Shown: in pieces, positions 1 to 64,000 of the stretch | Numbering within the stretch: position 1 is the stretch's first letter | Layout of the letters: each line of letters starts with the position of its first letter | NCBI RefSeq assembly: GCF_017916255.1 | Contig: NZ_CP072827.1 | Location: 6,287,501-6,351,500, forward strand | Origin: Streptomyces mobaraensis NBRC 13819 = DSM 40847 | GTDB lineage: Bacteria > Actinomycetota > Actinomycetes > Streptomycetales > Streptomycetaceae | Direction of reading: 5' to 3' | Length of the DNA: 64,000 nt | Notes under the pieces: generated by a model | What the model was told of the DNA's origin: nothing | The model's input: the letters and a program-made list of their open reading frames with translations, nothing else | Databases searched by the model: none | Program-made: the position numbers and the translations under genes

Positions 1-1346
1 GACACGGCGCCGCGCAGCGACACGTCCAGGCCGGGCAGCTCCTGCGAGGCGAACGCGGAGGCGGAGTACACCGAGGCGCCCGCCTCGGAGACCATCACCT
101 TGGTGAGGCCCAGCTCCGGGTGACGGCCGATCAGGTCGGCGGCCAGCCGGTCCGTCTCCCGGGAGGCCGTGCCGTTGCCGATGGCGACGAGCTCCACCCC
201 GTGCTCCTTGGCGAGCCGGGCGAGGGTGGCCAGGGAGGCGTCCCACTTGTTCTGCGGGACGTGCGGGTAGATGGTCTCCGTGGCCGCGACCTTGCCGGTG
301 GCGTCGACGACGGCGACCTTCACGCCCGTACGGAAGCCCGGGTCGAGGCCCATCGTGGCGCGGGTGCCGGCCGGGGCGGCGAGCAGCAGATCGCGCAGGT
401 TGGCGGCGAAGACGCGGACCGCCTCGTCCTCGGCGGCCTGGCGCAGCCGCAGCCTCAGGTCGATGCCGAGGTGGACGAGGATGCGGGTGCGCCAGGCCCA
501 GCGGACCGTGTCCGCCAGCCACTTGTCGCCCGGCCGCCCCCGGTCGGCCACGCCGAACCGGCGGGCGACGGCCTGCTCGTACGCGCTCGGGCCCGCCGCC
601 GCCTCACCGGCCGGCTCCGGCTCCAGGACGAGGTCGAGCACCTCTTCCTTCTCGCCGCGCAGCATGGCGAGCACCCGGTGCGAGGGCAGCTCGGTGAACG
701 GCTCGGCGAAGTCGAAGTAGTCGGCGAACTTGGCGCCCGCCTCCTCCTTCCCCGACCGCACCTTGGCGACCAGCCGGCCCCGCGTCCACATCCGCTCGCG
801 CAGCTCGCCGATCAGGTCCGCGTCCTCCGCGAACCGCTCGGTGAGGATCGCCCGGGCGCCCTCCAGCGCGGCGGCCGGGTCGGCGACGCCCTTGTCCGCG
901 TCGACGAAGGCGGCGGCAGCGGCGAGCGGCTCGACGCCCGGGTCGGACAACAGCCCCTCGGCCAGCGGTTCGAGCCCCGCCTCGCGCGCGATCTGGGCCT
1001 TCGTCCGCCGCTTGGGCTTGAACGGCAGGTAGATGTCCTCCAGCCGGGCCTTGGAGTCGGCCTCGCGGATCCGCGCCTCCAGCGCGGCGTCCAGCTTGCC
1101 CTGCGAGCGCACCGACTCCAGGACGGCGGTCCGCCGCTCCTCCAGCTCCCGCAGGTAGCGCAGCCGCTCCTCCAGGGTGCGCAGCTGGGCGTCGTCCAGC
1201 GCGCCGGTCGCCTCCTTGCGGTAGCGGGCGACGAACGGCACGGTCGCCCCGCCGTCGAGCAAGTCGACGGCCGCCTTCACCTGCCGCTCCTGTACGCCGA
1301 GCTCCTCGGCGATCCTGCCTTCGACCGACGTACCGGTTGCCGTCAC
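1..1346 (-). CDS. tex: Tex-type RNA-binding transcriptional accessory protein (3' part outside window)
   Basis: About 448 N-terminal residues of a Tex/YhgF-family nucleic-acid-binding protein are present; the family is usually about 770-800 aa. The start of the protein reads EGRIAEELGVQERQV and is followed by the typical VPFVARYRKEATGALDD stretch and the KPKRRTKAQIAREAGLEPLA helix-hairpin region. A YqgF/RNase H-like segment (MGLDPGFRTGVKVAVVDATG) lies near residue 345. The HhH and S1 domains would lie beyond base 1. I place the start at GTG 1346, seven bases after a GGAG; an in-frame ATG at 1367 lacks a good ribosome site. Tex is a conserved cytoplasmic protein with transcript-related roles in other bacteria. 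Family certain, start moderately sure. Confidence 0.93.
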   Translation of the reverse strand, partial: MTATGTSVEGRIAEELGVQERQVKAAVDLLDGGATVPFVARYRKEATGALDDAQLRTLEERLRYLRELEERRTAVLESVRSQGKLDAALEARIREADSKARLEDIYLPFKPKRRTKAQIAREAGLEPLAEGLLSDPGVEPLAAAAAFVDADKGVADPAAALEGARAILTERFAEDADLIGELRERMWTRGRLVAKVRSGKEEAGAKFADYFDFAEPFTELPSHRVLAMLRGEKEEVLDLVLEPEPAGEAAAGPSAYEQAVARRFGVADRGRPGDKWLADTVRWAWRTRILVHLGIDLRLRLRQAAEDEAVRVFAANLRDLLLAAPAGTRATMGLDPGFRTGVKVAVVDATGKVAATETIYPHVPQNKWDASLATLARLAKEHGVELVAIGNGTASRETDRLAADLIGRHPELGLTKVMVSEAGASVYSASAFASQELPGLDVSLRGAV

Positions 1347-1429
1347 GATCACGCTCCGCTTTCTCATCTCGGACTGCGCTTCGCATTGTGGCAGGTGCCT
1401 CGGACAACGCGGGCCGCGCCGCCCCCGGC

Positions 1430-2320
1430 TCAGCTCTCGGCGGAGCCGCCCGTCGCGCGCGGGGCGCCCGTGGGGGACCCTCCGGCGGCGGCGATCCGGG
1501 CGGCCAGGCCCTCGGCCAGCTCCGTCAGCCGCTCTGTCCCCTCCGGGCCCAGGTGCTCCCACGGCCCGGCGTCCAGCCGGTCGGTGGCCTCCTCCACGTC
1601 CCGGCGCAGCGCCGCGCCCGCCGGGGTGAGCGTCCCGTCGGCGGTGAACAGTCCGCGCTCGCGCAGCCGCCGCGCGCCCCCCTCCAGCTCCTCCGCGCTC
1701 CACCCGCGGGTGCGCAGCAGCCGCCGGGACAGTGCACTGCCCTCCCGCCCGGCCGCATGGCTGACCAGCGCCTCGACGGGGTCCAGCCCGGCGCCGGCCA
1801 GCGCCGCCAGGTGACCGCCGCCGCGGTGCTCGCGGAGCATGGTCGCCGCGTGCCACAGGGCCAAGTGCGGGGCGTCGGGGACGGGCTGGTCCGCCTGGGC
1901 GGCGTACAGCGGCCGCGACGCGCGCTCGCCCGCCTCCGCCGCGCGCAGCGCGAGCTCCGCGGCCTCGGCGATCTCCGGCGAGGCGACGGCCTCGTCCCCG
2001 AATATCCGGCGCAGGGCCGCGTCGCAGGCCCGCAGCCGCGCGGTCACCGCCTCCTCCGGCGTCACCCGCTCCCACGCCACGGGGACATGACGGGCCACCA
2101 GCTCGTGCTTGAACACGTGGAACGCCGCCGTCACCGCACCCGCGCCGACCCGTCCCATGGCGCCGGCCCGCTCGGCGAAGTACCGGGCGTGGCCGTCCTC
2201 CACCCCGAACGCGGCGAACTCCCGGGCGGTCTCGGGAGTGAAGTACGTGAAGACGTGTATGCCTTCGAGGACACGCTGACAACGGCGGCCGGCGGAAAGA
2301 AGAGAGGAAGGAATGGTCAT
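1430..2320 (-). CDS. SCO6745-family helix-turn-helix protein
   Basis: A 296-aa cytoplasmic protein starting MTIPSSLLSAGRRCQRVLEG at ATG 2320 behind a purine-rich AAGGAA-like site. The N-terminal half (ARYFAERAGAMGRVG, AAFHVFKHELVARHVP) and the MarR/winged-helix-like C-terminal part (RLRERGLFTADGTLTPAGAALR) resemble the actinobacterial SCO6745 / SalK-like family, which I recognise from memory. The C-terminal wing suggests DNA binding, but the target and ligand are unknown. It is a single gene 62 bases upstream of an oppositely regulated lipid-type enzyme and has no obvious operon partner. No signal peptide or membrane segment is seen. Confidence 0.75.
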   Translation of the reverse strand: MTIPSSLLSAGRRCQRVLEGIHVFTYFTPETAREFAAFGVEDGHARYFAERAGAMGRVGAGAVTAAFHVFKHELVARHVPVAWERVTPEEAVTARLRACDAALRRIFGDEAVASPEIAEAAELALRAAEAGERASRPLYAAQADQPVPDAPHLALWHAATMLREHRGGGHLAALAGAGLDPVEALVSHAAGREGSALSRRLLRTRGWSAEELEGGARRLRERGLFTADGTLTPAGAALRRDVEEATDRLDAGPWEHLGPEGTERLTELAEGLAARIAAAGGSPTGAPRATGGSAES

Positions 2321-2397
2321 GTCCGCACGGTAGGTGGCGGACCGGCCCGCACGGAAGACAGGGAGGTCCGGGGCCGCGGGCTGGGCGTGACGTCCCG

Positions 2398-3180
2398 TCA
2401 CTCCCGGCCCGGCGCCGCCGGAACCGGCACGCTCCAGGTGAACCGGGGCTCCCTGCGCTCCAGGAACGCCGTCACCCCCTCCGCCAGGTCGGCGCTCGCG
2501 TGCCCGAGTTGCGCCCAGTGGGCGACGCGCTCCGCCGGTACCGGCTCGGGACGGGTGAACTCCTTGGCCGCGGCCTGGGTGAGCTGGGAGCGCGAGGCGA
2601 GCAGCCGGGCGAACCCGGTGACCCGGGCGTCCAGTTCGTCCGGCGCCCACACCTCGTCCACCAGGCCGGTGCGCAGCGCCCGTTCGGTGTCGATGAGTTC
2701 GGCGGAGTACAGCAGGTAGCGGGCGGCGGCCGGGCCGATCAGGCCGGTGAGCCGGCGGGTGGACGAGGCCGCGTAGACGACGCCCAGCCGGGCCGGGGTG
2801 ACGCCGAAGAGGGCGCCCTCGGCGGCGAACCGGAGGTCGCAGGCGACGGCGAGCTGGCAGCCGCCGCCGACGCAGTGGCCGCGCACGGCCGCGAGCGTCG
2901 GTTTGGGGAAGGCGGCCAGTGCCTCCTCGGCGGCGACGGCCAGGTCGCGCGGGTCGCCCTCGCCGCCCGCGGTGAGGGAGGCGATGTCGGCGCCCGCGCA
3001 GAAGGTGTCGCCCTCGCCGGTGAGCACCAGGACCCGTACGTCCGGGTCCGCGGCGCAGCGCTCCAGCAGCGGGGGGAGCGCCCGCCACATGGCGGGTGTC
3101 ATGGCGTTCCGCTTGGCGGGGTGGGCGATGCGGATCGTCGCCGTGCCGCCGGCGACGTCCAGGTGCAGTGCGGGCTCCAT
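2398..3180 (-). CDS. Enoyl-CoA hydratase/isomerase family protein
   Basis: A 260-aa crotonase-fold protein. Family marks are HPAKRNAMTPAMW near residue 20, GEGDTFCAGADIASL (first oxyanion-hole segment), GHCVGGGCQLAVACDLRFA (second oxyanion-hole segment), and a C-terminal helix with EGVTAFLERREPRF. The glutamates that catalyse hydration in classical crotonases are not both obvious: the positions after GGGCQLA and ARLG are not clear Glu. It may therefore be an isomerase, a hydrolase or an uncharacterised crotonase. I choose ATG 3180 (MEPALHLDV); a TTG 24 bases upstream is less likely. The reaction on a CoA thioester follows from the fold; the substrate is unknown. Confidence 0.9.
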   Translation of the reverse strand: MEPALHLDVAGGTATIRIAHPAKRNAMTPAMWRALPPLLERCAADPDVRVLVLTGEGDTFCAGADIASLTAGGEGDPRDLAVAAEEALAAFPKPTLAAVRGHCVGGGCQLAVACDLRFAAEGALFGVTPARLGVVYAASSTRRLTGLIGPAAARYLLYSAELIDTERALRTGLVDEVWAPDELDARVTGFARLLASRSQLTQAAAKEFTRPEPVPAERVAHWAQLGHASADLAEGVTAFLERREPRFTWSVPVPAAPGRE

Positions 3181-3408
3181 GCGACGGATGCTAACCGGTG
3201 CCAACCGGACGGCCGGGGCGGTCCGCCGCGGATCGCTCGGGGGACCGGCGAAGCGACCTGGTCCGGAGCGTTCCGCGAACGACGATCAGGGCAGCCAGGA
3301 ACAGTCGCGAGAGTGACTGCGGCATACGCACGCGATCAAATAGCGTCGATTGGCGGCGACTTCTGATCAGCTGTCCGCGCGGACTGTGGTCTTCCCAACA
3401 CTCGTCGT

Positions 3409-3999
3409 GTGCGGTGGAGCCACGGCGAGGGGTTGGTATCGGACATGGAGATCGTCGGGAGCGTCCCGCCCGAGCCGGGCCAGGCCCCGCCGCCCGCGGC
3501 GCCCCGCGAGCCGGCCGGCCCCGCAGGCCGCCCCGTGCGGCAGGGCCGCTGGCGGTTCACCGCCCCCGCGCTCCCCACCTCCGTGCCCCGCGCCCGGCAC
3601 GGCGTCCGCGACCTGATGCGCCGTCAGAAGGTGCCGCTCGGCGCCGACCTGCTGGACGGCCTGCTGCTGATCGTCTCCGAACTGGTCACCAACGCCGTCC
3701 AGCACGCCGCCCTGCTCTCCCCGGAACTCACCGTCGAGGTCTCCGTCGGCCCGGCGGAGGTGCGGGTGGCCGTCGAGGACGGCCACCCCTACCGGCCCCG
3801 CCCGCTGGTGCCCGACGAGGAGCGGATCGGCGGCCGGGGGCTGCTGCTGGTGCAGGCCGTGGTGGACGAGGCCGGCGGCAGCTACGACGTCGAGCACACC
3901 GCGGGCGGCGGCAAGGTCGTCTGGGCCGTCCTGCCCCTCACCGCCGCGCCCGCCCCTCCCCGCGCCGCCGGCCCTACCAGCCCGCCCCGGCCCCGATGA
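3409..3999 (+). CDS. ATP-binding protein, RsbW/SpoIIAB-like HATPase fold
   Basis: A small soluble protein with a proline-rich leader of about 60 residues and then an anti-sigma/histidine-kinase-type ATPase domain. The N box is LIVSELVTNAVQHA, the G1-like box is VEDGHPYRP and the G2 box is GGRGLLLVQAVVDEAGG. Such stand-alone HATPase proteins are abundant in Streptomyces. They are thought to act as anti-sigma or switching kinases, but no cognate sigma factor or antagonist is adjacent. Start is ambiguous: GTG 3409 keeps the WSHGEG leader, while ATG 3445 follows a GAGGGG at a long distance. Its 3' end overlaps the convergent idi gene by 26 bases. Confidence 0.85.
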   Translation: MRWSHGEGLVSDMEIVGSVPPEPGQAPPPAAPREPAGPAGRPVRQGRWRFTAPALPTSVPRARHGVRDLMRRQKVPLGADLLDGLLLIVSELVTNAVQHAALLSPELTVEVSVGPAEVRVAVEDGHPYRPRPLVPDEERIGGRGLLLVQAVVDEAGGSYDVEHTAGGGKVVWAVLPLTAAPAPPRAAGPTSPPRPR

Positions 4000-4585
4000 C
4001 CTCGCGGACGGCCGGCCGCGCCGTGTCCAGCACCGTCATGAACCACGCCGAGAACGTCACCTCGGACATCAGCTTCTCCAGCTCGGCGGGGGTCACATAG
4101 GCGTACTCCTCCACCTCCTCCGGATCCGGCTCCGGCGTGGCCCGCACGGTGCCGACGAAGAGGTGGTTGTACTCCTGCTCCACCAGCCCCGACAGCGGGT
4201 CCGGGTGGTTGTAGCGCACCGTGCCCGCCTCCCGCAGCAACTCGGGGGCCAGGCCCAGCTCCTCCGCCGTACGCCGGGCCGCCGCCACGAACGGCAGTTC
4301 GCCAGGGTACGGGTGCCCGCAGCAGGTGTTGGACCACACGCCGGGGGAGTGGTACTTGCCCAGGGCCCGGCGCTGGAGCAGCAGCCGCCCCTGTGCGTCG
4401 AAGAGGAAGACCGAGAAGGCGCGGTGCAGCCGGCCGGGGGCGAGGTGCGCGGAGACCTTCTCGGCGGTCCCGATGGTTCTGCCGTCCTCGTCGACCAGCT
4501 CAAGCATGATCGGTTCAGCGGCTTCGGGGGAGGCGGGGGCCGCGGCGGAATCGGCGGAGCGGCCCTCGGCTGATGTGATCGGCAT
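3974..4585 (-). CDS. idi: Isopentenyl-diphosphate delta-isomerase, type 1 (Nudix)
   Basis: Interconverts IPP and DMAPP in the cytoplasm, feeding all isoprenoid synthesis including the hopanoid operon 10 kb away. The 203-aa protein shows the type 1 signatures: SNTCCGHPYPGE with the catalytic cysteine, the metal-binding RLHRAFSVFLFD segment, a Nudix-like AARRTAEELGLA and the downstream acidic EPDPEEVEEY containing the catalytic/metal glutamates. WFMTVL lies near the C-terminus. ATG 4585 (MPITSAEG) is preferred over a TTG further upstream. Convergent with the ATP-binding gene, sharing 26 bases. Gene content matches, from memory, the idi location in S. coelicolor. Confidence 0.97.
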   Translation of the reverse strand: MPITSAEGRSADSAAAPASPEAAEPIMLELVDEDGRTIGTAEKVSAHLAPGRLHRAFSVFLFDAQGRLLLQRRALGKYHSPGVWSNTCCGHPYPGELPFVAAARRTAEELGLAPELLREAGTVRYNHPDPLSGLVEQEYNHLFVGTVRATPEPDPEEVEEYAYVTPAELEKLMSEVTFSAWFMTVLDTARPAVREVIGAGAGW

Positions 4586-4688
4586 TGACCATCCTCGGGT
4601 GTCGGTCTTGGCCCTCAAGTCTGCCCCACGGCGACCGGCGCGGAACGCGGGGACCGGAGGGAAACGGAAGCGCGCGGGCGAGCGCGGA

Positions 4689-5630
4689 TCAGTGGCAGAG
4701 CCGCGCCTCGCGCTCCGCGTACCCGCCCGGTTCCAGCTGGAAGGTGCAGTGCTCGACGGCGAAGTGCTGCCCCAGGCACCCCTGGAGGTCCCGCAGCATC
4801 CGCTCGTGCCCGGCCGAGTCCAGCGCCTCCCGGTCCACCACCACGTGCGCCGACAGCACCGGCATCCCCGAGGTGATCGTCCAGACGTGCAGGTCGTGCA
4901 GGCCGGTGACCCCCGGCAGGGCCGTGATGTGCGCCCGGACCTCGTCCATGTCCACGTCCCGGGGCGCGGCCTCCAGCAGCACGTCCAGCGCCTCGCGCAG
5001 CAGCTTCAGCGTCCGGGGCACGATCATCAGCCCGATCAGCAGCGAGGCCACCGGGTCGGCCCGGGTCCAGCCCGTGGCCATGATCACCAGGGCGGAGATC
5101 ACCACGGCCAGCGACCCCAGCGCGTCCGAGAGGACCTCCAGGAACGCCCCGCGCACGTTCAGGCTCTCCTTCTGCCCGCGCATCAGCAGGGACAGCGAGA
5201 TCAGGTTGGCGACCACGCCCACCAGGCCGAACACCACTGTCGTCCCGCCCGGCACCTCCGTCGGCGCGGCCAGCCGCTGGACCGCCTCTAAGAGGATGTA
5301 GCCGCCGACGCCGAGCAGCAGCAGGCAGTTCAGCACCGCCGCCAGGATCTCGGCGCGCGCGTAGCCGTAGGTGCGCCGGCCGCCGCTCGGCCGGTTGGCG
5401 AAGTGGATCGCGACCAGCGCCATCCCGACGCCCACCGCGTCCGTCGCCATGTGGCCGGCGTCGGCGAGCAGCGCCAGCGAACCGGTCAGCGCCGTGCCGA
5501 CGATCTCCGCGACCAGCACCGAGAGCGTGATGCCCAGGGCGATCCGCAGCCGCCCCCGGTAGGCCGCCGCCGCGGTGCCGGTCGGCGGGGGCCCGCCGTG
5601 CGCGTGGCCGTGGTCGTGCCCTGCACCCAT
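4689..5630 (-). CDS. Cation diffusion facilitator (CzcD/ZitB-like) efflux transporter
   Basis: A 313-aa inner-membrane protein of the CDF family, expected to exchange Zn2+ or related divalent ions for protons. A His-rich N-terminus (GHDHGHAHGG) precedes about six hydrophobic segments. Transport-site motifs are LLADAGHMATDAVGVGMAL in TM2 and LEVLSDALGSLAVV in TM5, which supply the HD/DxxxD-type metal ligands. A cytoplasmic C-terminal ferredoxin-like domain follows (DEVRAHITALPGVTGLHDLHVW). ATG 5630 starts at the His-rich leader. The metal specificity cannot be read reliably, but the His/Asp arrangement favours zinc. No regulator is adjacent. Confidence 0.95.
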   Translation of the reverse strand: MGAGHDHGHAHGGPPPTGTAAAAYRGRLRIALGITLSVLVAEIVGTALTGSLALLADAGHMATDAVGVGMALVAIHFANRPSGGRRTYGYARAEILAAVLNCLLLLGVGGYILLEAVQRLAAPTEVPGGTTVVFGLVGVVANLISLSLLMRGQKESLNVRGAFLEVLSDALGSLAVVISALVIMATGWTRADPVASLLIGLMIVPRTLKLLREALDVLLEAAPRDVDMDEVRAHITALPGVTGLHDLHVWTITSGMPVLSAHVVVDREALDSAGHERMLRDLQGCLGQHFAVEHCTFQLEPGGYAEREARLCH

Positions 5631-5784
5631 GAACGCCGCCTCCCGCGTACCGGTCCCCGGCGGCGGGTGCCGCCCGGCTCCTCAGTGAACTACGGGCGGG
5701 GGGCCCTGGGCAACGCGACACCGAACACCGTTGTCATCCCCGCTGACCTGCGAGGATTCCACCGGATCGAGGGACGTTCCGGGT

Positions 5785-6771
5785 TCAGTCGGCGGACGCG
5801 TCCGGGTGCCGCAGCCGCCAGCCCTCCCAGGCCGAGACGACCATGCTCCGCACGTCGTGGCGCGGGCTCCAGCCGAGGGTCCGGGTGATCAGGTCGTTGG
5901 CGGCGACGACCCGGGCCGGGTCGCCCGGCCGGCGCGGGCCCGTCTCGGGCGTCAGGTCCGGGCGGCCGGTGACCTCCCCGACCAGCTGGGCCATCTCGCG
6001 CACGGACACCCCGTGCCCGGTGCCCACGTTCAGCGTCAGGTCGCCCGCCTCCGGGCGCTCCGCCAGCCGGCGGGCCGCGGCCAGGTGCGCGGTGGCCAGG
6101 TCCTCGATGTGGATGTAGTCGCGGACGCAGGTGCCGTCCGGGGTGGCGTAGTCGTCCCCGAAGATCCGCGGGCGCTCGCCCCGGGTGATCCGGTCGAACA
6201 TCATCGGGATGATGTTGAACACACCGGTGTCCGCCAGCTCCGGCCGGGCCGCGCCCGCCACGTTGAAGTAGCGCAGGCAGGCGGTGGACAGCCCGTGCGC
6301 CGCGCCCACCGCCCGGACCAGCCACTCGCCGGCCAGCTTGGTCTCCCCGTAGGGGTTGATCGGCAGGCACGGCGTCGCCTCGGTGACGAGATCGACGTCC
6401 GGCATCCCGTAGACGGCCGCGGAGGAGGAGAAGACGAAGCTCCGCACGCCGGCCGCGACGACGGCCTCCAGCAGCACGGTCAGCCCGTGCACGTTCTCCC
6501 GGTAGTACAGCAGCGGCCGCTCGACCGACTCCCCGACCTGCTTCTTGGCCGCGAGGTGCACCACACCGGTCACCCCGTGCTCCTTCAGCGCCCGGTCCAC
6601 GGTCTCCCGGTCCAGGACCGAGCCGCGCACCAGGGGGACGCCGTCGGGCAGCCGCGCCGCGTCACCGCTGGACAGGTCGTCCAGGACGGCCACCCGCTCG
6701 CCGGCCTCCGTCATCGCCCGCGCCACATGGGCCCCGATGTACCCGGCCCCACCTGTGATCAGCCACGTCAT
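5785..6771 (-). CDS. galE: UDP-glucose 4-epimerase
   Basis: A 328-aa extended short-chain dehydrogenase. The NAD-binding glycine motif TGGAGYIGAHVARAM is at the very N-terminus, followed by VVHLAAKKQVGES, the catalytic Ser region FSSSAAVYG, and the YGETK catalytic Tyr/Lys pair. The GalE-type RYFNVAGA and CVRDYIHIEDLA segments complete the match. It probably interconverts UDP-glucose and UDP-galactose, supplying sugars for surface glycans; the polymer operon starting 260 bases away in the opposite direction makes this link plausible. ATG 6771 is the first possible start. The length equals that of the family. Confidence 0.95.
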   Translation of the reverse strand: MTWLITGGAGYIGAHVARAMTEAGERVAVLDDLSSGDAARLPDGVPLVRGSVLDRETVDRALKEHGVTGVVHLAAKKQVGESVERPLLYYRENVHGLTVLLEAVVAAGVRSFVFSSSAAVYGMPDVDLVTEATPCLPINPYGETKLAGEWLVRAVGAAHGLSTACLRYFNVAGAARPELADTGVFNIIPMMFDRITRGERPRIFGDDYATPDGTCVRDYIHIEDLATAHLAAARRLAERPEAGDLTLNVGTGHGVSVREMAQLVGEVTGRPDLTPETGPRRPGDPARVVAANDLITRTLGWSPRHDVRSMVVSAWEGWRLRHPDASAD

Positions 6772-6892
6772 GACGGCACCCTAGACCAGTCCGGGCGCCC
6801 CGCCGCCGCGCGCCGGGCCGGGCCCGGGCGGGCCGGGAACCACCGCGGCGCCCCGGACGTCCTCCTCGTGAGGCCCGGCCCGCACCCGGCGG

Positions 6893-6921
6893 TGAACGGC
6901 GGCTTCCAGTGATCCGATAGC
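6893..6921 (+). promoter_or_regulatory. Candidate promoter for the surface-polymer operon
   Basis: TGAACG (6893-6898) and GATAGC (6916-6921) are separated by 17 bases in the 262-base gap between divergent galE and the operon that starts at 7034. The -35 is a poor match to consensus, so this is only a candidate. Confidence 0.3.
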
Positions 6922-7033
6922 CTCTGCCGACGTGCCGCTCGCCACCGACGCCGGGGCCCCCGCGCGGCACCACCGCTGCCCGGACACCTGCGGACCCGAG
7001 GCGGCCAGGCACGCTTCCAAGGAGTGAGTTCGT

Positions 7034-8872
7034 CTGTCGACCGCCATCCTCACCGGTTTGCCGCCCGTCGGCTCCTCCCTGGAGGGCGACCTGCGGTCCC
7101 TGGGCTTCGACGTGCGCGTGGCGGCCGACGCCGCGGAGGTGTCCGCCGCACTGGCGGCCGCCCCGGCGAACGCCCGGCTCGCCCTCGTCGACCACCGCTT
7201 CGTCGGGCACCTCCACAGCCTCCGGCTCGCGCTGACCGACCCCCGCTTCCCCGCCGCCGCGGTGCACGGCGCCCTCACGGTGCAGCCCGAGGCGCGGGCC
7301 GCGCTGCGGGACGTCGTCGCGCTCGCCGACGGCCGGCACCGGGTGGGCGCCCACGTCGGCTTCCCGGCCGCGCCGGCCTCCCCGCTCGACGTCCTGCCGG
7401 ACGCCCTGGCCGCCGGCCTGGAGGCGCACGGCGTCGCCGTGCACCGCCCCGAGCTGGGCGTCCTCGTCGCCGACGTCCCCCCGGACGCCCCGGCCCGGGC
7501 GCACGCCCAGGCGGCCGTCGCGGCCACCGACGACGAGGCGGTCCGGCTGCGGAACGCGGTGAAGTCCCGTGACGGCTTCTTCACCACCTTCTGCATCAGC
7601 CCGTACTCCCGCTACATCGCCCGCTGGTGCGCCCGGCGCGGATTCACCCCTAATCAGGTGACGACCGCTTCGTTGTTGACGGCGCTGATCGCGGCGGGCT
7701 GCGCGGCGACCGGCACCCGCCCCGGGTTCGTCGCCGCCGGCCTGCTGCTGCTCTTCTCGTTCGTCCTGGACTGCACCGACGGGCAGCTCGCCCGCTACTC
7801 GCTCCAGTACTCCACGCTCGGCGCCTGGCTCGACGCCACCTTCGACCGGGCCAAGGAGTACGCCTACTACGCGGGCCTGGCGCTGGGCGCCGCCCGCGGC
7901 GGTGAGGACGTCTGGGCGCTGGCGCTCGGCGCGATGGTCCTCCAGACCTGCCGGCACGTCGTCGACTTCGCGTTCAACGAGGCCAATCACGACGCCACGG
8001 CGAACACCAGTCCGACCGCCGCGCTCTCCGGGAAGCTGGACAGCGTCGGCTGGACGGTCTGGGCCCGCCGCATGATCATCCTGCCGATCGGCGAGCGCTG
8101 GGCGCTGATAGCCGTCCTCACGGCGCTCACCACCCCGCGCGTCGTCTTCGTCGTGCTCCTGATCGGCTGCGCCTTCGCCGCCTGCTACACCACCGCGGGC
8201 CGCGTCCTGCGCTCAGTGACTCGCAAGGCCCGCCGCACCGACCGCGCCGCCCGCGCGCTGTACGAGCTCACCGACTCCGGCCCGATCGCCGAGACCGCCG
8301 CCCGCGTCACCCGCGTCAAGGGCGCCGTGACCGTCCCGCTGCTGGGCCTCGTGGCCACCGCGGCGCTGCTGGTCCCGCTGCTGGTCAAGCCCTTCGGCAG
8401 CCCTCTGGGCGTCGCCGGCGCCGCGGTCTACGCGATCTTGGCCGGCCTCGCGGTCGCGACTCCTTCCAAGGACCCCCTCAAGGGCCCCCTCGACTGGCTG
8501 CTCCCGCCCGTCCTCCGGGCCGCCGAATACCTGGCGATCCTGATCCTGGCCGCCCGCTCGGACGCCGCCGGAGCGCTTCCCGCGGCGTTCGGACTGGTCG
8601 CCGCGGTCGCCTACCATCACTACGACACGGTGTACCGCATCCGCGGCGGCACCGGCGCGCCCCCGCACTGGCTGGTCCGGATGATCGGCGGCCACGAGGG
8701 ACGGGCGCTGGCGGTCACCGTCGCCGCCGTCCTGTGGCAGGGCCAAGGCTTCACGATCGCGCTGACGGCCCTCGCGGCCGGCATCGCCCTCGCGGTGCTC
8801 ATCGAGAGCATCCGCTTCTGGGTGTCCTCCGGGGCGCCCGCAGTACACGACGAAACAGGAGAACCCGCATGA
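7034..8872 (+). CDS. CDP-alcohol phosphatidyltransferase with N-terminal DUF5941-like domain
   Basis: A 612-aa protein. Residues 1 to about 180 form a soluble domain of unknown function (it begins STAILTGLPPVGSSLEGDL). Next comes a CDP-OH-P transferase core with the complete motif DCTDGQLAR, G and D-x3-D (GAWLDATFD) around residue 255. Several membrane helices then occupy the C-terminal half, where lone hydrophobic stretches such as VTVPLLGLVATAALLVPLLV are visible. It should transfer a phospho-alcohol from CDP-alcohol to an acceptor at the membrane. An in-frame stop sits at 7025, and the best Shine-Dalgarno (AAGGAG, 7019-7024) is nine bases before CTG 7034, so a CTG start is most likely; TTG 7058 is the alternative. 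First gene of the operon. Confidence 0.85.
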   Translation: MSTAILTGLPPVGSSLEGDLRSLGFDVRVAADAAEVSAALAAAPANARLALVDHRFVGHLHSLRLALTDPRFPAAAVHGALTVQPEARAALRDVVALADGRHRVGAHVGFPAAPASPLDVLPDALAAGLEAHGVAVHRPELGVLVADVPPDAPARAHAQAAVAATDDEAVRLRNAVKSRDGFFTTFCISPYSRYIARWCARRGFTPNQVTTASLLTALIAAGCAATGTRPGFVAAGLLLLFSFVLDCTDGQLARYSLQYSTLGAWLDATFDRAKEYAYYAGLALGAARGGEDVWALALGAMVLQTCRHVVDFAFNEANHDATANTSPTAALSGKLDSVGWTVWARRMIILPIGERWALIAVLTALTTPRVVFVVLLIGCAFAACYTTAGRVLRSVTRKARRTDRAARALYELTDSGPIAETAARVTRVKGAVTVPLLGLVATAALLVPLLVKPFGSPLGVAGAAVYAILAGLAVATPSKDPLKGPLDWLLPPVLRAAEYLAILILAARSDAAGALPAAFGLVAAVAYHHYDTVYRIRGGTGAPPHWLVRMIGGHEGRALAVTVAAVLWQGQGFTIALTALAAGIALAVLIESIRFWVSSGAPAVHDETGEPA

Positions 8873-9606
8873 TCGGCCTCGTGCTGGCAGCCGGCGCCGG
8901 ACGCCGTCTGCGCCCCTACACCGACACCCTCCCCAAGGCCCTGGTGCCGGTCGATGGCGACACCACCGTCCTCGACCTCACCCTGGCCAACTTCGCGGAG
9001 GTCGGTCTGACCGAGGTCGCGATCGTCGTCGGTTACCGCAAGGAGGCCGTGTACGCGCGGCAGGCGGCGCTGGAGGAGAAGTACGGCCTCAAGCTCACCC
9101 TGATCGACAACGACAAGGCCGAGGAGTGGAACAACGCCTACTCCCTGTGGTGCGCCCGTGAGGTCCTCGGCCGCGGCGTGATCCTGGCCAACGGCGACAC
9201 CGTGCACCCGGTCTCCGTCGAGAAGACGCTCCTCGACGCCCGCGGCAACGGCCAGAAGATCATCCTCGCCCTCGACACGGTGAAGAACCTCGCCGACGAG
9301 GAGATGAAGGTCATCGTGGACCCCGAGAAGGGCGTCCAGCGCATCACCAAGCTGATGGACCCGGCCACCGCGACCGGCGAGTACATCGGCGTCACCCTGA
9401 TCGAGGCCGAGGCCGGCGCCGAGCTCGCCGACGCCCTCAAGACCACCTTCGAGAAGGACCCCGACCTCTACTACGAGGACGGCTACCAGGAGCTGGTCAA
9501 CCGCGGCTTCAAGATCGACACCGCGCCGATCGGCGACGTCAAGTGGGTCGAGATCGACAACCACGACGACCTCGCCAAGGGCCGGGAGATCGCGTGCCAG
9601 TACTGA
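8869..9606 (+). CDS. Sugar/polyol-phosphate nucleotidylyltransferase
   Basis: A 245-aa NTP-transferase-fold protein. The N-terminal LVLAAGAGRRLRPYTDTLPK is the nucleotide-binding signature (GxGxRx-PxxK), followed by DNDKAEEWNNAYSLWCA and ANGDTVH, which holds the metal-binding Asp. It resembles the LicC/inositol-1-phosphate cytidylyltransferase type, so it may make the CDP-alcohol used by the flanking phosphotransferases; this is an inference from context. ATGA overlap with the upstream gene and a preceding ACAGGAG show translational coupling. Its 3' end overlaps the dehydrogenase start by 13 bases. The nucleotide (CTP versus UTP/dTTP) cannot be fixed from sequence alone. Confidence 0.9.
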   Translation: MIGLVLAAGAGRRLRPYTDTLPKALVPVDGDTTVLDLTLANFAEVGLTEVAIVVGYRKEAVYARQAALEEKYGLKLTLIDNDKAEEWNNAYSLWCAREVLGRGVILANGDTVHPVSVEKTLLDARGNGQKIILALDTVKNLADEEMKVIVDPEKGVQRITKLMDPATATGEYIGVTLIEAEAGAELADALKTTFEKDPDLYYEDGYQELVNRGFKIDTAPIGDVKWVEIDNHDDLAKGREIACQY

Positions 9607-10655
9607 CGAGGCTCATCCCCTCGCCGGTCGTCGTCGACATCCGGGCCGGGGCCCTGGACGATCTCGCGAGCGTCCTCGCGGACCAGCGGATCTCCAGCTC
9701 CGGCAAGCTGGCCGTCGCGATCAGCGGCGGCTCCGGGGCGGCGCTGCGCAAGCGGCTCGCCCCGGCGCTGCCCGGCGCCACCTGGTACGAGGTCGGCGGC
9801 GGCACCCTCGACGACGCCATCAAGCTGGCCGACGCCATGAAGTCGGGCCACTACGACGCCGTCGTGGGCCTGGGCGGCGGCAAGATCATCGACTGTGCGA
9901 AGTTCGCCGCCGCGCGCATCGGCCTGCCGCTGGTCGCCGTGGCCACGAACCTCTCCCACGACGGTCTCTGCTCGCCGGTCGCCACCCTCGACAACGACGC
10001 GGGCCGCGGCTCGTACGGCGTGCCCAACCCGATCGCCGTCGTCATCGACCTCGACGTCATCCGCCAGGCCCCCGGCCGCTACGTCCGCTCCGGCATCGGC
10101 GACGCCATCTCCAACATCTCCGCCGTCGCGGACTGGGAGCTGGCCAACCGGGTGCGCGGCGAGGACATCGACGGACTGGCCGCCGCGCTGGCCCGGCAGG
10201 CCGGCGAGGCCGTGCTGCGCCACCCCGGCAACGTCGACGACGACGGGTTCCTCCAGGTGCTCGCCGAGGGCCTCGTGCTCACCGGCATCTCGATGTCCGT
10301 GGCCGGCGACAGCCGCCCGGCCTCCGGCGCCTGCCACGAGATCAACCACGCCTTCGACCTGCTCTACCCCAAGCGCGCCGCCCCGCACGGCGAGCAGTGC
10401 GGCCTCGGCGCCGCCTTCGCCATGCACCTCCGCGGTGCCCGCGAGGAGTCCGCGCTGATGGTCGAGGCCCTGCGCCGGCACGACCTGCCCGTGCTCCCCG
10501 GCGACATCGGGTTCACCGAGGACGAGTTCGTCCGCGCCGTGGAGTTCGCTCCGCAGACCCGGCCCGGGCGGTACACCATCCTGGAGCACCTCGCCCTCAC
10601 CACCGACCAGATCAGGGACGCCTACGCCGACTATGCAGAAACCGTCAGTCGCTGA
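9594..10655 (+). CDS. sn-Glycerol-1-phosphate dehydrogenase-like iron/zinc alcohol dehydrogenase
   Basis: A 353-aa NAD(P)-dependent dehydrogenase of the AraM/archaeal G1P-dehydrogenase group. The nucleotide loop GLGGGKIIDCAKFAA, the family-typical TNLSHDGLCSPVATLD, and the metal-ligand segments SRPASGACHEINHAFD and HGEQCGLG are all present. Family knowledge suggests reduction of dihydroxyacetone phosphate to sn-glycerol-1-phosphate, the enantiomer used in archaeal lipids and rarely in bacteria. I start it at GTG 9594, five bases after GGGAG. In this operon it would supply a glycerol phosphate head group or repeating unit for activation by the preceding nucleotidyltransferase. Confidence 0.88.
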   Translation: MPVLTRLIPSPVVVDIRAGALDDLASVLADQRISSSGKLAVAISGGSGAALRKRLAPALPGATWYEVGGGTLDDAIKLADAMKSGHYDAVVGLGGGKIIDCAKFAAARIGLPLVAVATNLSHDGLCSPVATLDNDAGRGSYGVPNPIAVVIDLDVIRQAPGRYVRSGIGDAISNISAVADWELANRVRGEDIDGLAAALARQAGEAVLRHPGNVDDDGFLQVLAEGLVLTGISMSVAGDSRPASGACHEINHAFDLLYPKRAAPHGEQCGLGAAFAMHLRGAREESALMVEALRRHDLPVLPGDIGFTEDEFVRAVEFAPQTRPGRYTILEHLALTTDQIRDAYADYAETVSR

Positions 10656-11412
10656 ACTCCGGCCGGTCGTCCACCCCGCGGGGGTGAAGGACCGGCGCAG
10701 CGGTGAGCACTGGGCCGGCCGCCTGTACATGCGGGAGATCTCGCTGCGGGTGGACCGCCACCTGGTGAACACCCGTGTCACGCCCAACCAGCTCACCTAC
10801 CTGATGACCGTCGCGGGCGTCCTCGCGGCCCCGGCCCTGCTGGTGCCGGGGATCGCTGGCGCCGTGCTCGGCGCCGTCGCCGTCCAGCTCTACCTGCTGC
10901 TGGACTGCGTCGACGGCGAGATCGCCCGCTGGAAGAAGCAGTACTCGATGTCCGGGGTCTACCTGGACCGGGTCGGCGCCTACCTGTGCGACGCCGCCGT
11001 CCTCGTCGGCCTCGGCCTGCGCGCCGCCGACCTCTGGGGCAAGGGCGGTGCCGACTGGCTGTGGGCCTTCCTCGGCACCCTGGCCGCGCTCGGCGCCGTG
11101 CTGATCAAGGCGGAGACCGACCTCGTCGGCGTCGCCCGCCACCAGAACGGCATGCCACCGGTCAAGGAGGCCGCGGCCGAGCCGCGTTCCTCCGGCATGG
11201 CCCTGGCCCGCAAGGCCGCCGCGGCACTCCAGTTCCACCGGCTGATCCTCGGCATCGAGGCGTCGCTGCTGATCGTGCTCCTCGCGATCCTGGACCAGGC
11301 CCGGGGCGACCTGTTCTTCACCCGCCTCGGCACCGCCGTCCTCGCCGGCATCGCCCTGCTCCAGACGCTGCTGCACCTCGTGTCCATCCTCGCCTCCAGC
11401 AGGCTGCGATGA
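10633..11412 (+). CDS. CDP-alcohol phosphatidyltransferase family membrane protein
   Basis: A 259-aa protein with several hydrophobic segments (VAGVLAAPALLVPGIAGAV, WAFLGTLAALGAVL, SLLIVLLAIL). It has a CDP-OH-P motif near residue 97, DCVDGEIARWKKQYSMSG, continuing into GVYLDRVGAY. Two of the expected C-terminal acidic positions are G-x3-D-x3-D, and here the last Asp (the usual catalytic base) is Ala. Either a different residue takes the role or the enzyme has altered chemistry. It overlaps the dehydrogenase gene by 23 bases and is ATGA-coupled to the glycosyltransferase. Substrate unknown. Confidence 0.85.
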   Translation: MQKPSVAELRPVVHPAGVKDRRSGEHWAGRLYMREISLRVDRHLVNTRVTPNQLTYLMTVAGVLAAPALLVPGIAGAVLGAVAVQLYLLLDCVDGEIARWKKQYSMSGVYLDRVGAYLCDAAVLVGLGLRAADLWGKGGADWLWAFLGTLAALGAVLIKAETDLVGVARHQNGMPPVKEAAAEPRSSGMALARKAAAALQFHRLILGIEASLLIVLLAILDQARGDLFFTRLGTAVLAGIALLQTLLHLVSILASSRLR

Positions 11413-12305
11413 GCGCCCGGGGCCTGAAGGTCGGCGCGGTCGTCCTCACCATGGGCAACCGCCCCGCCGAGCTGCGCGCGCTGCTGGAGTCGGTCGCCAA
11501 GCAGGACGGCGATCCGATCGAGGTCGTCATCGTGGGCAACGGCGCGCCGCTGCCCGAGCTGCACGTCCCCGGGCTGGCCGTGCGGACCGTCGAGCTGCCC
11601 GAGAACGTGGGCATCCCGGCCGGCCGCAACGTCGGCATCGAGGCGTTCGGCCCGGCAGGACGCGACGTCGACGTCCTCCTCTTCCTGGACGACGACGGCC
11701 TGCTGCCCAACCAGGACACCGCCGAGCTCTGCCGCCGGGCGTTCGAGGCCGACCCGAAGCTGGGCATCATCAGCTTCCGGATCGCCGACCCGGACACCGG
11801 CGTCACCCAGCGCCGGCACGTCCCCCGGCTGCGTGCCTCGGACCCGATGCGCTCCTCCCGGGTGACCACCTTCCTGGGCGGCGCCAACGCCGTCCGCACC
11901 CGGGTGTTCGCCGACGCGGGCTGCCTGCCGGACGAGTTCTTCTACGCGCACGAGGAGACCGACCTCGCCTGGCGGGCCCTCGACGCGGGCTGGATGATCG
12001 ACTACCGGGCGGACATGGTCCTGCACCACCCGACCACCGCCCCCAGCCGGCACGCGGTCTACCACCGCATGGTGGCCCGCAACCGGGTCTGGCTGGCCCG
12101 TCGTAACCTCCCGGCCCTGCTCGTCCCGGTCTACCTCGGGGTGTGGATGCTGCTCACCCTGGCCAGGAAGCCCTCGATGCCGGCGCTGCGCGCCTGGTTC
12201 GGCGGCTTCAAGGAGGGCTGGACGACGCCGTGCGGCCCGCGCCGGCCCATGAAGTGGCGTACCGTGTGGCGCCTGACCCGGCTGGGTCGCCCGCCGGTGA
12301 TCTGA
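11409..12305 (+). CDS. Family 2 glycosyltransferase
   Basis: A 298-aa cytoplasmic GT-A enzyme. The N-terminal VVLTMGNRPAELRALLESVA nucleotide-binding strand is followed by ENVGIPAGRNVGIEA, the metal-binding LFLDDDG (DxD), and the catalytic-side AHEETDLAWRALDAGW near residue 180. It should transfer a nucleotide-activated sugar to a polymer or lipid acceptor. The ATGA overlap with the phosphotransferase and the following ABC exporter genes suggest that it decorates or builds the exported surface polymer. The donor sugar is not predictable. A hydrophobic segment near residue 235 (LLVPVYLGVWMLLTLA) could anchor it to the membrane. Confidence 0.92.
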   Translation: MSARGLKVGAVVLTMGNRPAELRALLESVAKQDGDPIEVVIVGNGAPLPELHVPGLAVRTVELPENVGIPAGRNVGIEAFGPAGRDVDVLLFLDDDGLLPNQDTAELCRRAFEADPKLGIISFRIADPDTGVTQRRHVPRLRASDPMRSSRVTTFLGGANAVRTRVFADAGCLPDEFFYAHEETDLAWRALDAGWMIDYRADMVLHHPTTAPSRHAVYHRMVARNRVWLARRNLPALLVPVYLGVWMLLTLARKPSMPALRAWFGGFKEGWTTPCGPRRPMKWRTVWRLTRLGRPPVI

Positions 12306-12374
12306 CAAGCTCTTGTCTGAGAGCATCGGGCGCTGCCGGGGGACCGTCCCCGGCAGCGCACCTTGAGGACGAAA

Positions 12375-13331
12375 GTGTCAACAGTGAGCGAGACAACGCA
12401 CGGCAGTGCGGTCGCCATGAGTGCTGCACCATCACCCGACGAGGGGCTGTCGGCCGCCGAGCTGGCGAGGAAGTACGGCCTGTCGGTCAGCGGCGCCCGC
12501 CCGTCGCTGCCGGAGTACGCCCGGCAGCTGTGGGACCGGCGGCACTTCATCCTTGCCTTCTCCCGGGCCAAGATGACGGCCCAGTACAGCAAGGCCAAGC
12601 TGGGGCAGCTCTGGCACGTGGCCACGCCCCTGCTGAACGCCATGGTCTACCTGCTGATCTTCGGCGTGCTGATGGGGCAGGGCGGAAAGCTCGGGGGAAT
12701 GGGGACCTACATCCCCTTCCTGGTGACGGGTGTGTTCGTCTTCACCTTCACCCAGAGCTCGGCGCTCTCCGGGGTCCGGGCCATCTCGGGCAACCTGGGG
12801 CTGGTGCGCGCCCTGCACTTCCCGCGGGCCGCGCTGCCGATCTCCTTCGCACTGCAGCAGCTTCAGCAGCTGCTGTTCTCCATGTGCGTGGTCTTCGCCT
12901 TCCTGATCGGTTTCGGCCATATGCCGGCGCTGTCCTGGCTGCTGATCGTGCCGGTGCTGGTGCTGCAGTTCGTCTTCAACACCGGCCTGTCGCTGATCCT
13001 GGCGCGGATGGGCAGCAAGACCCCGGACCTCGCGCAGCTCCTGCCGTTCATCCTGCGGACGTGGATGTACGCGTCCGGTGTGATGTACAACATGGTCGCG
13101 GCGCTGAAGAACGCGAAGGCGCCCGGCTGGGTCATCGACGTGCTGAGCGCCAACCCGGCCGCGGTCTACATCGACCTGATGCGGTCCTCCCTGATCACCA
13201 GCCACGCGGCCGAGAAGCACATCAACCTGCCGCAGCACGTCTGGCTGCTGGCCGTCGGCTGGGCCGTCGTCGTCGGCCTCGGGGGCTTCGTGTACTTCTG
13301 GAAGGCTGAGGAGCAGTACGGCCGTGGCTGA
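12375..13331 (+). CDS. ABC transporter permease, TagG/Wzm-like polysaccharide exporter
   Basis: A roughly 318-aa membrane protein of the ABC-2 polymer-export family. After a soluble N-terminus of about 50 residues and an amphipathic segment (AKMTAQYSKAKLGQLWHVA, typical of TagG/Wzm), about six hydrophobic helices follow, including AMVYLLIFGVLMG, VTGVFVFTFTQ and LSWLLIVPVLVLQFVF. It forms the membrane channel with the downstream ATPase, whose gene overlaps it by eight bases. GTG 12375 is preferred because GAGG lies six bases upstream; GTG 12384 is a later choice. Expected substrate is a lipid-linked teichoic-acid-like or other surface glycan. Confidence 0.92.
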   Translation: MSTVSETTHGSAVAMSAAPSPDEGLSAAELARKYGLSVSGARPSLPEYARQLWDRRHFILAFSRAKMTAQYSKAKLGQLWHVATPLLNAMVYLLIFGVLMGQGGKLGGMGTYIPFLVTGVFVFTFTQSSALSGVRAISGNLGLVRALHFPRAALPISFALQQLQQLLFSMCVVFAFLIGFGHMPALSWLLIVPVLVLQFVFNTGLSLILARMGSKTPDLAQLLPFILRTWMYASGVMYNMVAALKNAKAPGWVIDVLSANPAAVYIDLMRSSLITSHAAEKHINLPQHVWLLAVGWAVVVGLGGFVYFWKAEEQYGRG

Positions 13332-14112
13332 GCAGAGCACCGCCCCCGACGGGGCCCGTATCCCCACCGTGATCGCGGACGACGTGCACATCGTCTACCG
13401 CGTCTACGGCGGCAACACCGGCCGGGGCAGCGCCACCGCCGCGCTCAACCGGATCGTCAAGCGCACCCCGGGCGCCGGGGTGCGCGAGGTGCACGCCGTC
13501 AAGGGTGTGAGCTTCACCGCGTACCGGGGCCAGGCCATCGGCCTCATCGGCTCCAACGGCTCGGGCAAGTCCACGCTGCTGAAGGCCATCGCCGGGCTGC
13601 TGCCCACCGAGCGCGGCAAGGTCTACACCGACGGTCAGCCGTCCCTGCTGGGCGTCAACGCCGCGATGATGAACGACCTCACCGGCGAGCGGAACGTCAT
13701 CCTCGGCGGTCTCGCGATGGGCATGACCCACGAGGAGATCCGCGAGCGCTACCAGGACATCGTCGACTTCTCCGGCATCAACGAGAAGGGCGACTTCATC
13801 ACCCTGCCGATGCGGACGTACTCGTCCGGCATGGCGGCCCGGCTGCGCTTCTCCATCGCCGCGGCGAAGAAGCACGACGTGCTGATGATCGACGAGGCGC
13901 TGGCCACGGGTGACCGGTCCTTCCAGAAGCGCTCGGAGGCGCGGGTGCGCGAGCTGCGCCAGGAGGCCGGCACGGTCTTCCTGGTCAGCCACAACAACCG
14001 CTCGATCCGGGACACCTGCGACCGGGTCCTCTGGCTGGAACGCGGCGAGTTGCTGATGGACGGCCCGACGGACGAGGTCGTCCGGGCCTATGAGAAGGAG
14101 ACCGCCCGCTGA
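13324..14112 (+). CDS. ABC transporter ATPase, TagH/Wzt-like polysaccharide exporter
   Basis: A 262-aa ATPase with Walker A GSNGSGKSTLLKAIAG near residue 75, signature-like YSSGMAARLRFSIA, Walker B VLMIDEALATGD and the switch His in FLVSHNNRS. The order EVHAVKGVSFTAYRGQ before Walker A and the MIDEALATGD form are characteristic of TagH/Wzt polysaccharide exporters. There is no C-terminal carbohydrate-binding extension, so it is the short TagH-like form without substrate-recognition domain. GTG 13324 lies inside the permease gene, giving translational coupling. Last gene of the operon, followed by a strong hairpin at 14122. Confidence 0.95.
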   Translation: MAEQSTAPDGARIPTVIADDVHIVYRVYGGNTGRGSATAALNRIVKRTPGAGVREVHAVKGVSFTAYRGQAIGLIGSNGSGKSTLLKAIAGLLPTERGKVYTDGQPSLLGVNAAMMNDLTGERNVILGGLAMGMTHEEIRERYQDIVDFSGINEKGDFITLPMRTYSSGMAARLRFSIAAAKKHDVLMIDEALATGDRSFQKRSEARVRELRQEAGTVFLVSHNNRSIRDTCDRVLWLERGELLMDGPTDEVVRAYEKETAR

Positions 14113-14121
14113 GGGCGGAAT

Positions 14122-14157
14122 CGGGCCTCCCGCCGCGACCGCGCGGTGGGAGGCCCG
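14122..14157 (+). terminator. Terminator after the polymer operon
   Basis: A 16-base stem (14122-14137 with 14142-14157, one G-T pair) and a four-base loop, ten bases after the ATPase stop. No long T-run follows, as is common in Streptomyces. Confidence 0.75.
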
Positions 14158-14436
14158 TCTCCGTTTCCGTGTCAGAAAATGACATGGACGCGCATATTGA
14201 CTGGGACGGGTCCGGCAGGGCGTGGCATTGTATGGATCAAGCACGGACCTCGGCGAAGACCGCGTGCTTGTACGGCGTACGCTGTAGCGTGCTGTGCCAG
14301 GGAGGCGCCCGGCGATGCCGGGCACCGGGGGCGTTTCAGGGGCGGCTCACGGGGGAGCAGGGCAGGAGGCCGCGCTGCGGCGTGTCCGAAATAGGATGTT
14401 CTGGGTCGGCAGTGTAGAACGGGAGATGTGACGGCG
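14158..14436 (+). other. Upstream region of the hopanoid operon
   Basis: This 279-base gap holds no convincing long gene. It must contain the promoter of the hopanoid operon, but I cannot assign -35/-10 boxes with confidence; TAGGAT-like and TAGAAC-like hexamers near 14391 and 14415 lack good partners. An eight-base inverted repeat (CAAGCACG 14238-14245, CGTGCTTG 14263-14270) could be an operator or a leader-RNA hairpin. Confidence 0.4.
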
Positions 14437-14511
14437 ATGGCTGTGATGGCTGCGGGGCCTCTCCAGATCAGAGGCGCATACGCCGTCTGTGGTCCGGGCA
14501 GCCCGCGATGA
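14437..14511 (+). CDS. Possible 24-codon leader ORF coupled to hpnC
   Basis: ATG 14437 lies 11 bases after GGGAG (14421-14425) and opens a 24-residue frame (starts MAVMAAGPLQIR, ends GPGSPR). Its TGA at 14509-14511 overlaps the hpnC ATG in an ATGA junction. The hpnC start itself lacks a clear ribosome site, so translation may be delivered by re-initiation. GTG 14428 in the same frame is too close to the GGGAG. No conserved function is recognisable. Whether the peptide is made is unproven. Confidence 0.35.
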   Translation: MAVMAAGPLQIRGAYAVCGPGSPR

Positions 14512-15407
14512 CCGCGGGGACGGACGCGCACGCGCGTGCCGTGCTCGACAAGGCCGCGCACGAGAACTTCCCGGTCGCGCCGTTCTTCCTGCCGCGCGCC
14601 CGGCGTGACGATCTGATGGCGATCTACGGGTACGCGCGGCTGGTCGACGACATCGGCGACGGCGACGTGGCCCCCGGCGGGCGCGACGCCGAGCTGCTGG
14701 GCCTCGGCCGCGAGCGGGCGGACGACCGGCTCGCGATGCTCGACGCCTTCGAGGCCGACCTGCGGCGGGTCTTCGCCGACCACGGCACCGGCCCGCGCCA
14801 CCCGCTGCTCCGGCGGATCCGGCCGCTGGTCCGGCGGCACGGCCTCACCCCGGAGCCCTTCCTGGGCCTGATCGAGGCCAACCGGCAGGACCAGCGGGTG
14901 CGCCGCTACGCCACGTACGGCGACCTGGCCGCCTACTGCGAGCTGTCGGCGAACCCCGTCGGACGGCTTGTGCTCGGGGTCACCGGCACGGCCAGCCCCG
15001 AGCGGATCCGCCGCTCGGACGCGGTCTGCACGGCGCTCCAGATCGTCGAGCACCTCCAGGACGTGGCCGAGGACCTGGCACGTGACAGGATCTACCTCCC
15101 GGCCGAGGACATGGATCGTTTCCGGGTGAGCGAGGCCGACCTCGCGCGGCCCAGTGCGGGCGCGTCGGTGCGCGCCCTGGTCGCGTTCGAGGCGGAACGC
15201 GCCCGGTGCCTGCTGAATGAAGGGACCCCCCTGGTGGGTAGCGTCCACGGCAGGCTGAAGCTGTTGCTCGCGGGGTTCGTGGGCGGGGGGAGGGCCGCGC
15301 TCCGGGCGGTCGCCGCCGCGGGACACGACGTACTCCCCGGACCGCCCAAGCCCACCAAGCTCAGCCTGCTGCGCGAGGTGGGGGCGACACTGCGAAGAGA
15401 GGGGTGA
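14508..15407 (+). CDS. hpnC: Squalene synthase HpnC (hydroxysqualene synthase)
   Basis: A 299-aa trans-isoprenyl synthase of the squalene/phytoene synthase fold. The first aspartate-rich motif is ARLVDDIGDGD near residue 45 and the second is LQDVAEDLARDRIYLP near residue 185. In the HpnCDE route HpnC converts presqualene diphosphate to hydroxysqualene in the cytoplasm or at the membrane. The N-terminal KAAHENFPVAPFFLPRA is typical of HpnC rather than HpnD. ATG 14508 overlaps the stop of a tiny upstream frame; the GTG start of hpnD overlaps its stop. First enzyme gene of the hopanoid operon. Confidence 0.95.
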   Translation: MTAGTDAHARAVLDKAAHENFPVAPFFLPRARRDDLMAIYGYARLVDDIGDGDVAPGGRDAELLGLGRERADDRLAMLDAFEADLRRVFADHGTGPRHPLLRRIRPLVRRHGLTPEPFLGLIEANRQDQRVRRYATYGDLAAYCELSANPVGRLVLGVTGTASPERIRRSDAVCTALQIVEHLQDVAEDLARDRIYLPAEDMDRFRVSEADLARPSAGASVRALVAFEAERARCLLNEGTPLVGSVHGRLKLLLAGFVGGGRAALRAVAAAGHDVLPGPPKPTKLSLLREVGATLRREG

Positions 15408-16354
15408 GCGGGACCGTGATCGGAACGCCACACGCGTCCGCACCGGTACTCGCCGCGTACAGCTACTGCGAGGCCGTCACCGGACAGCAGGCCGGCAACT
15501 TCAGCTATGGGATCAGGCTGCTGCCCACCGCCAAGCGGCGGGCCATGTCCGCGCTCTACGCCTTCTCCCGGCGGGTCGACGACATCGGGGACGGGCCGCT
15601 GGACGACGAGTCCAAGCGGCTGCGGCTGGAGGAGACGCGCGCCGTGCTCGGCCGGATAAGGGACGGCGACGTCGAGGAGGACGACACCGACCCGGTGGCC
15701 GTCGCCCTGGCGCACGCCGCGCGGCGCTTTCCCATTCCGCTCGGCGCGCTCGACGAACTGATCGACGGCGTTCAGATGGACGTTCGCGGCGAGACCTACG
15801 AGACCTGGGACGACCTGGCGGTGTACTGCCGCTGTGTCGCGGGGTCGATCGGACGGCTCTCGCTGGGCGTGTTCGGCACCGTGCCCGGCGCACGGGACGC
15901 CGAGCGCGCCTCCGAGTACGCCAATACGCTGGGGCTGGCGCTCCAGCTCACCAACATCCTGCGTGACGTCCGGGAGGACGCGGCCAACGGCCGTACCTAC
16001 CTCCCCTCCGAGGACCTCGCCAAGTTCGGCTGCTCGGCCGGGTTCGGCTCCGCCGTCCCGCCGGAGGGCGCCGACTTCACCGGCCTGGTGGCCTTCGAGG
16101 TCCGGCGCGCCCGCGCGCTGTTCGCCGAGGGCATGCGGCTGCTGCCGATGCTCGACCGGCGCAGCGGCGCCTGTGTCGCCGCGATGTCCGGCATCTACCG
16201 CCGGCTGCTCGACCGCATCGCCGAGACCCCGCAGGCCGTGCTGCGCGGCCGGGTCTCGCTCCCCGGCCGGGAGAAGGCCCTGGTGGCCGTCCGCGGGCTG
16301 TCCGGCTACGACGCGCGCAGCGTCCACCGGCAGACCGCCAGGGGGCGCGCTTGA
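15404..16354 (+). CDS. hpnD: Presqualene diphosphate synthase HpnD
   Basis: Condenses two farnesyl diphosphates to presqualene diphosphate, the first committed hopanoid step. The 316-aa protein has the FSRRVDDIGDGPL aspartate motif near residue 60 and the LTNILRDVREDAANGRTYLP motif near residue 185, with the CVAGSIGRLSLGVFG segment between. GTG 15404 forms a GTGA overlap with hpnC. The TGA is shared with the ATG of a small coupled ORF (TGATG). Distinguished from HpnC by the second motif NILRD and the YCEAVTGQQAGNFSYG N-terminus. Confidence 0.96.
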   Translation: MSGTVIGTPHASAPVLAAYSYCEAVTGQQAGNFSYGIRLLPTAKRRAMSALYAFSRRVDDIGDGPLDDESKRLRLEETRAVLGRIRDGDVEEDDTDPVAVALAHAARRFPIPLGALDELIDGVQMDVRGETYETWDDLAVYCRCVAGSIGRLSLGVFGTVPGARDAERASEYANTLGLALQLTNILRDVREDAANGRTYLPSEDLAKFGCSAGFGSAVPPEGADFTGLVAFEVRRARALFAEGMRLLPMLDRRSGACVAAMSGIYRRLLDRIAETPQAVLRGRVSLPGREKALVAVRGLSGYDARSVHRQTARGRA

Positions 16355-16461
16355 TGACCCCCGCCCGCACCGGCGGGCCGGACGCCGGGGGACCGCGCGC
16401 GGGCGCAACCTCCGATGGCGCGGACGCGTCCCTGACAGCAGCCAGAAGGGTGGGAGCATGA
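16354..16461 (+). CDS. 35-codon small ORF coupled to both hpnD and hpnE
   Basis: ATG 16354 overlaps the hpnD stop (TGATG). After 35 codons the TGA at 16459-16461 overlaps the hpnE ATG (ATGA). The peptide is Gly/Ala/Arg-rich and ends DASLTAARRVGA; the ASLTA stretch recalls very short Streptomyces proteins grouped as DUF6380, from memory only. The precise fit between two start/stop overlaps argues that ribosomes traverse it. It is small enough to be chance, but S. coelicolor, as I recall, has an extra gene number between the hpnD and hpnE homologues. Function unknown. Confidence 0.5.
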   Translation: MTPARTGGPDAGGPRAGATSDGADASLTAARRVGA

Positions 16462-17906
16462 CGGAGACGGACGCACCCGCCGTACCCGCCGGCCGGTCGG
16501 GCCACTCCGACGGGTCGGCCGCCGTGGTGGTCGGCGGCGGGCTCGCCGGCGTCACCGCGGCGCTCGAACTCGCCGCCGCCGGGCTCCGGGTCACGCTGCT
16601 GGAGGGCCGCCCCCGACTGGGCGGCCTCGCCTTCTCGTTCCGGCGCGGCGAGCTGACGGTCGACAACGGGCAGCACGTCTTCCTGCGCTGCTGCACCGCC
16701 TACCGCTGGTTCCTCGACCGGATCGACGCCGGCCACCTCGCCACCGTGCAGGACCGCCTCGACGTCCCGGTGCTGGACGTCGGCCACCGCTCCGGCCGCC
16801 CGCGACTGGGCCGGCTGCGCCGGGCCGGGCTGCCGGTCCCGCTGCACCTGGCCGCCAGCCTGGCCACGTACCCGCACCTGTCGTTCGCCGAGCGGATGGG
16901 CGTCGGCCGCGCCGCGCTGGCGCTGCGCGGGCTCGACCCCGCCGACCCGGCGCTGGACGACATCGACTTCGCCACCTGGCTGCACCGCCACGGGCAGTCG
17001 GCCCGTACCGTCGAGGCGCTCTGGGACCTGGTGGGCGTCGCCACGCTGAACGCCACCGCCGACCAGGCGTCGCTGGGGCTGGCCGCCAAGGTCTTCAAGA
17101 CCGGGCTGCTCTCCGAGCCCGGCGCCGCCGACATCGGCTGGGCCGGCGTCCCGCTCGGCGAGCTGCACGACACCCGGGCCCGCGCCGCGCTGGACAAGGC
17201 CGGGGTGCGGGTGGCGCTGCGCACCCGCGTCACCGGGCTCACCCGGGCCGACGGCGGTGGCTGGCGGGTGGAGACCGAGACCGGGCCGGGCACCGGCGAG
17301 CGGCTGGAGGCCGACGCCGTGGTGCTCGCCGTACCGCAGCGAGAGGCGCACGCCCTGCTGCCGGACGGCGCGCTGCCCGACGCCGGGCGGCTGCTGGAGA
17401 TCGGCACCGCGCCGATCCTCAACCTGCATGTGATTTATGATCGCAAAGTCCTGCGGCAGCCGTTCTTCACGGCGCTCGGGTCTCCCGTGCAGTGGGTCTT
17501 CGACCGGACGCACTCGTCCGGTCTGGCGGCCCGCACCGCGAGCGGCCAGTACCTCGCCGTCTCCCAGTCGGCCGCGCAGGACGACATCGACCGGCCGGTC
17601 GCCGAGCTGCGGGCGCGCTACCTGCCCGAGCTGGAGCGGCTGCTGCCGGCCGCCCGCGGCGCCGGCGTGCGGGACTTCTTCGTGACCCGGGAGCGGACAG
17701 CGACGTTCGCCCCCACACCGGGCGTCGGCCGGCTGCGGCCGGGCGCCCGGACCGACGCGCCCGGCCTGTTCCTGGCCGGTGCGTGGACCGCAACCGGCTG
17801 GCCCGCGACCATGGAGGGCGCCGTGCGCAGTGGTCTCAGCGCCGCGGACGCGGCCCTCTCCGGGCTCGGCCGGACCTATCGCAGCCCCGTGCGGGAGGCG
17901 GTATGA
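16458..17906 (+). CDS. hpnE: Hydroxysqualene dehydroxylase HpnE (FAD amine-oxidase fold)
   Basis: A 482-aa flavoprotein that reductively removes the hydroxyl of hydroxysqualene to give squalene. The FAD dinucleotide motif VVVGGGLAGVTAALELAAAG is near residue 27, with the adjoining LLEGRPRLGG. A phytoene-desaturase-like C-terminus (LFLAGAWTATGWPATMEGAV) closes the FAD site. ATG 16458 follows GTGGGAGC at good spacing; the frame is open far upstream only because it runs through hpnD in another phase. ATGA overlaps at both ends link it to two mini-ORFs. Older annotations call this gene phytoene dehydrogenase; the HpnC/D context decides for HpnE. Confidence 0.95.
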   Translation: MTETDAPAVPAGRSGHSDGSAAVVVGGGLAGVTAALELAAAGLRVTLLEGRPRLGGLAFSFRRGELTVDNGQHVFLRCCTAYRWFLDRIDAGHLATVQDRLDVPVLDVGHRSGRPRLGRLRRAGLPVPLHLAASLATYPHLSFAERMGVGRAALALRGLDPADPALDDIDFATWLHRHGQSARTVEALWDLVGVATLNATADQASLGLAAKVFKTGLLSEPGAADIGWAGVPLGELHDTRARAALDKAGVRVALRTRVTGLTRADGGGWRVETETGPGTGERLEADAVVLAVPQREAHALLPDGALPDAGRLLEIGTAPILNLHVIYDRKVLRQPFFTALGSPVQWVFDRTHSSGLAARTASGQYLAVSQSAAQDDIDRPVAELRARYLPELERLLPAARGAGVRDFFVTRERTATFAPTPGVGRLRPGARTDAPGLFLAGAWTATGWPATMEGAVRSGLSAADAALSGLGRTYRSPVREAV

Positions 17907-17953
17907 CCCAGCGAGCCCCCCAGGCGCCCGCCCCCCGAACGGGGCGTGCGTGA
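17903..17953 (+). CDS. 16-codon mini-ORF after hpnE
   Basis: ATG 17903 overlaps the hpnE stop (ATGA), and the TGA at 17951-17953 overlaps an in-frame GTG (17950) of the polyprenyl synthase gene. The 16-residue product (MTQRAPQAPAPRTGRA) has no recognisable feature. It mirrors the ORF between hpnD and hpnE but is so short that chance is possible. The synthase has its own strong ribosome site 15 bases later. Confidence 0.25.
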   Translation: MTQRAPQAPAPRTGRA

Positions 17954-17976
17954 GCACGATCACCAGAGGAGAGACC

Positions 17977-19041
17977 GTGACTTCGGCGATCCCAGCCTGC
18001 GATACCGGCGACGTCAGCGCCCTGTTGGAGCGCGGACGGACGCTCGCCGCGCCGGTGTTGCGTGCCGCCGTCAACCGGCTCGCGGCACCGATGGACACCG
18101 TGGCCGCCTACCACTTCGGCTGGATCGACGTCGACGGGCGGCCGACGGACGCGGACAGCGGCAAGGCCGTCCGCCCCGCCCTGGCCCTGCTCTCGGCCGA
18201 GGCCGCCGGCGCCGCCCCGGAGACGGGCGTGCCGGGGGCGGTGGCCGTCGAGCTCGTGCACAACTTCTCGCTGCTGCACGACGACCTGATGGACGGCGAC
18301 GAGCAGCGCCGGCACCGCGACACCGTCTGGAAGGTGCACGGCCCGGCGCAGGCGATCCTCGTCGGCGACGCCCTCTTCGCGCTCGCGAACGAGGTGCTGC
18401 TGGAGCTGGGGACGGCCGAGGCCGGCCGGGCCACCCGCCGGCTGACCACCGCCACCCGCAAGCTCATCGACGGCCAGGCCCAGGACATCTCCTACGAGCA
18501 CCGCGAGCGGGTCACCGTGGCGGAGTGCCTGGAGATGGAGGGCAACAAGACCGGTGCCCTGCTGGCCTGCGCCGCCTCCATCGGCGCGGTGCTCGGCGGC
18601 GCCGACGACCGCACGGCCGACGTCCTGGAGGCGTACGGCTACCACATGGGCCTCGCCTTCCAGGCGGTGGACGACCTGCTGGGCATCTGGGGCGACCCGG
18701 AGGCCACCGGCAAGCAGACCTGGAGCGATCTGCGGCAGCGCAAGAAGTCGCTGCCGGTCGTGGCCGCCCTGGCGGCGGGCGGGCCGGCCTCCGAGCGGCT
18801 CGCGGCCATCCTGGCCGAGGACGCCAAGCTGACCGACGCCCAGCTCGCCGACTTCGACGAGGAAGAATTCGCCAGCCGCGCGGCGTTGATCGAGGAGGCC
18901 GGCGGTCGGGAGTGGACCTCGCAGGAGGCCCGCCGGCAGCACGCGACGGCGATCGAGGCGCTGGACGGAGTTGACATCCCGTCAGATATCCGGGCCCGTC
19001 TCGTCGCGCTGTCGGACTTCGTTGTAGTACGAAAGAGATGA
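17977..19041 (+). CDS. Polyprenyl diphosphate synthase (farnesyl/geranylgeranyl type)
   Basis: A 354-aa all-helical trans-prenyltransferase that chains IPP onto allylic diphosphates, probably making farnesyl diphosphate for HpnD. First aspartate-rich motif LLHDDLMDGDEQRR is near residue 105 and the second, FQAVDDLLGIWGDPEATGK, near residue 230. GKAVRPALALLSAEA supplies the Lys/Arg diphosphate-binding positions. I choose GTG 17977, five bases after AGGAGAG, over GTG 17950, which overlaps the mini-ORF stop. Chain length cannot be settled from the residues before the first motif alone (HNFSLLHDD), so C15 is inferred from the operon. Confidence 0.94.
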   Translation: MTSAIPACDTGDVSALLERGRTLAAPVLRAAVNRLAAPMDTVAAYHFGWIDVDGRPTDADSGKAVRPALALLSAEAAGAAPETGVPGAVAVELVHNFSLLHDDLMDGDEQRRHRDTVWKVHGPAQAILVGDALFALANEVLLELGTAEAGRATRRLTTATRKLIDGQAQDISYEHRERVTVAECLEMEGNKTGALLACAASIGAVLGGADDRTADVLEAYGYHMGLAFQAVDDLLGIWGDPEATGKQTWSDLRQRKKSLPVVAALAAGGPASERLAAILAEDAKLTDAQLADFDEEEFASRAALIEEAGGREWTSQEARRQHATAIEALDGVDIPSDIRARLVALSDFVVVRKR

Positions 19042-19160
19042 TGAGTATTCACCCGAACTAGCCATCGCGGTCGCCGGCCGGCGCGCTGCTCGCGTCGGTC
19101 GACGGAAACCCCAGGTACGGCAGTACGGCAGAGAAGCAACTCACTGCATTAGGGGAAACC

Positions 19161-21182
19161 ATGACAGCGACGACCGACGGCGCCGGGGCTCTTCTGCCCC
19201 GTGTCGCCGAGGCCGGTCACAGCGCCACCGCTGTGACAGAAGTGAAGGAGGAGGCGGCCGGCGGAGCACCGGCCGCCGTCCGCGCCGCCGCCGAGCGGGC
19301 CACCGCCCGGGCGACCGAGTACCTCCTGTCCCGCCAGAACGAGCAGGGATGGTGGAAGGGCGACCTGGAGACCAACGTCACCATGGACGCCGAGGACCTG
19401 CTGCTCCGCGAGTTCCTGGGGATCAGGGACGACCGCACCACCCGCGCCGCCGCCCGCTGGATCCGCTCCCAGCAGCGTCCCGACGGCACCTGGGCCACCT
19501 TCCACGGCGGCCCCGGCGAACTGTCCGCCACCGTCGAGGCGTACGTCGCCCTCCGGCTGGCCGGGGACGCCCCGGACGAGCCGCACATGGCCGCCGCCTC
19601 CGCCTGGGTCCGCGAACGCGGCGGCATCGCCGCCAGCCGGGTCTTCACCCGGATCTGGCTGGCCCTCTTCGGCTGGTGGAAATGGGAGGACCTCCCGGAG
19701 ATGCCTCCGGAGATCATGTTCCTCCCCAAGTGGATGCCGCTGAACATCTACGACTTCGCCTGCTGGGCCCGGCAGACCATCGTGCCGCTCACCGTCGTCG
19801 GCGCCCACCGGCCCGTACGGCCCGCGCCGTTCGCCCTCGACGAGCTGCACACCGACCCCCGCCGCCCCAACCCGCCGCGCCCGCCCGCGCCGGCCGCCAC
19901 CTGGGACGGCTTCTTCCAGCGCCTGGACAAGGCGCTGCACGCCTACCGCAGGGTCGCCGTCCGCCCGCTGCGCCGCGCGGCGCTCAACGCCGCCGCCCGC
20001 TGGATCGTCGAGCGTCAGGAGAACGACGGCTGCTGGGGCGGCATCCAGCCCCCGGCGGTCTACTCCGTCATCGCCCTCAGCCTCCTCGGCTACGACCTCG
20101 ACCACCCCGTGCTGCGCGCGGGCCTGGAGTCGCTGGACCGCTTCGCCGTCTGGCACGAGGACGCCGACGGCGAACCGGTCCGGATGATCGAGGCGTGCCA
20201 GTCCCCGGTCTGGGACACCTGCCTGGCCACCATCGCGCTCGCCGACGCGGGACTCGCCCCGGACCACCCGGCGCTGGTGAAGGCCGCCGACTGGATGCTG
20301 GACGAGCAGGTGCTGCGCCCCGGCGACTGGTCCGTCCGGCGCCCCAAACTCCAGCCCGGCGCCTGGGCGTTCGAATTCCACAACGACAACTACCCGGACG
20401 TCGACGACACCGCCGAGGTGGTGCTCGCCCTGCTGCGCGTCCGGCACCCGGACCCGGCGCGGGTCCAGGAGGCCGTCCGGCGGGCGATGCGGTGGACCGT
20501 GGGCATGCGGTCGAGGAACGGCGCGTGGGCCGCGTTCGACGTCGACAACACCAGCCCCTTCCCCAACCGGCTCCCGTTCTGCGACTTCGGCGAGGTCATC
20601 GACCCGCCCTCCGCGGACGTGACCGCCCACGTGGTCGAGGCGCTGGCCGTCCTCGGCAAGCAGCACGACCCCCGCGCGCGCGGGGGCATCGAGTGGCTGC
20701 TCGCCGAACAGGAGGAGTGCGGCGCCTGGTTCGGCCGCTGGGGCGTCAACTACGTCTACGGCACCGGTGCGGTGGTCCCCGCGCTCGTCGCCGCGGGCCT
20801 GCCCGGCTCCCACCCCGCCCTCCGGCGGGCCGTCGCCTGGCTGGAGAGCGTCCAGAACGCCGACGGCGGCTGGGGCGAGGACCTCCGCTCCTACCGGGAC
20901 GCCGACTGGATGGGCCGCGGCGCCTCCACCGCCTCCCAGACCGCCTGGGCCCTGCTGGCCCTGCTGGCGGCGGGGGAGCGGGACAGTCCCGCCGTCGAAC
21001 GCGGGGTGGCCTGGCTGGCCGACACCCAGCGCCCGGACGGCTCCTGGGACGAGCCCTACTTCACCGGCACGGGCTTCCCCTGGGACTTCTCCATCAACTA
21101 CCACCTGTACCGGCAGGTGTTCCCGCTCACGGCCCTCGGCCGCTACCTGCACGGCGAGCCCTTCGCTGCCCGGGAGGTCTGA
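19161..21182 (+). CDS. shc: Squalene-hopene cyclase
   Basis: Cyclises squalene to hopene/hopanol at the membrane, the key hopanoid step. The 673-aa protein contains the catalytic acid motif DVDDT near residues 413-416 and several QW repeats, including QRPDGTWATFHGG, QENDGCWGG, QNADGGWGED and QRPDGSWDEPYFTG. GIEWLLAEQEECGAWFGRWG and the C-terminal GTGFPWDFSINYHLYRQVFP are typical for SHC. Full family length; ATG 19161 follows AGGGGAAACC. A 119-base gap separates it from the prenyl synthase, so an internal promoter is possible. Its stop is shared with the next ATG. Confidence 0.98.
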   Translation: MTATTDGAGALLPRVAEAGHSATAVTEVKEEAAGGAPAAVRAAAERATARATEYLLSRQNEQGWWKGDLETNVTMDAEDLLLREFLGIRDDRTTRAAARWIRSQQRPDGTWATFHGGPGELSATVEAYVALRLAGDAPDEPHMAAASAWVRERGGIAASRVFTRIWLALFGWWKWEDLPEMPPEIMFLPKWMPLNIYDFACWARQTIVPLTVVGAHRPVRPAPFALDELHTDPRRPNPPRPPAPAATWDGFFQRLDKALHAYRRVAVRPLRRAALNAAARWIVERQENDGCWGGIQPPAVYSVIALSLLGYDLDHPVLRAGLESLDRFAVWHEDADGEPVRMIEACQSPVWDTCLATIALADAGLAPDHPALVKAADWMLDEQVLRPGDWSVRRPKLQPGAWAFEFHNDNYPDVDDTAEVVLALLRVRHPDPARVQEAVRRAMRWTVGMRSRNGAWAAFDVDNTSPFPNRLPFCDFGEVIDPPSADVTAHVVEALAVLGKQHDPRARGGIEWLLAEQEECGAWFGRWGVNYVYGTGAVVPALVAAGLPGSHPALRRAVAWLESVQNADGGWGEDLRSYRDADWMGRGASTASQTAWALLALLAAGERDSPAVERGVAWLADTQRPDGSWDEPYFTGTGFPWDFSINYHLYRQVFPLTALGRYLHGEPFAAREV

Positions 21183-21838
21183 TGGACCCCGGCACGGAAC
21201 CACCCGTAGCGCCCCTGCTGGTCGCCTGCGCCCTGGGCATCGAGCGCCTCGCCCTGCGCGGCGGCCGGCACGGCGCGGCGGGCTCCGCCACCATCCTGCG
21301 CACGGGCATGGGCCCGCAGGCGGCGGACCGTGCCGTGACCGCGGCGCTCGGCGGCGACGGCAGGTACGCCGCGCTCGCCGACGCCGCGGTGATCGCCACC
21401 GGGTTCTGCGCCGGCCTCGCCCCCGGGATGCACCCCGGGGACCTGGTCGTCGCCGACGAGACCCGGGACGCCGAAGGGCGCACCGAGTGCGCCGGCGTGG
21501 AGCTCCTCGCCAAGGAGCTCGCCCGGGTGGTACCCAGGCGCACCATCCACACCGGCCCACTGGTAGGTTCCGACCATGTGGTGCGCGGGGCGGAACGATC
21601 CGCCCTGCACGCCTCGGGGGCGCTCGCGGTGGACATGGAGTCCGCCGCCACGCTCAGAAGCGCCGTCCGGGCCGGCCCGCGCCCGGTTGCGGCCGTCCGA
21701 GTGGTCGTGGACGCTCCCGAACACGAGCTTGTCCGCATCGGGACCCTGCGCGGTGGAATATCGGCATTCCGCGTGCTGCGCACCGTCCTTCCGGCCTTTT
21801 TTGCATGGCACCGTTCTTTGCTGCTCCCCAGGAGGTGA
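21182..21838 (+). CDS. hpnG: Hopanoid-associated nucleosidase/phosphorylase HpnG
   Basis: A 218-aa purine-nucleoside-phosphorylase-fold protein. HpnG removes adenine from adenosylhopane to give ribosylhopane. Visible family features are the phosphate-side [13 protein letters not shown] near residue 45, [23 protein letters not shown] near residue 80 and the nucleoside-site [11 protein letters not shown] near residue 150. ATG 21182 overlaps the shc stop (TGATG), and hpnH follows after only five bases. The neighbour HpnH makes its substrate, so the order fits the pathway. Without those neighbours it would be called a generic MTA/SAH nucleosidase-like phosphorylase. Confidence 0.9.
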
Positions 21839-21843
21839 GCCAG

Positions 21844-22866
21844 ATGGCAATGCCGCTTCGTCAGTCCATCCGCGTAGGCACCTATCTCGCAGAACAGAAG
21901 CTGCGCAGGCGGGAGAAGTTCCCGTTGATCGTGGAACTGGAACCGCTCTTCGCGTGCAACCTCAAGTGCGAGGGCTGCGGCAAGATCCAGCACCCGGCGG
22001 GGATCCTGAAGCAGCGCATGCCGGTGGCGCAGGCGGTCGGCGCGGTGCTGGAGTCCGGCGCGCCGATGGTCTCCATCGCGGGTGGCGAACCCCTGATGCA
22101 TCCCCAGATCGACGAGATCGTGCGGCAGTTGGTGGCCAAGAGGAAATACGTCTTCCTCTGCACCAACGCGATGCTGCTGCGCAAGAAGCTCGACAAGTTC
22201 AAGCCCTCCCCGTATTTCGCCTTCGCGGTGCACATCGACGGGCTGCGCGAGCGGCACGACGAGTCCGTGGCGAAGGAGGGCGTCTTCGACGAGGCGGTGG
22301 CGGCCATAAAGGAGGCGAAGCGGCGCGGCTTCCGGGTCACCACCAACTCGACCTTCTTCAACACCGACACCCCCCAGACCATCGTCGAGGTGCTCAACTA
22401 CCTCAACGACGACCTGAAGGTGGACGAGATGATGATCTCGCCCGCCTACGCCTACGAGAAGGCCCCCGACCAGGACCACTTCCTGGGCGTCGAGCAGACC
22501 CGGGAGCTGTTCTCCAAGGCGTTCGCCGGCGGCAACCGGAAGCGGTGGCGGCTCAACCACAGCCCCCTCTTCCTGGACTTCCTGGAGGGCAAGGCCGACT
22601 TCCCCTGCACCGCCTGGGCCATCCCCAACTACTCGCTCTTCGGCTGGCAGCGTCCCTGCTACCTGATGAGCGACGGGTACGTGCCCACCTACCGGCAGCT
22701 GGTCGAGGAGACCGACTGGGACAAGTACGGCCGCGGCAAGGACCCGCGCTGCGCCAACTGCATGGCGCACTGCGGCTACGAGCCCACCGCCGTGCTGGCG
22801 ACCATGAGTTCGCTCAAGGAGTCGCTGCGCGCCGTCCGCGAGACCGTCTCGGGCAACCGGGACTGA
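21844..22866 (+). CDS. hpnH: Adenosyl-hopene transferase HpnH (radical SAM)
   Basis: A 340-aa radical SAM enzyme that adds the 5'-deoxyadenosyl group to hopene, starting side-chain extension. The cluster-binding motif CNLKCEGC has Cys38, Cys42 and Cys45, and [10 protein letters not shown] is the SAM-binding GGE. A C-terminal Cys set ([17 protein letters not shown]) matches the HpnH form. ATG 21844 follows an excellent AGGAGGTGA. The gene is within the coupled hopanoid operon directly after hpnG. HpnH-type length and the DUF3463-like C-terminal region support the specific assignment. Confidence 0.97.
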
Positions 22867-22871
22867 CCGCC

Positions 22872-24038
22872 GTGACCGTGACGGAACCGGTCGCCCTCGG
22901 CATGCCCTCCGTCCCCGCCCGGATCGCCGTACGCCGGCCCAGCCGGCAGATCCGGGTCGGGTCGGTGGCCGTGGGCGGGGACGCGCCGGTGTCGGTGCAG
23001 TCGATGACGACGACGCGGACGTCGGACATCGGTGCGACGTTGCAGCAGATCGCGGAGCTGACGGCGTCGGGGTGCCAGATCGTGCGGGTGGCGTGTCCGA
23101 CGCAGGACGACGCGGACGCGTTGAAGGTGATCGCGGCGAAGTCGCAGATCCCGGTGATCGCGGACATCCACTTCCAGCCGAAGTACGTGTTCGCGGCGAT
23201 CGATGCCGGGTGTGCGGCGGTGCGGGTGAATCCGGGGAACATCAAGCAGTTCGACGACAAGGTCAAGGAGATCGCCAAGGCGGCCTCCGACGCCGGGACG
23301 CCGATCCGCATCGGTGTGAACGCCGGGTCGCTGGACCGCCGCCTGCTGCAGAAGTACGGCAAGGCCACCCCCGAGGCGCTGGTGGAGTCGGCGCTGTGGG
23401 AGGCGTCGCTGTTCGAGGAGCACGGCTTCCGCGACATCAAGATCTCGGTCAAGCACAACGACCCGGTGGTGATGGTCAACGCCTACCGGCAGCTCGCCGC
23501 CCAGTGCGACTACCCGCTGCACCTGGGGGTGACGGAGGCGGGCCCGGCGTTCCAGGGCACGATCAAGTCGGCCGTGGCCTTCGGTGCGCTGCTGTCGGAG
23601 GGGATCGGTGACACGATCCGGGTCTCGCTGTCGGCGCCGCCGGCGGAGGAGGTCAAGGTCGGCATCCAGATCCTGGAGTCGCTGAACCTGCGCCAGCGTC
23701 GGCTGGAGATCGTCTCGTGTCCGTCGTGCGGGCGGGCGCAGGTGGACGTCTACAAGCTGGCCGACGAGGTGACGGCGGGCCTGGAGGGCATGGAGGTGCC
23801 GCTGCGCGTGGCGGTGATGGGCTGTGTGGTCAACGGTCCGGGTGAGGCGCGTGAGGCGGACCTGGGTGTGGCGTCCGGCAATGGCAAGGGGCAGATCTTC
23901 GTGAAGGGCGAGGTCATCAAGACCGTCCCCGAGTCGAAGATCGTCGAGACCCTCATCGACGAAGCGACGAAGCTGGCCGACCGGATGGCGGCGGCGGGCA
24001 CGCCCTCGGGGCCGCCCGCCGTCACCGTCGCCGGCTAG
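22872..24038 (+). CDS. ispG: 4-Hydroxy-3-methylbut-2-enyl-diphosphate synthase IspG (GcpE)
   Basis: Converts MEcPP to HMBPP in the MEP pathway using a [4Fe-4S] cluster. The 388-aa protein opens its TIM barrel with [20 protein letters not shown] and has the cluster ligands in SCPSCGR and [10 protein letters not shown] near residues 280 and 315, the bacterial single-chain form. [17 protein letters not shown] and [13 protein letters not shown] are family signatures. GTG 22872 is five bases after the hpnH stop. Streptomyces often carry a second ispG elsewhere; this copy sits with dxs in the hopanoid operon, so it likely boosts precursor flow for hopanoids. Confidence 0.97.
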
Positions 24039-24186
24039 CGAGGACCGACACGGGACCCGGCGCGAGGGGCCGGGGACGACCGGGGGAGCCGACGGGCCGG
24101 AAGGCGGCCGGAGAGATCCGGCGGCCGGGGCGGCCCGGCGGAGCCCCGGAACAGACAAGGCCGACTGAGCTAAGGAGGGGGCCGGC

Positions 24187-26112
24187 GTGTCGCTGCTGGA
24201 GAACATCCGCGGTCCGCGGGACCTGAAAGCACTGGACGCGGAGGAGCTGGACGAACTCGCGGCGGAGATCCGCCACTTCCTGGTGCACGCCGTCGCCAGG
24301 ACCGGCGGCCACCTCGGTCCCAACCTCGGCGTGGTGGAGCTCACCATCGCGCTGCACCGCTCCTTCGACTCGCCCTCCGACCGGGTCCTCTGGGACACCG
24401 GACACCAGTCGTACGTCCACAAACTGCTGACGGGACGTCAGGACTTCTCCAAGCTCCGCAGCAAGGGCGGCCTCTCCGGCTACCCCTCCCGCGAGGAGTC
24501 CGAGCACGACGTCATCGAGAACAGCCACGCCTCCACCGTCCTGAGCTGGGCCGACGGCCTCGCCAAGGCCAACCAGGTGCTCGGCCGCTGGAACCGGCAC
24601 GTCGTCGCCGTCATCGGCGACGGCGCCCTCACCGGCGGCATGGCCTGGGAGGCGCTCAACAACATCGCCGCCGCCAAGGACCGGCCGCTGATCATCGTCG
24701 TCAACGACAACGAGCGCAGCTACGCGCCCACCATCGGCGGCCTCGCCGACCACCTGGCCACCCTGCGCACCACCGACGGCTACGAGCGCTTCCTCGCCCG
24801 CGGCAAGGAGACGATCCAGGGCCTGCCCCTGATCGGCAAGCCCCTGTACGAGTCGCTGCACGGCGCGAAGAAGGGGTTCAAGGACGCCTTCGCCCCGCAG
24901 GGCATGTTCGAGGACCTCGGCCTGAAGTACCTCGGGCCGATAGACGGGCACGACATCGCCGCCGTCGAGTCCGCGCTGCGCCGCGCCAAGCGCTTCCACG
25001 GGCCCGTCCTGGTGCACGTGCGGACGGAGAAGGGGCGAGGCTACCGGCCCGCCCTGGAGGACGAGGCCGACCGCTTCCACACCGTCGGCGTGATGAACTC
25101 GCTCACCGGCGAGCCGCTCGCCCCCGCCACCGGCACCTCGTGGACCTCGGTCTTCGGCGACGAGATGGTGCGCATCGGCGCCGAGCGGGCGGACGTGGTG
25201 GCGCTCACCGCCGCGATGCTCCACCCGGTCGGCCTGACGAAGTTCGCCGAGCGGTTCCCCGACCGGGTCTGGGACGTGGGCATCGCCGAGCAGCACGCCG
25301 CCACGTCCGCGGCCGGACTGGCGACGGGCGGGCTGCACCCGGTCTTCGCCGTCTACGCCACCTTCCTCAACCGGGCCTTCGACCAGGTGCTGATGGACGT
25401 CGCCCTGCACAAGTGCGGCGTCACCTTCGTCCTGGACCGCGCGGGCGTCACCGGCACCGACGGCCCGTCGCACAACGGCATGTGGGACATGTCCGTCCTC
25501 CAGGTCGTCCCCGGCCTGCGGATCGCCGCCCCGCGCGACGCCACCCGGCTGCGCGACGAACTCCGCGAGGCCGTCGACGTCTCCGACGCCCCCACCGTCG
25601 TCCGCTTCCCCAAGGCGACCGTCGGGGCCGACATCCCGGCGGTGGACCGCGCCGGCGGCATGGACGTCCTGCACCGCGCGGAGACGCCCGACGTGCTGCT
25701 CGTCGCCGTCGGCACCATGGCCGAGGTCGCGCTGGAGGCCGCCGGCCTGCTGGCCGCCCGCGGCACCGGCTGCACCGTCGTCGACCCCCGCTGGGTCAAA
25801 CCGGTCGACCCCGCACTGCCCGCCCTCGCCGCCGGACACCGCATGGTGGCCGTCGTCGAGGACAACAGCCGCACCGGCGGCGTCGGCTGGGCCGTCGCCC
25901 AGGCGCTGCGCGACGCGGACGTCGACCTGCCCGTCGAGACCATCGGCATCCCGGAGCGGTTCCTCGCCCACGCGAAACGCTCCGAGGTGCTGGCCGACCT
26001 GGGCCTCACCCCCGCCGAGACCGCCGGCCGGATCAGCGCGGTCCTGGCCCGCAAGGAGGCCGGGAGGGCCCCGCGCCGGGCCGCCGCCCCGGCGCGTAAG
26101 GAGAACGCATGA
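24187..26112 (+). CDS. dxs: 1-Deoxy-D-xylulose-5-phosphate synthase
   Basis: A 641-aa TPP enzyme that condenses pyruvate and glyceraldehyde-3-phosphate, the entry step of the MEP pathway. The TPP/Mg motif [16 protein letters not shown] is near residue 145, [15 protein letters not shown] near residue 75, and the transketolase Pyr domain has [15 protein letters not shown] with the catalytic Glu. [18 protein letters not shown] is a DXS signature. GTG 24187 follows AAGGAGGGGGCC. A 148-base GC-rich gap separates it from ispG. The stop overlaps hpnO (ATGA). Likely a dedicated second DXS for hopanoid supply. Confidence 0.97.
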
Positions 26113-27527
26113 CCGTCGAATCCACCGAGGACGCCGCCGCCGGGACCAAGGGCTTCGACCTCGCCCGGCTGCTCGCCGAGCGCGGCGGCGAACGGTACGA
26201 GCTGCACGCCCGGCACCTCAACCACCAGCTGCCCCGGATGCTGCACACCATCGGCTTCGACAAGGTGTACGAGCGGGCCGAGGGTGCCTACTTCTGGGAC
26301 GCCGACGGCGACGACTACCTCGACATGCTCGCCGGTTTCGGGGTGATGGGCCTCGGCCGCCACCACCCCGTCGTCCGCAAGGCCCTGCACGACGTACTCG
26401 ACGCCTCGCTCGCCGACCTGACCCGCTTCGACTGCCCGCCGCTGCCCGGCCTGCTCGCCGAGAAGCTGCTCGGCTACGCGCCGCACCTGGACCGGGTGTT
26501 CTTCGGCAACAGCGGTACGGAGGCGGTCGAGACCGCCCTGAAGTTCGCCCGCTACGCCACCGGGAAACCGCGCGTCCTGTACTGCGCGCACGCCTTCCAC
26601 GGGCTCACCACCGGCTCCCTGTCCGTCAACGGCGAGAGCGGCTTCCGCGACGGCTTCGCCCCGCTGCTCCCGGACACGGCGATCGAGCTGGGCGACCTGG
26701 ACGCACTGGAGCGGGAGTTGCGGCGCGGCGACGTCGCCGCGTTCGTCGTCGAGCCGATCCAGGGCAAGGGCGTCCACCTGCCCCCGCCCGGCTTCCTCCG
26801 CGCCGCGCAGGAACTGCTGCACCGGCACAAGGCGCTGCTCATCGCCGACGAGGTGCAGACGGGGCTGGGGCGTACCGGGAAGTTCTTCGCCTACCAGTAC
26901 GAGCAGGGCGTCGAGCCGGACCTGGTGTGCGTGGCCAAGTCGCTGTCCGGCGGCTACGTGCCCGTCGGGGCCACGCTGGGCAAGGACTGGATCTTCAAGA
27001 AGGTCTACTCCTCGATGGACCGCGTCCTCGTCCACTCCGCCAGCTTCGGCTCCAACGCCCAGGCGATGGCGGCCGGTCTCGCCGTCCTGTCGGTGATGGA
27101 GGACGAGCGCGTCGTCGAGAACGCCCGGGCCACCGGTGACCTGCTGCGGTCACGGCTGTCCGCGCTCGTCGACAAGTACGAGCTGCTGCACGACGTCCGG
27201 GGCCGCGGCCTGATGATCGGCATCGAGTTCGGACGGCCCAAGTCGCTGGCCCTGCGGGGGCGGTGGACCATGCTGCAGGCCGCGCGGAAGGGGCTGTTCG
27301 CGCAGATGGTGGTGGTGCCGCTGCTGCGGAAGCACCGGATCCTGACGCAGGTGTCGGGGGACCACCTGGAAGTCATCAAGCTGATTCCGCCGCTGGTCAT
27401 CGGGGAGCGGGAGGTCGAGCGCTTCGTCACGGCGTTCACCGCGGTGATGGACGAGGCGCATGGGGGCGGGTCGTTGATGTGGGACTTCGGGCGGACGCTG
27501 GTGAAGCAGGCGGTGGTGAATCGGTGA
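26109..27527 (+). CDS. hpnO: Aminobacteriohopanetriol synthase-type class III aminotransferase HpnO
   Basis: A 472-aa PLP enzyme. Fold-type I class III signatures are [21 protein letters not shown] (PLP phosphate loop) near residue 140, [33 protein letters not shown], and the Schiff-base Lys in [15 protein letters not shown] near residue 276. In hopanoid operons this type puts the amino group on the C35 side chain to give aminobacteriohopanetriol. Annotation pipelines may call it aspartate aminotransferase family. ATG 26109 overlaps the dxs stop. A short terminator-like hairpin with TTTT follows directly. Confidence 0.92.
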
Positions 27528-27548
27528 GGGGGCCCCGGACCCCCTTTT
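27528..27548 (+). terminator. Terminator after hpnO
   Basis: GGGGG (27528-27532) can pair with CCCCC (27540-27544) across a seven-base loop and is followed by TTTT. It begins immediately after the hpnO stop codon. Confidence 0.6.
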
Positions 27549-27592
27549 CGCGGCTTCGCCGCTTGTCCTCAAACGCCGGACGGGCTTGATTC
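27549..27592 (+). repeat. Streptomyces-type intergenic repeat
   Basis: A small GCGGC/GCCGC stem followed by CCTCAAACGCCGGACGGGCT. I recognise this string as a motif recurring at 3' ends of genes across Streptomyces genomes. Only one copy is obvious in this window. It marks the boundary between the hopanoid operon and the minus-strand accessory block. Confidence 0.45.
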
Positions 27593-27682
27593 CGCCGGGC
27601 GCACGATGTAGCCCGTACGGCATGCGAATCACCCAAGCGGGTCTGGACGATCTCCGGACTCGCTCCACGCTTGTGTCGTACC

Positions 27683-28036
27683 TCAAAAGCCGGTAACGGG
27701 CTGCCCTGTCAGCGCCTGGGCGATCTGCCAGAGCTGACCGTTGCGCGACGCCTTTATGAGTACCTTGTCGCCTGGGAGAAGGATCTTTTCGAGCAGTTGT
27801 GCGGCGGTTGCGTTGTCGGCGGCCATCGCAATCTGAGGGACGCCGGCAGCACCCGCGTGGAGGACGAGCTGCTTCACCATGTCCCCGCCGACCCCGACCA
27901 CGATGTCGATGCCCAGCTCTCCCGCCATGCGTCCAATGGAGCGGTGGGCCTCCAAGGCATCGTCGCCAAGCTCGAGCATTTCGCCGAGTACGGCGATCGT
28001 CCGGCCGCCGACCGCTTTGCCGTCTGTCTCGGTCAC
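27683..28036 (-). CDS. Free-standing MurF/Mur-ligase C-terminal domain (truncated)
   Basis: A 117-aa protein matching only the last domain of MurF-like UDP-MurNAc-peptide ligases. GRTIAVLGEMLELGDDALEA is the hallmark, followed by the ADNATAAQLL and LLPGDKVLIKASRNGQLWQI segments. The ATP-binding and central domains are absent, so it cannot be a ligase alone. The GTG start at 28036 overlaps the stop of the upstream protease gene, so it is translated as part of the operon. It is either a remnant of a full ligase truncated by deletion, or a recruited partner domain of the adjacent ATP-grasp enzyme. Low-complexity codon bias does not separate these options. Confidence 0.75.
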   Translation of the reverse strand: MTETDGKAVGGRTIAVLGEMLELGDDALEAHRSIGRMAGELGIDIVVGVGGDMVKQLVLHAGAAGVPQIAMAADNATAAQLLEKILLPGDKVLIKASRNGQLWQIAQALTGQPVTGF

Positions 28037-28581
28037 GAGAGACCTCCGTCGGGTAGGGGCGCGAAGGTGATCGCGCGGCCGGTGTAGGAAGTGGAGAGGC
28101 GGCTGAGGGGGACGCGGTCGTGCGTCTGGCCCCAGGCCGACGGATCCCGAAAGAAGATGGTGGGGTCGGGTCCGTCCTCGTAGCCGCGGAGGATGACTAG
28201 GTGTCCGCCGGCGCGGCCGTCGTCCGGGAACTGCTCCGTCACAGACACAATGAGCGGGGCATCATCGAGCCGTCTCGACAGCTCTTTGGCGGGGACGGGT
28301 TCCGCGGTCGAGGGCACTCCGAGTTCGGAGGCCAGGCTCGCGATCCCCGCGTGAACCGCTCCGCGCGGGGTCAGGATTTCGTGCTTGACCGCGAGTTTCA
28401 GGAGTTCGGTCACCGTCGGCGCTGGGCGCCCGTAGGCGAGAAGGATCATCCGAAGTGACGCCAGGCCGCACGCCCGGTTGGACCACTCGATCCGGTCTCC
28501 GAGTGCCCACCCGCCGTGTAGATCCCATTCGGCGGGGTCGATGAGCTGTCGGCACATGGGCACTTCGTGGACGCGCGGCAC
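28033..28581 (-). CDS. C39-like papain-fold cysteine peptidase domain protein
   Basis: A 182-aa soluble protein with peptidase_C39_2-like organisation. The catalytic Cys38 lies in NRACGLASLRMILLAYG, the His in AGGHLVILRGYED near residue 130, and the Asp/Asn in FFRDPSAWG. No ABC transporter part is present, so it is a stand-alone protease, amidase or acyltransferase. GTG 28581 follows AGGAG that overlaps the stop of the ATP-grasp gene; its own stop overlaps the MurF-C start. In context it could process or transfer a peptide made by the ligase. An active triad looks intact; the substrate is unknown. Confidence 0.78.
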   Translation of the reverse strand: MPRVHEVPMCRQLIDPAEWDLHGGWALGDRIEWSNRACGLASLRMILLAYGRPAPTVTELLKLAVKHEILTPRGAVHAGIASLASELGVPSTAEPVPAKELSRRLDDAPLIVSVTEQFPDDGRAGGHLVILRGYEDGPDPTIFFRDPSAWGQTHDRVPLSRLSTSYTGRAITFAPLPDGGLS

Positions 28582-28593
28582 AGTGGCAGGCTC

Positions 28594-29685
28594 CTACGGC
28601 AAGACGATGGCCTCCCGAGTCGCCGTGATGCTGGAGAACACGGGAGTGGGCAGGGGGACATCGTACGGCGGTCGGGCCAGAGCCTCGTGCAACATCGCCA
28701 GAACGCAATCCGTGTGCGTGAGGCCGACCATCGCCGCTCCGACCGCGAAGTTGCTGTCACGAGACATGCCCGGCGTGCTGTTGACCTCCAGCACGTACGC
28801 GCCACCGTCATCGGTGACGATGAAGTCGATCCGGGCCGAGCCGCGCAAGCCGATTCCGTCCCACAGCGTCCGGGTGTCCCGGGCGATCCGGTTCAGCGCC
28901 ACGGGTTCCAGCTCTGCGGCCCGGACGGCGACGGTGCCCCTTGAGTCCGGGTCGAGCTTGGTGTCGGCGTCGTAGAACTCGGCTTCGGTCGCCTCGGTGG
29001 TGAGCGGAGGAAAGATCATGACGGAGCCGCCCGGGAGCTCCAGCATCCCTACGGTGACGGGAGTGCCGATGATGTAGTCCTCCACGAGTACCTCGCCGCC
29101 GCTTTCGACGGCGGCCCCCGCAAGGGCCCGGGGCAGGTCGGCCGCGTCGCGGACAAGGCTCATACCCACGCTGGACCCGCCGAAGGGCGGCTTCACCATG
29201 ACGGCTTGACTGCCCCAGTTCACCGGGCCGCCCGACCAAAGGCGCCAGCCCGGCGTGGGGACGCCGAGGGTCAGCATGACGCGCTTACAGAGGACCTTAT
29301 CGGCCGCCACCGCGGATGCCTGTACCCCGCTGCCGCAGTAGGGCACGCGCAGATAATCGAGCAGGCCCTGAAGGCGGCCGTCCTCCCCGAAGGGTCCGTG
29401 CAGGTTCGAGAGGGCCACGTCGTACGAGACCAGCTCCCTGATGAAGTCGGGCTGAGTAGGGTCCAGCACGCTCCACTGAGTCCCGATCTCTTCGAGCGCC
29501 TCACCCAGGGCGGTCACGGACCTCTGCTCGACGGGACACTTGGAGTGGTAGAGCCTGTCCTCGGCAGAGACGGGCCCGTAGATGAGGGCGACGCCGAGGC
29601 CCTGCCGGCCTCGCCCCCACCCGCGGAGCTCCTCGGCGGCGTGGTGCGCCGCCTGCCGTGAGCTGGAGTCGAGAAAGACGGTCAT
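28594..29685 (-). CDS. D-alanine-D-alanine-ligase-like ATP-grasp enzyme
   Basis: A 363-aa ATP-grasp protein related to Ddl. The N-terminal domain has SNLHGPFGEDGRLQGLLDYL and PYCGSGVQASAVAADKVLCK, as in Ddl. The ATP-binding VMVKPPFGGSSVGMSLV loop is near residue 175. The metal-binding end is ARIDFIVTDDGGAYVLEVNS followed by TPGMSRDSNF, the omega-loop-like Ddl end. It should ligate an amino acid carboxylate to an amine with ATP. An extra N-terminal segment of about 30 residues and divergence from housekeeping Ddl suggest altered substrates. ATG 29685 overlaps the dapF-like stop (ATGA). Confidence 0.85.
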   Translation of the reverse strand: MTVFLDSSSRQAAHHAAEELRGWGRGRQGLGVALIYGPVSAEDRLYHSKCPVEQRSVTALGEALEEIGTQWSVLDPTQPDFIRELVSYDVALSNLHGPFGEDGRLQGLLDYLRVPYCGSGVQASAVAADKVLCKRVMLTLGVPTPGWRLWSGGPVNWGSQAVMVKPPFGGSSVGMSLVRDAADLPRALAGAAVESGGEVLVEDYIIGTPVTVGMLELPGGSVMIFPPLTTEATEAEFYDADTKLDPDSRGTVAVRAAELEPVALNRIARDTRTLWDGIGLRGSARIDFIVTDDGGAYVLEVNSTPGMSRDSNFAVGAAMVGLTHTDCVLAMLHEALARPPYDVPLPTPVFSSITATREAIVLP

Positions 29686-30482
29686 GCGAGTACCCCTTCG
29701 AAGGTTTGGGTGACGGGCCCGCCAACCCAGGCGGCTCGGTCCGGGCGCTCGTCGTGCGGACGGACGGTCAGCGGTTCGCCGGCCTGGTTGTGGACGGTGA
29801 CCTCGCGCTTTGCGACCAGGCCACGCATGGTCGCGATGACGACGGCGGCGACTGCTCCGCTGCCGCACGAAAGCGTCTCGGCCTCGACCCCACGTTCGTA
29901 AGTGCGGATCTTGAGTGCCTGGCGGCCAAGACGCTGAACGAAGTTGACGTTGGTGCCGATCGGCGTCAGGTTCCTGTGGTGCCGGACGACACGGCCGACC
30001 ACTTCGGCGTTGACGGCGTCCACGTCGTCCACCACGGCGACGACGTGCTCCGTGCCGGTGTGCACGCTGTCGAACCATGTCGGCCGGCCGTTGATGATCG
30101 TCTGCACGACGCGGGGCTCGATGGGCCCCACTTCGGCGGTGACCCACACGGAATCGGTGTCGACGGTCGCTTCGTGCAGGACACCCGCCATGTGGAGCTG
30201 CATCGTCCGAAAGCCCTGGTCACACCGGGCCGCCCACGCCGCGCAGCGCAGCGCGTTGCCGCACATCGTCGCGATCGAGCCGTCCGCGTTGAAGCATTCG
30301 ACTTCGAGCACCGTGTGGGGGGCGCTGGCGAAGCGGCTGACGACCAGGCCGTCCGCCCCCACGCCGGTCCGCCTGGCGCAGAGACGTGCCGCTTCCTTGG
30401 GCCAGTCCGTCTGGGCGTTCAGGCGGGGGTTCGTGAAGAGGATGAAGTCGTTGCCCGCTCCGTGGATCTTGCGAAAGCGCAT
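29682..30482 (-). CDS. Diaminopimelate-epimerase-like protein (DapF paralogue)
   Basis: A 266-aa DapF-fold epimerase. RKIHGAGNDFILF opens the N-lobe; the two catalytic cysteines lie in ATMCGNALRCAAW near residue 75 and in TLSCGSGAVAAVV near residue 215, so both are kept and racemase/epimerase activity is plausible. GVGADGLV and NVNFVQ are further family marks. Housekeeping dapF is normally elsewhere next to miaA/hflX, so this is likely an accessory paralogue. ATG 30482 follows GAGGAG. As the first gene of the four-gene run, it may supply a D- or meso-amino acid to the ligase. Confidence 0.88.
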   Translation of the reverse strand: MRFRKIHGAGNDFILFTNPRLNAQTDWPKEAARLCARRTGVGADGLVVSRFASAPHTVLEVECFNADGSIATMCGNALRCAAWAARCDQGFRTMQLHMAGVLHEATVDTDSVWVTAEVGPIEPRVVQTIINGRPTWFDSVHTGTEHVVAVVDDVDAVNAEVVGRVVRHHRNLTPIGTNVNFVQRLGRQALKIRTYERGVEAETLSCGSGAVAAVVIATMRGLVAKREVTVHNQAGEPLTVRPHDERPDRAAWVGGPVTQTFEGVLA

Positions 30483-30540
30483 GGCAAAGCTCCTCGCGTG
30501 ATGGGTTGAGCCGGGTGGTGGCAACTCGGACAGGCAGCAC

Positions 30541-30786
30541 TCAGTGCCAGGTGATGGGCCGGTAAACGGTCCGCGGGGTGCGCATGACCAGCGGAGCGTG
30601 TCCGGCGAAGAGGAGAATGCGGTAGGCGGAGGTGCCGGCGGCCCGCATGTCCCGGACGCGTTGGTAGCTGCCGTTGAGGAGAACGAAATCCCCTATGCGG
30701 ACGTCCATCGGCAGCCGGGTGGCCTTCGCGGTTCCCACCGGCGGCGGGGGTTCGGAGGGCTGCTCTTTGCTGCGGCGCTTGTACAC
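30541..30786 (-). CDS. Small conserved-type protein of unknown function
   Basis: An 81-aa basic protein. GTG 30786 sits two bases before the Nudix-like gene stop region and follows GGAGGGG, so it is real and coupled. The recognisable core is MDVRIGDFVLLNGSYQRVRDM followed by a short beta-rich stretch ending PRTVYRPITWH; it may be a small beta-barrel-like domain. I recall similar short proteins near XRE regulators in Streptomyces but know no function. A 58-base gap lies between its stop and the dapF-like gene. Confidence 0.65.
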   Translation of the reverse strand: MYKRRSKEQPSEPPPPVGTAKATRLPMDVRIGDFVLLNGSYQRVRDMRAAGTSAYRILLFAGHAPLVMRTPRTVYRPITWH

Positions 30787-30787
30787 C

Positions 30788-31336
30788 TCAGCCCCTCCAG
30801 ACGTCCAGCAAGAGCATCTCCAGGCGGTGGCGGAGCGGCGCCATGTCGATCGAGGAGAGGGGCACCCAAGCCGCCGCGCCCCTTTCGATCGCCGAGGGAA
30901 AGACCGCGTCGGAGTGGGCCCGGAAGAGGTAGCGGAAGCCCACGCGAAGGCGCTGTCCGTACGCGTGCCCCCTCGGCGGGGTCACGTCGATCAGGAACGG
31001 GCCGTCGTCCGCCGGCTGCCTCCAGATGTCCCGGATGCCGACTTCCTCGGTCAGAAGACGAAGTCCGGCCTCCACGAGGGAGTTGTCCCGCTCTTCCGGC
31101 TCGGCCTCGGCCAGGGCGAAGCCCCCAGCGTGCCGCAGGCAGAGGAGGCGGTCCTGTTCGTCGGCGACGACGGCCGCGGCCATGACGAGGGGGCAGCGTT
31201 GGTTGTGGGTGCAGCCTCGACGGCGCGAGTGGTCGAGGGCTGCGTCGTACACCGGTGCCAAGATCTTTTGGTCTTCGGGGTGCAAGTGGATGTAGCGGTT
31301 GAGCTCCCGGACGATCTGGTCTTCCTGAACGCTCAC
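30788..31336 (-). CDS. Nudix-like hydrolase domain protein
   Basis: A 182-aa protein. After a helical N-terminus and CTHNQRCPLVMAAAVVADEQ, a Nudix-fold beta start (RLLCLRHAGGFAL), a degenerate Nudix box reads LVEAGLRLLTEEVGI: the EExGI end is kept but the preceding RE pair is replaced. Metal-dependent pyrophosphatase activity is therefore uncertain. The C-terminal WVPLSSIDMAPLRHRLEMLL helix is typical of the fold. GTG 31336 makes a GTGA overlap with the upstream gene. Function in this accessory block is unknown; it might sanitise or sense a nucleotide-linked intermediate. Confidence 0.65.
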   Translation of the reverse strand: MSVQEDQIVRELNRYIHLHPEDQKILAPVYDAALDHSRRRGCTHNQRCPLVMAAAVVADEQDRLLCLRHAGGFALAEAEPEERDNSLVEAGLRLLTEEVGIRDIWRQPADDGPFLIDVTPPRGHAYGQRLRVGFRYLFRAHSDAVFPSAIERGAAAWVPLSSIDMAPLRHRLEMLLLDVWRG

Positions 31337-31719
31337 GGCGCACCCAGCCCGTTGCGTTCCGTGTAAATCCACAGGAGTCGCCGGGTCAGGAGGGCCACGT
31401 CCCGCAGGTAGAGGAACGCGCCGAAGGTGGGGGTGCTGTGGGTCGGCCGGTTGTTGTAGTCGATCAGGGTGTAGCCCTTGCGAACCAGCTCTCGTACCTC
31501 TTGATCGTTGTCGGCCCCGAGCTCTTCGCAGAGCAGCAGGTTCAGATGACCGACGACGGCCGGCGTCACGCTGTCCATGGCCTCGCGGGTCGTGGTGTCC
31601 ATCCGCAAGGCGAGAGCGGACTCAGTGCGCGAGGCGATGCCCTCGATGTCGATGGGAAGACTGCCGTCGGCAGCGTCCTCGGCCATCCCCACCACCTTGC
31701 CGGTACTTGCCAAAGTCAT
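31333..31719 (-). CDS. Unknown helical protein in the dapF-like block
   Basis: A 128-aa soluble protein starting MTLASTGKVVGMAEDAADG at ATG 31719 behind GGAGGGGGCA; GTG one codon earlier is also possible. The readable core is MDSVTPAVVGHLNLLLCEELG followed by DNDQEVRELVRKGYTLIDY, and the rest is mostly helical. No catalytic motif is recognised. It is the first gene of the downstream run and its promoter region carries ACTTGCC repeats, so it is probably controlled by the XRE regulator encoded next to it. It could equally be a regulator partner. GTGA overlap with the Nudix-like gene. Confidence 0.6.
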   Translation of the reverse strand: MTLASTGKVVGMAEDAADGSLPIDIEGIASRTESALALRMDTTTREAMDSVTPAVVGHLNLLLCEELGADNDQEVRELVRKGYTLIDYNNRPTHSTPTFGAFLYLRDVALLTRRLLWIYTERNGLGAP

Positions 31720-31806
31720 CACTGCCCCCTCCGGGCAAGTTTTGAGCCGTGCCAAAGAAGCTAGGAGGGGGCCGGATGACGCTCCACGAACGTGCCGGAA
31801 CTTGCC
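31693..31806. promoter_or_regulatory. ACTTGCC-type repeats before the 31719 gene
   Basis: TTGCC/GGCAA copies at 31696, 31706, 31733 and 31799-31806 lie in or beside the start of the minus-strand gene. The same heptamer recurs three times before the 33438 gene. It is a candidate operator for the XRE protein encoded between them. Confidence 0.4.
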
Positions 31807-31812
31807 AGGCGT

Positions 31813-32658
31813 TCACCCTAGAGATTCGATGGCGGCGGTGATGAGTTCACGCGCGGCGCCACCGTAGACGGCAAGTTCAGCCAGGTCGCTGAAGGTCTTG
31901 GCATACATGGCAAGTTCGTGCTGCTGCACGACGGTGAGATGGGCTGAGACAAGCTCGACATTCACCGTCGCATCGTCGTAGAGAAAGAACCCTTCGACCG
32001 GCCAGAGTTTTGTGCGGTCTGCGTCCTGGGGGATGATGCCGATGCTCACCGATGGCAGTGCCATGGCGCTCAGGAGGTAGCCGAGTTGGCCTGCCATCAC
32101 GTCCGTGCCGCCGATGCGGTATCGCAGCACGCTTTCCTCCAGGAGGATGGCGAATTTGTGGTTCCCGTAGACGATCTTCTGTTTCTCCATGCGCACGGCG
32201 ACGGCCGCCGGCACGTCGTCGACGAGCCCGCGGCGGTCGCGAATGGAGGTGAGGAGTGCCGTGATGTATGAGGCCGTCTGTACGGGTCCAGGGATGAGCC
32301 ACGGGGAGTAGATACGGAATCGCTCAGTACGCTCCCAGAGTGGAACTACTGACTCCTGTGCCCACTTCAGGCCGTGACGCTCCATCTTGCGCCACTCGAC
32401 GTACATGCCCTCAATGCCGCGGGCTGTGGTGATGAGGTCCTCGACGTCACCCTCAGCGTCGCACGCGGTACACCAAGCGCGGAGGTCGCGCTCCGAGGGC
32501 GCACGGGTGCCGCTCTCGAAGCGTGATGCTTTCGACTCGTGCCAGCCAAGCCGGCGAGCCAGCTCTCGCTTGGTGAGATCGGCTCCCATCCGGATCTCGG
32601 CCAAGCGTCGTCCGAGAGCCTTACGGGCTTCCTGGACGCTCGAAGAGGGAGAGGCCAT
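31813..32658 (-). CDS. XRE-family transcriptional regulator with DUF5753-like sensor part
   Basis: A 281-aa regulator. Residues 10-65 form a Cro/C1-type helix-turn-helix (LTKRELARRLGWHESKASRF with ESGTRAPSERDLRAW). The rest is the DUF5753-type effector region (GMYVEWRKMERHGLKWAQES, PGPVQTASYITALL, VSIGIIPQD). Such regulators usually pair with DUF397 or DUF6879 partners; here a DUF6879 gene lies 26 bases upstream. ATG 32658 is the first Met with a matching N-terminus (MASPSSSVQEARKAL). Likely controls the flanking genes through the ACTTGCC repeats, an inference from location. Confidence 0.92.
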   Translation of the reverse strand: MASPSSSVQEARKALGRRLAEIRMGADLTKRELARRLGWHESKASRFESGTRAPSERDLRAWCTACDAEGDVEDLITTARGIEGMYVEWRKMERHGLKWAQESVVPLWERTERFRIYSPWLIPGPVQTASYITALLTSIRDRRGLVDDVPAAVAVRMEKQKIVYGNHKFAILLEESVLRYRIGGTDVMAGQLGYLLSAMALPSVSIGIIPQDADRTKLWPVEGFFLYDDATVNVELVSAHLTVVQQHELAMYAKTFSDLAELAVYGGAARELITAAIESLG

Positions 32659-32684
32659 GGCAGGTGACGGTACAGCCCGACCGG

Positions 32685-33197
32685 TCAGGCCAACTCGAAC
32701 TGAGAGTGTGGCGTCCCCCGCTCCCACACGGCCTCGAAGGCCGCGCCGCAGAGCTTCGCCACCTCCGGGTCTTCCGTGAGTTCCATGTCCATGTTCTCGC
32801 CCTCGCCGTCGAAGTGGTTGACGAGGACGAGGTGGGAGTCGAACACCCAGAAGTCGTTACCCGGGAGTGCCAGGTCGGTTGCGCCGCGCCGTGAGAGCCA
32901 GCGCACGCTCTCCCCGGCGGCGATGTTCAGCCCGTCCGTCACGTCGTACTCGAAGCGGATGTACTCGCTGACGGGCGTCGAGACGACGCGGGCCCGTCGG
33001 ACCTCGACGCCCCGCGACACGGCGCGCGTAACGGTGGTGTGCCAGTCAGCCCAGCGCTCGGCGGGGTTGAGGGGCACGCCGGCCTTCCAGTCGATGAAGG
33101 CTGGATCCGACTTCATGTACGCGTCGCGCATCTCCAGGTGGACGGCCGTCCGCCGGCAGTCGCGGAACAGTTCCTCAAACGTTGGGGGCTGAGCCAT
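32685..33197 (-). CDS. DUF6879-family protein
   Basis: A 170-aa soluble protein. PPTFEELFRDCRRTAVHLEM at the N-terminus, the VSRGVEVRRARVVSTPVSEY strand-helix, and DFWVFDSHLVLVNHFDGEGE match the actinobacterial DUF6879 family that accompanies XRE/DUF5753 regulators. Its role is unknown; partner proteins of this type are thought to modulate the regulator. ATG 33197 lies inside the preceding small gene, with a 23-base overlap. The following XRE gene starts 26 bases downstream of its stop, so the three form one transcript. Confidence 0.82.
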   Translation of the reverse strand: MAQPPTFEELFRDCRRTAVHLEMRDAYMKSDPAFIDWKAGVPLNPAERWADWHTTVTRAVSRGVEVRRARVVSTPVSEYIRFEYDVTDGLNIAAGESVRWLSRRGATDLALPGNDFWVFDSHLVLVNHFDGEGENMDMELTEDPEVAKLCGAAFEAVWERGTPHSQFELA

Positions 33198-33438
33198 CCG
33201 TCGTCACCTCCACGTCGGCGTCCTTGGCGTGCAGTCCCATCTCCAGGAAGAACTTGACCACGCGACGGGGGATCTCCACTGCCGACTCGTGGTCGGGGAT
33301 GTCCATCTCCCCGAGACGCTCGGCGTCTTCCACCTTCCACCCCTGGACGAGGTAGGTGTCCTTCACGTCGTCGTAGTAGATGGTGGGCGAACCGCCGCTG
33401 GGGCTCTCCGGGTCCTTGCCGAGCATGATCAGGGCCAT
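33175..33438 (-). CDS. Small acidic protein, first gene of the XRE/DUF6879 unit
   Basis: An 87-aa acidic protein beginning MALIMLGKDPESPSGGSP at ATG 33438, which follows GAGGAGGAC. The middle reads PTIYYDDVKDTYLVQGWKVE and the end has EIPRRVVKFFLEMGLHAKDA. I recall similar short proteins directly upstream of DUF6879 genes, but no function. The upstream region carries three TTGCCC repeats. Overlap of 23 bases with the DUF6879 gene implies coupled translation. Could be a toxin/antitoxin-like or regulatory partner; nothing in the sequence decides this. Confidence 0.65.
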   Translation of the reverse strand: MALIMLGKDPESPSGGSPTIYYDDVKDTYLVQGWKVEDAERLGEMDIPDHESAVEIPRRVVKFFLEMGLHAKDADVEVTTDGSAPNV

Positions 33439-33477
33439 GATGTCCTCCTCGGACGCCAGTGACGATCTGTGCGCCCG

Positions 33478-33531
33478 ATCTTGCCCGCGACCGTGTCGTG
33501 GAACGAGGAACTTGCCCAAACTTGCCCGGGC
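33478..33531 (-). promoter_or_regulatory. TTGCCC triple repeat, promoter/operator of the XRE unit
   Basis: ATCTTGCCCG (33478), AACTTGCCCA (33509) and AACTTGCCCG (33519); the last two are spaced ten bases apart, one helical turn. It lies 40-93 bases upstream of the minus-strand gene at 33438. Probably the XRE binding site. Confidence 0.5.
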
Positions 33532-33564
33532 TTTCGGCGGAGTCGATCTCGCTTACGGTGGCCG

Positions 33565-34359
33565 TCAGGCCGTGAGCAAGCGCTCCCGCAGTCGCTCGCG
33601 GTCCTCCGCCGAGAATCCCAGACCGTCGGAGAGGTACCGCTCCACCGATCCCCACGTCTCGTCGATCGTCGCGAACGCCTCCGCCAGGTACTCCGCCCGC
33701 GCCGCGAACAGCGGTGTCATCAGCTCCAGTACCTCCGGCGGCAAGGGGGTCTCGCGGCGGACGGGGAACCGCCGGTGCGGCGCGTCGGACAGCAGGTAGT
33801 CCGCCTCGATGGCGTCGCGCGGGACGTCGAGGGCGAGGAGGGTGACGGCGACGGCGAGGCCCGCCCGGTCCTTGCCGGCGGCGCAGTGCATCAGGGCGGG
33901 GACGTCCCCGTCGGCGAGGGAGCGCAGGACGCGGGTGTGTTCGGCGGTCCGGTGGGTGATGATCGACCGGTAGGAGGCGGTCATGCGGGCGGCGGCCCGG
34001 CCCTCCGAGAGCAGGGTGCGCAACTGCTCGGGGGTGCCGTGGTGGACCATCCGCCAGAACTCGTCGCCGTCCGCCTGGTCGCTCATGGGGATGTTGACGT
34101 TCCGGACGCCGGGCAGGGTCACGTCCGGGCCCTGGTCGGCGATGTCGGCGGCGTTGCGGAAGTCGAAGACGGTGTGCAGACCCAGCGAGCCGAGGAACTC
34201 GGCGTCCGCTTCGGTGGCCCGGGCCAGGTGGCCGCTGCGGAAGAGGGCGCCGGGCCGTACGCGCCGTCCGTCGGCGGCCGGGAGGCCGCCCAGGTCGCGG
34301 AAGTTGCGGACCCCCGTGAGCAGGGGTTCGGTCGTGGGGACCTGGGGCGTCTGGGTCAC
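33565..34359 (-). CDS. Tyrosine-protein phosphatase (PTP-like, LipA/Y_phosphatase3 type)
   Basis: A 264-aa cytoplasmic phosphatase. GVRNFRDLGGLPAADGRRV followed by LFRSGHLARAT is the characteristic N-terminus. The active-site P-loop MHCAAGKDRAGLAVAVTL near residue 160 has the nucleophilic Cys and the Arg in HCxxGKDR. A C-terminal helical region (YLSDGLGFSAEDRERLRERL) completes the Y_phosphatase3-like form, which can act on phosphotyrosine, phosphoserine or phosphoinositides. ATG 34359 is the first start. It is a single gene, divergent from the GDSL hydrolase. The physiological substrate is unknown. Confidence 0.93.
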   Translation of the reverse strand: MTQTPQVPTTEPLLTGVRNFRDLGGLPAADGRRVRPGALFRSGHLARATEADAEFLGSLGLHTVFDFRNAADIADQGPDVTLPGVRNVNIPMSDQADGDEFWRMVHHGTPEQLRTLLSEGRAAARMTASYRSIITHRTAEHTRVLRSLADGDVPALMHCAAGKDRAGLAVAVTLLALDVPRDAIEADYLLSDAPHRRFPVRRETPLPPEVLELMTPLFAARAEYLAEAFATIDETWGSVERYLSDGLGFSAEDRERLRERLLTA

Positions 34360-34528
34360 GGGTACTCCTGACGGTCGTCGGCGGCGCCGAGGGGCACACG
34401 GCGCCGGTCCGACCCTACGTCCGCCCTATTCCGGATGAGGTGACTCAATCGGGGTGGGATACATCACGGCACGTCAACCCCTGGTTACGGTGGCGTAGGT
34501 CACTTGGTAGCAGGAATGATGTGCTGAC

Positions 34529-35320
34529 GTGGCAGACGATTCGAATTCAATGAGCAAGAGCGCGATCGGGTCGTACGCAGCCGTCGGGGACAGCTTCACC
34601 GAGGGCGTCGGCGATCCGGGGCCCGGCGACTCGTTCATCGGCTGGGCCGACCGACTGGCCGTACTCCTGGCCGACGAGCGGGAGGAGCACACCTTCCGGT
34701 ACGCCAACCTGGCGGTGCGCGGCAGGCTGCTCGACCAGATCGTCGAGGAGCAGGTGCCGCGGGCGAAGGAGCTCGCGCCCGATCTGGTGACGTTCTGCGC
34801 GGGGGGCAATGACATCCTGCGGCCGGGTTCCGACCCGGACGACGTGGCCGAGCGGTACGAGGCGGCGGTGGCCGACCTGCGGGCCTCGGTCGGCACGGTG
34901 CTGGTGTGCACCGGCTTCGACACCCGGGACGTACCGCTGCTGAAGCACCTGCGGGGCAAGATCGCCACGTACACGGCGCACGTCCGCGCCATCGCCGACC
35001 GGCACGACTGCCCGGTGCTCGACCTCTGGTCGCTGCGTTCGGTGCAGGACCGGCGGGCCTGGAGCGAGGACCGGCTGCACCTCTCGCCGGACGGGCACAC
35101 CCGGGTCGCGCTGCGCGCGGCGCAGGTGCTGGGCCTGGAGGTGCCCGCCGACCCGGACCAGCCGTGGCCGGCGGAGGACCAGCGGACGCCGGCAGAGGTG
35201 CGGCGGGACAACATCCACTGGGCGCGGGAACACCTGGTGCCGTGGATCGGGCGGCGGCTGCGCGGGGAGTCGTCGGGCGACCACGTGGAGCCCAAGCGGC
35301 CGGATCTGCTGCCGCTGTAG
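34529..35320 (+). CDS. SGNH/GDSL-type hydrolase
   Basis: A 263-aa protein with the SGNH blocks: GDSFTEGVGD (nucleophilic Ser) near residue 20, LAVRGRLLDQIV (Gly block), CAGGNDIL (Asn block) and the C-terminal RLHLSPDGH with the catalytic Asp/His. No signal peptide is visible, so it is probably a cytoplasmic esterase or lipase-like acyl hydrolase. GTG 34529 gives MADDSNSMSKS; ATG 34550 would remove seven residues. Followed by a large symmetrical hairpin shared with the convergent ATP-binding gene. Substrate unknown. Confidence 0.92.
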   Translation: MADDSNSMSKSAIGSYAAVGDSFTEGVGDPGPGDSFIGWADRLAVLLADEREEHTFRYANLAVRGRLLDQIVEEQVPRAKELAPDLVTFCAGGNDILRPGSDPDDVAERYEAAVADLRASVGTVLVCTGFDTRDVPLLKHLRGKIATYTAHVRAIADRHDCPVLDLWSLRSVQDRRAWSEDRLHLSPDGHTRVALRAAQVLGLEVPADPDQPWPAEDQRTPAEVRRDNIHWAREHLVPWIGRRLRGESSGDHVEPKRPDLLPL

Positions 35321-35342
35321 CGAACGGCGAGGCGTACCGCGC

Positions 35343-35398
35343 ACGGATCGGGCCCCGGCCCTTTCCCTTTTGAGGGGAAGGACCGGGGCCCGATCCGT
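35343..35398. terminator. Bidirectional terminator between convergent genes
   Basis: A perfect 16-base inverted repeat (35343-35358 with 35383-35398), extended by a CCCTTTCCC/GGGGAAGG inner stem. It lies between the GDSL gene and the convergent HATPase gene. Confidence 0.9.
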
Positions 35399-35442
35399 CG
35401 GATGCGGTCCTCCGGTGGTGTGCGAGGGGGCGGGTGCTCCGC

Positions 35443-35949
35443 CTACGGACAGAGCCGCCGGTGCGGCAGGTCGGCCCAGACGATCCGGCCGCGCCCCGCG
35501 TCGTCCGGCCGTACGCCCCACGCCTGGGAGAGGGCGCCCACGAGCAGCAGTCCCCGCCCGCTCTCCTCGTCCGTCCCGCTGAAGCGCGCCCGCGGCTCGG
35601 TGGGGGCGCAGCCGTGGTCCGCGACCTCTATGCGCACCAGCGCCTCGTTCACCCGCAGATGGCAGCTGACCTTGTCGCTGTCCGTGTGCCGCACCGCGTT
35701 GGTGAAGAGTTCCGACACCACCAACCGGGCGTCGTCGCACGCGGTTTCGTCGATGCCCCATTCCCGCAGCCGGGCGAGGACTCGTCTTCGCGCCTCCGCC
35801 ACCGAGGCGTTGAGGGCCGGGAAATTGAACCCGTAGGCGTAGGCGGCCTGCGGGCGCCCGCCGAAGCAGCCGCCGCGGCGCCCCAGCAAAGGTGCGTCTT
35901 GGGAGGGGACCACTCCGCAACTATGTGCGATGCGAGTCAGATGTGGCAA
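35443..35949 (-). CDS. ATP-binding protein, AbaA/RsbW-like HATPase
   Basis: A roughly 155-168-aa anti-sigma-type ATPase. The N box is VVSELFTNAVRH, followed by VADHGCAPTEPRARFSG and the G2-like ESGRGLLLVGALSQAWG. It is divergent from an XRE/DUF5753 gene and its DUF397 partner, the arrangement seen in WhiJ/AbaA-type developmental regulator clusters of Streptomyces; I infer a switching role there. The start is uncertain: TTG 35949 gives an N-terminus with no clear ribosome site, and GTG 35913 is an alternative. A proline/glycine linker precedes the ATPase domain. Confidence 0.83.
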   Translation of the reverse strand: MPHLTRIAHSCGVVPSQDAPLLGRRGGCFGGRPQAAYAYGFNFPALNASVAEARRRVLARLREWGIDETACDDARLVVSELFTNAVRHTDSDKVSCHLRVNEALVRIEVADHGCAPTEPRARFSGTDEESGRGLLLVGALSQAWGVRPDDAGRGRIVWADLPHRRLCP

Positions 35950-35956
35950 GCTTCAG

Positions 35957-35971
35957 TCTGTAAATTGCAGA
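35957..35971. promoter_or_regulatory. Palindrome in the divergent regulator promoter
   Basis: TCTGTAAATTGCAGA is an imperfect 15-base palindrome (TCTG/CAGA arms around an AA-TT core). It lies between the ATP-binding gene and the XRE gene that starts at 36056, in a stretch noticeably AT-richer than its surroundings. Candidate operator for that XRE protein. Confidence 0.35.
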
Positions 35972-36055
35972 ATCGAAAGCACAGCCTGTCGGCTTTGCGA
36001 ACTGCGTGGCACACTGCTGGGCACAGGACGGCAGTTGGCGCAGGAGGAGGGGACA

Positions 36056-36922
36056 GTGGGGGACGCGCGGCCGGCAGGGGCTCCGACCGTGCTGCGTGTC
36101 GTACTCGGCAAGCGGCTGCACGATCTGCGGGAACAGGCGGGACTCTCCTTCCAGGAGGCGGGCCGGGCGCTCGACGTCACGCACGCCACCATCCGCAGGA
36201 TGGAGAAGGCCGAGGTCGGCCTGAAGGTCCCGTACGTGGAGAAGCTGCTGCGGATCTACGGCGTCGAGGACCCCGCCGAGGTCGAGGGCTTCCTCGCCCT
36301 CACCCGGGAGGCCAACCGGCCCGGCTGGTGGCACCGCTTCCGGGACGTGCTCCCCGAGTGGTTCAGCGCGTTCGTCAGCCTGGAGGGGGAGGCCAACCTC
36401 ATCCGCGCCTACGAACCGCACTACGTCCCCGGGCTGTTGCAGACGGAGGCGTACGCCCGCGCGGTGCTCCGCGCCGGGCAGCCGCACGCGCCGGACGCCG
36501 AGATCGAGCGGGCCGTCACCGTCCGCCGCGAACGGCAGAACCTGCTCGTCCGGGAGAAGGCACCCCTGCTGTGGGTGGTGATGGACGAGACGGTGCTGCG
36601 CCGCCCCATCGGCGGTCCCGAGGTGATGCGGGCCCAGGTGGACCGGCTCATCGAGGCCACCGCCCTGCCGAACGTACGGCTCCAGGTCATCCCGTACGCC
36701 GCCGGGCCGCACCCGGCGATGTACGGGCCGTTCCACATCTTCCGGTTCCCCATCGAGGAGCTCCCGGACATCGCGTACGCCGAGAACCTCATCGGCGCCT
36801 CCTATTTCGACCAGCGCGAAGACGTCTCGGCCTTCCTAGAGGCACTGGACCGGATGTGCGCGCAGGCCGCGCCGGCACACACCACCAAGGCATTCCTGGG
36901 TGGCATTCGTAAGGAGATCTGA
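36056..36922 (+). CDS. XRE-family regulator with DUF5753, WhiJ-like
   Basis: A 288-aa regulator: helix-turn-helix at residues about 15-70 (LREQAGLSFQEAGRALDVTH then ATIRRMEKAEVG) and the DUF5753 sensor region thereafter (YEPHYVPGLLQTEAYARAVL, RQNLLVREKAPLLWVVMDE, LPNVRLQVIPYAAGPHPAM). I place the start at GTG 36056, just after GAGGAGGGGACA; the frame is open further upstream. A DUF397 gene follows after three bases. By family it should bind DNA near its own promoter, where a short palindrome lies at 35957, and respond to an unknown signal. Confidence 0.93.
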   Translation: MGDARPAGAPTVLRVVLGKRLHDLREQAGLSFQEAGRALDVTHATIRRMEKAEVGLKVPYVEKLLRIYGVEDPAEVEGFLALTREANRPGWWHRFRDVLPEWFSAFVSLEGEANLIRAYEPHYVPGLLQTEAYARAVLRAGQPHAPDAEIERAVTVRRERQNLLVREKAPLLWVVMDETVLRRPIGGPEVMRAQVDRLIEATALPNVRLQVIPYAAGPHPAMYGPFHIFRFPIEELPDIAYAENLIGASYFDQREDVSAFLEALDRMCAQAAPAHTTKAFLGGIRKEI

Positions 36923-36925
36923 ACC

Positions 36926-37186
36926 ATGGATCGCATATACAACGGCATGCCCGCCACCGACCTCGGCACCGAGGGCTGGCGCAAGCCGTGGAGCGGCGGC
37001 AACGGGGGAAGCTGCGTCGAGGTCATGCGCCTGAGAGACGGCCGGGTCGCCCTGCGCCAGTCCACGGACCCGGAGGGGCCCGCGCTGATCTACACGCACA
37101 GCGAAATGGAGACGTTCATCAGGGGGGCCAAGGCCGGCGAGGCGGACTTCCTGCTCGCCGGCGCGGCGGAGGGGCCGCGGACGTGA
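36926..37186 (+). CDS. DUF397 family protein
   Basis: An 86-aa protein with the DUF397 core: WRKPWSGGNGGSCVEVMRL near residue 18 and VALRQSTDPEGPALIYTHSE followed by the MetFIRGAKAGE end. Starts at ATG 36926 three bases after the XRE stop. DUF397 proteins regularly accompany XRE/DUF5753 regulators and are thought to modulate them. The size matches the family. No further motif is seen. Confidence 0.93.
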   Translation: MDRIYNGMPATDLGTEGWRKPWSGGNGGSCVEVMRLRDGRVALRQSTDPEGPALIYTHSEMETFIRGAKAGEADFLLAGAAEGPRT

Positions 37187-37644
37187 GCGGGGGAGCGGCG
37201 GCGGGCCGACGGCCGGGCGGCGCAGGGAGTTCCGGCGGCTCTCGGAGCGCGTCGGGCCGCTGACGACGGCAGTAGGCGTCCCGCTCCGCCGGTGCCGCGC
37301 ACCGGACGCGACGAGGGGTCCGCGCGACGGGACCCCGGCGTCGTCCCGGTGCCGTGGCGCCCGTACGGTGAACCGCGGGCCACGGGGGTGCCGGCGGAGA
37401 ACCGGCGGGTACGGCGGAGTGGGGCTCAAGCGAGGAGCGGGGCTCGGGCAAAGACCTGGGCTCAGGCAAGGGCTCGGGCTCAAGCAGGGACTCGGGCTCA
37501 AGCAGGGGAAGCGGTACGGCCGTCGGCCGGTCCGGGGGAGGGGAACCCACCGGCCGGGCCGCCGGTGCCGGACCGTCGCACAGCCGCAACGACCGGCATC
37601 GGACCGGGGGTTGCGGGATCCGCACAGTTCGGAAGGGGCAGGGA
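37187..37644. repeat. Non-coding gap with short tandem repeats
   Basis: No convincing gene lies in these 458 bases. From 37421 to 37508 the unit GGGCTCAAGCA or GGGCTCGGGCA recurs about five times with 12-24-base spacing, giving an antisense open frame rich in Pro-Glu-Ser-Leu. This is more likely replication-slippage DNA than coding sequence. The methyltransferase promoter should lie toward the 3' end, but I cannot point to its boxes. Confidence 0.6.
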
Positions 37645-38472
37645 GTGACGGAACAGGGCACGGGCGGCGGGGGATTCGCGGCCGAGGAGATCGACACCAG
37701 TCGGCCGCACCCGGCCCGGATGTACGACTACTACCTCGGCGGCTGGGACAACTACGAGGTCGACCGCGCCGCGGCGGAACGTTTCATCGAGGTCATACCC
37801 GACATACGCCCCGGCGCCCGGGCCAACCGCGACTTCCTGCTGCGCGCCGTGCGCAAGGTCGTCGAGAGCGGGGTGCGCCAGATCATCGACATCGGCACCG
37901 GCATCCCCACCTCCCCCAACACCCATGAGGTGGCGCAGGAGGCCGATCCCGACGTCCGCGTCGTCTACGTCGACAACGACCCGATCGTGGCGACACACGC
38001 CGGGGCCAAGCTGACCAACAACGGCAACGCGAGCTTCCTGCTCGCCGACGTGCGCGAGCCGGAGCGGATCCTCGCCCACCCCGAGCTGCGCCGCATGATC
38101 GACTTCGATCAGCCGGTGGCCCTGCTGCTCGTCGCCATCCTGCACTTCATCCCGGACGAGGAGGACCCGGCCGGGATCGTCGCCGCCCTGGCCGAGGCGC
38201 TGCCCGAGGGCAGCTGCCTCGTCCTCAGCCACGGCACCACCGACTTCCACAGCGAGGCCGCCCGGGCCGCCGCCGACGCGTACAAGAACGCCACGGCCTC
38301 GGTGACGCTGCGGACGTACGCGGACATCGTCCCGTTCTTCGACGGCTTCGAGCTGCTGGACCCCGGCGTCGTCCAGGTGCCGCTCTGGCACCCGGACGGC
38401 GAGCCGCCGACCCCGGCCGAGCTGGCCCGGGTCGGCTTCTACGGCGGGGTGGGGGTCAAGGGCGGTCGGTGA
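37645..38472 (+). CDS. SAM-dependent methyltransferase (DUF574 type)
   Basis: A 275-aa protein of the actinobacterial DUF574/S-adenosyl methyltransferase family. PHPARMYDYYLGGWDNYEVD near residue 25 and ANRDFLLRAVRKVVESGVRQ are family-typical; the SAM motif is IIDIGTGIPTSPNTHEVA near residue 88, with YVDNDPIV as the second motif. Its substrate is unknown. GTG 37645 follows AAGGGGCAGGGA. Its last 17 bases overlap the convergent CMD-like gene. Paralogues are numerous in Streptomyces. Confidence 0.93.
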   Translation: MTEQGTGGGGFAAEEIDTSRPHPARMYDYYLGGWDNYEVDRAAAERFIEVIPDIRPGARANRDFLLRAVRKVVESGVRQIIDIGTGIPTSPNTHEVAQEADPDVRVVYVDNDPIVATHAGAKLTNNGNASFLLADVREPERILAHPELRRMIDFDQPVALLLVAILHFIPDEEDPAGIVAALAEALPEGSCLVLSHGTTDFHSEAARAAADAYKNATASVTLRTYADIVPFFDGFELLDPGVVQVPLWHPDGEPPTPAELARVGFYGGVGVKGGR

Positions 38473-39028
38473 CCGGCCCCCCGGCCGGGATGTCGCAGCT
38501 GTCCTTGAAGCCCTGACTGGCCAGTCCCAGCGCGGCGTTGGTGCGGGAGCGGAGGTTCTCGACCGAGATCATCTGCGTCAGCTCGACGAGCTGGGCGTCG
38601 TCCAGGTGCTGCCGCAACCGCTCCACCAGGGCGTCGTCCACGGTGGGCGGAGTCGCCGTCATCGCCTCCGCGTACTCCATCACGTCACGCTCCAGCGGCG
38701 TGTAGACGTCGCTGTCGCGCCAGCGCGGCACGTCGCGGAGCTTCTCGTGTGCCATGCCGTGCTGCCGGTTCTCCCAGTAGCCGAAGTCCATGCACCAGGA
38801 GCAGCCGATGGACGCCGCCGAGGCCATCACGGCCAGCGCCTTCAGGCCGGGGTCGAGCCGCTTCCAGCGGACCGCGGCCAGCTCGAAGACGGAGGTGGCC
38901 AGCAGTACCCCGGTGTGGTGGCCCATGGCCAGGACCGGGTCGAGCACCTTGCCGTAGGCGCGGCGGCAGTACCGGGCGGCGAGGCGGGTCAGCGGGGTGG
39001 CGGGCGGGTTCAGGGGGATGCGGGCCAT
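38456..39028 (-). CDS. Carboxymuconolactone decarboxylase-family (AhpD-like) protein
   Basis: A 190-aa helical protein. The redox motif GCSWCMDFGYWE near residue 78 (CxxC followed by a nearby carboxylate) and MTATPPTVDDALVERLRQHL with the following VELTQMI helix define the AhpD/CMD fold. Such proteins act as alkylhydroperoxidases or decarboxylases; the Cys-x-x-Cys favours a peroxidase-like or thiol redox role. ATG 39028 follows GAGAGG-like sequence. The stop is convergent with and overlaps the methyltransferase. No regulator adjacent. Confidence 0.88.
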   Translation of the reverse strand: MARIPLNPPATPLTRLAARYCRRAYGKVLDPVLAMGHHTGVLLATSVFELAAVRWKRLDPGLKALAVMASAASIGCSWCMDFGYWENRQHGMAHEKLRDVPRWRDSDVYTPLERDVMEYAEAMTATPPTVDDALVERLRQHLDDAQLVELTQMISVENLRSRTNAALGLASQGFKDSCDIPAGGPVTDRP

Positions 39029-39293
39029 GGCGGTGCCGCTCCTCTCGGGTCGCTCGGACCGGCGGCGGGACGTCGATCCCGGCCGCCGGTTCGTGTTCTT
39101 CGGTCGCTTGCGGGAGGGGGACGGGCGAGGCGGCGCGGATGTGACAGGTTTCGGGAAGGGATTTCCCCGGCTTGTGCGTGCCGGTCCTGCGGGGTCGCGC
39201 GTGCTGGTCCCGCGAGGTCGCGCGCGCCGGCTCTGTGGGTCCGCGCGCCGGCCCCCGCCCCCCTGCCCGACCAGGTGCGCCTAGCCTGGACCC

Positions 39294-39941
39294 ATGCACG
39301 ACGAGCTGTTCCCCCGCCCGTGCGTCGAGGTGGCGCCGGGAGCCGTGCACGTCCCCGGCTGGCTGGACGAGGCCGCGCAGCAGCGGCTCCTCCGGGCCTG
39401 CCGGGAGTGGGCGAGGCCACCCGCGGGTCTGCGGACGGTCCGGATGCCGAACGGCGGCGCGATGTCCGTCCGCACGGTCTGCCTCGGCTGGCACTGGTAC
39501 CCGTACGGGTACGCCCGGACGGTCGTCGACGGCGACGGCGCCCCCGTCAAGCCGTTCCCCCACTGGCTCGGCGCGCTGGCCCGCGACGCGGTGGCGCGCG
39601 CGTACGGGACGCCGCCCGGTCCCGAGCCGTACGACATCGCGCTGGTCAACTTCTACGACGCCGGGGCGAGGATGGGCCTGCACCGCGACGGCGACGAGAA
39701 GTCCGCCGCCCCCGTCGTCTCGCTCAGCCTCGGTGACTCCTGCGTGTTCCGGTTCGGCAACACGGAGACCAGGACGCGCCCTTGGACGGACGTCGAGCTG
39801 CGCAGCGGCGACCTGTTCGTGTTCGGCGGCCCGTCCCGGTTCGCGTACCACGGTGTGACCCGGACGTTCCCGGGTACGGCTCCGGCGGGGCTCGGGCTGA
39901 CCGGGCGGCTGAACGTCACGCTCAGGGTCAGCGGGTTCTGA
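39294..39941 (+). CDS. AlkB-like Fe(II)/2-oxoglutarate dioxygenase
   Basis: A 215-aa dioxygenase related to AlkB. The iron ligands are HRD in MGLHRDGDE near residue 120 and the distal His in AYHGVTRTF near residue 183, with the 2-oxoglutarate Arg in GRLNVTLR at the end. It should oxidatively demethylate alkylated bases in DNA or RNA. NFYDAGARMGLH is a typical AlkB strand. ATG 39294 is the first start after a non-coding 265-base gap with no other recognisable feature. It is monocistronic here, followed by a good promoter for the next gene. Confidence 0.93.
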   Translation: MHDELFPRPCVEVAPGAVHVPGWLDEAAQQRLLRACREWARPPAGLRTVRMPNGGAMSVRTVCLGWHWYPYGYARTVVDGDGAPVKPFPHWLGALARDAVARAYGTPPGPEPYDIALVNFYDAGARMGLHRDGDEKSAAPVVSLSLGDSCVFRFGNTETRTRPWTDVELRSGDLFVFGGPSRFAYHGVTRTFPGTAPAGLGLTGRLNVTLRVSGF

Positions 39942-39968
39942 GGCGGGGAGCGGCGGATTGTAAGGCGT

Positions 39969-39997
39969 TTGCATTAACCCGCGTCTGCAACTATTGT
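39969..39997 (+). promoter_or_regulatory. Sigma-70-like promoter before the aldo/keto reductase
   Basis: TTGCAT (39969-39974) and TATTGT (39992-39997) with exactly 17 bases between them, in a locally AT-rich stretch 83 bases before the start codon. Strong match for an HrdB-type promoter. Confidence 0.6.
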
Positions 39998-40079
39998 CGG
40001 AGCGACTAAGCGGCGTGCGCAAGTAAGCCCCGCGTCCGGGCCGCCGCGCAACGCAGACACCGATCGAAAAGGCACCCCC

Positions 40080-41084
40080 ATGTCCCTCAAGGAAATCCTT
40101 CCCGGCCGGCTCGGGTTCGGCACCGCCCCCCTCGGCAACATGTTCCGCGCGATCCCCGAGGAGGACGCCCTCGCCACCGTGGAAGCGGCCTGGGACCAGG
40201 GCATCCGCTTCTACGACACCGCCCCCGTCTACGGCGCCGGCCTGGCCGAGGAGCGCCTGGGCAAGGTGCTGTCCGGCAAGCCCCGCGACTCCTACGTGCT
40301 CTCCTCCAAGGTCGGCCGGGTCATCCTCGACGAACCGGAGACCGACGTCCCCGACTTGGGCGAGAAGGGCGGCCTCTTCCAGCACGGCAACCCGAACAAG
40401 GTGCTCCACGAGTGGACCGCCGAGGCCACCGAGCGCTCGATCGAGGGCAGCCTCAAGCGCCTGGGCGTCGACCGCCTCGACATCGTCTGGGTCCACGACA
40501 TCGCCCAGGACATCTACGGCGACGCGTGGGTGGGGAAGTTCGAGGAGGCCCGCACCGGGGCCTTCCGCGTCCTGGACCGGCTGCGGGACGAGGGCGTCAT
40601 CAAGGCGTGGGGCCTGGGCGTCAACCGCACCGAGCCCATCGAGCTGACCCTGGCCCTGGACGAGCCCCGGCCCGACGGCTTCCTGCTCGCCGGCCGCTAC
40701 ACCCTGCTCGACCACGAGCACGCGCTGGGCCGCCTGCTGCCCATGGCCCAGGAGCGGAACGTCGACATGGTCGTCGGCGGCCCGTACAGCTCCGGCGTCC
40801 TCGCCGGCGGCACCCACTTCGAGTACCAGCAGGCCCCGCCGGAGATCGTCGAGCGCGTCGGCAGGCTCACGGCCCTCGCCGGCCGGCACGGCGTGAGCAT
40901 CAAGGCCGCCGCCCTGCAGTTCTCCCTCGCCCACCCGGCCGCCGCCGCCGTCATCCCCGGCGCCAGCCGGCCCAGCCGCATCGCCGAGGACACGGCCGCG
41001 CTGAACGAGGCCGTCCCGGCCGCGTTCTGGGCGGACCTGCGGGAGAGCGGGCTGGTCGCCGCGGACGCTCCGCTCCCGGTCTGA
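40080..41084 (+). CDS. Aldo/keto reductase (L-fucose/D-threo-aldose dehydrogenase type)
   Basis: A 334-aa TIM-barrel NAD(P)H oxidoreductase. Catalytic Asp and Tyr sit in RFYDTAPVYGAGLAEERLG near residue 45, the Lys in VLSSKVGRV, and the His in IVWVHDI near residue 140. The C-terminal cofactor region is AVIPGASRPSRIAEDTAAL. The GTAPLGNMFRAIPEEDA start and inserted LDEPETDVPDLGEK loop resemble the AKR group that oxidises L-fucose or D-threo-aldoses. ATG 40080 follows GAAAAGGCACCCCC. Single gene with its own promoter. Confidence 0.92.
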   Translation: MSLKEILPGRLGFGTAPLGNMFRAIPEEDALATVEAAWDQGIRFYDTAPVYGAGLAEERLGKVLSGKPRDSYVLSSKVGRVILDEPETDVPDLGEKGGLFQHGNPNKVLHEWTAEATERSIEGSLKRLGVDRLDIVWVHDIAQDIYGDAWVGKFEEARTGAFRVLDRLRDEGVIKAWGLGVNRTEPIELTLALDEPRPDGFLLAGRYTLLDHEHALGRLLPMAQERNVDMVVGGPYSSGVLAGGTHFEYQQAPPEIVERVGRLTALAGRHGVSIKAAALQFSLAHPAAAAVIPGASRPSRIAEDTAALNEAVPAAFWADLRESGLVAADAPLPV

Positions 41085-41225
41085 CCTTCGCTCCCGGTCC
41101 GGCCCCCGGGTCGGCCGTCCCCCGGCGGGACGGCCGCCCCTCCGGCGAGAAAACGATCAACGATGGCGCGGGCGGGCGCGGCCGTCCGATAATGAGACGG
41201 ACCGTTCCCCACGCCTGGAGGTGCC

Positions 41226-42410
41226 GTGACCGGCTTCCGCGTCCCCAGAATCCCCCTCGACGCGCTCCGCCCGGCCGCCTTCGGCGCCGACCCGTCGGGG
41301 GAGCGGATGGCCCGCATCCGGCGCTCGCCGCACTTCGCGGGTGGCGTCTTCGTCAACCCCCCGGGCCCCGAGCGGACCCCGAGCACCCGCTCGATGCTGG
41401 GCTTCCTGCCCACCTACTTCCGCAAGGAGGAGCGGGTCCGCCGCGCCCCCGCCCACGCCATCCCCGTGCACCCCACGACCGTCGCCGACCTGGCCGAACC
41501 CGCCGAGTCGGGGCTGCGGCTCACCTGGATGGGCCATTCCGGCGTGCTGACCGAGATCGACGGCCACCGGGTGCTGATCGACCCCGTCTGGTCCGAGCGC
41601 TGCTCGCCGTTCGCCTTCGCGGGCCCGCGAAGGCTGCACCCGGTGCCGATACCGCTCGCCGAGACCGGGCGGGTGGACGCCGTGGTCATCTCCCACGACC
41701 ACTACGACCACCTGGACATGCCCACCGTCCGCGCGCTGGCCCGGACCGGAACGGAGTTCGTCGTACCGCTCGGCGTCGGCGCGCACCTGGAGCACTGGGG
41801 GATCGCGGCGGGGCAGATCACCGAACTCGACTGGCACGAGACGACGTTCGTCGGCGAACTCACCCTCACCGCCACCCCCGCCCGCCACTTCTGCGGGCGC
41901 GCGCTGCGCAACACCCAGCACACCCTCTGGGCCTCCTGGGTCATCGCCGGCCCCCGGCACCGCGTCTTCCACAGCGGTGACACCGGCTACTTCCCCGGCT
42001 TCGCCGGCATCGGCGAGCGCTACGGCCCGTTCGACGCCACGATGATCCAGATCGGCGCGTACAGCGAGTTCTGGCCCGACATCCACATGGAACCGGAGGA
42101 GGGCCTGCGCGCCCACCTCGACCTCCAGGGCTCCGCCCCCGCCGAGCGCGGCGTCCTCCTCCCCATTCACTGGGGCACCTTCAACCTCGCCCCGCACCCC
42201 TGGGACGAGCCCGCCGAACGCACCGTCACCGCCGCCCGCCGCGCCGGCGTCCGCTACGCCGTCCCCCGCCCCGGCCAGCCGTTCGAACCGGCCGCGGGAC
42301 TGCGGCCGGACGCCTGGTGGCAGGCCGTCGCGGCGGCGGCCCCCGAGGAGCAGGGCGCCGGCCGGGCCCCGGCACCCGCGGCGCGACTCGACCTCGCGAC
42401 CGAACGCTGA
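41226..42410 (+). CDS. MBL-fold metallo-hydrolase (NAPE-PLD/UlaG-like)
   Basis: A 394-aa binuclear-metal hydrolase. The metal motif is SHDHYDHLD near residue 158, with further ligands in PARHFCGRAL, FHSGDTGYF and PIHWGTF. The N-terminal FVNPPGPERTPSTRSMLGFL and MGHSGVLTEIDGHRVLIDP segments match the lactamase_B_2 proteins related to N-acyl-phosphatidylethanolamine phospholipase D. Probably cytoplasmic phosphodiesterase/lactonase; the substrate is unknown. GTG 41226 follows TGGAGGTGCC. The C-terminal 30 residues are Ala/Pro-rich and probably disordered. Confidence 0.93.
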   Translation: MTGFRVPRIPLDALRPAAFGADPSGERMARIRRSPHFAGGVFVNPPGPERTPSTRSMLGFLPTYFRKEERVRRAPAHAIPVHPTTVADLAEPAESGLRLTWMGHSGVLTEIDGHRVLIDPVWSERCSPFAFAGPRRLHPVPIPLAETGRVDAVVISHDHYDHLDMPTVRALARTGTEFVVPLGVGAHLEHWGIAAGQITELDWHETTFVGELTLTATPARHFCGRALRNTQHTLWASWVIAGPRHRVFHSGDTGYFPGFAGIGERYGPFDATMIQIGAYSEFWPDIHMEPEEGLRAHLDLQGSAPAERGVLLPIHWGTFNLAPHPWDEPAERTVTAARRAGVRYAVPRPGQPFEPAAGLRPDAWWQAVAAAAPEEQGAGRAPAPAARLDLATER

Positions 42411-42425
42411 GGCGGGGCCGCCCGG

Positions 42426-42989
42426 TTGAGCAGCTTCACCGTGCATCTGCGGCGGGTCCACGACGAGCGCCTCCCGGCCCGGACCCGCCGCTCCGACCTG
42501 CGCTCCTGCCTGGTGCACTTCGCGCCCTACGGCTTCCGCGCCACGTACCACCACCTCACCCTGAGCGCGCGGATCCCGGGAAACGTCGAGCACGACCCCG
42601 CGGCCCTGATCCGCGCCGCCGACGAACTCCACGCCGCCCGGCGCCTCTGGCTCGCCCACGTCCGCGACCGCGCGGCGGACCGGCGGGCGGACAAGGCGCT
42701 GGGACGACGCCACGAACCGACCGGCGACGCCTGGCGCGCCGCGCACGGATGGCGCGCCTGGCGGCGGGGCTGGAACAACATCGCCTTCTGCCCCGACCCG
42801 GTCGTCCACCCGACCGCGCCGCTGCCGGCCGTGATCGAGCACGTCATCCACTGGACCCCGCCGGCGGACGGGACGCACCCGCCCACGTGCCGGGCCTGCG
42901 GGGAGCCGGGCGGCGACGGCTACGGGCCCGCGCCCGGCGGCGGTTCACCGCCGACGGTGTGCGGGCGGTGCGGCGTCAGGGGCCTCTGA
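42426..42989 (+). CDS. Unknown protein with C-terminal zinc-ribbon-like cysteines
   Basis: A 187-aa Arg/His-rich protein; I do not recognise its family. The N-terminal 120 residues are basic and helical (RAAHGWRAWRRGWNNIAF). The last 30 contain CRACGEPG and VCGRCGVRG, two CxxC pairs about 27 residues apart, compatible with a zinc ribbon. TTG 42426 starts 15 bases after the MBL gene stop; GTG 42441 is an alternative. It may be co-transcribed with the MBL gene. Nucleic-acid binding is possible but only inferred. Confidence 0.65.
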   Translation: MSSFTVHLRRVHDERLPARTRRSDLRSCLVHFAPYGFRATYHHLTLSARIPGNVEHDPAALIRAADELHAARRLWLAHVRDRAADRRADKALGRRHEPTGDAWRAAHGWRAWRRGWNNIAFCPDPVVHPTAPLPAVIEHVIHWTPPADGTHPPTCRACGEPGGDGYGPAPGGGSPPTVCGRCGVRGL

Positions 42990-43113
42990 GAGACGGCACC
43001 GGCCGGGGAGTCCGTCGCGCACCTCGCTGCCACCCGCGGTTGCGTCCGGCCGCCGCCCTACGGACGCGACCCGGCCGCGTCGCCCGGCGTCGGTCCATCA
43101 GTACGGTGAAGCC

Positions 43114-43941
43114 ATGCCGAACGGACCCGCTTCCCGCCGAACCGTCCGCACCCACCTCACCACCCCCGACGGCCGACGCCTCTCCTACCTCGACTTCGCG
43201 CCCGCCGGGGGTCGGCCCCTGCTCGCGCTGCACGGACACCTCGGCGAGGGCGCCGAGTTCGCGGAACTCGCCGCCGTGCTCGGTGCCGACGGATGGCGGG
43301 TGATCGCGCCCGACCAGCGAGGGCACGGCGACTCCGACCGGGCGTGCCGGTACGACCGGGACGGCTACCTCGACGACTTCCGCCTGCTGCTGGCCCACCT
43401 GGGCCTCGACCGTCACCCACTGCCCGTCCTCGGGCACTCCCTCGGCGCCGTCAACGGCTATCACCTGGCCGCGAGCCGGCCCGGCACGGTCAGCGCCCTG
43501 GTGAACATCGACGGACCCGCCTCCCTGCCCGTCGTCACACCCGTCCCGCTGTCCTTCCTGCTGGGGCTGCCGTACCAGGCCCCGACACGCGAGGAACTCC
43601 TGGCCGCCTGCGGCACGTTGGCTCCGCTGCTGGAGAACGGACTGCGGCCGTACGGCGACGGCTGGCGGCTCGGATGCCATCCGGAGGACATGGTCGACTC
43701 GGACGCCCGTGTGCTGGGGGACCACTGGAGCCAGTGGTCGGGTTCCGACTGTCCCGCGCTGCTCCTGCACGGAACGGCGAGCGCGGTGCTGCCCACCGCC
43801 CAGGCCCGGGAGATGGCCGCCCGCCGCCCAGGCACGACCCTCGTCGAACTGGACGCGGACCACTGGGTGCACCTGCGCAGACCGGAGGAGTCGGCGACCG
43901 CGGTCCGCGGGTTCCTCCGGGCGGTTCAGGGGACCGGGTGA
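43114..43941 (+). CDS. Alpha/beta hydrolase
   Basis: A 275-aa serine hydrolase. The oxyanion-hole HGHLGEGAEF near residue 42, APDQRGHGDSD, the nucleophile elbow VLGHSLGAVNGYHLAA near residue 110, and the C-terminal His in ADHWVHLRR fit the fold; the acid is probably the Asp before LLLHGTASAVLPT or in nearby residues. No signal peptide. ATG 43114. Substrate unpredictable: haloalkane, epoxide and ester classes all share this layout. It stands alone and converges toward the unknown gene at 44038. Confidence 0.93.
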   Translation: MPNGPASRRTVRTHLTTPDGRRLSYLDFAPAGGRPLLALHGHLGEGAEFAELAAVLGADGWRVIAPDQRGHGDSDRACRYDRDGYLDDFRLLLAHLGLDRHPLPVLGHSLGAVNGYHLAASRPGTVSALVNIDGPASLPVVTPVPLSFLLGLPYQAPTREELLAACGTLAPLLENGLRPYGDGWRLGCHPEDMVDSDARVLGDHWSQWSGSDCPALLLHGTASAVLPTAQAREMAARRPGTTLVELDADHWVHLRRPEESATAVRGFLRAVQGTG

Positions 43942-44037
43942 AAGCGACACCCGCTCCTCCCGGCCCTGTCGAAGGCCGGAAGGCGGGCCGGGTGCGCGGT
44001 CGACGGAACCGGCCGTCCCGACGGCGACGCGTTCCGC

Positions 44038-44619
44038 TCACGCCAGGCCGCCGAGCGTGTACCGGTCGAAGGCGTCGTACAGGTCTTCCTCGTCGACGAC
44101 GGCGGCGTCGGCCGAGGGCGCGGCGGCCGTGGCGAGGAGGGCGGTGAGGCGGGCGAGGGCGGGGAAGCGGGCCTCGGCGTCGGGGTGCACGGCCCTGGCT
44201 CCGGCGAGGAGGGGGGCCGAGGCGGCTTCGCCGAGGAGGAGGCCACCGGTGAGGTAGACGGTGTACGGCCGCCCGGTGATCTCGGCCAGGGCCCCGCCGG
44301 TGGCGAGGCTGTTCAGGCAGTCGGCCAGGGGGGAAGCGGAGCGGGCCGGGTCGCGGTCGTGCTCGGTGTGATCGACCGCGTAGTGCGGCACCGCGCGGAC
44401 CCGTTCGACGACCTGGCGTCGTACGGACGGGGGCAGGCCGATCCAGTCCGCGCCGGGTGCGAGCCCGGCGAGCGCGTCGGCCGCGCGGTGCTCGGCTTCC
44501 TCCAGACGTCCGGTGTCCACGGCGAGCGTGGTGAGGGCGAAGGCCGGTTCGGCCCCGGGAGTCGGCTCCGTCCGTCCCGTCCGGTCGGTGACCGCGAGGA
44601 AGAGGGTGTGGCCGTTCAT
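44038..44619 (-). CDS. Unknown soluble protein
   Basis: A 193-aa acidic protein that I do not recognise. It begins MNGHTLFLAVTDRTGRTEP at ATG 44619 and has helical Ala/Leu-rich stretches (RLEEAEHRAADALAGLA, LARLTALLATAAA), with no membrane segment, signal peptide or catalytic motif. PSVRRQVVERVRAVPHYAVD lies in the middle. Codon use is typical of the neighbourhood and the frame is the only sensible one. It lies 67 bases from the secreted protein gene in the same direction and could share its transcript. Confidence 0.6.
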   Translation of the reverse strand: MNGHTLFLAVTDRTGRTEPTPGAEPAFALTTLAVDTGRLEEAEHRAADALAGLAPGADWIGLPPSVRRQVVERVRAVPHYAVDHTEHDRDPARSASPLADCLNSLATGGALAEITGRPYTVYLTGGLLLGEAASAPLLAGARAVHPDAEARFPALARLTALLATAAAPSADAAVVDEEDLYDAFDRYTLGGLA

Positions 44620-44686
44620 GTCGTTCGCCTCGCCGGTGGTCGGTGGGGGCCGGTAGGCACGGTGGCCGTACCGGCCGTGGTCGTGC

Positions 44687-45130
44687 CTACTTCTTGATGC
44701 AGATCTTGCCCTGGCTGTGGTTCTCCAGGGTGGCCGTGTGCGCCTTCCCGTCGGCCGTGATCGTGAAGGTCGCCTTGGCCGAGTAGGAGTGACACTCGCC
44801 CTTCGGCGGCGGCCAGTTGGCGACGACCCGCGCCTTGAACTTGTTCTTTCCCGAACCGGTGTCGTGCGCGACCTGGGTGCCTTCCTTGAAGAGGGTGACG
44901 GAGATCGAGTACTCCGGCATCTTCTTCTTGCAGCCCTTGAGGTCGGCGTGGACGTTGATGACGTCCGGGTTGGTATGGGACTCGTGCGGAGAGTCGAGGG
45001 CGGCCTCGCACTTGTCCCACACGGTGGCCGACGACTGCGCGACCGGCGCGGCCGGAGCCGCGGCGTGGGCCTGGAAGGGGACGATCAGGCAGGCGGTGGC
45101 GAGCGCGCCGGTGAGGATGTGCCGTCTCAT
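44687..45130 (-). CDS. Small secreted protein with four cysteines
   Basis: A 147-aa exported protein. A Sec signal peptide (MRRHILTGALATACLIVPFQ, cleavage likely after AHA-A near residue 23) precedes an about 120-residue mature part. It is Lys-rich, with four cysteines (DKCEA, KGCKK, GECHS and KICIK) that could form two disulfides. The beta-type strands (YSISVTLFKEGTQVAHD, ATFTITADGKAHTATL) suggest an immunoglobulin-like sandwich. ATG 45130 follows GGAGGTAC. Its function is not known. Expected to be secreted or cell-wall-located. Confidence 0.78.
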   Translation of the reverse strand: MRRHILTGALATACLIVPFQAHAAAPAAPVAQSSATVWDKCEAALDSPHESHTNPDVINVHADLKGCKKKMPEYSISVTLFKEGTQVAHDTGSGKNKFKARVVANWPPPKGECHSYSAKATFTITADGKAHTATLENHSQGKICIKK

Positions 45131-45268
45131 GATGTACCTCCGGAAAGTCGGGAATACCCGGCGAACCTATGACTCGCCCGTCTCCCGGCGACACCACGTA
45201 TCAGGCCAATTGCCGCTCCCGGGGCCGTGGTGCCCGGCCGCCGTGGTGGCCGGGCGGCGCCGACGGCT

Positions 45269-45305
45269 CCTTCCCGCGTGAACCGGCCCCTTCCCGCGTG
45301 AACCG
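45269..45305. repeat. 17-base direct repeat
   Basis: CCTTCCCGCGTGAACCG occurs at 45269-45285 and again at 45289-45305, 20 bases apart, just before a strong hairpin. Intergenic, origin unknown. Confidence 0.7.
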
Positions 45306-45349
45306 CCGCGCGGCGGCCCCCGGTCGTCCGGCCGGGGACCGCCGCGCGG
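45306..45349 (-). terminator. Terminator after the amidohydrolase gene
   Basis: An 18-base stem with one mismatch (45306-45323 with 45332-45349), eight-base loop, 40 bases beyond the minus-strand stop at 45389. Very GC-rich, no T-run. Confidence 0.65.
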
Positions 45350-45388
45350 ATGGGCCCGAGGGCTCGGGGGCCGGCGCAGCCTGGACCC

Positions 45389-48300
45389 TCAGTGCCCTGG
45401 ATCGCAGCACGAGTCCCGTCGCAGCAGCCGTCCGACCGCCGGCCACTCGCCGTGCGTCGAGCTGCCGTGACGGGCCGCCGGGGCCGCGTCGCCGGCGTAG
45501 GCGTCGAGGAGCTTCCGCTGCTCGAAGGGGAGGCCGCCGCGGAGCACGGACTCCGTCCGCACCAGCGAGTCGAAGTCGGTGAACGGGTCGCCGTCGACGA
45601 TCGTCATGTCGGCGAGCTTGCCCGTCTCCAGCGTGCCGAGGTCGCGTTCCGCGCCGAACACCCGGGCCGGGACGGCCGTCGCCGTGCGCAGCGCCTCGGC
45701 GGGGGAGAGGCCGTGGCGGTGCAGGGCGCGCAGGCCCATGTGCAGGGAGAGGCCCACGGGGACCAGCGGGGCGTCCGTGCCGAGGGCGACGAGACCGCCG
45801 CCGGAGAGGATCCGCCGGTAGACGTCCACCTCGGTGCGGAGGGTGGCCAGTTGGTCGCCGGTCGGCCGTTCGGCGGCGGTCTTGCGGACGAGGTCCACGT
45901 CCCACGGCGGCATCAGCCGCGTCACCCGCGGGTCCTCGGCGAGGCCCGGCTGCTCGCCGATCAGCGGGGTCGAGGTGAAGATGGTCGCGATCATGTGGAA
46001 GTCCGTCCGGGTGTAGATCTCCCGCACGTCCTCGTACGCCCGCCCGCTCGCCGACGTCGCGTGCCCGAACTCCAGCCGCTGGGTGGCCTGGAGATGGGTC
46101 GTCAGGTCCTGCCCGAGCTGGACGCCCGGGGTGCAGAGGTGGGAGCCGGTGCGCACCCCCAGCACGTCGTGGGCGTGCCGGGCCGCCTCCTCGATCACCC
46201 AGCCGGGCGCGCGGACGTACGTCTTCACGAAGTCCCAGTCCAGGGCCGAGGCCCGGGACAGCGACCGGCGCAGGCCCTCGCGGGTGCGGTGCGCCCGGCC
46301 CATGCTGTACGCGACCCGGCTGCCGTCCAGCAGTTCGCCGCAGGTCAGCAGGCGCGGCCCGGCGAGGTCGCCGGCGTTCACGGCCTCGCGGATCCGGGCC
46401 TGCTCGTACGAGGCGCCGCCGAGCGAGACGGCCGTGGTGATGCCGTACGCGAGCTGGAGGGCGGTCTGCCGGCCGCCGTAGGTGATCTGCCAGGGGTGGG
46501 TGTGCGCGTCCCACAGGCCGGGCAGGACCGTCCGCCGGGACGCGTCCACCCGGCGCCGCGCGGCGCGCCCCGCCCGGTGCGGCTCGACGGAGCGCACCCG
46601 GCCGTCGCGGACGAGGACGTCGACGTCCTCCCGGACGGTGTCCCCGGTGCCGTCCCAGAACCGGCCGGCGTGCACGACCGTGTCCACGGGCGTCGGGCGG
46701 CGGTAGTCGAGCCGGACGGGGACGGTACGGGTGGTGTTCTTGTCGACGTCCAGCAGCCGCAGCTTCCCGGCCGACAGGTAGAGGATCCGGCGCGAGTCCG
46801 CCGACCAGGACGGGTGGTCCGCCGCCTCCTCGGTCAGCCGGCGCGGCGCGCCCGCCGGGGTGCCGTCGGGCTTCACGGGCAGCAGCCACAGCGCGGACTC
46901 GCTGATCACCGCCATGTGGCGGCCGTCCGGCGACCACACCGGCCCGGAGTCGTAGCGGTCGGAGACCGAGGCGTGCGGGGCCAGGGCGTGCAGCCGGGAC
47001 GTGCCGTCGGACGTGTCGATGACACGGATGAGGTTGTAGCCCTCGCGGAAGCGCTGGTTCAGCCGATTGCGGTCGCAGTACGCGACGTACCGCCCGTCGG
47101 GCGACCAGCTGGGCCGGCCCGGCAGCCCGCCGCCGCCCATCGGCGCGGCCAGCACCCGGTCGGTGCCGGCGGCGAGGTCGCGGACCAGGAGGTTGCCGGA
47201 GAGGTCGAGGCAGGCCAGCCGCGTGCCGTCGGGGGAGAGCGCCGGGCTCACCCGGCCGCCGCCGGCCAGCTCGGTGTCCTCCCCGGAGCCGAGGTCGTGC
47301 CGGCGGACGGCGAGCAGCCCCGAGCGGTCGTCGGCGTAGACCAGCGCCTTGCCGTCGGGCGTCCACGACGGGCCGAGGAGGTAGCGGGTGACGTCGGCGC
47401 GCACCACGCGGCGGGGCGCCGCGCCGCCGTCGACGTCGGCGACCCAGAGCGCGTTCAGCGCGGCGAACGCGACCCGGCGGGCGTCCGGCGACAGCGCGGG
47501 CAGGTGTACCGCCCGCACCCGGCCGACCCCGCCGACCTCGACGTCGTACCGCTTGACGCGGTAGCGCGGCCGGTCGACCGGCAGTTTCGCGGTGAACGGG
47601 ACGGTGGCGACGGTCGTCGCTCCCGGATCCTTGCCGCCACCGGCCGCCGTCAGCCGGACGACCCGGAATTGGCCCTCCACCGTCAGCAGCAGCTCGTCGC
47701 GGGAGATCCACCGCGGCGGCACCGGCTCCACGTCGCCGTCGACGGGCACGGCCGCGCCGTCCACGACCAGGGTGCAGGACGCGGTGGGGGCGGCGGTCGT
47801 CCGCAGGTACGCCAGCCGCCCGCCCGGACTCACGGCGGGCGTCATGACCTGTGCCTTCGCCGTCTCCGTGTGTTCGACGCGGACCGGGCCGCGGCCGTCG
47901 GCGGGCACCGACGCCACCGTCCGGGACACCAGCGCGTCCTTGGTCGCCTGGCCGCGGACGAACAGCAGCCGCTTGCCGTCCGGCGACCAGACCGGGTCGA
48001 AGTCCTCCCACGCGCCGTCCTGCAGCGGCCCGTCCTGGTCCGTGAGCCCGGTCACCCGGGTCAGCGCGCCGGTCCGGACGTCCACCGTCCAGATCCGGTA
48101 CGGGCTGCCGGCCACCGGGTCGCCCTGGCGCTCCGAGGCGAACGCGATCCGGGTGCCGTCGGGGGACCAGGCCGGGCCCCGGTCGTCCCAGGGACCCTCG
48201 GTGAGCTGCCGCAGCCCCGTCCCGTCGGGGCGGAGGGTCCAGATGTGGAAGCCGCCGCCCCGGTACGCGCAGACGGCGAGCAGCCGGCCGTCCGGGGAGT

Positions 48301-48691
48301 GCACGGGCCGGGTCGGCTCCAGGTCCGGTGGGGTGATCGCCACGGCGTCCCCGCCCTTGCGGGGCAGCGACCAGAGGACGTTCTGCACCTCGGCCACGAC
48401 GCGGTCGCCGAAGAGGGACGCCGAACCGTTGGTGGCGGCGGTGAAGGACAGCACGGGCGCCCCGGAGGCCGCCGCTCCGGCCGCGGCAGCCGGTGCCGCC
48501 TCCGCCGGCGTCGGAACCACCCCGACCGCCCCGGTCATCCCGGCCGCGGCGGCGGTGCCCGCGGTGGCCTGGAGGAATCTGCGCCGGGAGAGGGGAGAGA
48601 GGCGAGTGCCCGAGGGGCCCTGGACGTCCAACTGTCCTCCTGGGGTGCGGGAGTTGCACGGGGCGTGAGAGGAAGATCCGGATCGGATCAT
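45389..48691 (-). CDS. Tat-exported beta-propeller (PD40)-amidohydrolase fusion
   Basis: A 1100-aa secreted protein. A twin-arginine signal (LSRRRFLQATAGTAAAAG near residues 32-50) leads into several WD40/TolB-like PD40 repeats, seen as SPDGRLLAV, SPDGTRIAF, SPDGKRLLF, SPDARRVAF and SPDGRYVAY. After about residue 690 an amidohydrolase domain follows with metal ligands in LWDAHTHPWQ, EFGHATSA and LGTDAPLVP. It resembles Tat-dependent prolidase-like or TolB-amidohydrolase fusions; the physiological substrate is unknown. ATG 48691 places the RR motif about 30 residues in. Preceded by a 15-base triple repeat and followed by a hairpin. Confidence 0.92.
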   Translation of the reverse strand: MIRSGSSSHAPCNSRTPGGQLDVQGPSGTRLSPLSRRRFLQATAGTAAAAGMTGAVGVVPTPAEAAPAAAAGAAASGAPVLSFTAATNGSASLFGDRVVAEVQNVLWSLPRKGGDAVAITPPDLEPTRPVHSPDGRLLAVCAYRGGGFHIWTLRPDGTGLRQLTEGPWDDRGPAWSPDGTRIAFASERQGDPVAGSPYRIWTVDVRTGALTRVTGLTDQDGPLQDGAWEDFDPVWSPDGKRLLFVRGQATKDALVSRTVASVPADGRGPVRVEHTETAKAQVMTPAVSPGGRLAYLRTTAAPTASCTLVVDGAAVPVDGDVEPVPPRWISRDELLLTVEGQFRVVRLTAAGGGKDPGATTVATVPFTAKLPVDRPRYRVKRYDVEVGGVGRVRAVHLPALSPDARRVAFAALNALWVADVDGGAAPRRVVRADVTRYLLGPSWTPDGKALVYADDRSGLLAVRRHDLGSGEDTELAGGGRVSPALSPDGTRLACLDLSGNLLVRDLAAGTDRVLAAPMGGGGLPGRPSWSPDGRYVAYCDRNRLNQRFREGYNLIRVIDTSDGTSRLHALAPHASVSDRYDSGPVWSPDGRHMAVISESALWLLPVKPDGTPAGAPRRLTEEAADHPSWSADSRRILYLSAGKLRLLDVDKNTTRTVPVRLDYRRPTPVDTVVHAGRFWDGTGDTVREDVDVLVRDGRVRSVEPHRAGRAARRRVDASRRTVLPGLWDAHTHPWQITYGGRQTALQLAYGITTAVSLGGASYEQARIREAVNAGDLAGPRLLTCGELLDGSRVAYSMGRAHRTREGLRRSLSRASALDWDFVKTYVRAPGWVIEEAARHAHDVLGVRTGSHLCTPGVQLGQDLTTHLQATQRLEFGHATSASGRAYEDVREIYTRTDFHMIATIFTSTPLIGEQPGLAEDPRVTRLMPPWDVDLVRKTAAERPTGDQLATLRTEVDVYRRILSGGGLVALGTDAPLVPVGLSLHMGLRALHRHGLSPAEALRTATAVPARVFGAERDLGTLETGKLADMTIVDGDPFTDFDSLVRTESVLRGGLPFEQRKLLDAYAGDAAPAARHGSSTHGEWPAVGRLLRRDSCCDPGH

Positions 48692-48740
48692 CGTTCACGG
48701 TGCGGGGGGCCGGGGTCAACACCCCAAAGACCGAACCATC

Positions 48741-48786
48741 GCCCCTCGGATCACCGCCCCTCGGATCACCGCCCCCTCGGATTGCC
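48741..48786. repeat. 15-base tandem repeat upstream of the amidohydrolase gene
   Basis: GCCCCTCGGATCACC at 48741-48755 and 48756-48770, with a diverged third copy at 48771-48786. It lies 50-95 bases before the minus-strand start, within the promoter region. Confidence 0.8.
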
Positions 48787-48809
48787 GCCCCGAGGATCAC
48801 GCGGGCCGA

Positions 48810-49103
48810 TCACAACCCCTCCACCTTGAACGCGTCCTGCTCGATGAGCAGCTTGTCGAGCCGCGCCTTGTCGACCCGGTTGGCGATCTCGTCCACCTCC
48901 TGCCGGTCCCGCACGCACTTGGCCAGCGTGAACGCCGATGACACCACGAAGATCAGCCCCAGCCCCAGGAACCCCCGCTCCCAGGCCCCCACGGGCAGCT
49001 TCACGATCCCGACCGCCAGCGCCACCAGCGACAGTCCGAAGGAGAGGGCGGCCTGGATGTAGAACGCGGTGGTCGTCGGCCGCTGTATCGATGGAGTACT
49101 CAT
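48810..49103 (-). CDS. YiaA/YiaB-family small membrane protein
   Basis: A 97-aa inner-membrane protein with two hydrophobic helices (FYIQAALSFGLSLVALAVGI and FLGLGLIFVVSSAFTLAKCV) joined by a short loop, and a charged cytoplasmic tail (RDRQEVDEIANRVDKARLDK). This is the YiaA/YiaB pattern; the family's role is unknown. ATG 49103. It may be expressed ahead of the amidohydrolase gene on the same strand, but the intervening repeats suggest a separate promoter. Confidence 0.9.
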   Translation of the reverse strand: MSTPSIQRPTTTAFYIQAALSFGLSLVALAVGIVKLPVGAWERGFLGLGLIFVVSSAFTLAKCVRDRQEVDEIANRVDKARLDKLLIEQDAFKVEGL

Positions 49104-49302
49104 GCCCGGCAGCGTCCCGGACCGGGGCCACGGCCGACATGAGTACCGCTACTCATCTCCAGCACCGCGCCCTGGGACCGGATACCCGGTACCCAGGCCC
49201 CACCCCGCCCCCGCCCGCCAATCCGTGCGCGACCACCCCACGGCGTGCGGTATTGTTCTCTTGCGCGGTCGGCAAGGGCACCAGCCCGGGCCGGACGAGC
49301 AC

Positions 49303-49376
<74 letters not shown>

Positions 49377-49381
49377 CCGGG

Positions 49382-49427
49382 AAAACACCCTCTGATCTGT
49401 GGAAAACCGCAGGTCAGAGGGTGTTTT
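49382..49427 (+). terminator. Terminator after tRNA-Pro
   Basis: An 18-base arm (49382-49399) pairs with 49410-49427 with one G-T pair, ten-base loop, ending in TTTT. Six bases after the tRNA. Confidence 0.85.
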
Positions 49428-49539
49428 GCGTTGGTCTCGCGATGGGGTGACCTGATGGGTCGTCAGGCGCCCGGAGGCCACTTGGGGACCACGGGCCGGA
49501 AAAACCGCTGATCAGGCCCTGTATCGCTGGGGACCAAGA

Positions 49540-50412
49540 TCACCGGAAGAATTGGGCGATTGTGGACATCTCGCAACGCCTGGAGAGTGGCCGCCAGCGG
49601 CTTGGAGGGCACCGAGGCGCCTCGGAGGTGGGCGCTGAGGGAGGTCCCGCCGGTGACGCGGAGCGATCCGGCCCGGGCGGCTGTCGGTGCAGGAGGTGTG
49701 AGAGGGCGAGTCGGTGGCGCTGGGGCGCGATGGCACGCTGCCACCGGGCCCGGACGGCGGTCAGCTCTGCGAGGGCGCGGCGGCTGCCGGTGATGAGGCG
49801 GTGGGGGCTGTTTGCCGGATCGTCCGTGAACGCCTGGATCCGCAGGGCGGCGAGGTGGGCGTGCGCGAGCAGGGCACGCTGGAGGATGTACTCACCCCAG
49901 TGTTCCGGCGAGCCGACCGGGGCCGATACCAGGGCCATGAGGCCGGCCGGCGTGAGGTCGGCGGTGAGGAGGCCGCGGTGCTGTGCCTCCCACCACCGTG
50001 ACCGGATCGATGGGTTCACCCCGGTGGGCCAGGGTTGTCAGGCCACGGAAGAGGGCGTGGTGCAGGGGCAGGGTGAAGTCGTCGGCCTGCAGCCACCGCG
50101 TGGTCGTCAGCTCGTCCGGGTGCGCGGTGACGGCGGCCGGCAGCAGCCGTTCTTCGGACAGCGCCTCCTCACCACCATCACGTCGTGGTTGCGGGGGCAG
50201 CGGGGTGCGCGGGAGGGAGCCGGGGTGCCGGGGAACCGGCCGGCGAGGTCGTCCAGGAACCCGGTCAGTGCGTCGGCCTCGGTAAGGGCGGCGTTGACCG
50301 GGTTGGGGCCGGTGGGATCGGTGGTGGCCTGGGCCAGGCGCTGGGCGCGTATGCGCAGAGTCCGGCGGGCGTGGTCCGCCCGGACCATCCGCGCGTACGC
50401 CACCGCGTGCTG
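49540..50412 (-). pseudogene. DnaB-helicase-N-terminal-domain protein, truncated and frameshifted
   Basis: Minus-strand frames together read like the Streptomyces DnaB-N-domain family. First HAVAYARMVRADHARRTLRI and PNPVNAALTEADALTGFLDD appear up to about 50230. Then the frame shifts to give EEALSEERLLPAAV, RWLQADDFTLPLHHALFRGL and EPIDPVTV to about 50000. It shifts again to give WEAQHRGLLTADLTPAGLMA and GSPEHWGEYILQRALLAH to 49540. The 5' part is missing: at 50412 the sequence joins the NB-ARC gene in a different frame. Two shifts plus the truncation make it non-functional; sequencing error could explain a shift but not the fusion. Confidence 0.75.
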
Positions 50413-51974
50413 AGGACGGCGGCGTGCGCCGCGGCCACTGCCGATGTGAGGTCGTCCCGCTCGGCCGTGTACCAGGCCACGGCGGCGGACCGGTCGCCGA
50501 ACTCGCGTACGGCGGCGGGCGGCAGGAAGTCCTCGGGCAGCGGGAAGCACTCCTCGTTGCCGGGCTCGGCGGCGGCCACCGCCGCCAGGCCCGTGGCGAG
50601 GTAGTGGTCGAGTACGCGCTTGAGCGCATCGGGCCCCGTGTCCAGGCTGCGTGCGTAGAGCCGCACGAGATCGTGCATCGTCCAGCGGCCGGGCGCCGTC
50701 TCCGTGACGAGGTGCGCGGCGGCCAGCCGCTCCAGGCATGCCTCGGCGGCTGCCGGGTCGGTGTCCGCCAGGGCCGCCGCGGCGTACCGGTCGAGGTGCG
50801 TGCCGGGGTGGCAGCCGAGGTGGGCGAACAGGCGGGTGACGCGGTCGGGGAGTTGTTGCAGCGTCAGTCGCAGCGCCGCTCGCACGCTGGTGTCCTCCAA
50901 GTCGAGCAGGCTCAGCCGGCGCCTCTCGTCGGACAGTTCGGCGGCCATCGCGCCCAGCGGCCAGGTGGGCCGTTGCGCCAGGCGGGCGGCCACCACCCGC
51001 AGTGCCAGGGGCAGTCCGCCGCACAGCTCGGCCAGCCGTCGCGCGGCCGCCGGCTCCACGCGTACCCGGTCGGCGCCCAGGACCCCGGCCAGGAGCATCG
51101 TGGCGTCTGTCGACCCGAGCACGTCCACGGCGACGGGCCGGGCGGTGTCGGTGACGATCAGTCCCGGCAGCCGGTGTCTGCTGGTGACGACGGTGACGCA
51201 GTGGCGCCCGCCGGGCAGGAGCGGTCGGACCTGCTCGGAGTCGCGCGCGTTGTCGAGCACCACGAGGAGTCGGCGGTCGGCGGCCAGCGACCGGAACAGT
51301 GCGGCCGCGCTGTTGACCGACTCCGGTATCCGGCCGTGCGCCACACCGAGCGCCGGCAGGAATTCGCGCAGCACGTCCATGACAGAAGGCTCGCCCGTGC
51401 CGCCGAAGCCGCGCAGGTCCGCGTAGAGCCGCCCGTCGGGGAAGGCGGCACGGCTCTGGTGGGCCCAGTGCAGCACGAGCGCCGTCTTGCCCACCCCGGC
51501 GGGTCCGATGACCAGGCAGACGGGCGCCTCGCCCGCGGCGGCCCGGGACACCGCGGCCAGCTCCGCCGACCGCCCGTGAAAGCCGCGCGGCGCCCGCGGC
51601 AGCAGGTCGGGCGTACCCGCGGGCACAACGGCCTCCGGGCCAGCGGCAGGCGGCAGTATCTCCGTCGTGGGAGGCCGGCGGGGTCGTCCCAGGCTCGCCA
51701 GGCGCTCCATTCCGCTCGCGTCCTGCGGGCTCAGGCGCAGGGCTGTGGCCAGGGCGGACACGGTCCGGCGCTGCGGCCCGCGCGAGCGGCCGCGTTCCAT
51801 GTACGACAGGGCCCGCACACTGATCCCCGCCGCCCGCGCCGGCTCCTCTTGCGTAAGCCCGGCACCCTTGCGCAGGCGGTGCAGGAGCGCGCCGAAGTCA
51901 CCGTCGGCCGGTGTTTCCGTACCCGTGCTCAAAGCCCCCCGCAACGCCAGGCCCCACCGGATGCGCGACCCCAT
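50265..51974 (-). CDS. Truncated XRE/NB-ARC regulator (C-terminal repeats lost)
   Basis: A 569-aa frame: an XRE helix-turn-helix (LRKGAGLTQEEPARAAGIS near residue 35), then an NB-ARC ATPase with P-loop VIGPAGVGKTALVLHWAHQS near residue 140, LLVVLDNARDSEQV (Walker B), TSRHRLPGL, GGLPLALRVVAARLA (GLPL) and MHDLVRLYAR (MHD). Relatives continue with several hundred residues of TPR-like sensor. Here that part is replaced after about residue 520 by out-of-frame sequence from the DnaB-N remnant. It is therefore probably inactive or a short form. ATG 51974 has no clear ribosome site; TTG 51932 is an alternative. Confidence 0.8.
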   Translation of the reverse strand: MGSRIRWGLALRGALSTGTETPADGDFGALLHRLRKGAGLTQEEPARAAGISVRALSYMERGRSRGPQRRTVSALATALRLSPQDASGMERLASLGRPRRPPTTEILPPAAGPEAVVPAGTPDLLPRAPRGFHGRSAELAAVSRAAAGEAPVCLVIGPAGVGKTALVLHWAHQSRAAFPDGRLYADLRGFGGTGEPSVMDVLREFLPALGVAHGRIPESVNSAAALFRSLAADRRLLVVLDNARDSEQVRPLLPGGRHCVTVVTSRHRLPGLIVTDTARPVAVDVLGSTDATMLLAGVLGADRVRVEPAAARRLAELCGGLPLALRVVAARLAQRPTWPLGAMAAELSDERRRLSLLDLEDTSVRAALRLTLQQLPDRVTRLFAHLGCHPGTHLDRYAAAALADTDPAAAEACLERLAAAHLVTETAPGRWTMHDLVRLYARSLDTGPDALKRVLDHYLATGLAAVAAAEPGNEECFPLPEDFLPPAAVREFGDRSAAVAWYTAERDDLTSAVAAAHAAVLSTRWRTRGWSGRTTPAGLCAYAPSAWPRPPPIPPAPTRSTPPLPRPTH

Positions 51975-52006
51975 CCGCAAAAGTATGCGGCAACCTACTT
52001 TTGCGG
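51975..52006. promoter_or_regulatory. 11-base inverted repeat at the NB-ARC start
   Basis: CCGCAAAAGTA (51975-51985) is the exact reverse complement of TACTTTTGCGG (51996-52006), ten bases apart. It abuts the ATG of the NB-ARC gene and lies in the divergent promoter region of the lectin genes. Likely an operator, possibly of that XRE-type regulator. Confidence 0.5.
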
Positions 52007-52215
52007 GTGGGATTTCCTGTTGCGTCCGGTTGGCGTCGGGTTGGCTTGAGGCCGTACGAACGCGGGGTCGGCCCCACCCGGCCGCCCGGCTCCGCCACTT
52101 CGCGAACCACTTGTGCGCCGGCGCATCCCGTGCCGGACACCCCGGGAGCGGGCCGGCCGGTCTCGCGAACGCGCCGTGCCCGCGCCGCGACACCCACCTC
52201 ACGAAAGGTCTCCTC

Positions 52216-52707
52216 ATGAGCAATCGGACCGTTCTTTCAGGGCTGGCAGCAGTCCTGGGAGCGAGCGCCATGCTGCTGGGCGGCATGTCCGGCAGCGCGA
52301 GCGCCGCCGACGACGGCGATACCGAATACCAGATCAAGAACGTGCAGACGGGGCTGTGCCTGGACTCCGACGCCAAGGGCAACGCCTTCACCAAATCCTG
52401 CGAAAACGACAACCCGTACCAGCAGTGGGGCATGTTCGGGTCCGACAAGGAGGGTCGGGACGTAAGGAGCGAGAAGACTGGCAGATGCCTCGAAACCGTC
52501 GGCCAAGGCGATGCTGTCAGAACCGCGCCGTGTTCCCCCGATTCGCCCCGGCGTCACAGCGGTGGGAGACGGTAACGCTCCCCGGCGGGAGGTACATATT
52601 CAAGAACGGCGCCAACGGCAGGGCGCTGGATTCCAATGCCAAGGGGCAGCTCTACACGAGCCCTTATGGCACGGGCAACCTTGTACATGCAGTGGTGGCT
52701 CTGGTAG
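52216..52707 (+). pseudogene. Secreted ricin-type lectin, frameshifted
   Basis: Starts MSNRTVLSGLAAVLGASAML (Sec signal, cleavage likely after ASA) behind AAAGGTCTCC. The ricin repeats follow: QNxxTGLCLDSDAKGN-like and YQQWGMF in the start frame. After about base 52545 the sequence matches in another frame (QRWETV, GANGRALDSNAKGQLY), and after about 52680 it returns to the first frame (YMQWWLW, stop 52705-52707). All three QxW motifs of a beta-trefoil are thus recoverable, but only by two compensating shifts; in the annotated frame a stop falls at 52573. A real inactivation or two sequencing indels. Confidence 0.7.
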
Positions 52708-53010
52708 GCAGCCCCATGTGCCTGCCAGGCACGTCTTCGGGAATCTGAGCCCGGTCCGTGGGCTCTCCCGCCGGGACGGCATCACCGACTCTGGTTCCGG
52801 CCTTTCCCGGCAGGCGGGAAACCGGCGTCACCGGATCCGGTTGTGCCGCGAAAGCCGGGCGGAATTCCCCGGCCGAGGGCCTGCGCATACGGCAATTCCG
52901 GAGGCAACTCGCCTGCGTTTCAGATCGCCCGTCCCGATTTTCCGGTCGGGCGCCCCGCGGAAAAATCGGCACGGAAGCCATTCTTCAGCGCATTCACGAA
53001 AGGTTACCTC

Positions 53011-53427
53011 ATGAGCAAGCGAACCGTTGTTTCGGGGCTGGCAGCAGTCCTGGGAGCGAGCGCGATGTTGCCGGCCGGTATGCCCGGCAGCGCGAGCGCC
53101 GCCGGAGTCGGAATCCAGGCGGTGGGAAGCCAGTTCAAGAATGAGAAGACGGAACTTTGCCTGGACTCCGACGGCCAGGGCAACGTCTACACGAAAGGCT
53201 GCGCCTGGGACAAGCACAACGCCTACCAGCAGTGGGGGGTCCAAACGATCGCTCCGGAGTGGCTCAATATTTTCTTCATGTATAACGTACAGACCAACAG
53301 GTGCCTCGAAACCGGCAGCGGCGACACCATAAGAACTGCGCCCTGCACCGGGAGTCTCTCCCAGCAGTGGAGCAAAACCACTTACAACGGTGCGTGGATC
53401 ACCAAAAACGTCGAAAACGGCACATGA
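53011..53427 (+). CDS. Secreted ricin-type lectin, short tandem paralogue
   Basis: A 138-aa protein starting MSKRTVVSGLAAVLGASAML at ATG 53011, near-identical in signal peptide and ribosome site region to the gene at 52216, so a tandem duplicate. Signal cleavage is likely after ASA near residue 30. It has ELCLDSDGQGNVY, YQQWGVQ and RCLETGSGDTIRTAPC then SQQWSKT, i.e. two ricin repeats; the third ends early at ENGT. It binds sugar if it folds, but the trefoil is incomplete. Likely a degenerate copy; the missing third repeat is the main doubt. Confidence 0.7.
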   Translation: MSKRTVVSGLAAVLGASAMLPAGMPGSASAAGVGIQAVGSQFKNEKTELCLDSDGQGNVYTKGCAWDKHNAYQQWGVQTIAPEWLNIFFMYNVQTNRCLETGSGDTIRTAPCTGSLSQQWSKTTYNGAWITKNVENGT

Positions 53428-53494
53428 CCGACGCCGAAGCCGCCGACCGGCTTGCCGCCACGGCGGCCTGAGAGAACTGACCCCGACACACCAC

Positions 53495-53532
53495 GGGCCC
53501 CGGGGGAACCGGCCATGGCATCCCCGGGGCCC
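53495..53532 (+). terminator. Terminator after the lectin genes
   Basis: GGGCCCCGGGG (53495-53505) pairs with CCCCGGGGCCC (53522-53532) across a 16-base loop, 68 bases after the lectin stop. Confidence 0.75.
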
Positions 53533-53702
53533 AGGCCCGGAGGGTCCTGCGCGGCGGGACGTGCGCTTCCCGACCAGTGGCAGGCGTGACTCCGACGCCG
53601 TGGTGTCCGGCCATGGCGCCTCCGCGAAAACTCGCTGGCGGAACCACGGCGGCCACTGTTATCTTTCCGACGGCCGTGCGAGAGAACGAGGAGGTGGTAC
53701 CC

Positions 53703-53756
53703 GTGAACGCAGTATCGACATGGGTGCTCCCCTCCGGGGTCACGGTCGGGCGATAG
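53703..53756 (+). CDS. Possible 17-codon leader peptide before the hydrolase
   Basis: GTG 53703 follows an excellent GAGGAGG (53688-53694) and a -10-like TGTTAT at 53657-53662, and encodes MNAVSTWVLPSGVTVGR. The stop lies 45 bases before the hydrolase ATG. A strong ribosome site on so short a frame is unusual. It may be a leader, or the stump of a truncated gene. The rest of the 53533-53687 gap holds nothing else I can recognise. Confidence 0.3.
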   Translation: MNAVSTWVLPSGVTVGR

Positions 53757-53801
53757 GTCGCCCGGGAGCGCCGTTCAATGGCACTCCCGAAAGGCACGAC
53801 C

Positions 53802-54536
53802 ATGCAATTCACCTCTGAACAGCGTCTCGACGACGCCGTCCTCGAGCGCGAGTTCACCCTCGGTGACATCCCCGGCATCCTGTGGACGCCCGCATCCGCG
53901 CCCGCACCGGCGCCGCTGATCCTGCTCGGCCCCCCTCCTCTCGGGCTGCGCAAGACGTACCCCCGGCTGGCGGCCCGGGCCCGGCACGCCGCGGCCGACG
54001 GCTTCGCCACGGCTACCATCGAACTCCCCGGAAGCGGCGACCGGCCCCGCCTGCCCGCCGCCGAGCGGGCCCGCGCCGATCTGCGCCGGGCGCTGGAGGC
54101 CGGCGAGCCGGTGAGCGACGAGATCATCGACGCCCTCGTCCTCCCGCTGGTCGACAAGGCGGTCCCGGAATGGCGGGCCGCCCTGGACGCCCTCCTCGCG
54201 CTGCCCGAGATCGGCGGCCCGGTCGGGTACTCGGGGGGAGTGATCTCCATCGGCGTTCGCCTCGCGGTGGTCGAGCCGCGGATCTCGGCCGCTGTTCTGT
54301 TCGCCGGGAGTTTCGTGCCTCGCGCCATGTTCGAGGAGGCCCGGCAGGTCACCATTCCGCTGCACGTCCTGTTGCAGTGGGACGACGCGGGGAACGACCG
54401 GCAGGCGGCCCTGGATCTGTTCGACGCCTTCGGCTCCAAGGAGAAAACCCTGCACGCCAACATGGGCGGGCACACCGGAGTCCCGCAGTTCGCGGGGGAC
54501 GCCGCGGCCCGGTTCTTCACCCGACACCTGAAGTGA
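53802..54536 (+). CDS. Alpha/beta hydrolase (dienelactone-hydrolase-like)
   Basis: A 244-aa serine hydrolase starting MQFTSEQRLDDAVLEREFT at ATG 53802 after GAAAGGCACGACC; an ATG eight codons upstream lacks a ribosome site. The nucleophile elbow is GPVGYSGGVISIGVRLAV near residue 145, with the early LILLGPPPLGLRKTYPRLAA oxyanion side. The end has LLQWDDAGNDRQAALDLFD and MGGHTGVPQF with the likely catalytic Asp and His. No signal peptide. Substrate unknown. It sits inside the disturbed region after tRNA-Pro but is itself intact. Confidence 0.88.
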   Translation: MQFTSEQRLDDAVLEREFTLGDIPGILWTPASAPAPAPLILLGPPPLGLRKTYPRLAARARHAAADGFATATIELPGSGDRPRLPAAERARADLRRALEAGEPVSDEIIDALVLPLVDKAVPEWRAALDALLALPEIGGPVGYSGGVISIGVRLAVVEPRISAAVLFAGSFVPRAMFEEARQVTIPLHVLLQWDDAGNDRQAALDLFDAFGSKEKTLHANMGGHTGVPQFAGDAAARFFTRHLK

Positions 54537-54633
54537 CGCCGGGCCGTCAGGCCACCAGCAGACGGTAGCCGCGTCGGCCAGGATGCCGCCCGTTCAGGGA
54601 CAGGCCCCGGCCCTCCTCGGCTCCGTACATCGT

Positions 54634-54664
54634 GGGCCCCTGCCGTCCCCCTTGGTAGGGGCCC
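54634..54664 (+). terminator. Hairpin after the hydrolase gene
   Basis: GGGCCCCT (54634-54641) pairs with AGGGGCCC (54657-54664), 15-base loop, about 100 bases after the stop. A modest stem. Confidence 0.45.
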
Positions 54665-54716
54665 GTAGAACATCTCGCACTACGAGTCCTGGCACACCCC
54701 GCGAGCGGAGAGCACG

Positions 54717-54746
54717 GCCGCCCCGCCGGGAACCCGGCGGGGCGGC
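54717..54746 (-). terminator. Terminator after the Rpf/FG-GAP gene
   Basis: A perfect 14-base stem (54717-54730 with 54733-54746) and a two-base loop, 17 bases beyond the minus-strand stop at 54763. Confidence 0.85.
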
Positions 54747-54762
54747 AGCTGCCGGGCCCCGG

Positions 54763-56610
54763 TCAGCCGAGGTCGCTGCGGTACCAGTTCCAGCTGGTGG
54801 AGGCCGAGTTGTCCCAGACCTTCACCGGCCGGGAGACCGCGTCGTCACGGCCGTCGAAGGTGTGCAGCGCGACCTCGTTCTTGCCGTCCTTGTCCTGGCC
54901 CTTGTTGTAGAGGACGCCGAGGTCCGCCTTGCCGTCGCCGTCGAAGTCACCGGCGGCGGGCTTGGCGGCGTCGGCGTTCCAGCTGCCGGTGGTGGTGTCG
55001 TTGTTGTCCCAGGCGCGCTTGGGGGCGTTGATGCCGTCGGCGCGGCCGTAGCCGATGTGGAAGGCGGTGCGGTTGCTTCCGGTCCGGTCCTTGCCTTCCT
55101 TGTAGAGGATGCCGAGGTCGGCCTTGCCGTCGCCGTTGAAGTCGGCGGCGACCGGCTTGCTGCTCTGCCAGTTCCACGAACCCGTGGTGCGGTCGTTGTT
55201 GTCCCACGCCCGCTTCGGCCGGGTGATCGCGTCGGCGGTGCCGTAACCGATGTGGAAGGCGGTGCGGAAGTCGCCGCCGGCGTCTCTGCCCTCGTTGTAG
55301 AGGATGCCGAGGTCGGCCTTGCCGTCGCCGTTGAAGTCGGCCGCGACCGGCTTGCTGCTCTGCCAGTTCCACGAACCGGTGGTGCGGTCGTCGTTGTCCC
55401 ACACCCGCCTCGGTTCCCGGACGCCGTCGGCGGTGGCGTACGCGATGTGGAAGGCGGTGCGGAAGTCGCCGTCGGCGTCCCGGCCCTCGTCGTAGAGGAT
55501 GCCGACGTCGGCCCTGCCGTCGCCGTCGAAGTCGGCCGCGACCGGCTTGGACCGCTTCCAGTCCCAGGACTGGGTGGTCCGCCACCGCTTCACCGGCTTG
55601 TCGAAACCGGGGCCGTTGCTGGTGAAGGTCCACAGGGCGGTGCGGTTCCGCTTCGTGTCGTCCTGGCCCTCGTCGTAGAGGACGGCGATGTCGGTCCTGC
55701 CGTCACCGTCGAAGTCCCCGGCCGTCACCTTGGAATCGGCCCAGTTCCAGGAGCCGCTGCCGGCCTGGAGGTTGTCCCACGCCTTCACCGGCGCGGCGAA
55801 CGAGCCGCGGCCGGTGCTCCGGAGTGTCCACAGTGCGGTGTGGTTGTCCTCGCCCTCCCGGTCGTAGCCGTAGAGGATCGCCAGGTCGGCCTTGCCGTCA
55901 CCGTCGAAGTCGCCGGTGGTCTGCCCGGCCGTGCCCCGGTTGGCGACGAAGAAGCCGGCGCCGGGGGAGGTCGGCCCGGTCCGGCCCGCGTCGTCGACCG
56001 CGCGGGCGGTCACGGTGTGCGGTCCCTCCGCCAGGGCCGTGGTGTCCAGGCTCACGCTGTACGCCGGCCCGGGCCCGGACGCCGTACCGACGGCGCGGCC
56101 GTCCACGAAGAAGGCGGCCCCGGCCGGTTTCCCCTCCTCCTCGGCCACGGACGCGGACAGCGTGACCGTACCGCTGAGGACGCCGCGGTCCTCCGGGCCC
56201 GTGACCCGGGTGACGGGCGGGGTGGCACGGGGGTACGGGTCGACGCCGTCGTTCACCAGGCCCTTCTGACGGGCGCAGGAACCCCACTGGCCCGCCCCGG
56301 AGCCCCGGAGGATCCTCTCCGCGACGGTGATCTGCTCCTTCTTGGTCGCCTGGTGCGGATACTCGGCGAACTCCCGGCCGTTGTAGGCGTCCCAGGTGGG
56401 CTTCATGATCTGGAGGCCGCCGTAGTAGGGGCCTTCGGGGTTGACGACGGTCCAGTCGCCCGAGCTCTCGCACTGGGCCATCCGCTCCCACATCGCCAGC
56501 GAGGCGGCGGAGGCGGGCGGGGCCGAAGTGAGAAGTGTGGCCGGGGCGAAGGAGGAGACGAGGGCGGCGGCAAGGGCGAACCGCACGGTGCCGCGGGGTC
56601 TTTGGGGCAT
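54763..56610 (-). CDS. Secreted Rpf-type transglycosylase with FG-GAP/VCBS repeats
   Basis: A 615-aa exported protein. Signal peptide (PRGTVRFALAAALVSSFAPA, cleavage after ASA near residue 36) is followed by an Rpf-like transglycosylase domain, WERMAQCESSGDWTVVNPEG, containing the catalytic Glu, then YYGGLQIMKPTWDAYNG and GQWGSCARQKGL. A roughly 100-residue Ig/fibronectin-like region with TVTLSASVAEEE comes next. Six FG-GAP repeats then follow with calcium-type loops DFDGDGKADLAILY and close variants at about 65-residue intervals. It likely cleaves peptidoglycan at the cell surface. ATG 56610 (MPQRPRG) is chosen over longer upstream starts because it directly precedes the signal. Confidence 0.88.
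   Translation of the reverse strand: MPQRPRGTVRFALAAALVSSFAPATLLTSAPPASAASLAMWERMAQCESSGDWTVVNPEGPYYGGLQIMKPTWDAYNGREFAEYPHQATKKEQITVAERILRGSGAGQWGSCARQKGLVNDGVDPYPRATPPVTRVTGPEDRGVLSGTVTLSASVAEEEGKPAGAAFFVDGRAVGTASGPGPAYSVSLDTTALAEGPHTVTARAVDDAGRTGPTSPGAGFFVANRGTAGQTTGDFDGDGKADLAILYGYDREGEDNHTALWTLRSTGRGSFAAPVKAWDNLQAGSGSWNWADSKVTAGDFDGDGRTDIAVLYDEGQDDTKRNRTALWTFTSNGPGFDKPVKRWRTTQSWDWKRSKPVAADFDGDGRADVGILYDEGRDADGDFRTAFHIAYATADGVREPRRVWDNDDRTTGSWNWQSSKPVAADFNGDGKADLGILYNEGRDAGGDFRTAFHIGYGTADAITRPKRAWDNNDRTTGSWNWQSSKPVAADFNGDGKADLGILYKEGKDRTGSNRTAFHIGYGRADGINAPKRAWDNNDTTTGSWNADAAKPAAGDFDGDGKADLGVLYNKGQDKDGKNEVALHTFDGRDDAVSRPVKVWDNSASTSWNWYRSDLG
54900..55920 (-). repeat. 195-base coding repeats (FG-GAP units)
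   Basis: The segment GATGCCGAGGTCGGCC recurs at 54913, 55108, 55303 and 55498 at exactly 195-base steps, with diverged copies further on. Two central units are nearly identical, pointing to recent duplication within the gene. Confidence 0.75.
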
Positions 56611-56821
56611 GGAGGACGTCCTGGGGATGAGGAGCGGCGACCGCGTCAGGTGACGGGTCACCGCGAAGTCGGTGGCTGCACCAACGCTGACGAAGCGCAT
56701 CGGGGAAGTGTGACGGCGGGGCATACGAAAGGGCCCCGCGCCCGTCGTCGCGCGCCTACTCGGTCAGCCCCCGCCACCTCGCCGGCGACGACGGCCACCT
56801 GGCCGAGCGGATCGGCACCCA
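56611..56821. other. Gap with possible gene debris
   Basis: No intact gene. On the plus strand 56755-56830 reads YSVSPRHLAGDDGHLAERIG, which looks like the start region of a DUF317-type protein, from memory only, and is cut off at once. Together with the relaxase fragment next to it this suggests a scrambled junction. The signal-peptide gene's promoter should also lie here. Confidence 0.3.
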
Positions 56822-56995
56822 CCTCACCAGCAGCGTGGTGGACCGCCACCCACCGGCAGGCTGCGTCGTCACCGTCGGGGCGATGCCGGTGGCCGCGACC
56901 ATGCGCCGGGTGATCTCCCCCCACTGCTCGTCGGAGAGGACGGGGTCCTCCGGTGCGGCACGGACCGACAGGTGCCAGACGTGCCTGGCCGGGCG
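56822..56995 (-). pseudogene. Relaxase/mobilisation-protein fragment
   Basis: Minus-strand translation gives HVWHLSVRAAPEDPVLSDEQ followed by WGEITRRMVAATGIA, and then, one frame over, PDGDDAACRWVAVHHA. This is the consecutive core of Streptomyces MobA/VirD2-like relaxases, in which the histidine strand would follow and is missing. One lost base at about 56883 explains the shift. About 60 codons remain of a gene usually of several hundred. A trace of a plasmid or integrative element. Confidence 0.5.
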
Positions 56996-57061
56996 GCGGC
57001 TCTTGCGCGGGCGTGGCGCCGCAGTTCGACCCGAGCCGGCGACGGCCGGTCGGGACGGCGC

Positions 57062-58141
57062 CTATCCCAGGTCTCGTTGTCGGGCGGAGTGCGGGTCGAT
57101 CTGGTCCCACCACCAGGCGACGGCCGGGTAGGGCAGTGGTTCGGTGGGCAGGTGCGGGGGAGGTGTGGGGGTGATGGTGACGGCGTGTCCGGGCGTGAGG
57201 TAGCGGAGGGCCTTGGCCGCGAAGGTGAGATGGCCGCTGAGTACGAGGTCGAGTCCGGCGAGGTACTGGCGTAGCTGGGGACTGGCGTGAGGGAGGATCC
57301 GGTCGCGGAGTCGGAGGTAGCAGGCCAGGGCGCGGTCGCGGATGGCAACGCCTTCGTGCATGGCCTCCTGGAGGGTCCGTCCCGGGTTGTTGTGGAGGAT
57401 GGTGTCGAACATGCTGCGTTTCGGTTGAGCGTGTGCGGATTCTTTGAAGTAGGAGTACCGCTGGTTGTCGAATACCGCGGTGGTCATGGCGGCGTCCACG
57501 GCGGCTCGGACCGGGAGGGAGGCGAGTTCCCGTTCGGGTACTTCGATGCCTTCCGCGACCTCCACGATCGGTGGGGTCGCTTCCGGGCCTCCGACGGCGT
57601 AACCGAGGGTGAGGTGTTCGTTGACCGTCATGCGGCTGTCGTGCTCGCGGACGTGGGCTTCCCAGGCTTGTCCCCACAGCCAGCGCGCCTGCCCTTTGGC
57701 GAACCGGTCGAACTGGACCGGAGTGGTGAGCTGTCGCAGACGGGACAGCGCGTCGCCGAGGGCGGCTTCGCCCGGACTGGTGTCGTCGAAAATGTGGGGT
57801 ATGCGCAGGATTTGGGTCCAGCGGGCGATGAGCCTCACGGCGTCGGTAGTGCGTACGGTGCGGTGATCGGGGACGGTGAGGTCGTTGGCGAGGAAGGCCC
57901 AGGTGTTGTAGTCGTCGAGGGCCTGGGCGAGATCTCCGGTGGCGTGGGGGAACAGGTGGGTCACCAGAGTCACGCCGGTGTGGGCGTACATGGTGTTGGC
58001 CATGTCGTCACCTGAACCGAAGTCGTAGCTCCGGACCCAGGCCAGGGTCCGCTCCACGCGTTTGTCGCCGTCAGGCCCGACTTCACCGGGGATGGGGCAG
58101 TAGAAGGTCAGGAAATCGTCGGGGACCGGGTTGAGCGTCAC
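57062..58141 (-). CDS. Terpene synthase-like protein with atypical metal motifs
   Basis: A 359-aa class I terpene-synthase-fold protein. The expected first Asp motif reads FLANDLTVPDH (ND in place of DD) near residue 90. The NSE triad is DNQRYSYFKE near residue 235, which keeps Asn, Ser and Glu but has Gln for Asp. An Arg-Tyr pair (KALRYLTPG) lies near the C-terminus. It probably cyclises a prenyl diphosphate made by the gene immediately upstream, but the unusual first motif leaves activity open. GTG 58141 follows AAGGAGGATCAGCC, 29 bases after the synthase stop. No membrane segment. Confidence 0.8.
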   Translation of the reverse strand: MTLNPVPDDFLTFYCPIPGEVGPDGDKRVERTLAWVRSYDFGSGDDMANTMYAHTGVTLVTHLFPHATGDLAQALDDYNTWAFLANDLTVPDHRTVRTTDAVRLIARWTQILRIPHIFDDTSPGEAALGDALSRLRQLTTPVQFDRFAKGQARWLWGQAWEAHVREHDSRMTVNEHLTLGYAVGGPEATPPIVEVAEGIEVPERELASLPVRAAVDAAMTTAVFDNQRYSYFKESAHAQPKRSMFDTILHNNPGRTLQEAMHEGVAIRDRALACYLRLRDRILPHASPQLRQYLAGLDLVLSGHLTFAAKALRYLTPGHAVTITPTPPPHLPTEPLPYPAVAWWWDQIDPHSARQRDLG

Positions 58142-58170
58142 GGCTGATCCTCCTTGCGAGAGCCCGGGGC

Positions 58171-59217
58171 TCACTGGTCGCGTTCGGTGGCCAGGCGGGT
58201 CAGACTGGTCAGGGCAGCCGCAGCGGCTGGCCGAAGCGTGGCGGCCCGGAGATGCCGAAGGGCGGTATCGGTGAGACGGCGGGCCTCGCCCAGGGCCCAG
58301 GTGCGGGCGCCGGTCTCCTCCATCAGCCGGACCGCCCGCTCCAACTGCCGCTGGTCCAGCGGGAGAGGCGAGGAGAGGAGACGGCCCAGGGCACGGCCGG
58401 CAGGGCTCTCGGTGTTGAGCGCGTAGGCGATGGGGCCGGTCTTCTTGCGCGCCGCCAGGTCGGACCACCGTGGTTTGCCCGTGGCCTCGGGGTGTCCCCA
58501 GACGTCCAGCAGATCGTCGGTGAGCTGGAACGCCGCCCCAAGGTGAGCCCCGAAGGCCCGCAGATGCTCCACCCTTGCCTGGTGGGCGCCCGCGGCGAGC
58601 GCGCCGAGAGCGCATGACGTGGCGGTCAGCGCCCCGGTTTTGGACTGCGCCATCGCCGAGGTGTCCGGCACGGACACGACCGGGCGGTCCTGGAAGACCA
58701 CGTCGGCGTATTCGCCCTCGATCAGGTTCTGCACGGCCTTGTTCAGTTCGGCCGGCCCGGTGTCCGCCAGCGGCCCACCCGCGTCCAGGAGCACCTCGGC
58801 GGCCAGGAAGAACAGTGCGTCCCCGGCAAGGATCCCGGCCGGTATCCCGAACGCGGCCCACAGCGCGGGGCGGCCCCTGCGTATGCGGTCCCCGTCGATG
58901 ATGTCGTCGTGCAGTAGTGACGCGTTGTGGACCAACTCGACCGCCACCGCCGCCGGCAGAGCGGCCATATGGTCCCCACCGACGCCCTGGCAGGACAGCA
59001 CCACCAGCGCCGGCCGCAGTCCCTTGCCCTGCTTCCCGGCAGGCCGCGTGCCGTCCGCCTCCCACCAGCCGAAATGGCACCCGGCAAGGTGCCGGATCCT
59101 GCTTGGCAGCCGCTCCACCGCCTCCCGTAACGACGGGGTGATCAACACACCGACCTGTTCGAGAATGTCCTGCGCCCGTTCTTGGGGTGCTGACGGTAAT
59201 GCGGCAGGTCCGTCCAT
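58171..59217 (-). CDS. Polyprenyl diphosphate synthase
   Basis: A 348-aa trans-prenyltransferase. The first motif is NASLLHDDIIDGDRIRRGRP near residue 100 and the second FQLTDDLLDVWGHPEATGKP near residue 225; KGLRPALVVLSCQG carries the diphosphate-binding residues. Small residues just before the first motif (NASLLHDD) would allow a chain longer than C15, but this is only suggestive. Operonic with the terpene synthase 29 bases downstream, so a dedicated precursor supplier. Starts at ATG 59217 behind AAGGAGGCC. Clearly paralogous to the hopanoid-operon synthase. Confidence 0.95.
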   Translation of the reverse strand: MDGPAALPSAPQERAQDILEQVGVLITPSLREAVERLPSRIRHLAGCHFGWWEADGTRPAGKQGKGLRPALVVLSCQGVGGDHMAALPAAVAVELVHNASLLHDDIIDGDRIRRGRPALWAAFGIPAGILAGDALFFLAAEVLLDAGGPLADTGPAELNKAVQNLIEGEYADVVFQDRPVVSVPDTSAMAQSKTGALTATSCALGALAAGAHQARVEHLRAFGAHLGAAFQLTDDLLDVWGHPEATGKPRWSDLAARKKTGPIAYALNTESPAGRALGRLLSSPLPLDQRQLERAVRLMEETGARTWALGEARRLTDTALRHLRAATLRPAAAAALTSLTRLATERDQ

Positions 59218-59658
59218 CCCGGCCTCCTTGTCTGCCCCGGGGGCGTATGAGGTTCCACCGGCCCTGTGCTACGGGGAAGGGACTTCCTCGAACGGTGCTC
59301 CCGCCCCACTGGTGTGGCAACAGCCCTGTCGGACAGGAGTACGGCTACATCCGGAAGCCGTCGGCACCACCGTGAACCAACGGGTCACCGGTCGGTCCGC
59401 CGCCGCCGGGGACCACGTCGGCGGACGACCGGTTCGGGATCGCGTGACTCCGCCGAAGGAAAGTCCTCGTGTCTCCGAGTGCCTGACCGCCGACGTCTCG
59501 TGGCCGGTGGACGTTCCCTGCGCACGAAGGAACCGTGGCGGCCGAACGCACTTCCGGTCGGCCGGCCGGGTGAGTGGGCGGTTCGCCTGGGGTAGCCCAT
59601 TGTGGGGTTCGTTGTCTCGTTATGGGGTTTCTCGCTCCTGGTGCGCGTGGGGGGTGCC
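59218..59658. other. Divergent promoter region between prenyl synthase and PKS
   Basis: No convincing gene in these 441 bases. It must carry promoters for both directions but no clean box pair can be assigned. A six-base stem (ACGGCT 59341-59346, AGCCGT 59356-59361) is the only structured element I see. Confidence 0.5.
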
Positions 59659-62600
59659 ATGGCCGAACTGCCGTCCCGGCCTGCCGGTTCCGCCGGTCGT
59701 CCGGTCGCGGTCGTCGGGGTGTCGTGCCGGCTGCCCGGGGGCGTCGGCGACCTGTCCGGGCTGTGGGAGGTGCTGGAGCAGGGCCGGGACGTGGTAGGCG
59801 AGGTGCCGGCGGACCGGTTCGACGTGCGCCGGTTCGTCGACGCGTCGATGCCACGCGTGGGCAAGAGCCGTACGGCGGCGGGGGGATTCCTCGACGACGT
59901 CGCCGGGTTCGACGCCGGGTACTTCGGGATCGCGCCCAAGGAGGCGTCACGGATGGACCCGCAGCACCGGCTGCTGCTGGAGCTGGCCGTGGAGGCGCTG
60001 GACGACGCGGGCATCGCGCCCGCACGGCTGGCCGGTTCGGACGCGGCCGTGTTCGTCGGGGTGTCGGACACGTCGTACGGCGGGCTGCAGATGATGCACC
60101 CGGAGGCGGTCAACGCCTACACCATGTCCGGCGGCGCGTCGTCCATCGCGGCGAACCGGCTGTCGCACTTCTTCGACCTGCGCGGGCCCAGCATGGTGGT
60201 GGACACGGCGTGTTCGTCCTCGCTGGTGGCCCTGGACCGGGCGTGCCGCACCCTGTGGGACGGCACCAGCGCGGTGGCGCTGTGCGGGGGAGTGAACGTC
60301 CTGCTGAGCCCCTACCACTTCGTCGGGTTCTCCCAGGCGGCCATGCTCTCGCCGACGGGCAGGTGCGCCGCGTTCTCCGCCGCCGCCGACGGCTTCGTCC
60401 GGGCGGAGGGCGGCGGTGTGGTGGTGCTGAAGCCCGCGGCGGACGCCGTGGCGGACGGCGACCGGATCCACGGGCTGATCCTGGGCACGGGGACGAACAG
60501 CGACGGCCGGACCATGGGCCTCGCCCTGCCCAGTGCGCGGGCGCAGGAGGAGCTGCTGCGGTCGGTGTACGAGCGGGCGGGCGTCGGCCCGGACGAGCTC
60601 GTGTACCTGGAGGCGCACGGGACGGGGACCCCGGTCGGGGACCCCGTGGAGTGCCAGGCCATCGGCCGGGCCCTGGGGCGGCCGCGGACCACCGGGGCCC
60701 TGCCCATCGGCTCGGCGAAGACCAACTTCGGTCACCTGGAGCCCGCTTCGGGGATCGTGGGCCTGCTCAAGGCCCTCCTCGTGCTCCGGCACCGGACCGT
60801 CCCGCCGACGCTGCACGCCACCCCGGCCCATCCCGACATCGACTTCGACGGACTGAACATCACGCCTGCCGCCGAGGCGCGCCCGACGGCGACCGTCGCC
60901 CGTCCCGTCGTCGGTGTCAACTCCTTCGGTTTCGGCGGCTCGAACGCTCATGTGGCCCTCACGGCCGGCCCCGGTGCGACGCCGGGCGGTGAGCCGGCGG
61001 GGCCTCCCGCGCCTCCCGCGCCTCCCGCGCCTCCCGCGCCTCCCGCGCCTCCCGCGGGGAGGCCCCTGCCGCTCGTCGTCTCGGCGCGCACGGCGGCGGC
61101 GCTGGCCGAGGCCGCGGCCGCCATGGTCGCGCGGCTCGAACCGGGTCTCACCGAGGGCGAGTTCTATGACATCGCCTACACCGCGTGCCGGCGTCGCGGA
61201 CTCCATCCGCACCGGCTGGCCGTCCTGGCGACCGTGAGGACGGCCGTCCCGCTGCTGCGGTCCTTCGCGCTCCCGGAACACGGCCCCGCGACGGAGACGG
61301 AGCCTCCCGCGACATCCACGGACCCGGCACCGGCCCTCGGCCAGGGCCTCCAGGGCCTGGGCGTGACGTCGCAGGCGGTCGAGCACGGACGGGTCGCGTT
61401 CGTCTTCCCGGGCAACGGCTCGCAGTGGGCCGGCATGGCCGCCGACCTGCTGGAGAGCAGCGCCGCGTTCCGCGCGGCGGTCGCGGAGGCGGACGAGCAC
61501 CTCTCGCCGCTCCTGGGCTGGTCGCCGCTCGACGAGCTCGCGGCACCGCCGGAGGCGCAGCGCATGTCGCTGACGCGGGTCGCACAGCCGCTGCTGTTCG
61601 TCGTTCAGGTCGGCCTCACACGGCTCTTGCGCGAACAGGGCATCACGCCGTACTGCGTCCTCGGGCACAGCGTCGGCGAGGTGGCGGCCGCCCACGTGGC
61701 GGGGGCGCTCGATCTGGGACAGGCGGCCCGAGTGGTCGCGGCGCGCAGCGCGCGGCAGGCGGACACCGCCGGGACGGGCCGGATGGCGGCCGTGGCGCTG
61801 GGCGAGGCCGACGTCCGGGAGGCGCTGGCGGACCATCCCGGAGTCGAGGTCGCCGCGGTCAACAGCGGGCGCGACGTGACCGTCGCCGGCCCGTCCGACG
61901 CCGTGCGCGTGTTCCTGGCGCGGCTGGCGGAGCAGGGGGTGGCCGGCACGGAACTCGACGTGGACCACGCGTTCCACAGCGCGGCCATGGACCCCGTCGA
62001 GCAGCCGCTGCGGGAGGCCCTCGCGGACCTGCGGCCCGCGGCCCCGGCCGTGCCGATGATCTCCACCGTGACGGGGGAGCCGGTGGACGGCACCGGCCTC
62101 GACGCGGCGTACTGGTGGCGCAACGTCCGCGAACCCGTCGCGTTCGCCCCCGCCGTGGAACGCGCCCTCGACCTCGGCGCCGACATCCTCCTGGAGGTCG
62201 GCCCGCACCCCGTCCTGAGCCCCTTCCTGCGGCGCGTCGCCGCCGGCCGGCCGCGCACGACGATCGCCGTGACCGGCACGCTGCGGCGGGGCGAACCCGG
62301 GGCGGAGGCGATGGGACGGGCGGTCGCCACGCTGCTCGCCCAGGGCGCGGACCCGGACTGGCGCGCGTACTTCCCCCGCCGGGGCGCGGTGGCGGACCTG
62401 CCCGCCTACCCCTGGCAGCGGGAACGTCACTGGAACGGCACGCCCCACAGCTGGCTGCGCACCAGCGGCTCCGGTGAACTGGACCACCCGCTGCTGGGCG
62501 AGCGGATGCCGGCGCCGTGGCCGACCTGGCAAGGGACGGTCGAACCGGTCCTCGTGCCCTGGCTGGCCGATCACCGACTGGCCGGATCCGTGGTCGTCCC

Positions 62601-64000
62601 GGCGACCGCCTACGTGGAGATGGCCCTGGCGGCGGGCAGGCTGGCGCTGGACCGCGCGGCCGAAGTGGACCATCTGGAGATCACCCGCCCCCTGGTGGTC
62701 CCGTGGGCGGACGCCGGCAGCGTCCGGGTCCAGCTCGCGATCAGCCCCGATGACGGACGGGTGCACATCACCAGCACCGACGCCCAGGCCCAGCGGCCGC
62801 GCCCCCATGTACGGGCACGGGTCCGGGCGCTGTACGGCCACGCCCCGGCGGACGTCGACGTGGCCGCCGCCCGGGCGCGCTGCCGCCGCACCACCATCAC
62901 CGGCGCGGAGCACTACGAGTCCGTCGGCCGGGCCGGACTGCGCTACGGGCCCGGCTTCCGGCTCCTCGACGTGCTGCACGTGGGCGACGGCGAGGTGCTG
63001 GCGGCCTACCGGCACCAGGCGGCGGACGATGCCTTCTCCGCCCACCCGGCCCTGCTGGACGCCGCCTTGCAGGCGGGGGCGCCGCTGCTCGGCGACGCCG
63101 TGGCGGACGGCGCCGTGTACCTGCCGGCGGCGATCGGTGCCGCCCGGGTGTGGCACCGCCCGGCGGCGACCGGGTGGGCGTACGCGCGCCGGCTCTCGGC
63201 CTCCGGGACCGAGGTGTGCTGGGACGTCCTGGTCACGGACGACGACGGGCGGGTCAGCGCCGAACTGCGGAGCTGCCGCCTCCGCCGGCTGGCCGGAGCC
63301 CACCGCACCCCTGTGACCGTCCATCACACCGTCCTCCGCGCGGTCACTTCTTACGACGAGCCGGTATCGGACGCGCTGCCGCCGGACGAGCTGTTGACGA
63401 CGGCGGTCGACGAACCCGTGCAGGGCGGACCGTCGTTGGCCGCGGCTGACGGGTCCGCGCGGGGTGAGCCGTCAGTGACCATGTCGGACGGATCGGCGCG
63501 GGGTGAGCCGTCGGGGGCCGTGACCGGCCGGCCCGTCTCGGGTGAGCCGTCGGGGACCCTGACCGGCCAATCCGTTCCGGGTGAGCCGTCGGGGACCGCG
63601 ACTGACGGACCCGTGCCGGGTGAGCCGTCGGGGACCGCGACCGGGCAACTCGCCCCGGACGAGCCGCCGATGACCGCCACGGACATCGCCTCGGCGGCCG
63701 CGCGACAGGTGGCGGCGCTGCGCGCCGACTGGCGCGGTCATGACTACCCCCGATTCGTGGCGGCCCTCAAAAAGGCCGCCGCCCACTGCTACGCCGCCGC
63801 CCTCGCCGCCTTCCTCCCGCGGCCTGACGCCCCCTTCACCGCGGCCGACCTCCTCCGCGTCGGCACGGTGCCCCGGCACGCCACGTTCCTCTCCGCCGTG
63901 CTGCCCGAACTGCGCCGTCACCGCCTGGTCGGCCGGGACGACTCCGGCGGGTACCGGCTGCTCCGCACCCGGTTCGACGACACCAAGGCGTTGCGCGACC
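59659..64000 (+). CDS. Type I polyketide synthase KS-AT-DH..., cut by window end
   Basis: At least 1447 residues. The ketosynthase spans about 15-440 with active Cys185 (VDTACSSSL), EAHGTGTPVGDP and KTNFGHLEPASG. An acyltransferase follows with Ser671 in GHSVGE and HAFH, the malonyl-type specificity signature. A dehydratase follows with His972 in DHRLAGSVVVP and DAALQAG. After a repeat-rich linker (about residues 1255-1340) another domain begins (AALRADWRGHDYPRFVAALK), probably methyltransferase-like; KR/ER/ACP would lie beyond. The layout resembles highly reducing iterative PKSs. ATG 59659. No loading module or docking domain is seen at the N-terminus. Divergent from the terpene pair. Confidence 0.95.
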   Translation, partial: MAELPSRPAGSAGRPVAVVGVSCRLPGGVGDLSGLWEVLEQGRDVVGEVPADRFDVRRFVDASMPRVGKSRTAAGGFLDDVAGFDAGYFGIAPKEASRMDPQHRLLLELAVEALDDAGIAPARLAGSDAAVFVGVSDTSYGGLQMMHPEAVNAYTMSGGASSIAANRLSHFFDLRGPSMVVDTACSSSLVALDRACRTLWDGTSAVALCGGVNVLLSPYHFVGFSQAAMLSPTGRCAAFSAAADGFVRAEGGGVVVLKPAADAVADGDRIHGLILGTGTNSDGRTMGLALPSARAQEELLRSVYERAGVGPDELVYLEAHGTGTPVGDPVECQAIGRALGRPRTTGALPIGSAKTNFGHLEPASGIVGLLKALLVLRHRTVPPTLHATPAHPDIDFDGLNITPAAEARPTATVARPVVGVNSFGFGGSNAHVALTAGPGATPGGEPAGPPAPPAPPAPPAPPAPPAGRPLPLVVSARTAAALAEAAAAMVARLEPGLTEGEFYDIAYTACRRRGLHPHRLAVLATVRTAVPLLRSFALPEHGPATETEPPATSTDPAPALGQGLQGLGVTSQAVEHGRVAFVFPGNGSQWAGMAADLLESSAAFRAAVAEADEHLSPLLGWSPLDELAAPPEAQRMSLTRVAQPLLFVVQVGLTRLLREQGITPYCVLGHSVGEVAAAHVAGALDLGQAARVVAARSARQADTAGTGRMAAVALGEADVREALADHPGVEVAAVNSGRDVTVAGPSDAVRVFLARLAEQGVAGTELDVDHAFHSAAMDPVEQPLREALADLRPAAPAVPMISTVTGEPVDGTGLDAAYWWRNVREPVAFAPAVERALDLGADILLEVGPHPVLSPFLRRVAAGRPRTTIAVTGTLRRGEPGAEAMGRAVATLLAQGADPDWRAYFPRRGAVADLPAYPWQRERHWNGTPHSWLRTSGSGELDHPLLGERMPAPWPTWQGTVEPVLVPWLADHRLAGSVVVPATAYVEMALAAGRLALDRAAEVDHLEITRPLVVPWADAGSVRVQLAISPDDGRVHITSTDAQAQRPRPHVRARVRALYGHAPADVDVAAARARCRRTTITGAEHYESVGRAGLRYGPGFRLLDVLHVGDGEVLAAYRHQAADDAFSAHPALLDAALQAGAPLLGDAVADGAVYLPAAIGAARVWHRPAATGWAYARRLSASGTEVCWDVLVTDDDGRVSAELRSCRLRRLAGAHRTPVTVHHTVLRAVTSYDEPVSDALPPDELLTTAVDEPVQGGPSLAAADGSARGEPSVTMSDGSARGEPSGAVTGRPVSGEPSGTLTGQSVPGEPSGTATDGPVPGEPSGTATGQLAPDEPPMTATDIASAAARQVAALRADWRGHDYPRFVAALKKAAAHCYAAALAAFLPRPDAPFTAADLLRVGTVPRHATFLSAVLPELRRHRLVGRDDSGGYRLLRTRFDDTKALRD
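61003..61056 (+). repeat. 9-base tandem repeat in the KS-AT linker
   Basis: Six perfect copies of CCTCCCGCG encode an Ala-Pro-Pro tract between ketosynthase and acyltransferase. Multiples of nine keep the frame, so copy number can vary without harm. Confidence 0.95.
63424..63680 (+). repeat. 39-base repeat after the dehydratase domain
   Basis: GGTGAGCCGTC recurs at 63463, 63502, 63541, 63580 and 63619 at exactly 39-base steps, with diverged units on both sides. Each encodes 13 residues around GEPSGT, making a flexible linker. Confidence 0.95.

Follow-up and report, generated by a model that had tools for sequence, protein, structure and literature searches.

A mobile Streptomyces operon of dapF, Ddl-like, C39 and MurF-derived genes that probably resembles vancomycin-resistance operons

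The VanC/E/G-type operons carry vanT, vanC and vanXY, in the order racemase, ligase, peptidase, and the D-cycloserine cluster combines a DapF-like racemase (DcsC) and a Ddl (DcsI) with further Dcs enzymes and an exporter. The window analyzed here, a stretch of 64,000 nucleotides from Streptomyces mobaraensis NBRC 13819 = DSM 40847 (contig NZ_CP072827.1, positions 6,287,501 to 6,351,500), contains an operon on its minus strand that, by analogy, probably resembles vancomycin-resistance operons in its working, while being built from other parts. We see about an even chance that it is a van-like cassette, through which the peptidoglycan stem would gain a D-Ala-D-X end, with X supplied by a DapF-family racemase and a C39 peptidase with a MurF-derived domain removing the normal precursor. 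In this reading, we infer both X and the peptidase activity.

Four genes form the core of the operon. The gene for a DapF-family racemase/epimerase (dapF, 29682-30482, 266 aa) shares an ATGA overlap with that for a Ddl-like ATP-grasp ligase (28594-29685, 363 aa), a gap of 12 nt follows before the gene for a C39-like, papain-type peptidase (28033-28581, 182 aa), and this shares a GTGA overlap with the gene for a lone MurF C-domain protein (MurF-C, 27683-28036, 117 aa), so that the four-gene coupling proposed in the initial annotation was borne out. The regulator that it placed beside the set is also there. An XRE/DUF5753 protein (31813-32658; PF19054, 102.6 bits), which 19 of the 24 related operons carry at full length, is the presumed regulator of the operon and is accompanied by its usual partner, a DUF6879 protein (32685-33197; PF21806, 188.4 bits), of which the genome has five copies. 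Regulators of this type are common in Streptomyces and differ from VanRS, which counts against a van-like function.

Like the VanC/E/G-type operons with their VanT racemase, D-Ala-D-Ser ligase and VanXY, the operon is a regulated mobile unit in which a racemase and an altered Ddl occur together with a cytosolic peptidase, and some of its relatives carry murF. The parts differ, however: a DapF-family racemase stands against the PLP racemase VanT, a cysteine C39 peptidase against the zinc M15 peptidase VanXY, and XRE/DUF6879 against VanRS, with the lone MurF-C in addition. A Pfam scan of nine operon proteins found no 2-hydroxyacid dehydrogenase or alanine-racemase domain, as VanH or VanT would provide as a source of X, and no M15 peptidase of the VanX, VanY or VanXY kind, the C39-type cysteine peptidase being in its place. 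Actinobacterial vanHAX clusters are alike in that the five such loci viewed (L090, L094, L095 and L099, and L187 in another family) have a C39 relative adjoining vanH-vanA-vanX, a vanK-like FemAB gene and murF, whereas the operon lacks vanH, vanX and any ligase of the VanA family. Like the D-cycloserine cluster, it pairs a DapF-like racemase with a relative of Ddl, but the scan of the nine proteins revealed none of the other biosynthetic enzymes and no exporter. The initial annotation knew of no described system of this composition, which agrees with our searches of the open-licence literature; for Ktedonobacteria, van loci with C39 peptidases, which together with M15B peptidases accompany the loss of vanX, have been published (PMC9689679).

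The ligase is Ddl-like, as first proposed (Dala_Dala_lig_C, PF07478, 93.6 bits; cut-off 24), and falls under the cut-off of all 25 NCBIfam ligase models listed, of 37. Its scores do not place it in the VanA, VanC or VanG families (104 bits against a cut-off of 520 for the D-Ala-D-Ser ligase model of the VanC/E/G type, 98.9 against 550 for D-Ala-D-Lac and 83.3 against 775 for VanA). Ddls restricted to making D-Ala-D-Ala conserve Ser150 and Tyr216 (PMC7691350). In our alignments the operon ligase keeps the equivalent of Ser150 and has Leu244 at the DdlB Tyr216 position, and so lacks the residue pair of the D-Ala-D-Ala-only enzymes, while the genome's own housekeeping Ddl retains Tyr216. The residue is replaced in all 38 non-Van Ddl proteins adjoining C39 (24 Leu, 2 Ile, 8 Arg and 4 His), a count that includes some near-duplicate rows.

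The DapF-family enzyme passes TIGR00652 (191.1 bits; cut-off 114.65) and possesses both catalytic cysteines that had been claimed for it, C74 and C206. Compared with the distal DAP contacts given for the Anabaena enzyme (Asn66, Asn164, Asn197, Glu215 and Arg216; PMC12039745), it keeps four of five (N65, N178, E196 and R197); at the Asn164 position it has Thr144, the Asn of GNPH being replaced in a GTEH motif. This change is fixed in more than 95% of the 120 DapF relatives listed. The enzyme is nearer to true DapF structures (E 1.7e-31) than to the O-ureidoserine racemase 7vdy (E 5e-21). Among 345 genomes of the class, only the operon's own copy was found at a strict E<=1e-30, and a separate search returned named relatives in Streptosporangium, Kitasatospora and Actinacidiphila. 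NCBIfam names this first gene plain DapF, which speaks against a van-like function; X may therefore be nothing more than meso-DAP that serves another purpose.

The C39 protein (Peptidase_C39_2, PF13529, 34.9 bits; cut-off 24) had been described as a papain-fold peptidase with a Cys38/His/Asp triad. Cys38 and His127 are indeed invariant in a 16-row alignment; the position of Asp146 is Asn in several relatives. A PDB sequence search with the protein gave no match at E<=1. The 182 residues include neither a membrane part nor an ABC-transporter part, and bacteriocin-type C39 processing was dropped as a candidate, since no transporter and no precursor gene were seen.

MurF-C (Mur_ligase_C, PF02875, 30.9 bits; cut-off 28.4) covers positions 37-127 of the 127 of the profile. 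The earlier description of a lone MurF C-terminal domain holds in that the Pfam scan detected neither the N-terminal nor the middle (ATPase) domain of MurF, but the C-domain is itself incomplete, lacking its first strand and helix (the NDAYNANPESM region), and the lone protein cannot ligate, a further point against a van-like function. It is not a decayed MurF remnant, as judged from a stand-alone family of 171 relatives at E<=0.001, a dN/dS of 0.19-0.29 (six pairs) and fusions of C39 to MurF-C, three of which occur among the 120 C39 relatives listed. Lone MurF-C was found in 24 of 392 genomes of the genus, each time beside a C39 sequence. Because a C39 sequence adjoins 23 of the 23 other lone MurF-C loci, and because of the fusions, the sequences suggest that the two proteins act together. 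The initial annotation had also proposed checking relatives for a full-length Mur ligase at the MurF-C position, and this was positive at two loci (L178 and L091), where a full-length murF directly follows the C39 gene.

Twenty-four further operons of the same type were found, two of which (L039 and L200) lie on one contig, with dapF full length in 22, the Ddl gene in 21 and C39 and MurF-C in all 24. The expected co-occurrence of the four families in other genomes is thus confirmed, and the arrangement is not a chance one, because the set recurs as an operon elsewhere. Two of the operons (L115 and L118) have no full dapF, L118 and L038 have no full Ddl frame, and the Ddl of L114 ends slightly early; such incomplete operons tell against the van-like reading. 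Across the four core genes, dN/dS is 0.09-0.30 (six pairs), indicating purifying selection. The operon and the DUF6879/XRE genes form a 6-kb insert that 18 of 18 relatives lack at this site, and it is found again at different sites and on two plasmids; no clear target-site duplication was seen, the repeat search giving only short and weak two-copy matches. Elsewhere in the genome lie another dapF (C1:5.596 Mb), another ddl (5.385 Mb) and a full murF (2.009 Mb), which rules out that the operon holds the essential housekeeping copies and agrees with the claim that the set was gathered outside the housekeeping cell-wall genes. Two observations had been named in advance as contrary to the initial annotation, namely relatives with only unlinked housekeeping copies and a genome devoid of housekeeping dapF/ddl; since these other copies exist, and as relatives carry the linked set, neither was made.

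The surroundings of more distant C39 genes also bear on function. On Streptomyces plasmids, a module of Ddl, Thr/Ser dehydratase and C39 genes occurs with murF in five of five hits of that class (H3 and H4 being nearly identical) and with MurC in three of the five. Its order of racemase-type enzyme, ligase and peptidase is like that of vanT/vanC/vanXY, and it shares with the operon the combination of a ligase, C39 and a Mur ligase; it differs in having a PALP (PLP) enzyme and full-length MurF instead of DapF and lone MurF-C. No description of these modules was found in the open-licence literature. The C39 relatives of the plasmid modules and those linked to vanHAX occupy separate clades of the C39 tree. 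As VanX is also present in the vanHAX clusters, C39 is not simply a substitute for VanX there. In one genus search, 43 of 44 C39 places were viewed widely (G080 was left out): a Ddl-family gene lies within ~6.5 kb at 23 of the 43 and near none of the other 20, at 19 of which MurF is missing as well. A class-wide search gave matches in 11 genomes, of which just 4 had a Ddl-family gene near C39. These many places devoid of Ddl count against the van-like reading, as C39 proteins must serve other purposes too or often remain on their own.

In the van-like reading that we favour, the DapF-family enzyme would make the D-centre of DAP or of a DAP-like amino acid, as its kept catalytic and distal-site residues suggest, and the Ddl-like ligase, to judge from its family and its lost Tyr216, would join D-Ala to X, a DAP-like or related D-residue. 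The housekeeping MurF may then add D-Ala-D-X to UDP-MurNAc-tripeptide; in relatives, a full-length murF lies within the module. The cytosolic C39 protein, filling the place of VanX/VanXY in van operons, would clear away normal D-Ala-D-Ala, as dipeptide or precursor, and thereby let the altered precursor dominate, and the MurF-derived C-domain may be a substrate- or partner-binding piece for it. XRE/DUF6879 would presumably turn the set on. More tentatively, the operon could represent a hitherto undescribed system for remodelling the peptidoglycan terminus. Its DapF-fold racemase would need no cofactor and would provide a D-amino acid resembling DAP; the ligase, from a third Ddl lineage distinct from both the housekeeping and the Van enzymes, would couple this to D-Ala; and a cysteine D,D-peptidase, together with the stand-alone MurF piece, would clear the normal precursor. 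Soil actinomycetes would then have a transferable escape from antibiotics or peptidases directed at D-Ala-D-Ala. If the van-like reading is right, the routes by which soil actinomycetes alter the D-Ala-D-Ala precursor end exceed D-Lac and D-Ser, a DapF-type enzyme is an additional source of the D-residue, a cysteine peptidase family hitherto noted only as a passenger in some van loci has a role, and a MurF piece under selection, fused to the peptidase in some species, shows a Mur ligase domain put to a new purpose.

The initial annotation left open whether the product is a small peptide serving as an antibiotic or signal, or a precursor modification. The latter fits best, because C39 relatives adjoin vanHAX and genes for Ddl, MurF and MurC. 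That the operon instead makes a small peptide containing D-amino acids or DAP (an antibiotic, metallophore or signal), with the peptidase trimming a protected precursor and MurF-C acting as carrier or docking piece, we regard as unlikely. DapF-fold racemases, for O-ureidoserine, Dab and His, do act in antibiotic and metallophore pathways (PMC12039745, PMC8225329 and PMC11602996), and L-amino-acid-ligase genes occur in three loci of distant C39 relatives, together with C39 and Ddl-like genes in L104 and L108 and with C39 alone in L105; L104 has an MFS gene, and FemAB or MFS genes are found in some of the three. Within the operon, however, neither the open reading frames nor the Pfam scan revealed genes for export, for a carrier protein or for additional tailoring, no gene of these kinds is common to the flanks of 14 loci compared, and the nearest contexts are MurF, MurC and vanHAX. 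Moreover, PddB has substitutions at every one of the distal-site residues Asn64, Asn157, Asn190 and Arg209 (PMC8225329), whereas the operon DapF differs only at the Asn157 position.

It is also quite improbable, in our judgment, that the set serves recycling or modifies position 3 of the stem, with DapF supplying meso-DAP and the ligase, peptidase and MurF-C salvaging muropeptides or D-Ala-D-Ala. Streptomyces walls contain LL-DAP. The TIGR00652 score well over the cut-off and the four retained distal contacts are consistent with this explanation, as are two orphan C39 genes (L092 and L109) that adjoin or overlap an alanine-aminotransferase-like gene, but a housekeeping dapF is present, the Asn-to-Thr change at GNPH is fixed among the relatives listed, and loss of Tyr216 would not be expected of a recycling D-Ala-D-Ala ligase. 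We consider it very improbable that the operon is an accessory function of a mobile element outside wall precursors, for instance in plasmid/phage defence or in competition between strains, with the Mur-like enzymes now forming some other amide. In its favour, the stretches fetched for 7 of the 22 operon loci on chromosomes include a relaxase-like gene, which Pfam Relaxase confirmed in L112 only, and two operons are plasmid-borne; against it, the enzyme set indicates D-amino-acid amide chemistry, and PADLOC, run on 10 proteins, finds only weak HTH matches of the regulator, which rules out a known defence system.

Six genes lie upstream of dapF on the same strand, from an 81-aa ORF to a 114-aa ORF. 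The former (30541-30786) has no family match and is present in most, not all, of the related operons, and the latter (33175-33519), which has no Pfam match, is conserved at the head of chromosomal operons. A 131-aa ORF (31333-31728), with a weak resemblance to DUF6415 (E 0.11), is full length in 16 of the 24 related operons. The protein noted earlier as a degenerate Nudix (30788-31336) matches that family below the cut-off (16.1 against 21.1 bits in Pfam), its box, RLLTEE, departing from the expected one; it is full length in 14 of the 24 and is dispensable.

The four-gene set holds as the initial annotation had it: the minus-strand genes for a DapF-like racemase (29682-30482), a Ddl-like ligase (28594-29685), a C39-like peptidase (28033-28581) and a lone MurF C-terminal domain (MurF-C, 27683-28036) are joined by ATGA and GTGA overlaps and one 12-nt gap. 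Nine ORFs of one strand and a 114-aa ORF lie in 27683-33519. Directly beyond MurF-C, at 27565-27581, stands the only copy in the window of GTCCGGCGTTTGAGGAC, presumably an intergenic motif frequent in Streptomyces. The genome (7.57 Mb, one contig) also carries a second dapF, a second ddl and a full-length murF, whose C-domain shares about 40% identity with the lone MurF-C. No description of an operon of this composition was found in the open-licence literature.

Among 246 genomes searched from the genus, 11 (counting the own genome) encode the C39 peptidase at 81% identity or more, always next to Ddl and MurF-C. Of 24 further operons of this type (22 from chromosomes or draft contigs and two from plasmids, with loci L039 and L200 being one contig), 22 have a full-length dapF, 21 a full-length Ddl gene and all 24 full-length C39 and MurF-C genes; the XRE, DUF6879 and Nudix genes are full length in 19, 21 and 14, respectively. 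As the two plasmid operons consist of dapF-Ddl-C39-MurF-C only, these four genes make up the metabolic core. dN/dS was 0.19-0.29 for MurF-C, 0.09-0.19 for C39, 0.15-0.30 for Ddl and 0.16-0.25 for DapF (Nei-Gojobori method, own script, six pairs), values for which it should be noted that synonymous sites are partly saturated.

In the window, 6043 bp containing the operon separate an aminotransferase gene from a tyrosine-phosphatase-like gene; this gap measures 45-1206 bp in all 18 relatives having both flanking genes on one contig, and an HTH-type gene fills it in all three wide-gap relatives inspected. No biosynthetic gene was common to the flanks of the compared operon loci. A relaxase-like gene lies within the fetched stretch of 7 of 22 non-plasmid operon loci; the protein of L112 matched Pfam Relaxase and the divergent one of L119 did not. 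At 56801-57106 (minus strand), the window holds a relaxase-like fragment, of which a 56-residue stretch is 59% identical to the relaxase encoded next to a related operon.

At the position of DdlB Tyr216, the genome's own Ddl has Tyr, and all 38 non-Van Ddl-family proteins beside C39 have a replacement (24 Leu, 2 Ile, 8 Arg, 4 His); five other Ddl-family proteins are VanA-type. Directly after DdlB Ser281, the readable non-Van rows of the alignment carry an Asn that neither the own Ddl nor the VanA-type rows have at this position. Since Ser150 and Tyr216 are tied to ligases making D-Ala-D-Ala only (PMC7691350), the loss of Tyr216 argues for a ligase with a changed second substrate.

The window DapF keeps the catalytic Cys74 and Cys206. 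Five distal DAP contacts were defined in the Anabaena enzyme (PMC12039745); equivalents of Asn66, Asn197, Glu215 and Arg216 are kept, and Asn164 (GNPH) is Thr144 (GTEH), which shows >95% identity among the 120 DapF relatives listed. The Dab racemase PddB lost all four of Asn64, Asn157, Asn190 and Arg209 (PMC8225329), and the HisR pocket is described as having no basic residues (PMC11602996). With four of the five distal contacts kept here, DAP or a similar substrate that has a second amino-acid end seems likelier than a plain amino acid.

Stand-alone MurF-C proteins form a family of 171 members at E<=0.001 (from 255 candidates of similar length), spanning 98-138 aa among the 120 listed. At E<=1e-20, they were found in 24 of 392 genomes of the genus; C39 sequence adjoins MurF-C in all 23 carriers other than the window, and a Ddl-family match lies in 21 of these 23 loci (3.3 kb each); of the remaining two, G684 (L193) retains just a C-terminal Ddl remnant and G145 is a relic. 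In four of the 24 genomes (G017, G046, G086, G684), MurF-C is about 60-64% identical to that of the window but C39 and Ddl merely about 25-33%, and one MurF-derived piece therefore occurs in two different ligase-peptidase backgrounds. Three of the 120 C39 relatives listed (P0347, P0359, P0360) are single proteins of C39 followed by MurF-C. A full-length murF directly follows C39 in L091 and in L178, where C39 is 74% identical and Ddl is a C-terminal remnant. Most simply, MurF-C would be a binding piece for C39, left over from an ancestral Ddl-C39-MurF module.

The recurring logic would comprise a D-residue source, an altered Ddl, a cytosolic peptidase and MurF, which is also the logic of van operons. 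C39 would hold the place of VanX/VanXY, as it is the sole peptidase of the operon and as, in Ktedonobacteria, vanX loss in van loci is accompanied by C39 and M15B peptidases (PMC9689679). In several orders of actinobacteria, murF and GNAT genes are reported to accompany van genes (PMC8698665). The window operon is not classed as a van operon, since it lacks each defining van feature that was looked for; it may still work like one. In Streptomyces vanHAX clusters, C39 and VanX are present together, so that the substrate of C39 may be a different one there, UDP-MurNAc-pentapeptide for example.

We viewed 43 of the 44 C39 places from the genus search widely, the window among them. A Ddl-family gene lies within about 6.5 kb at 23, neither Ddl nor MurF is found at 19, and G145 has MurF-C without Ddl, a relic. 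A class-wide C39 profile search matched 11 of 394 genomes, four of which (G000, G086, G351, G497) have Ddl or MurF nearby. In G445 (L184), two tandem C39 genes of different clades follow a C-terminal Ddl remnant. In the C39 tree, the gene associations fall in separate clades: the window type; a van clade (L090, L094, L095, L099, L187; Streptomyces and one genome of another family) beside vanH-vanA-vanX, a vanK-like FemAB gene and murF; a Ddl-C39-MurF or MurF-C subclade (L091, L097, L101, L192, L193) sitting among orphans; Ddl-PALP-C39-MurF, PALP being a Thr/Ser dehydratase-type enzyme; and L104/L105, with an L-amino-acid-ligase gene. For L090, the NCBIfam models for VanX and general D_ala_D_lac both scored above cut-off.

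All five Streptomyces plasmid matches with about 35% Ddl identity (H3-H7) consist of murF and Ddl-Thr/Ser dehydratase-C39, a count in which H3 and H4 are nearly identical. Among the modules of this type at L179, L180, L181, L208 and L209, a MurC-like gene is present in three and a NUDIX gene is near in two. This module is possibly a second precursor-remodelling cassette.

L-amino-acid-ligase genes accompany C39 relatives in L104, L105 and L108, with FemAB in the first two and a PALP enzyme in the third, making these loci candidate peptide-making clusters. Orphan C39 genes overlap or adjoin an alanine-aminotransferase-like gene at L092:8831-10668 and L109:8606-10424.
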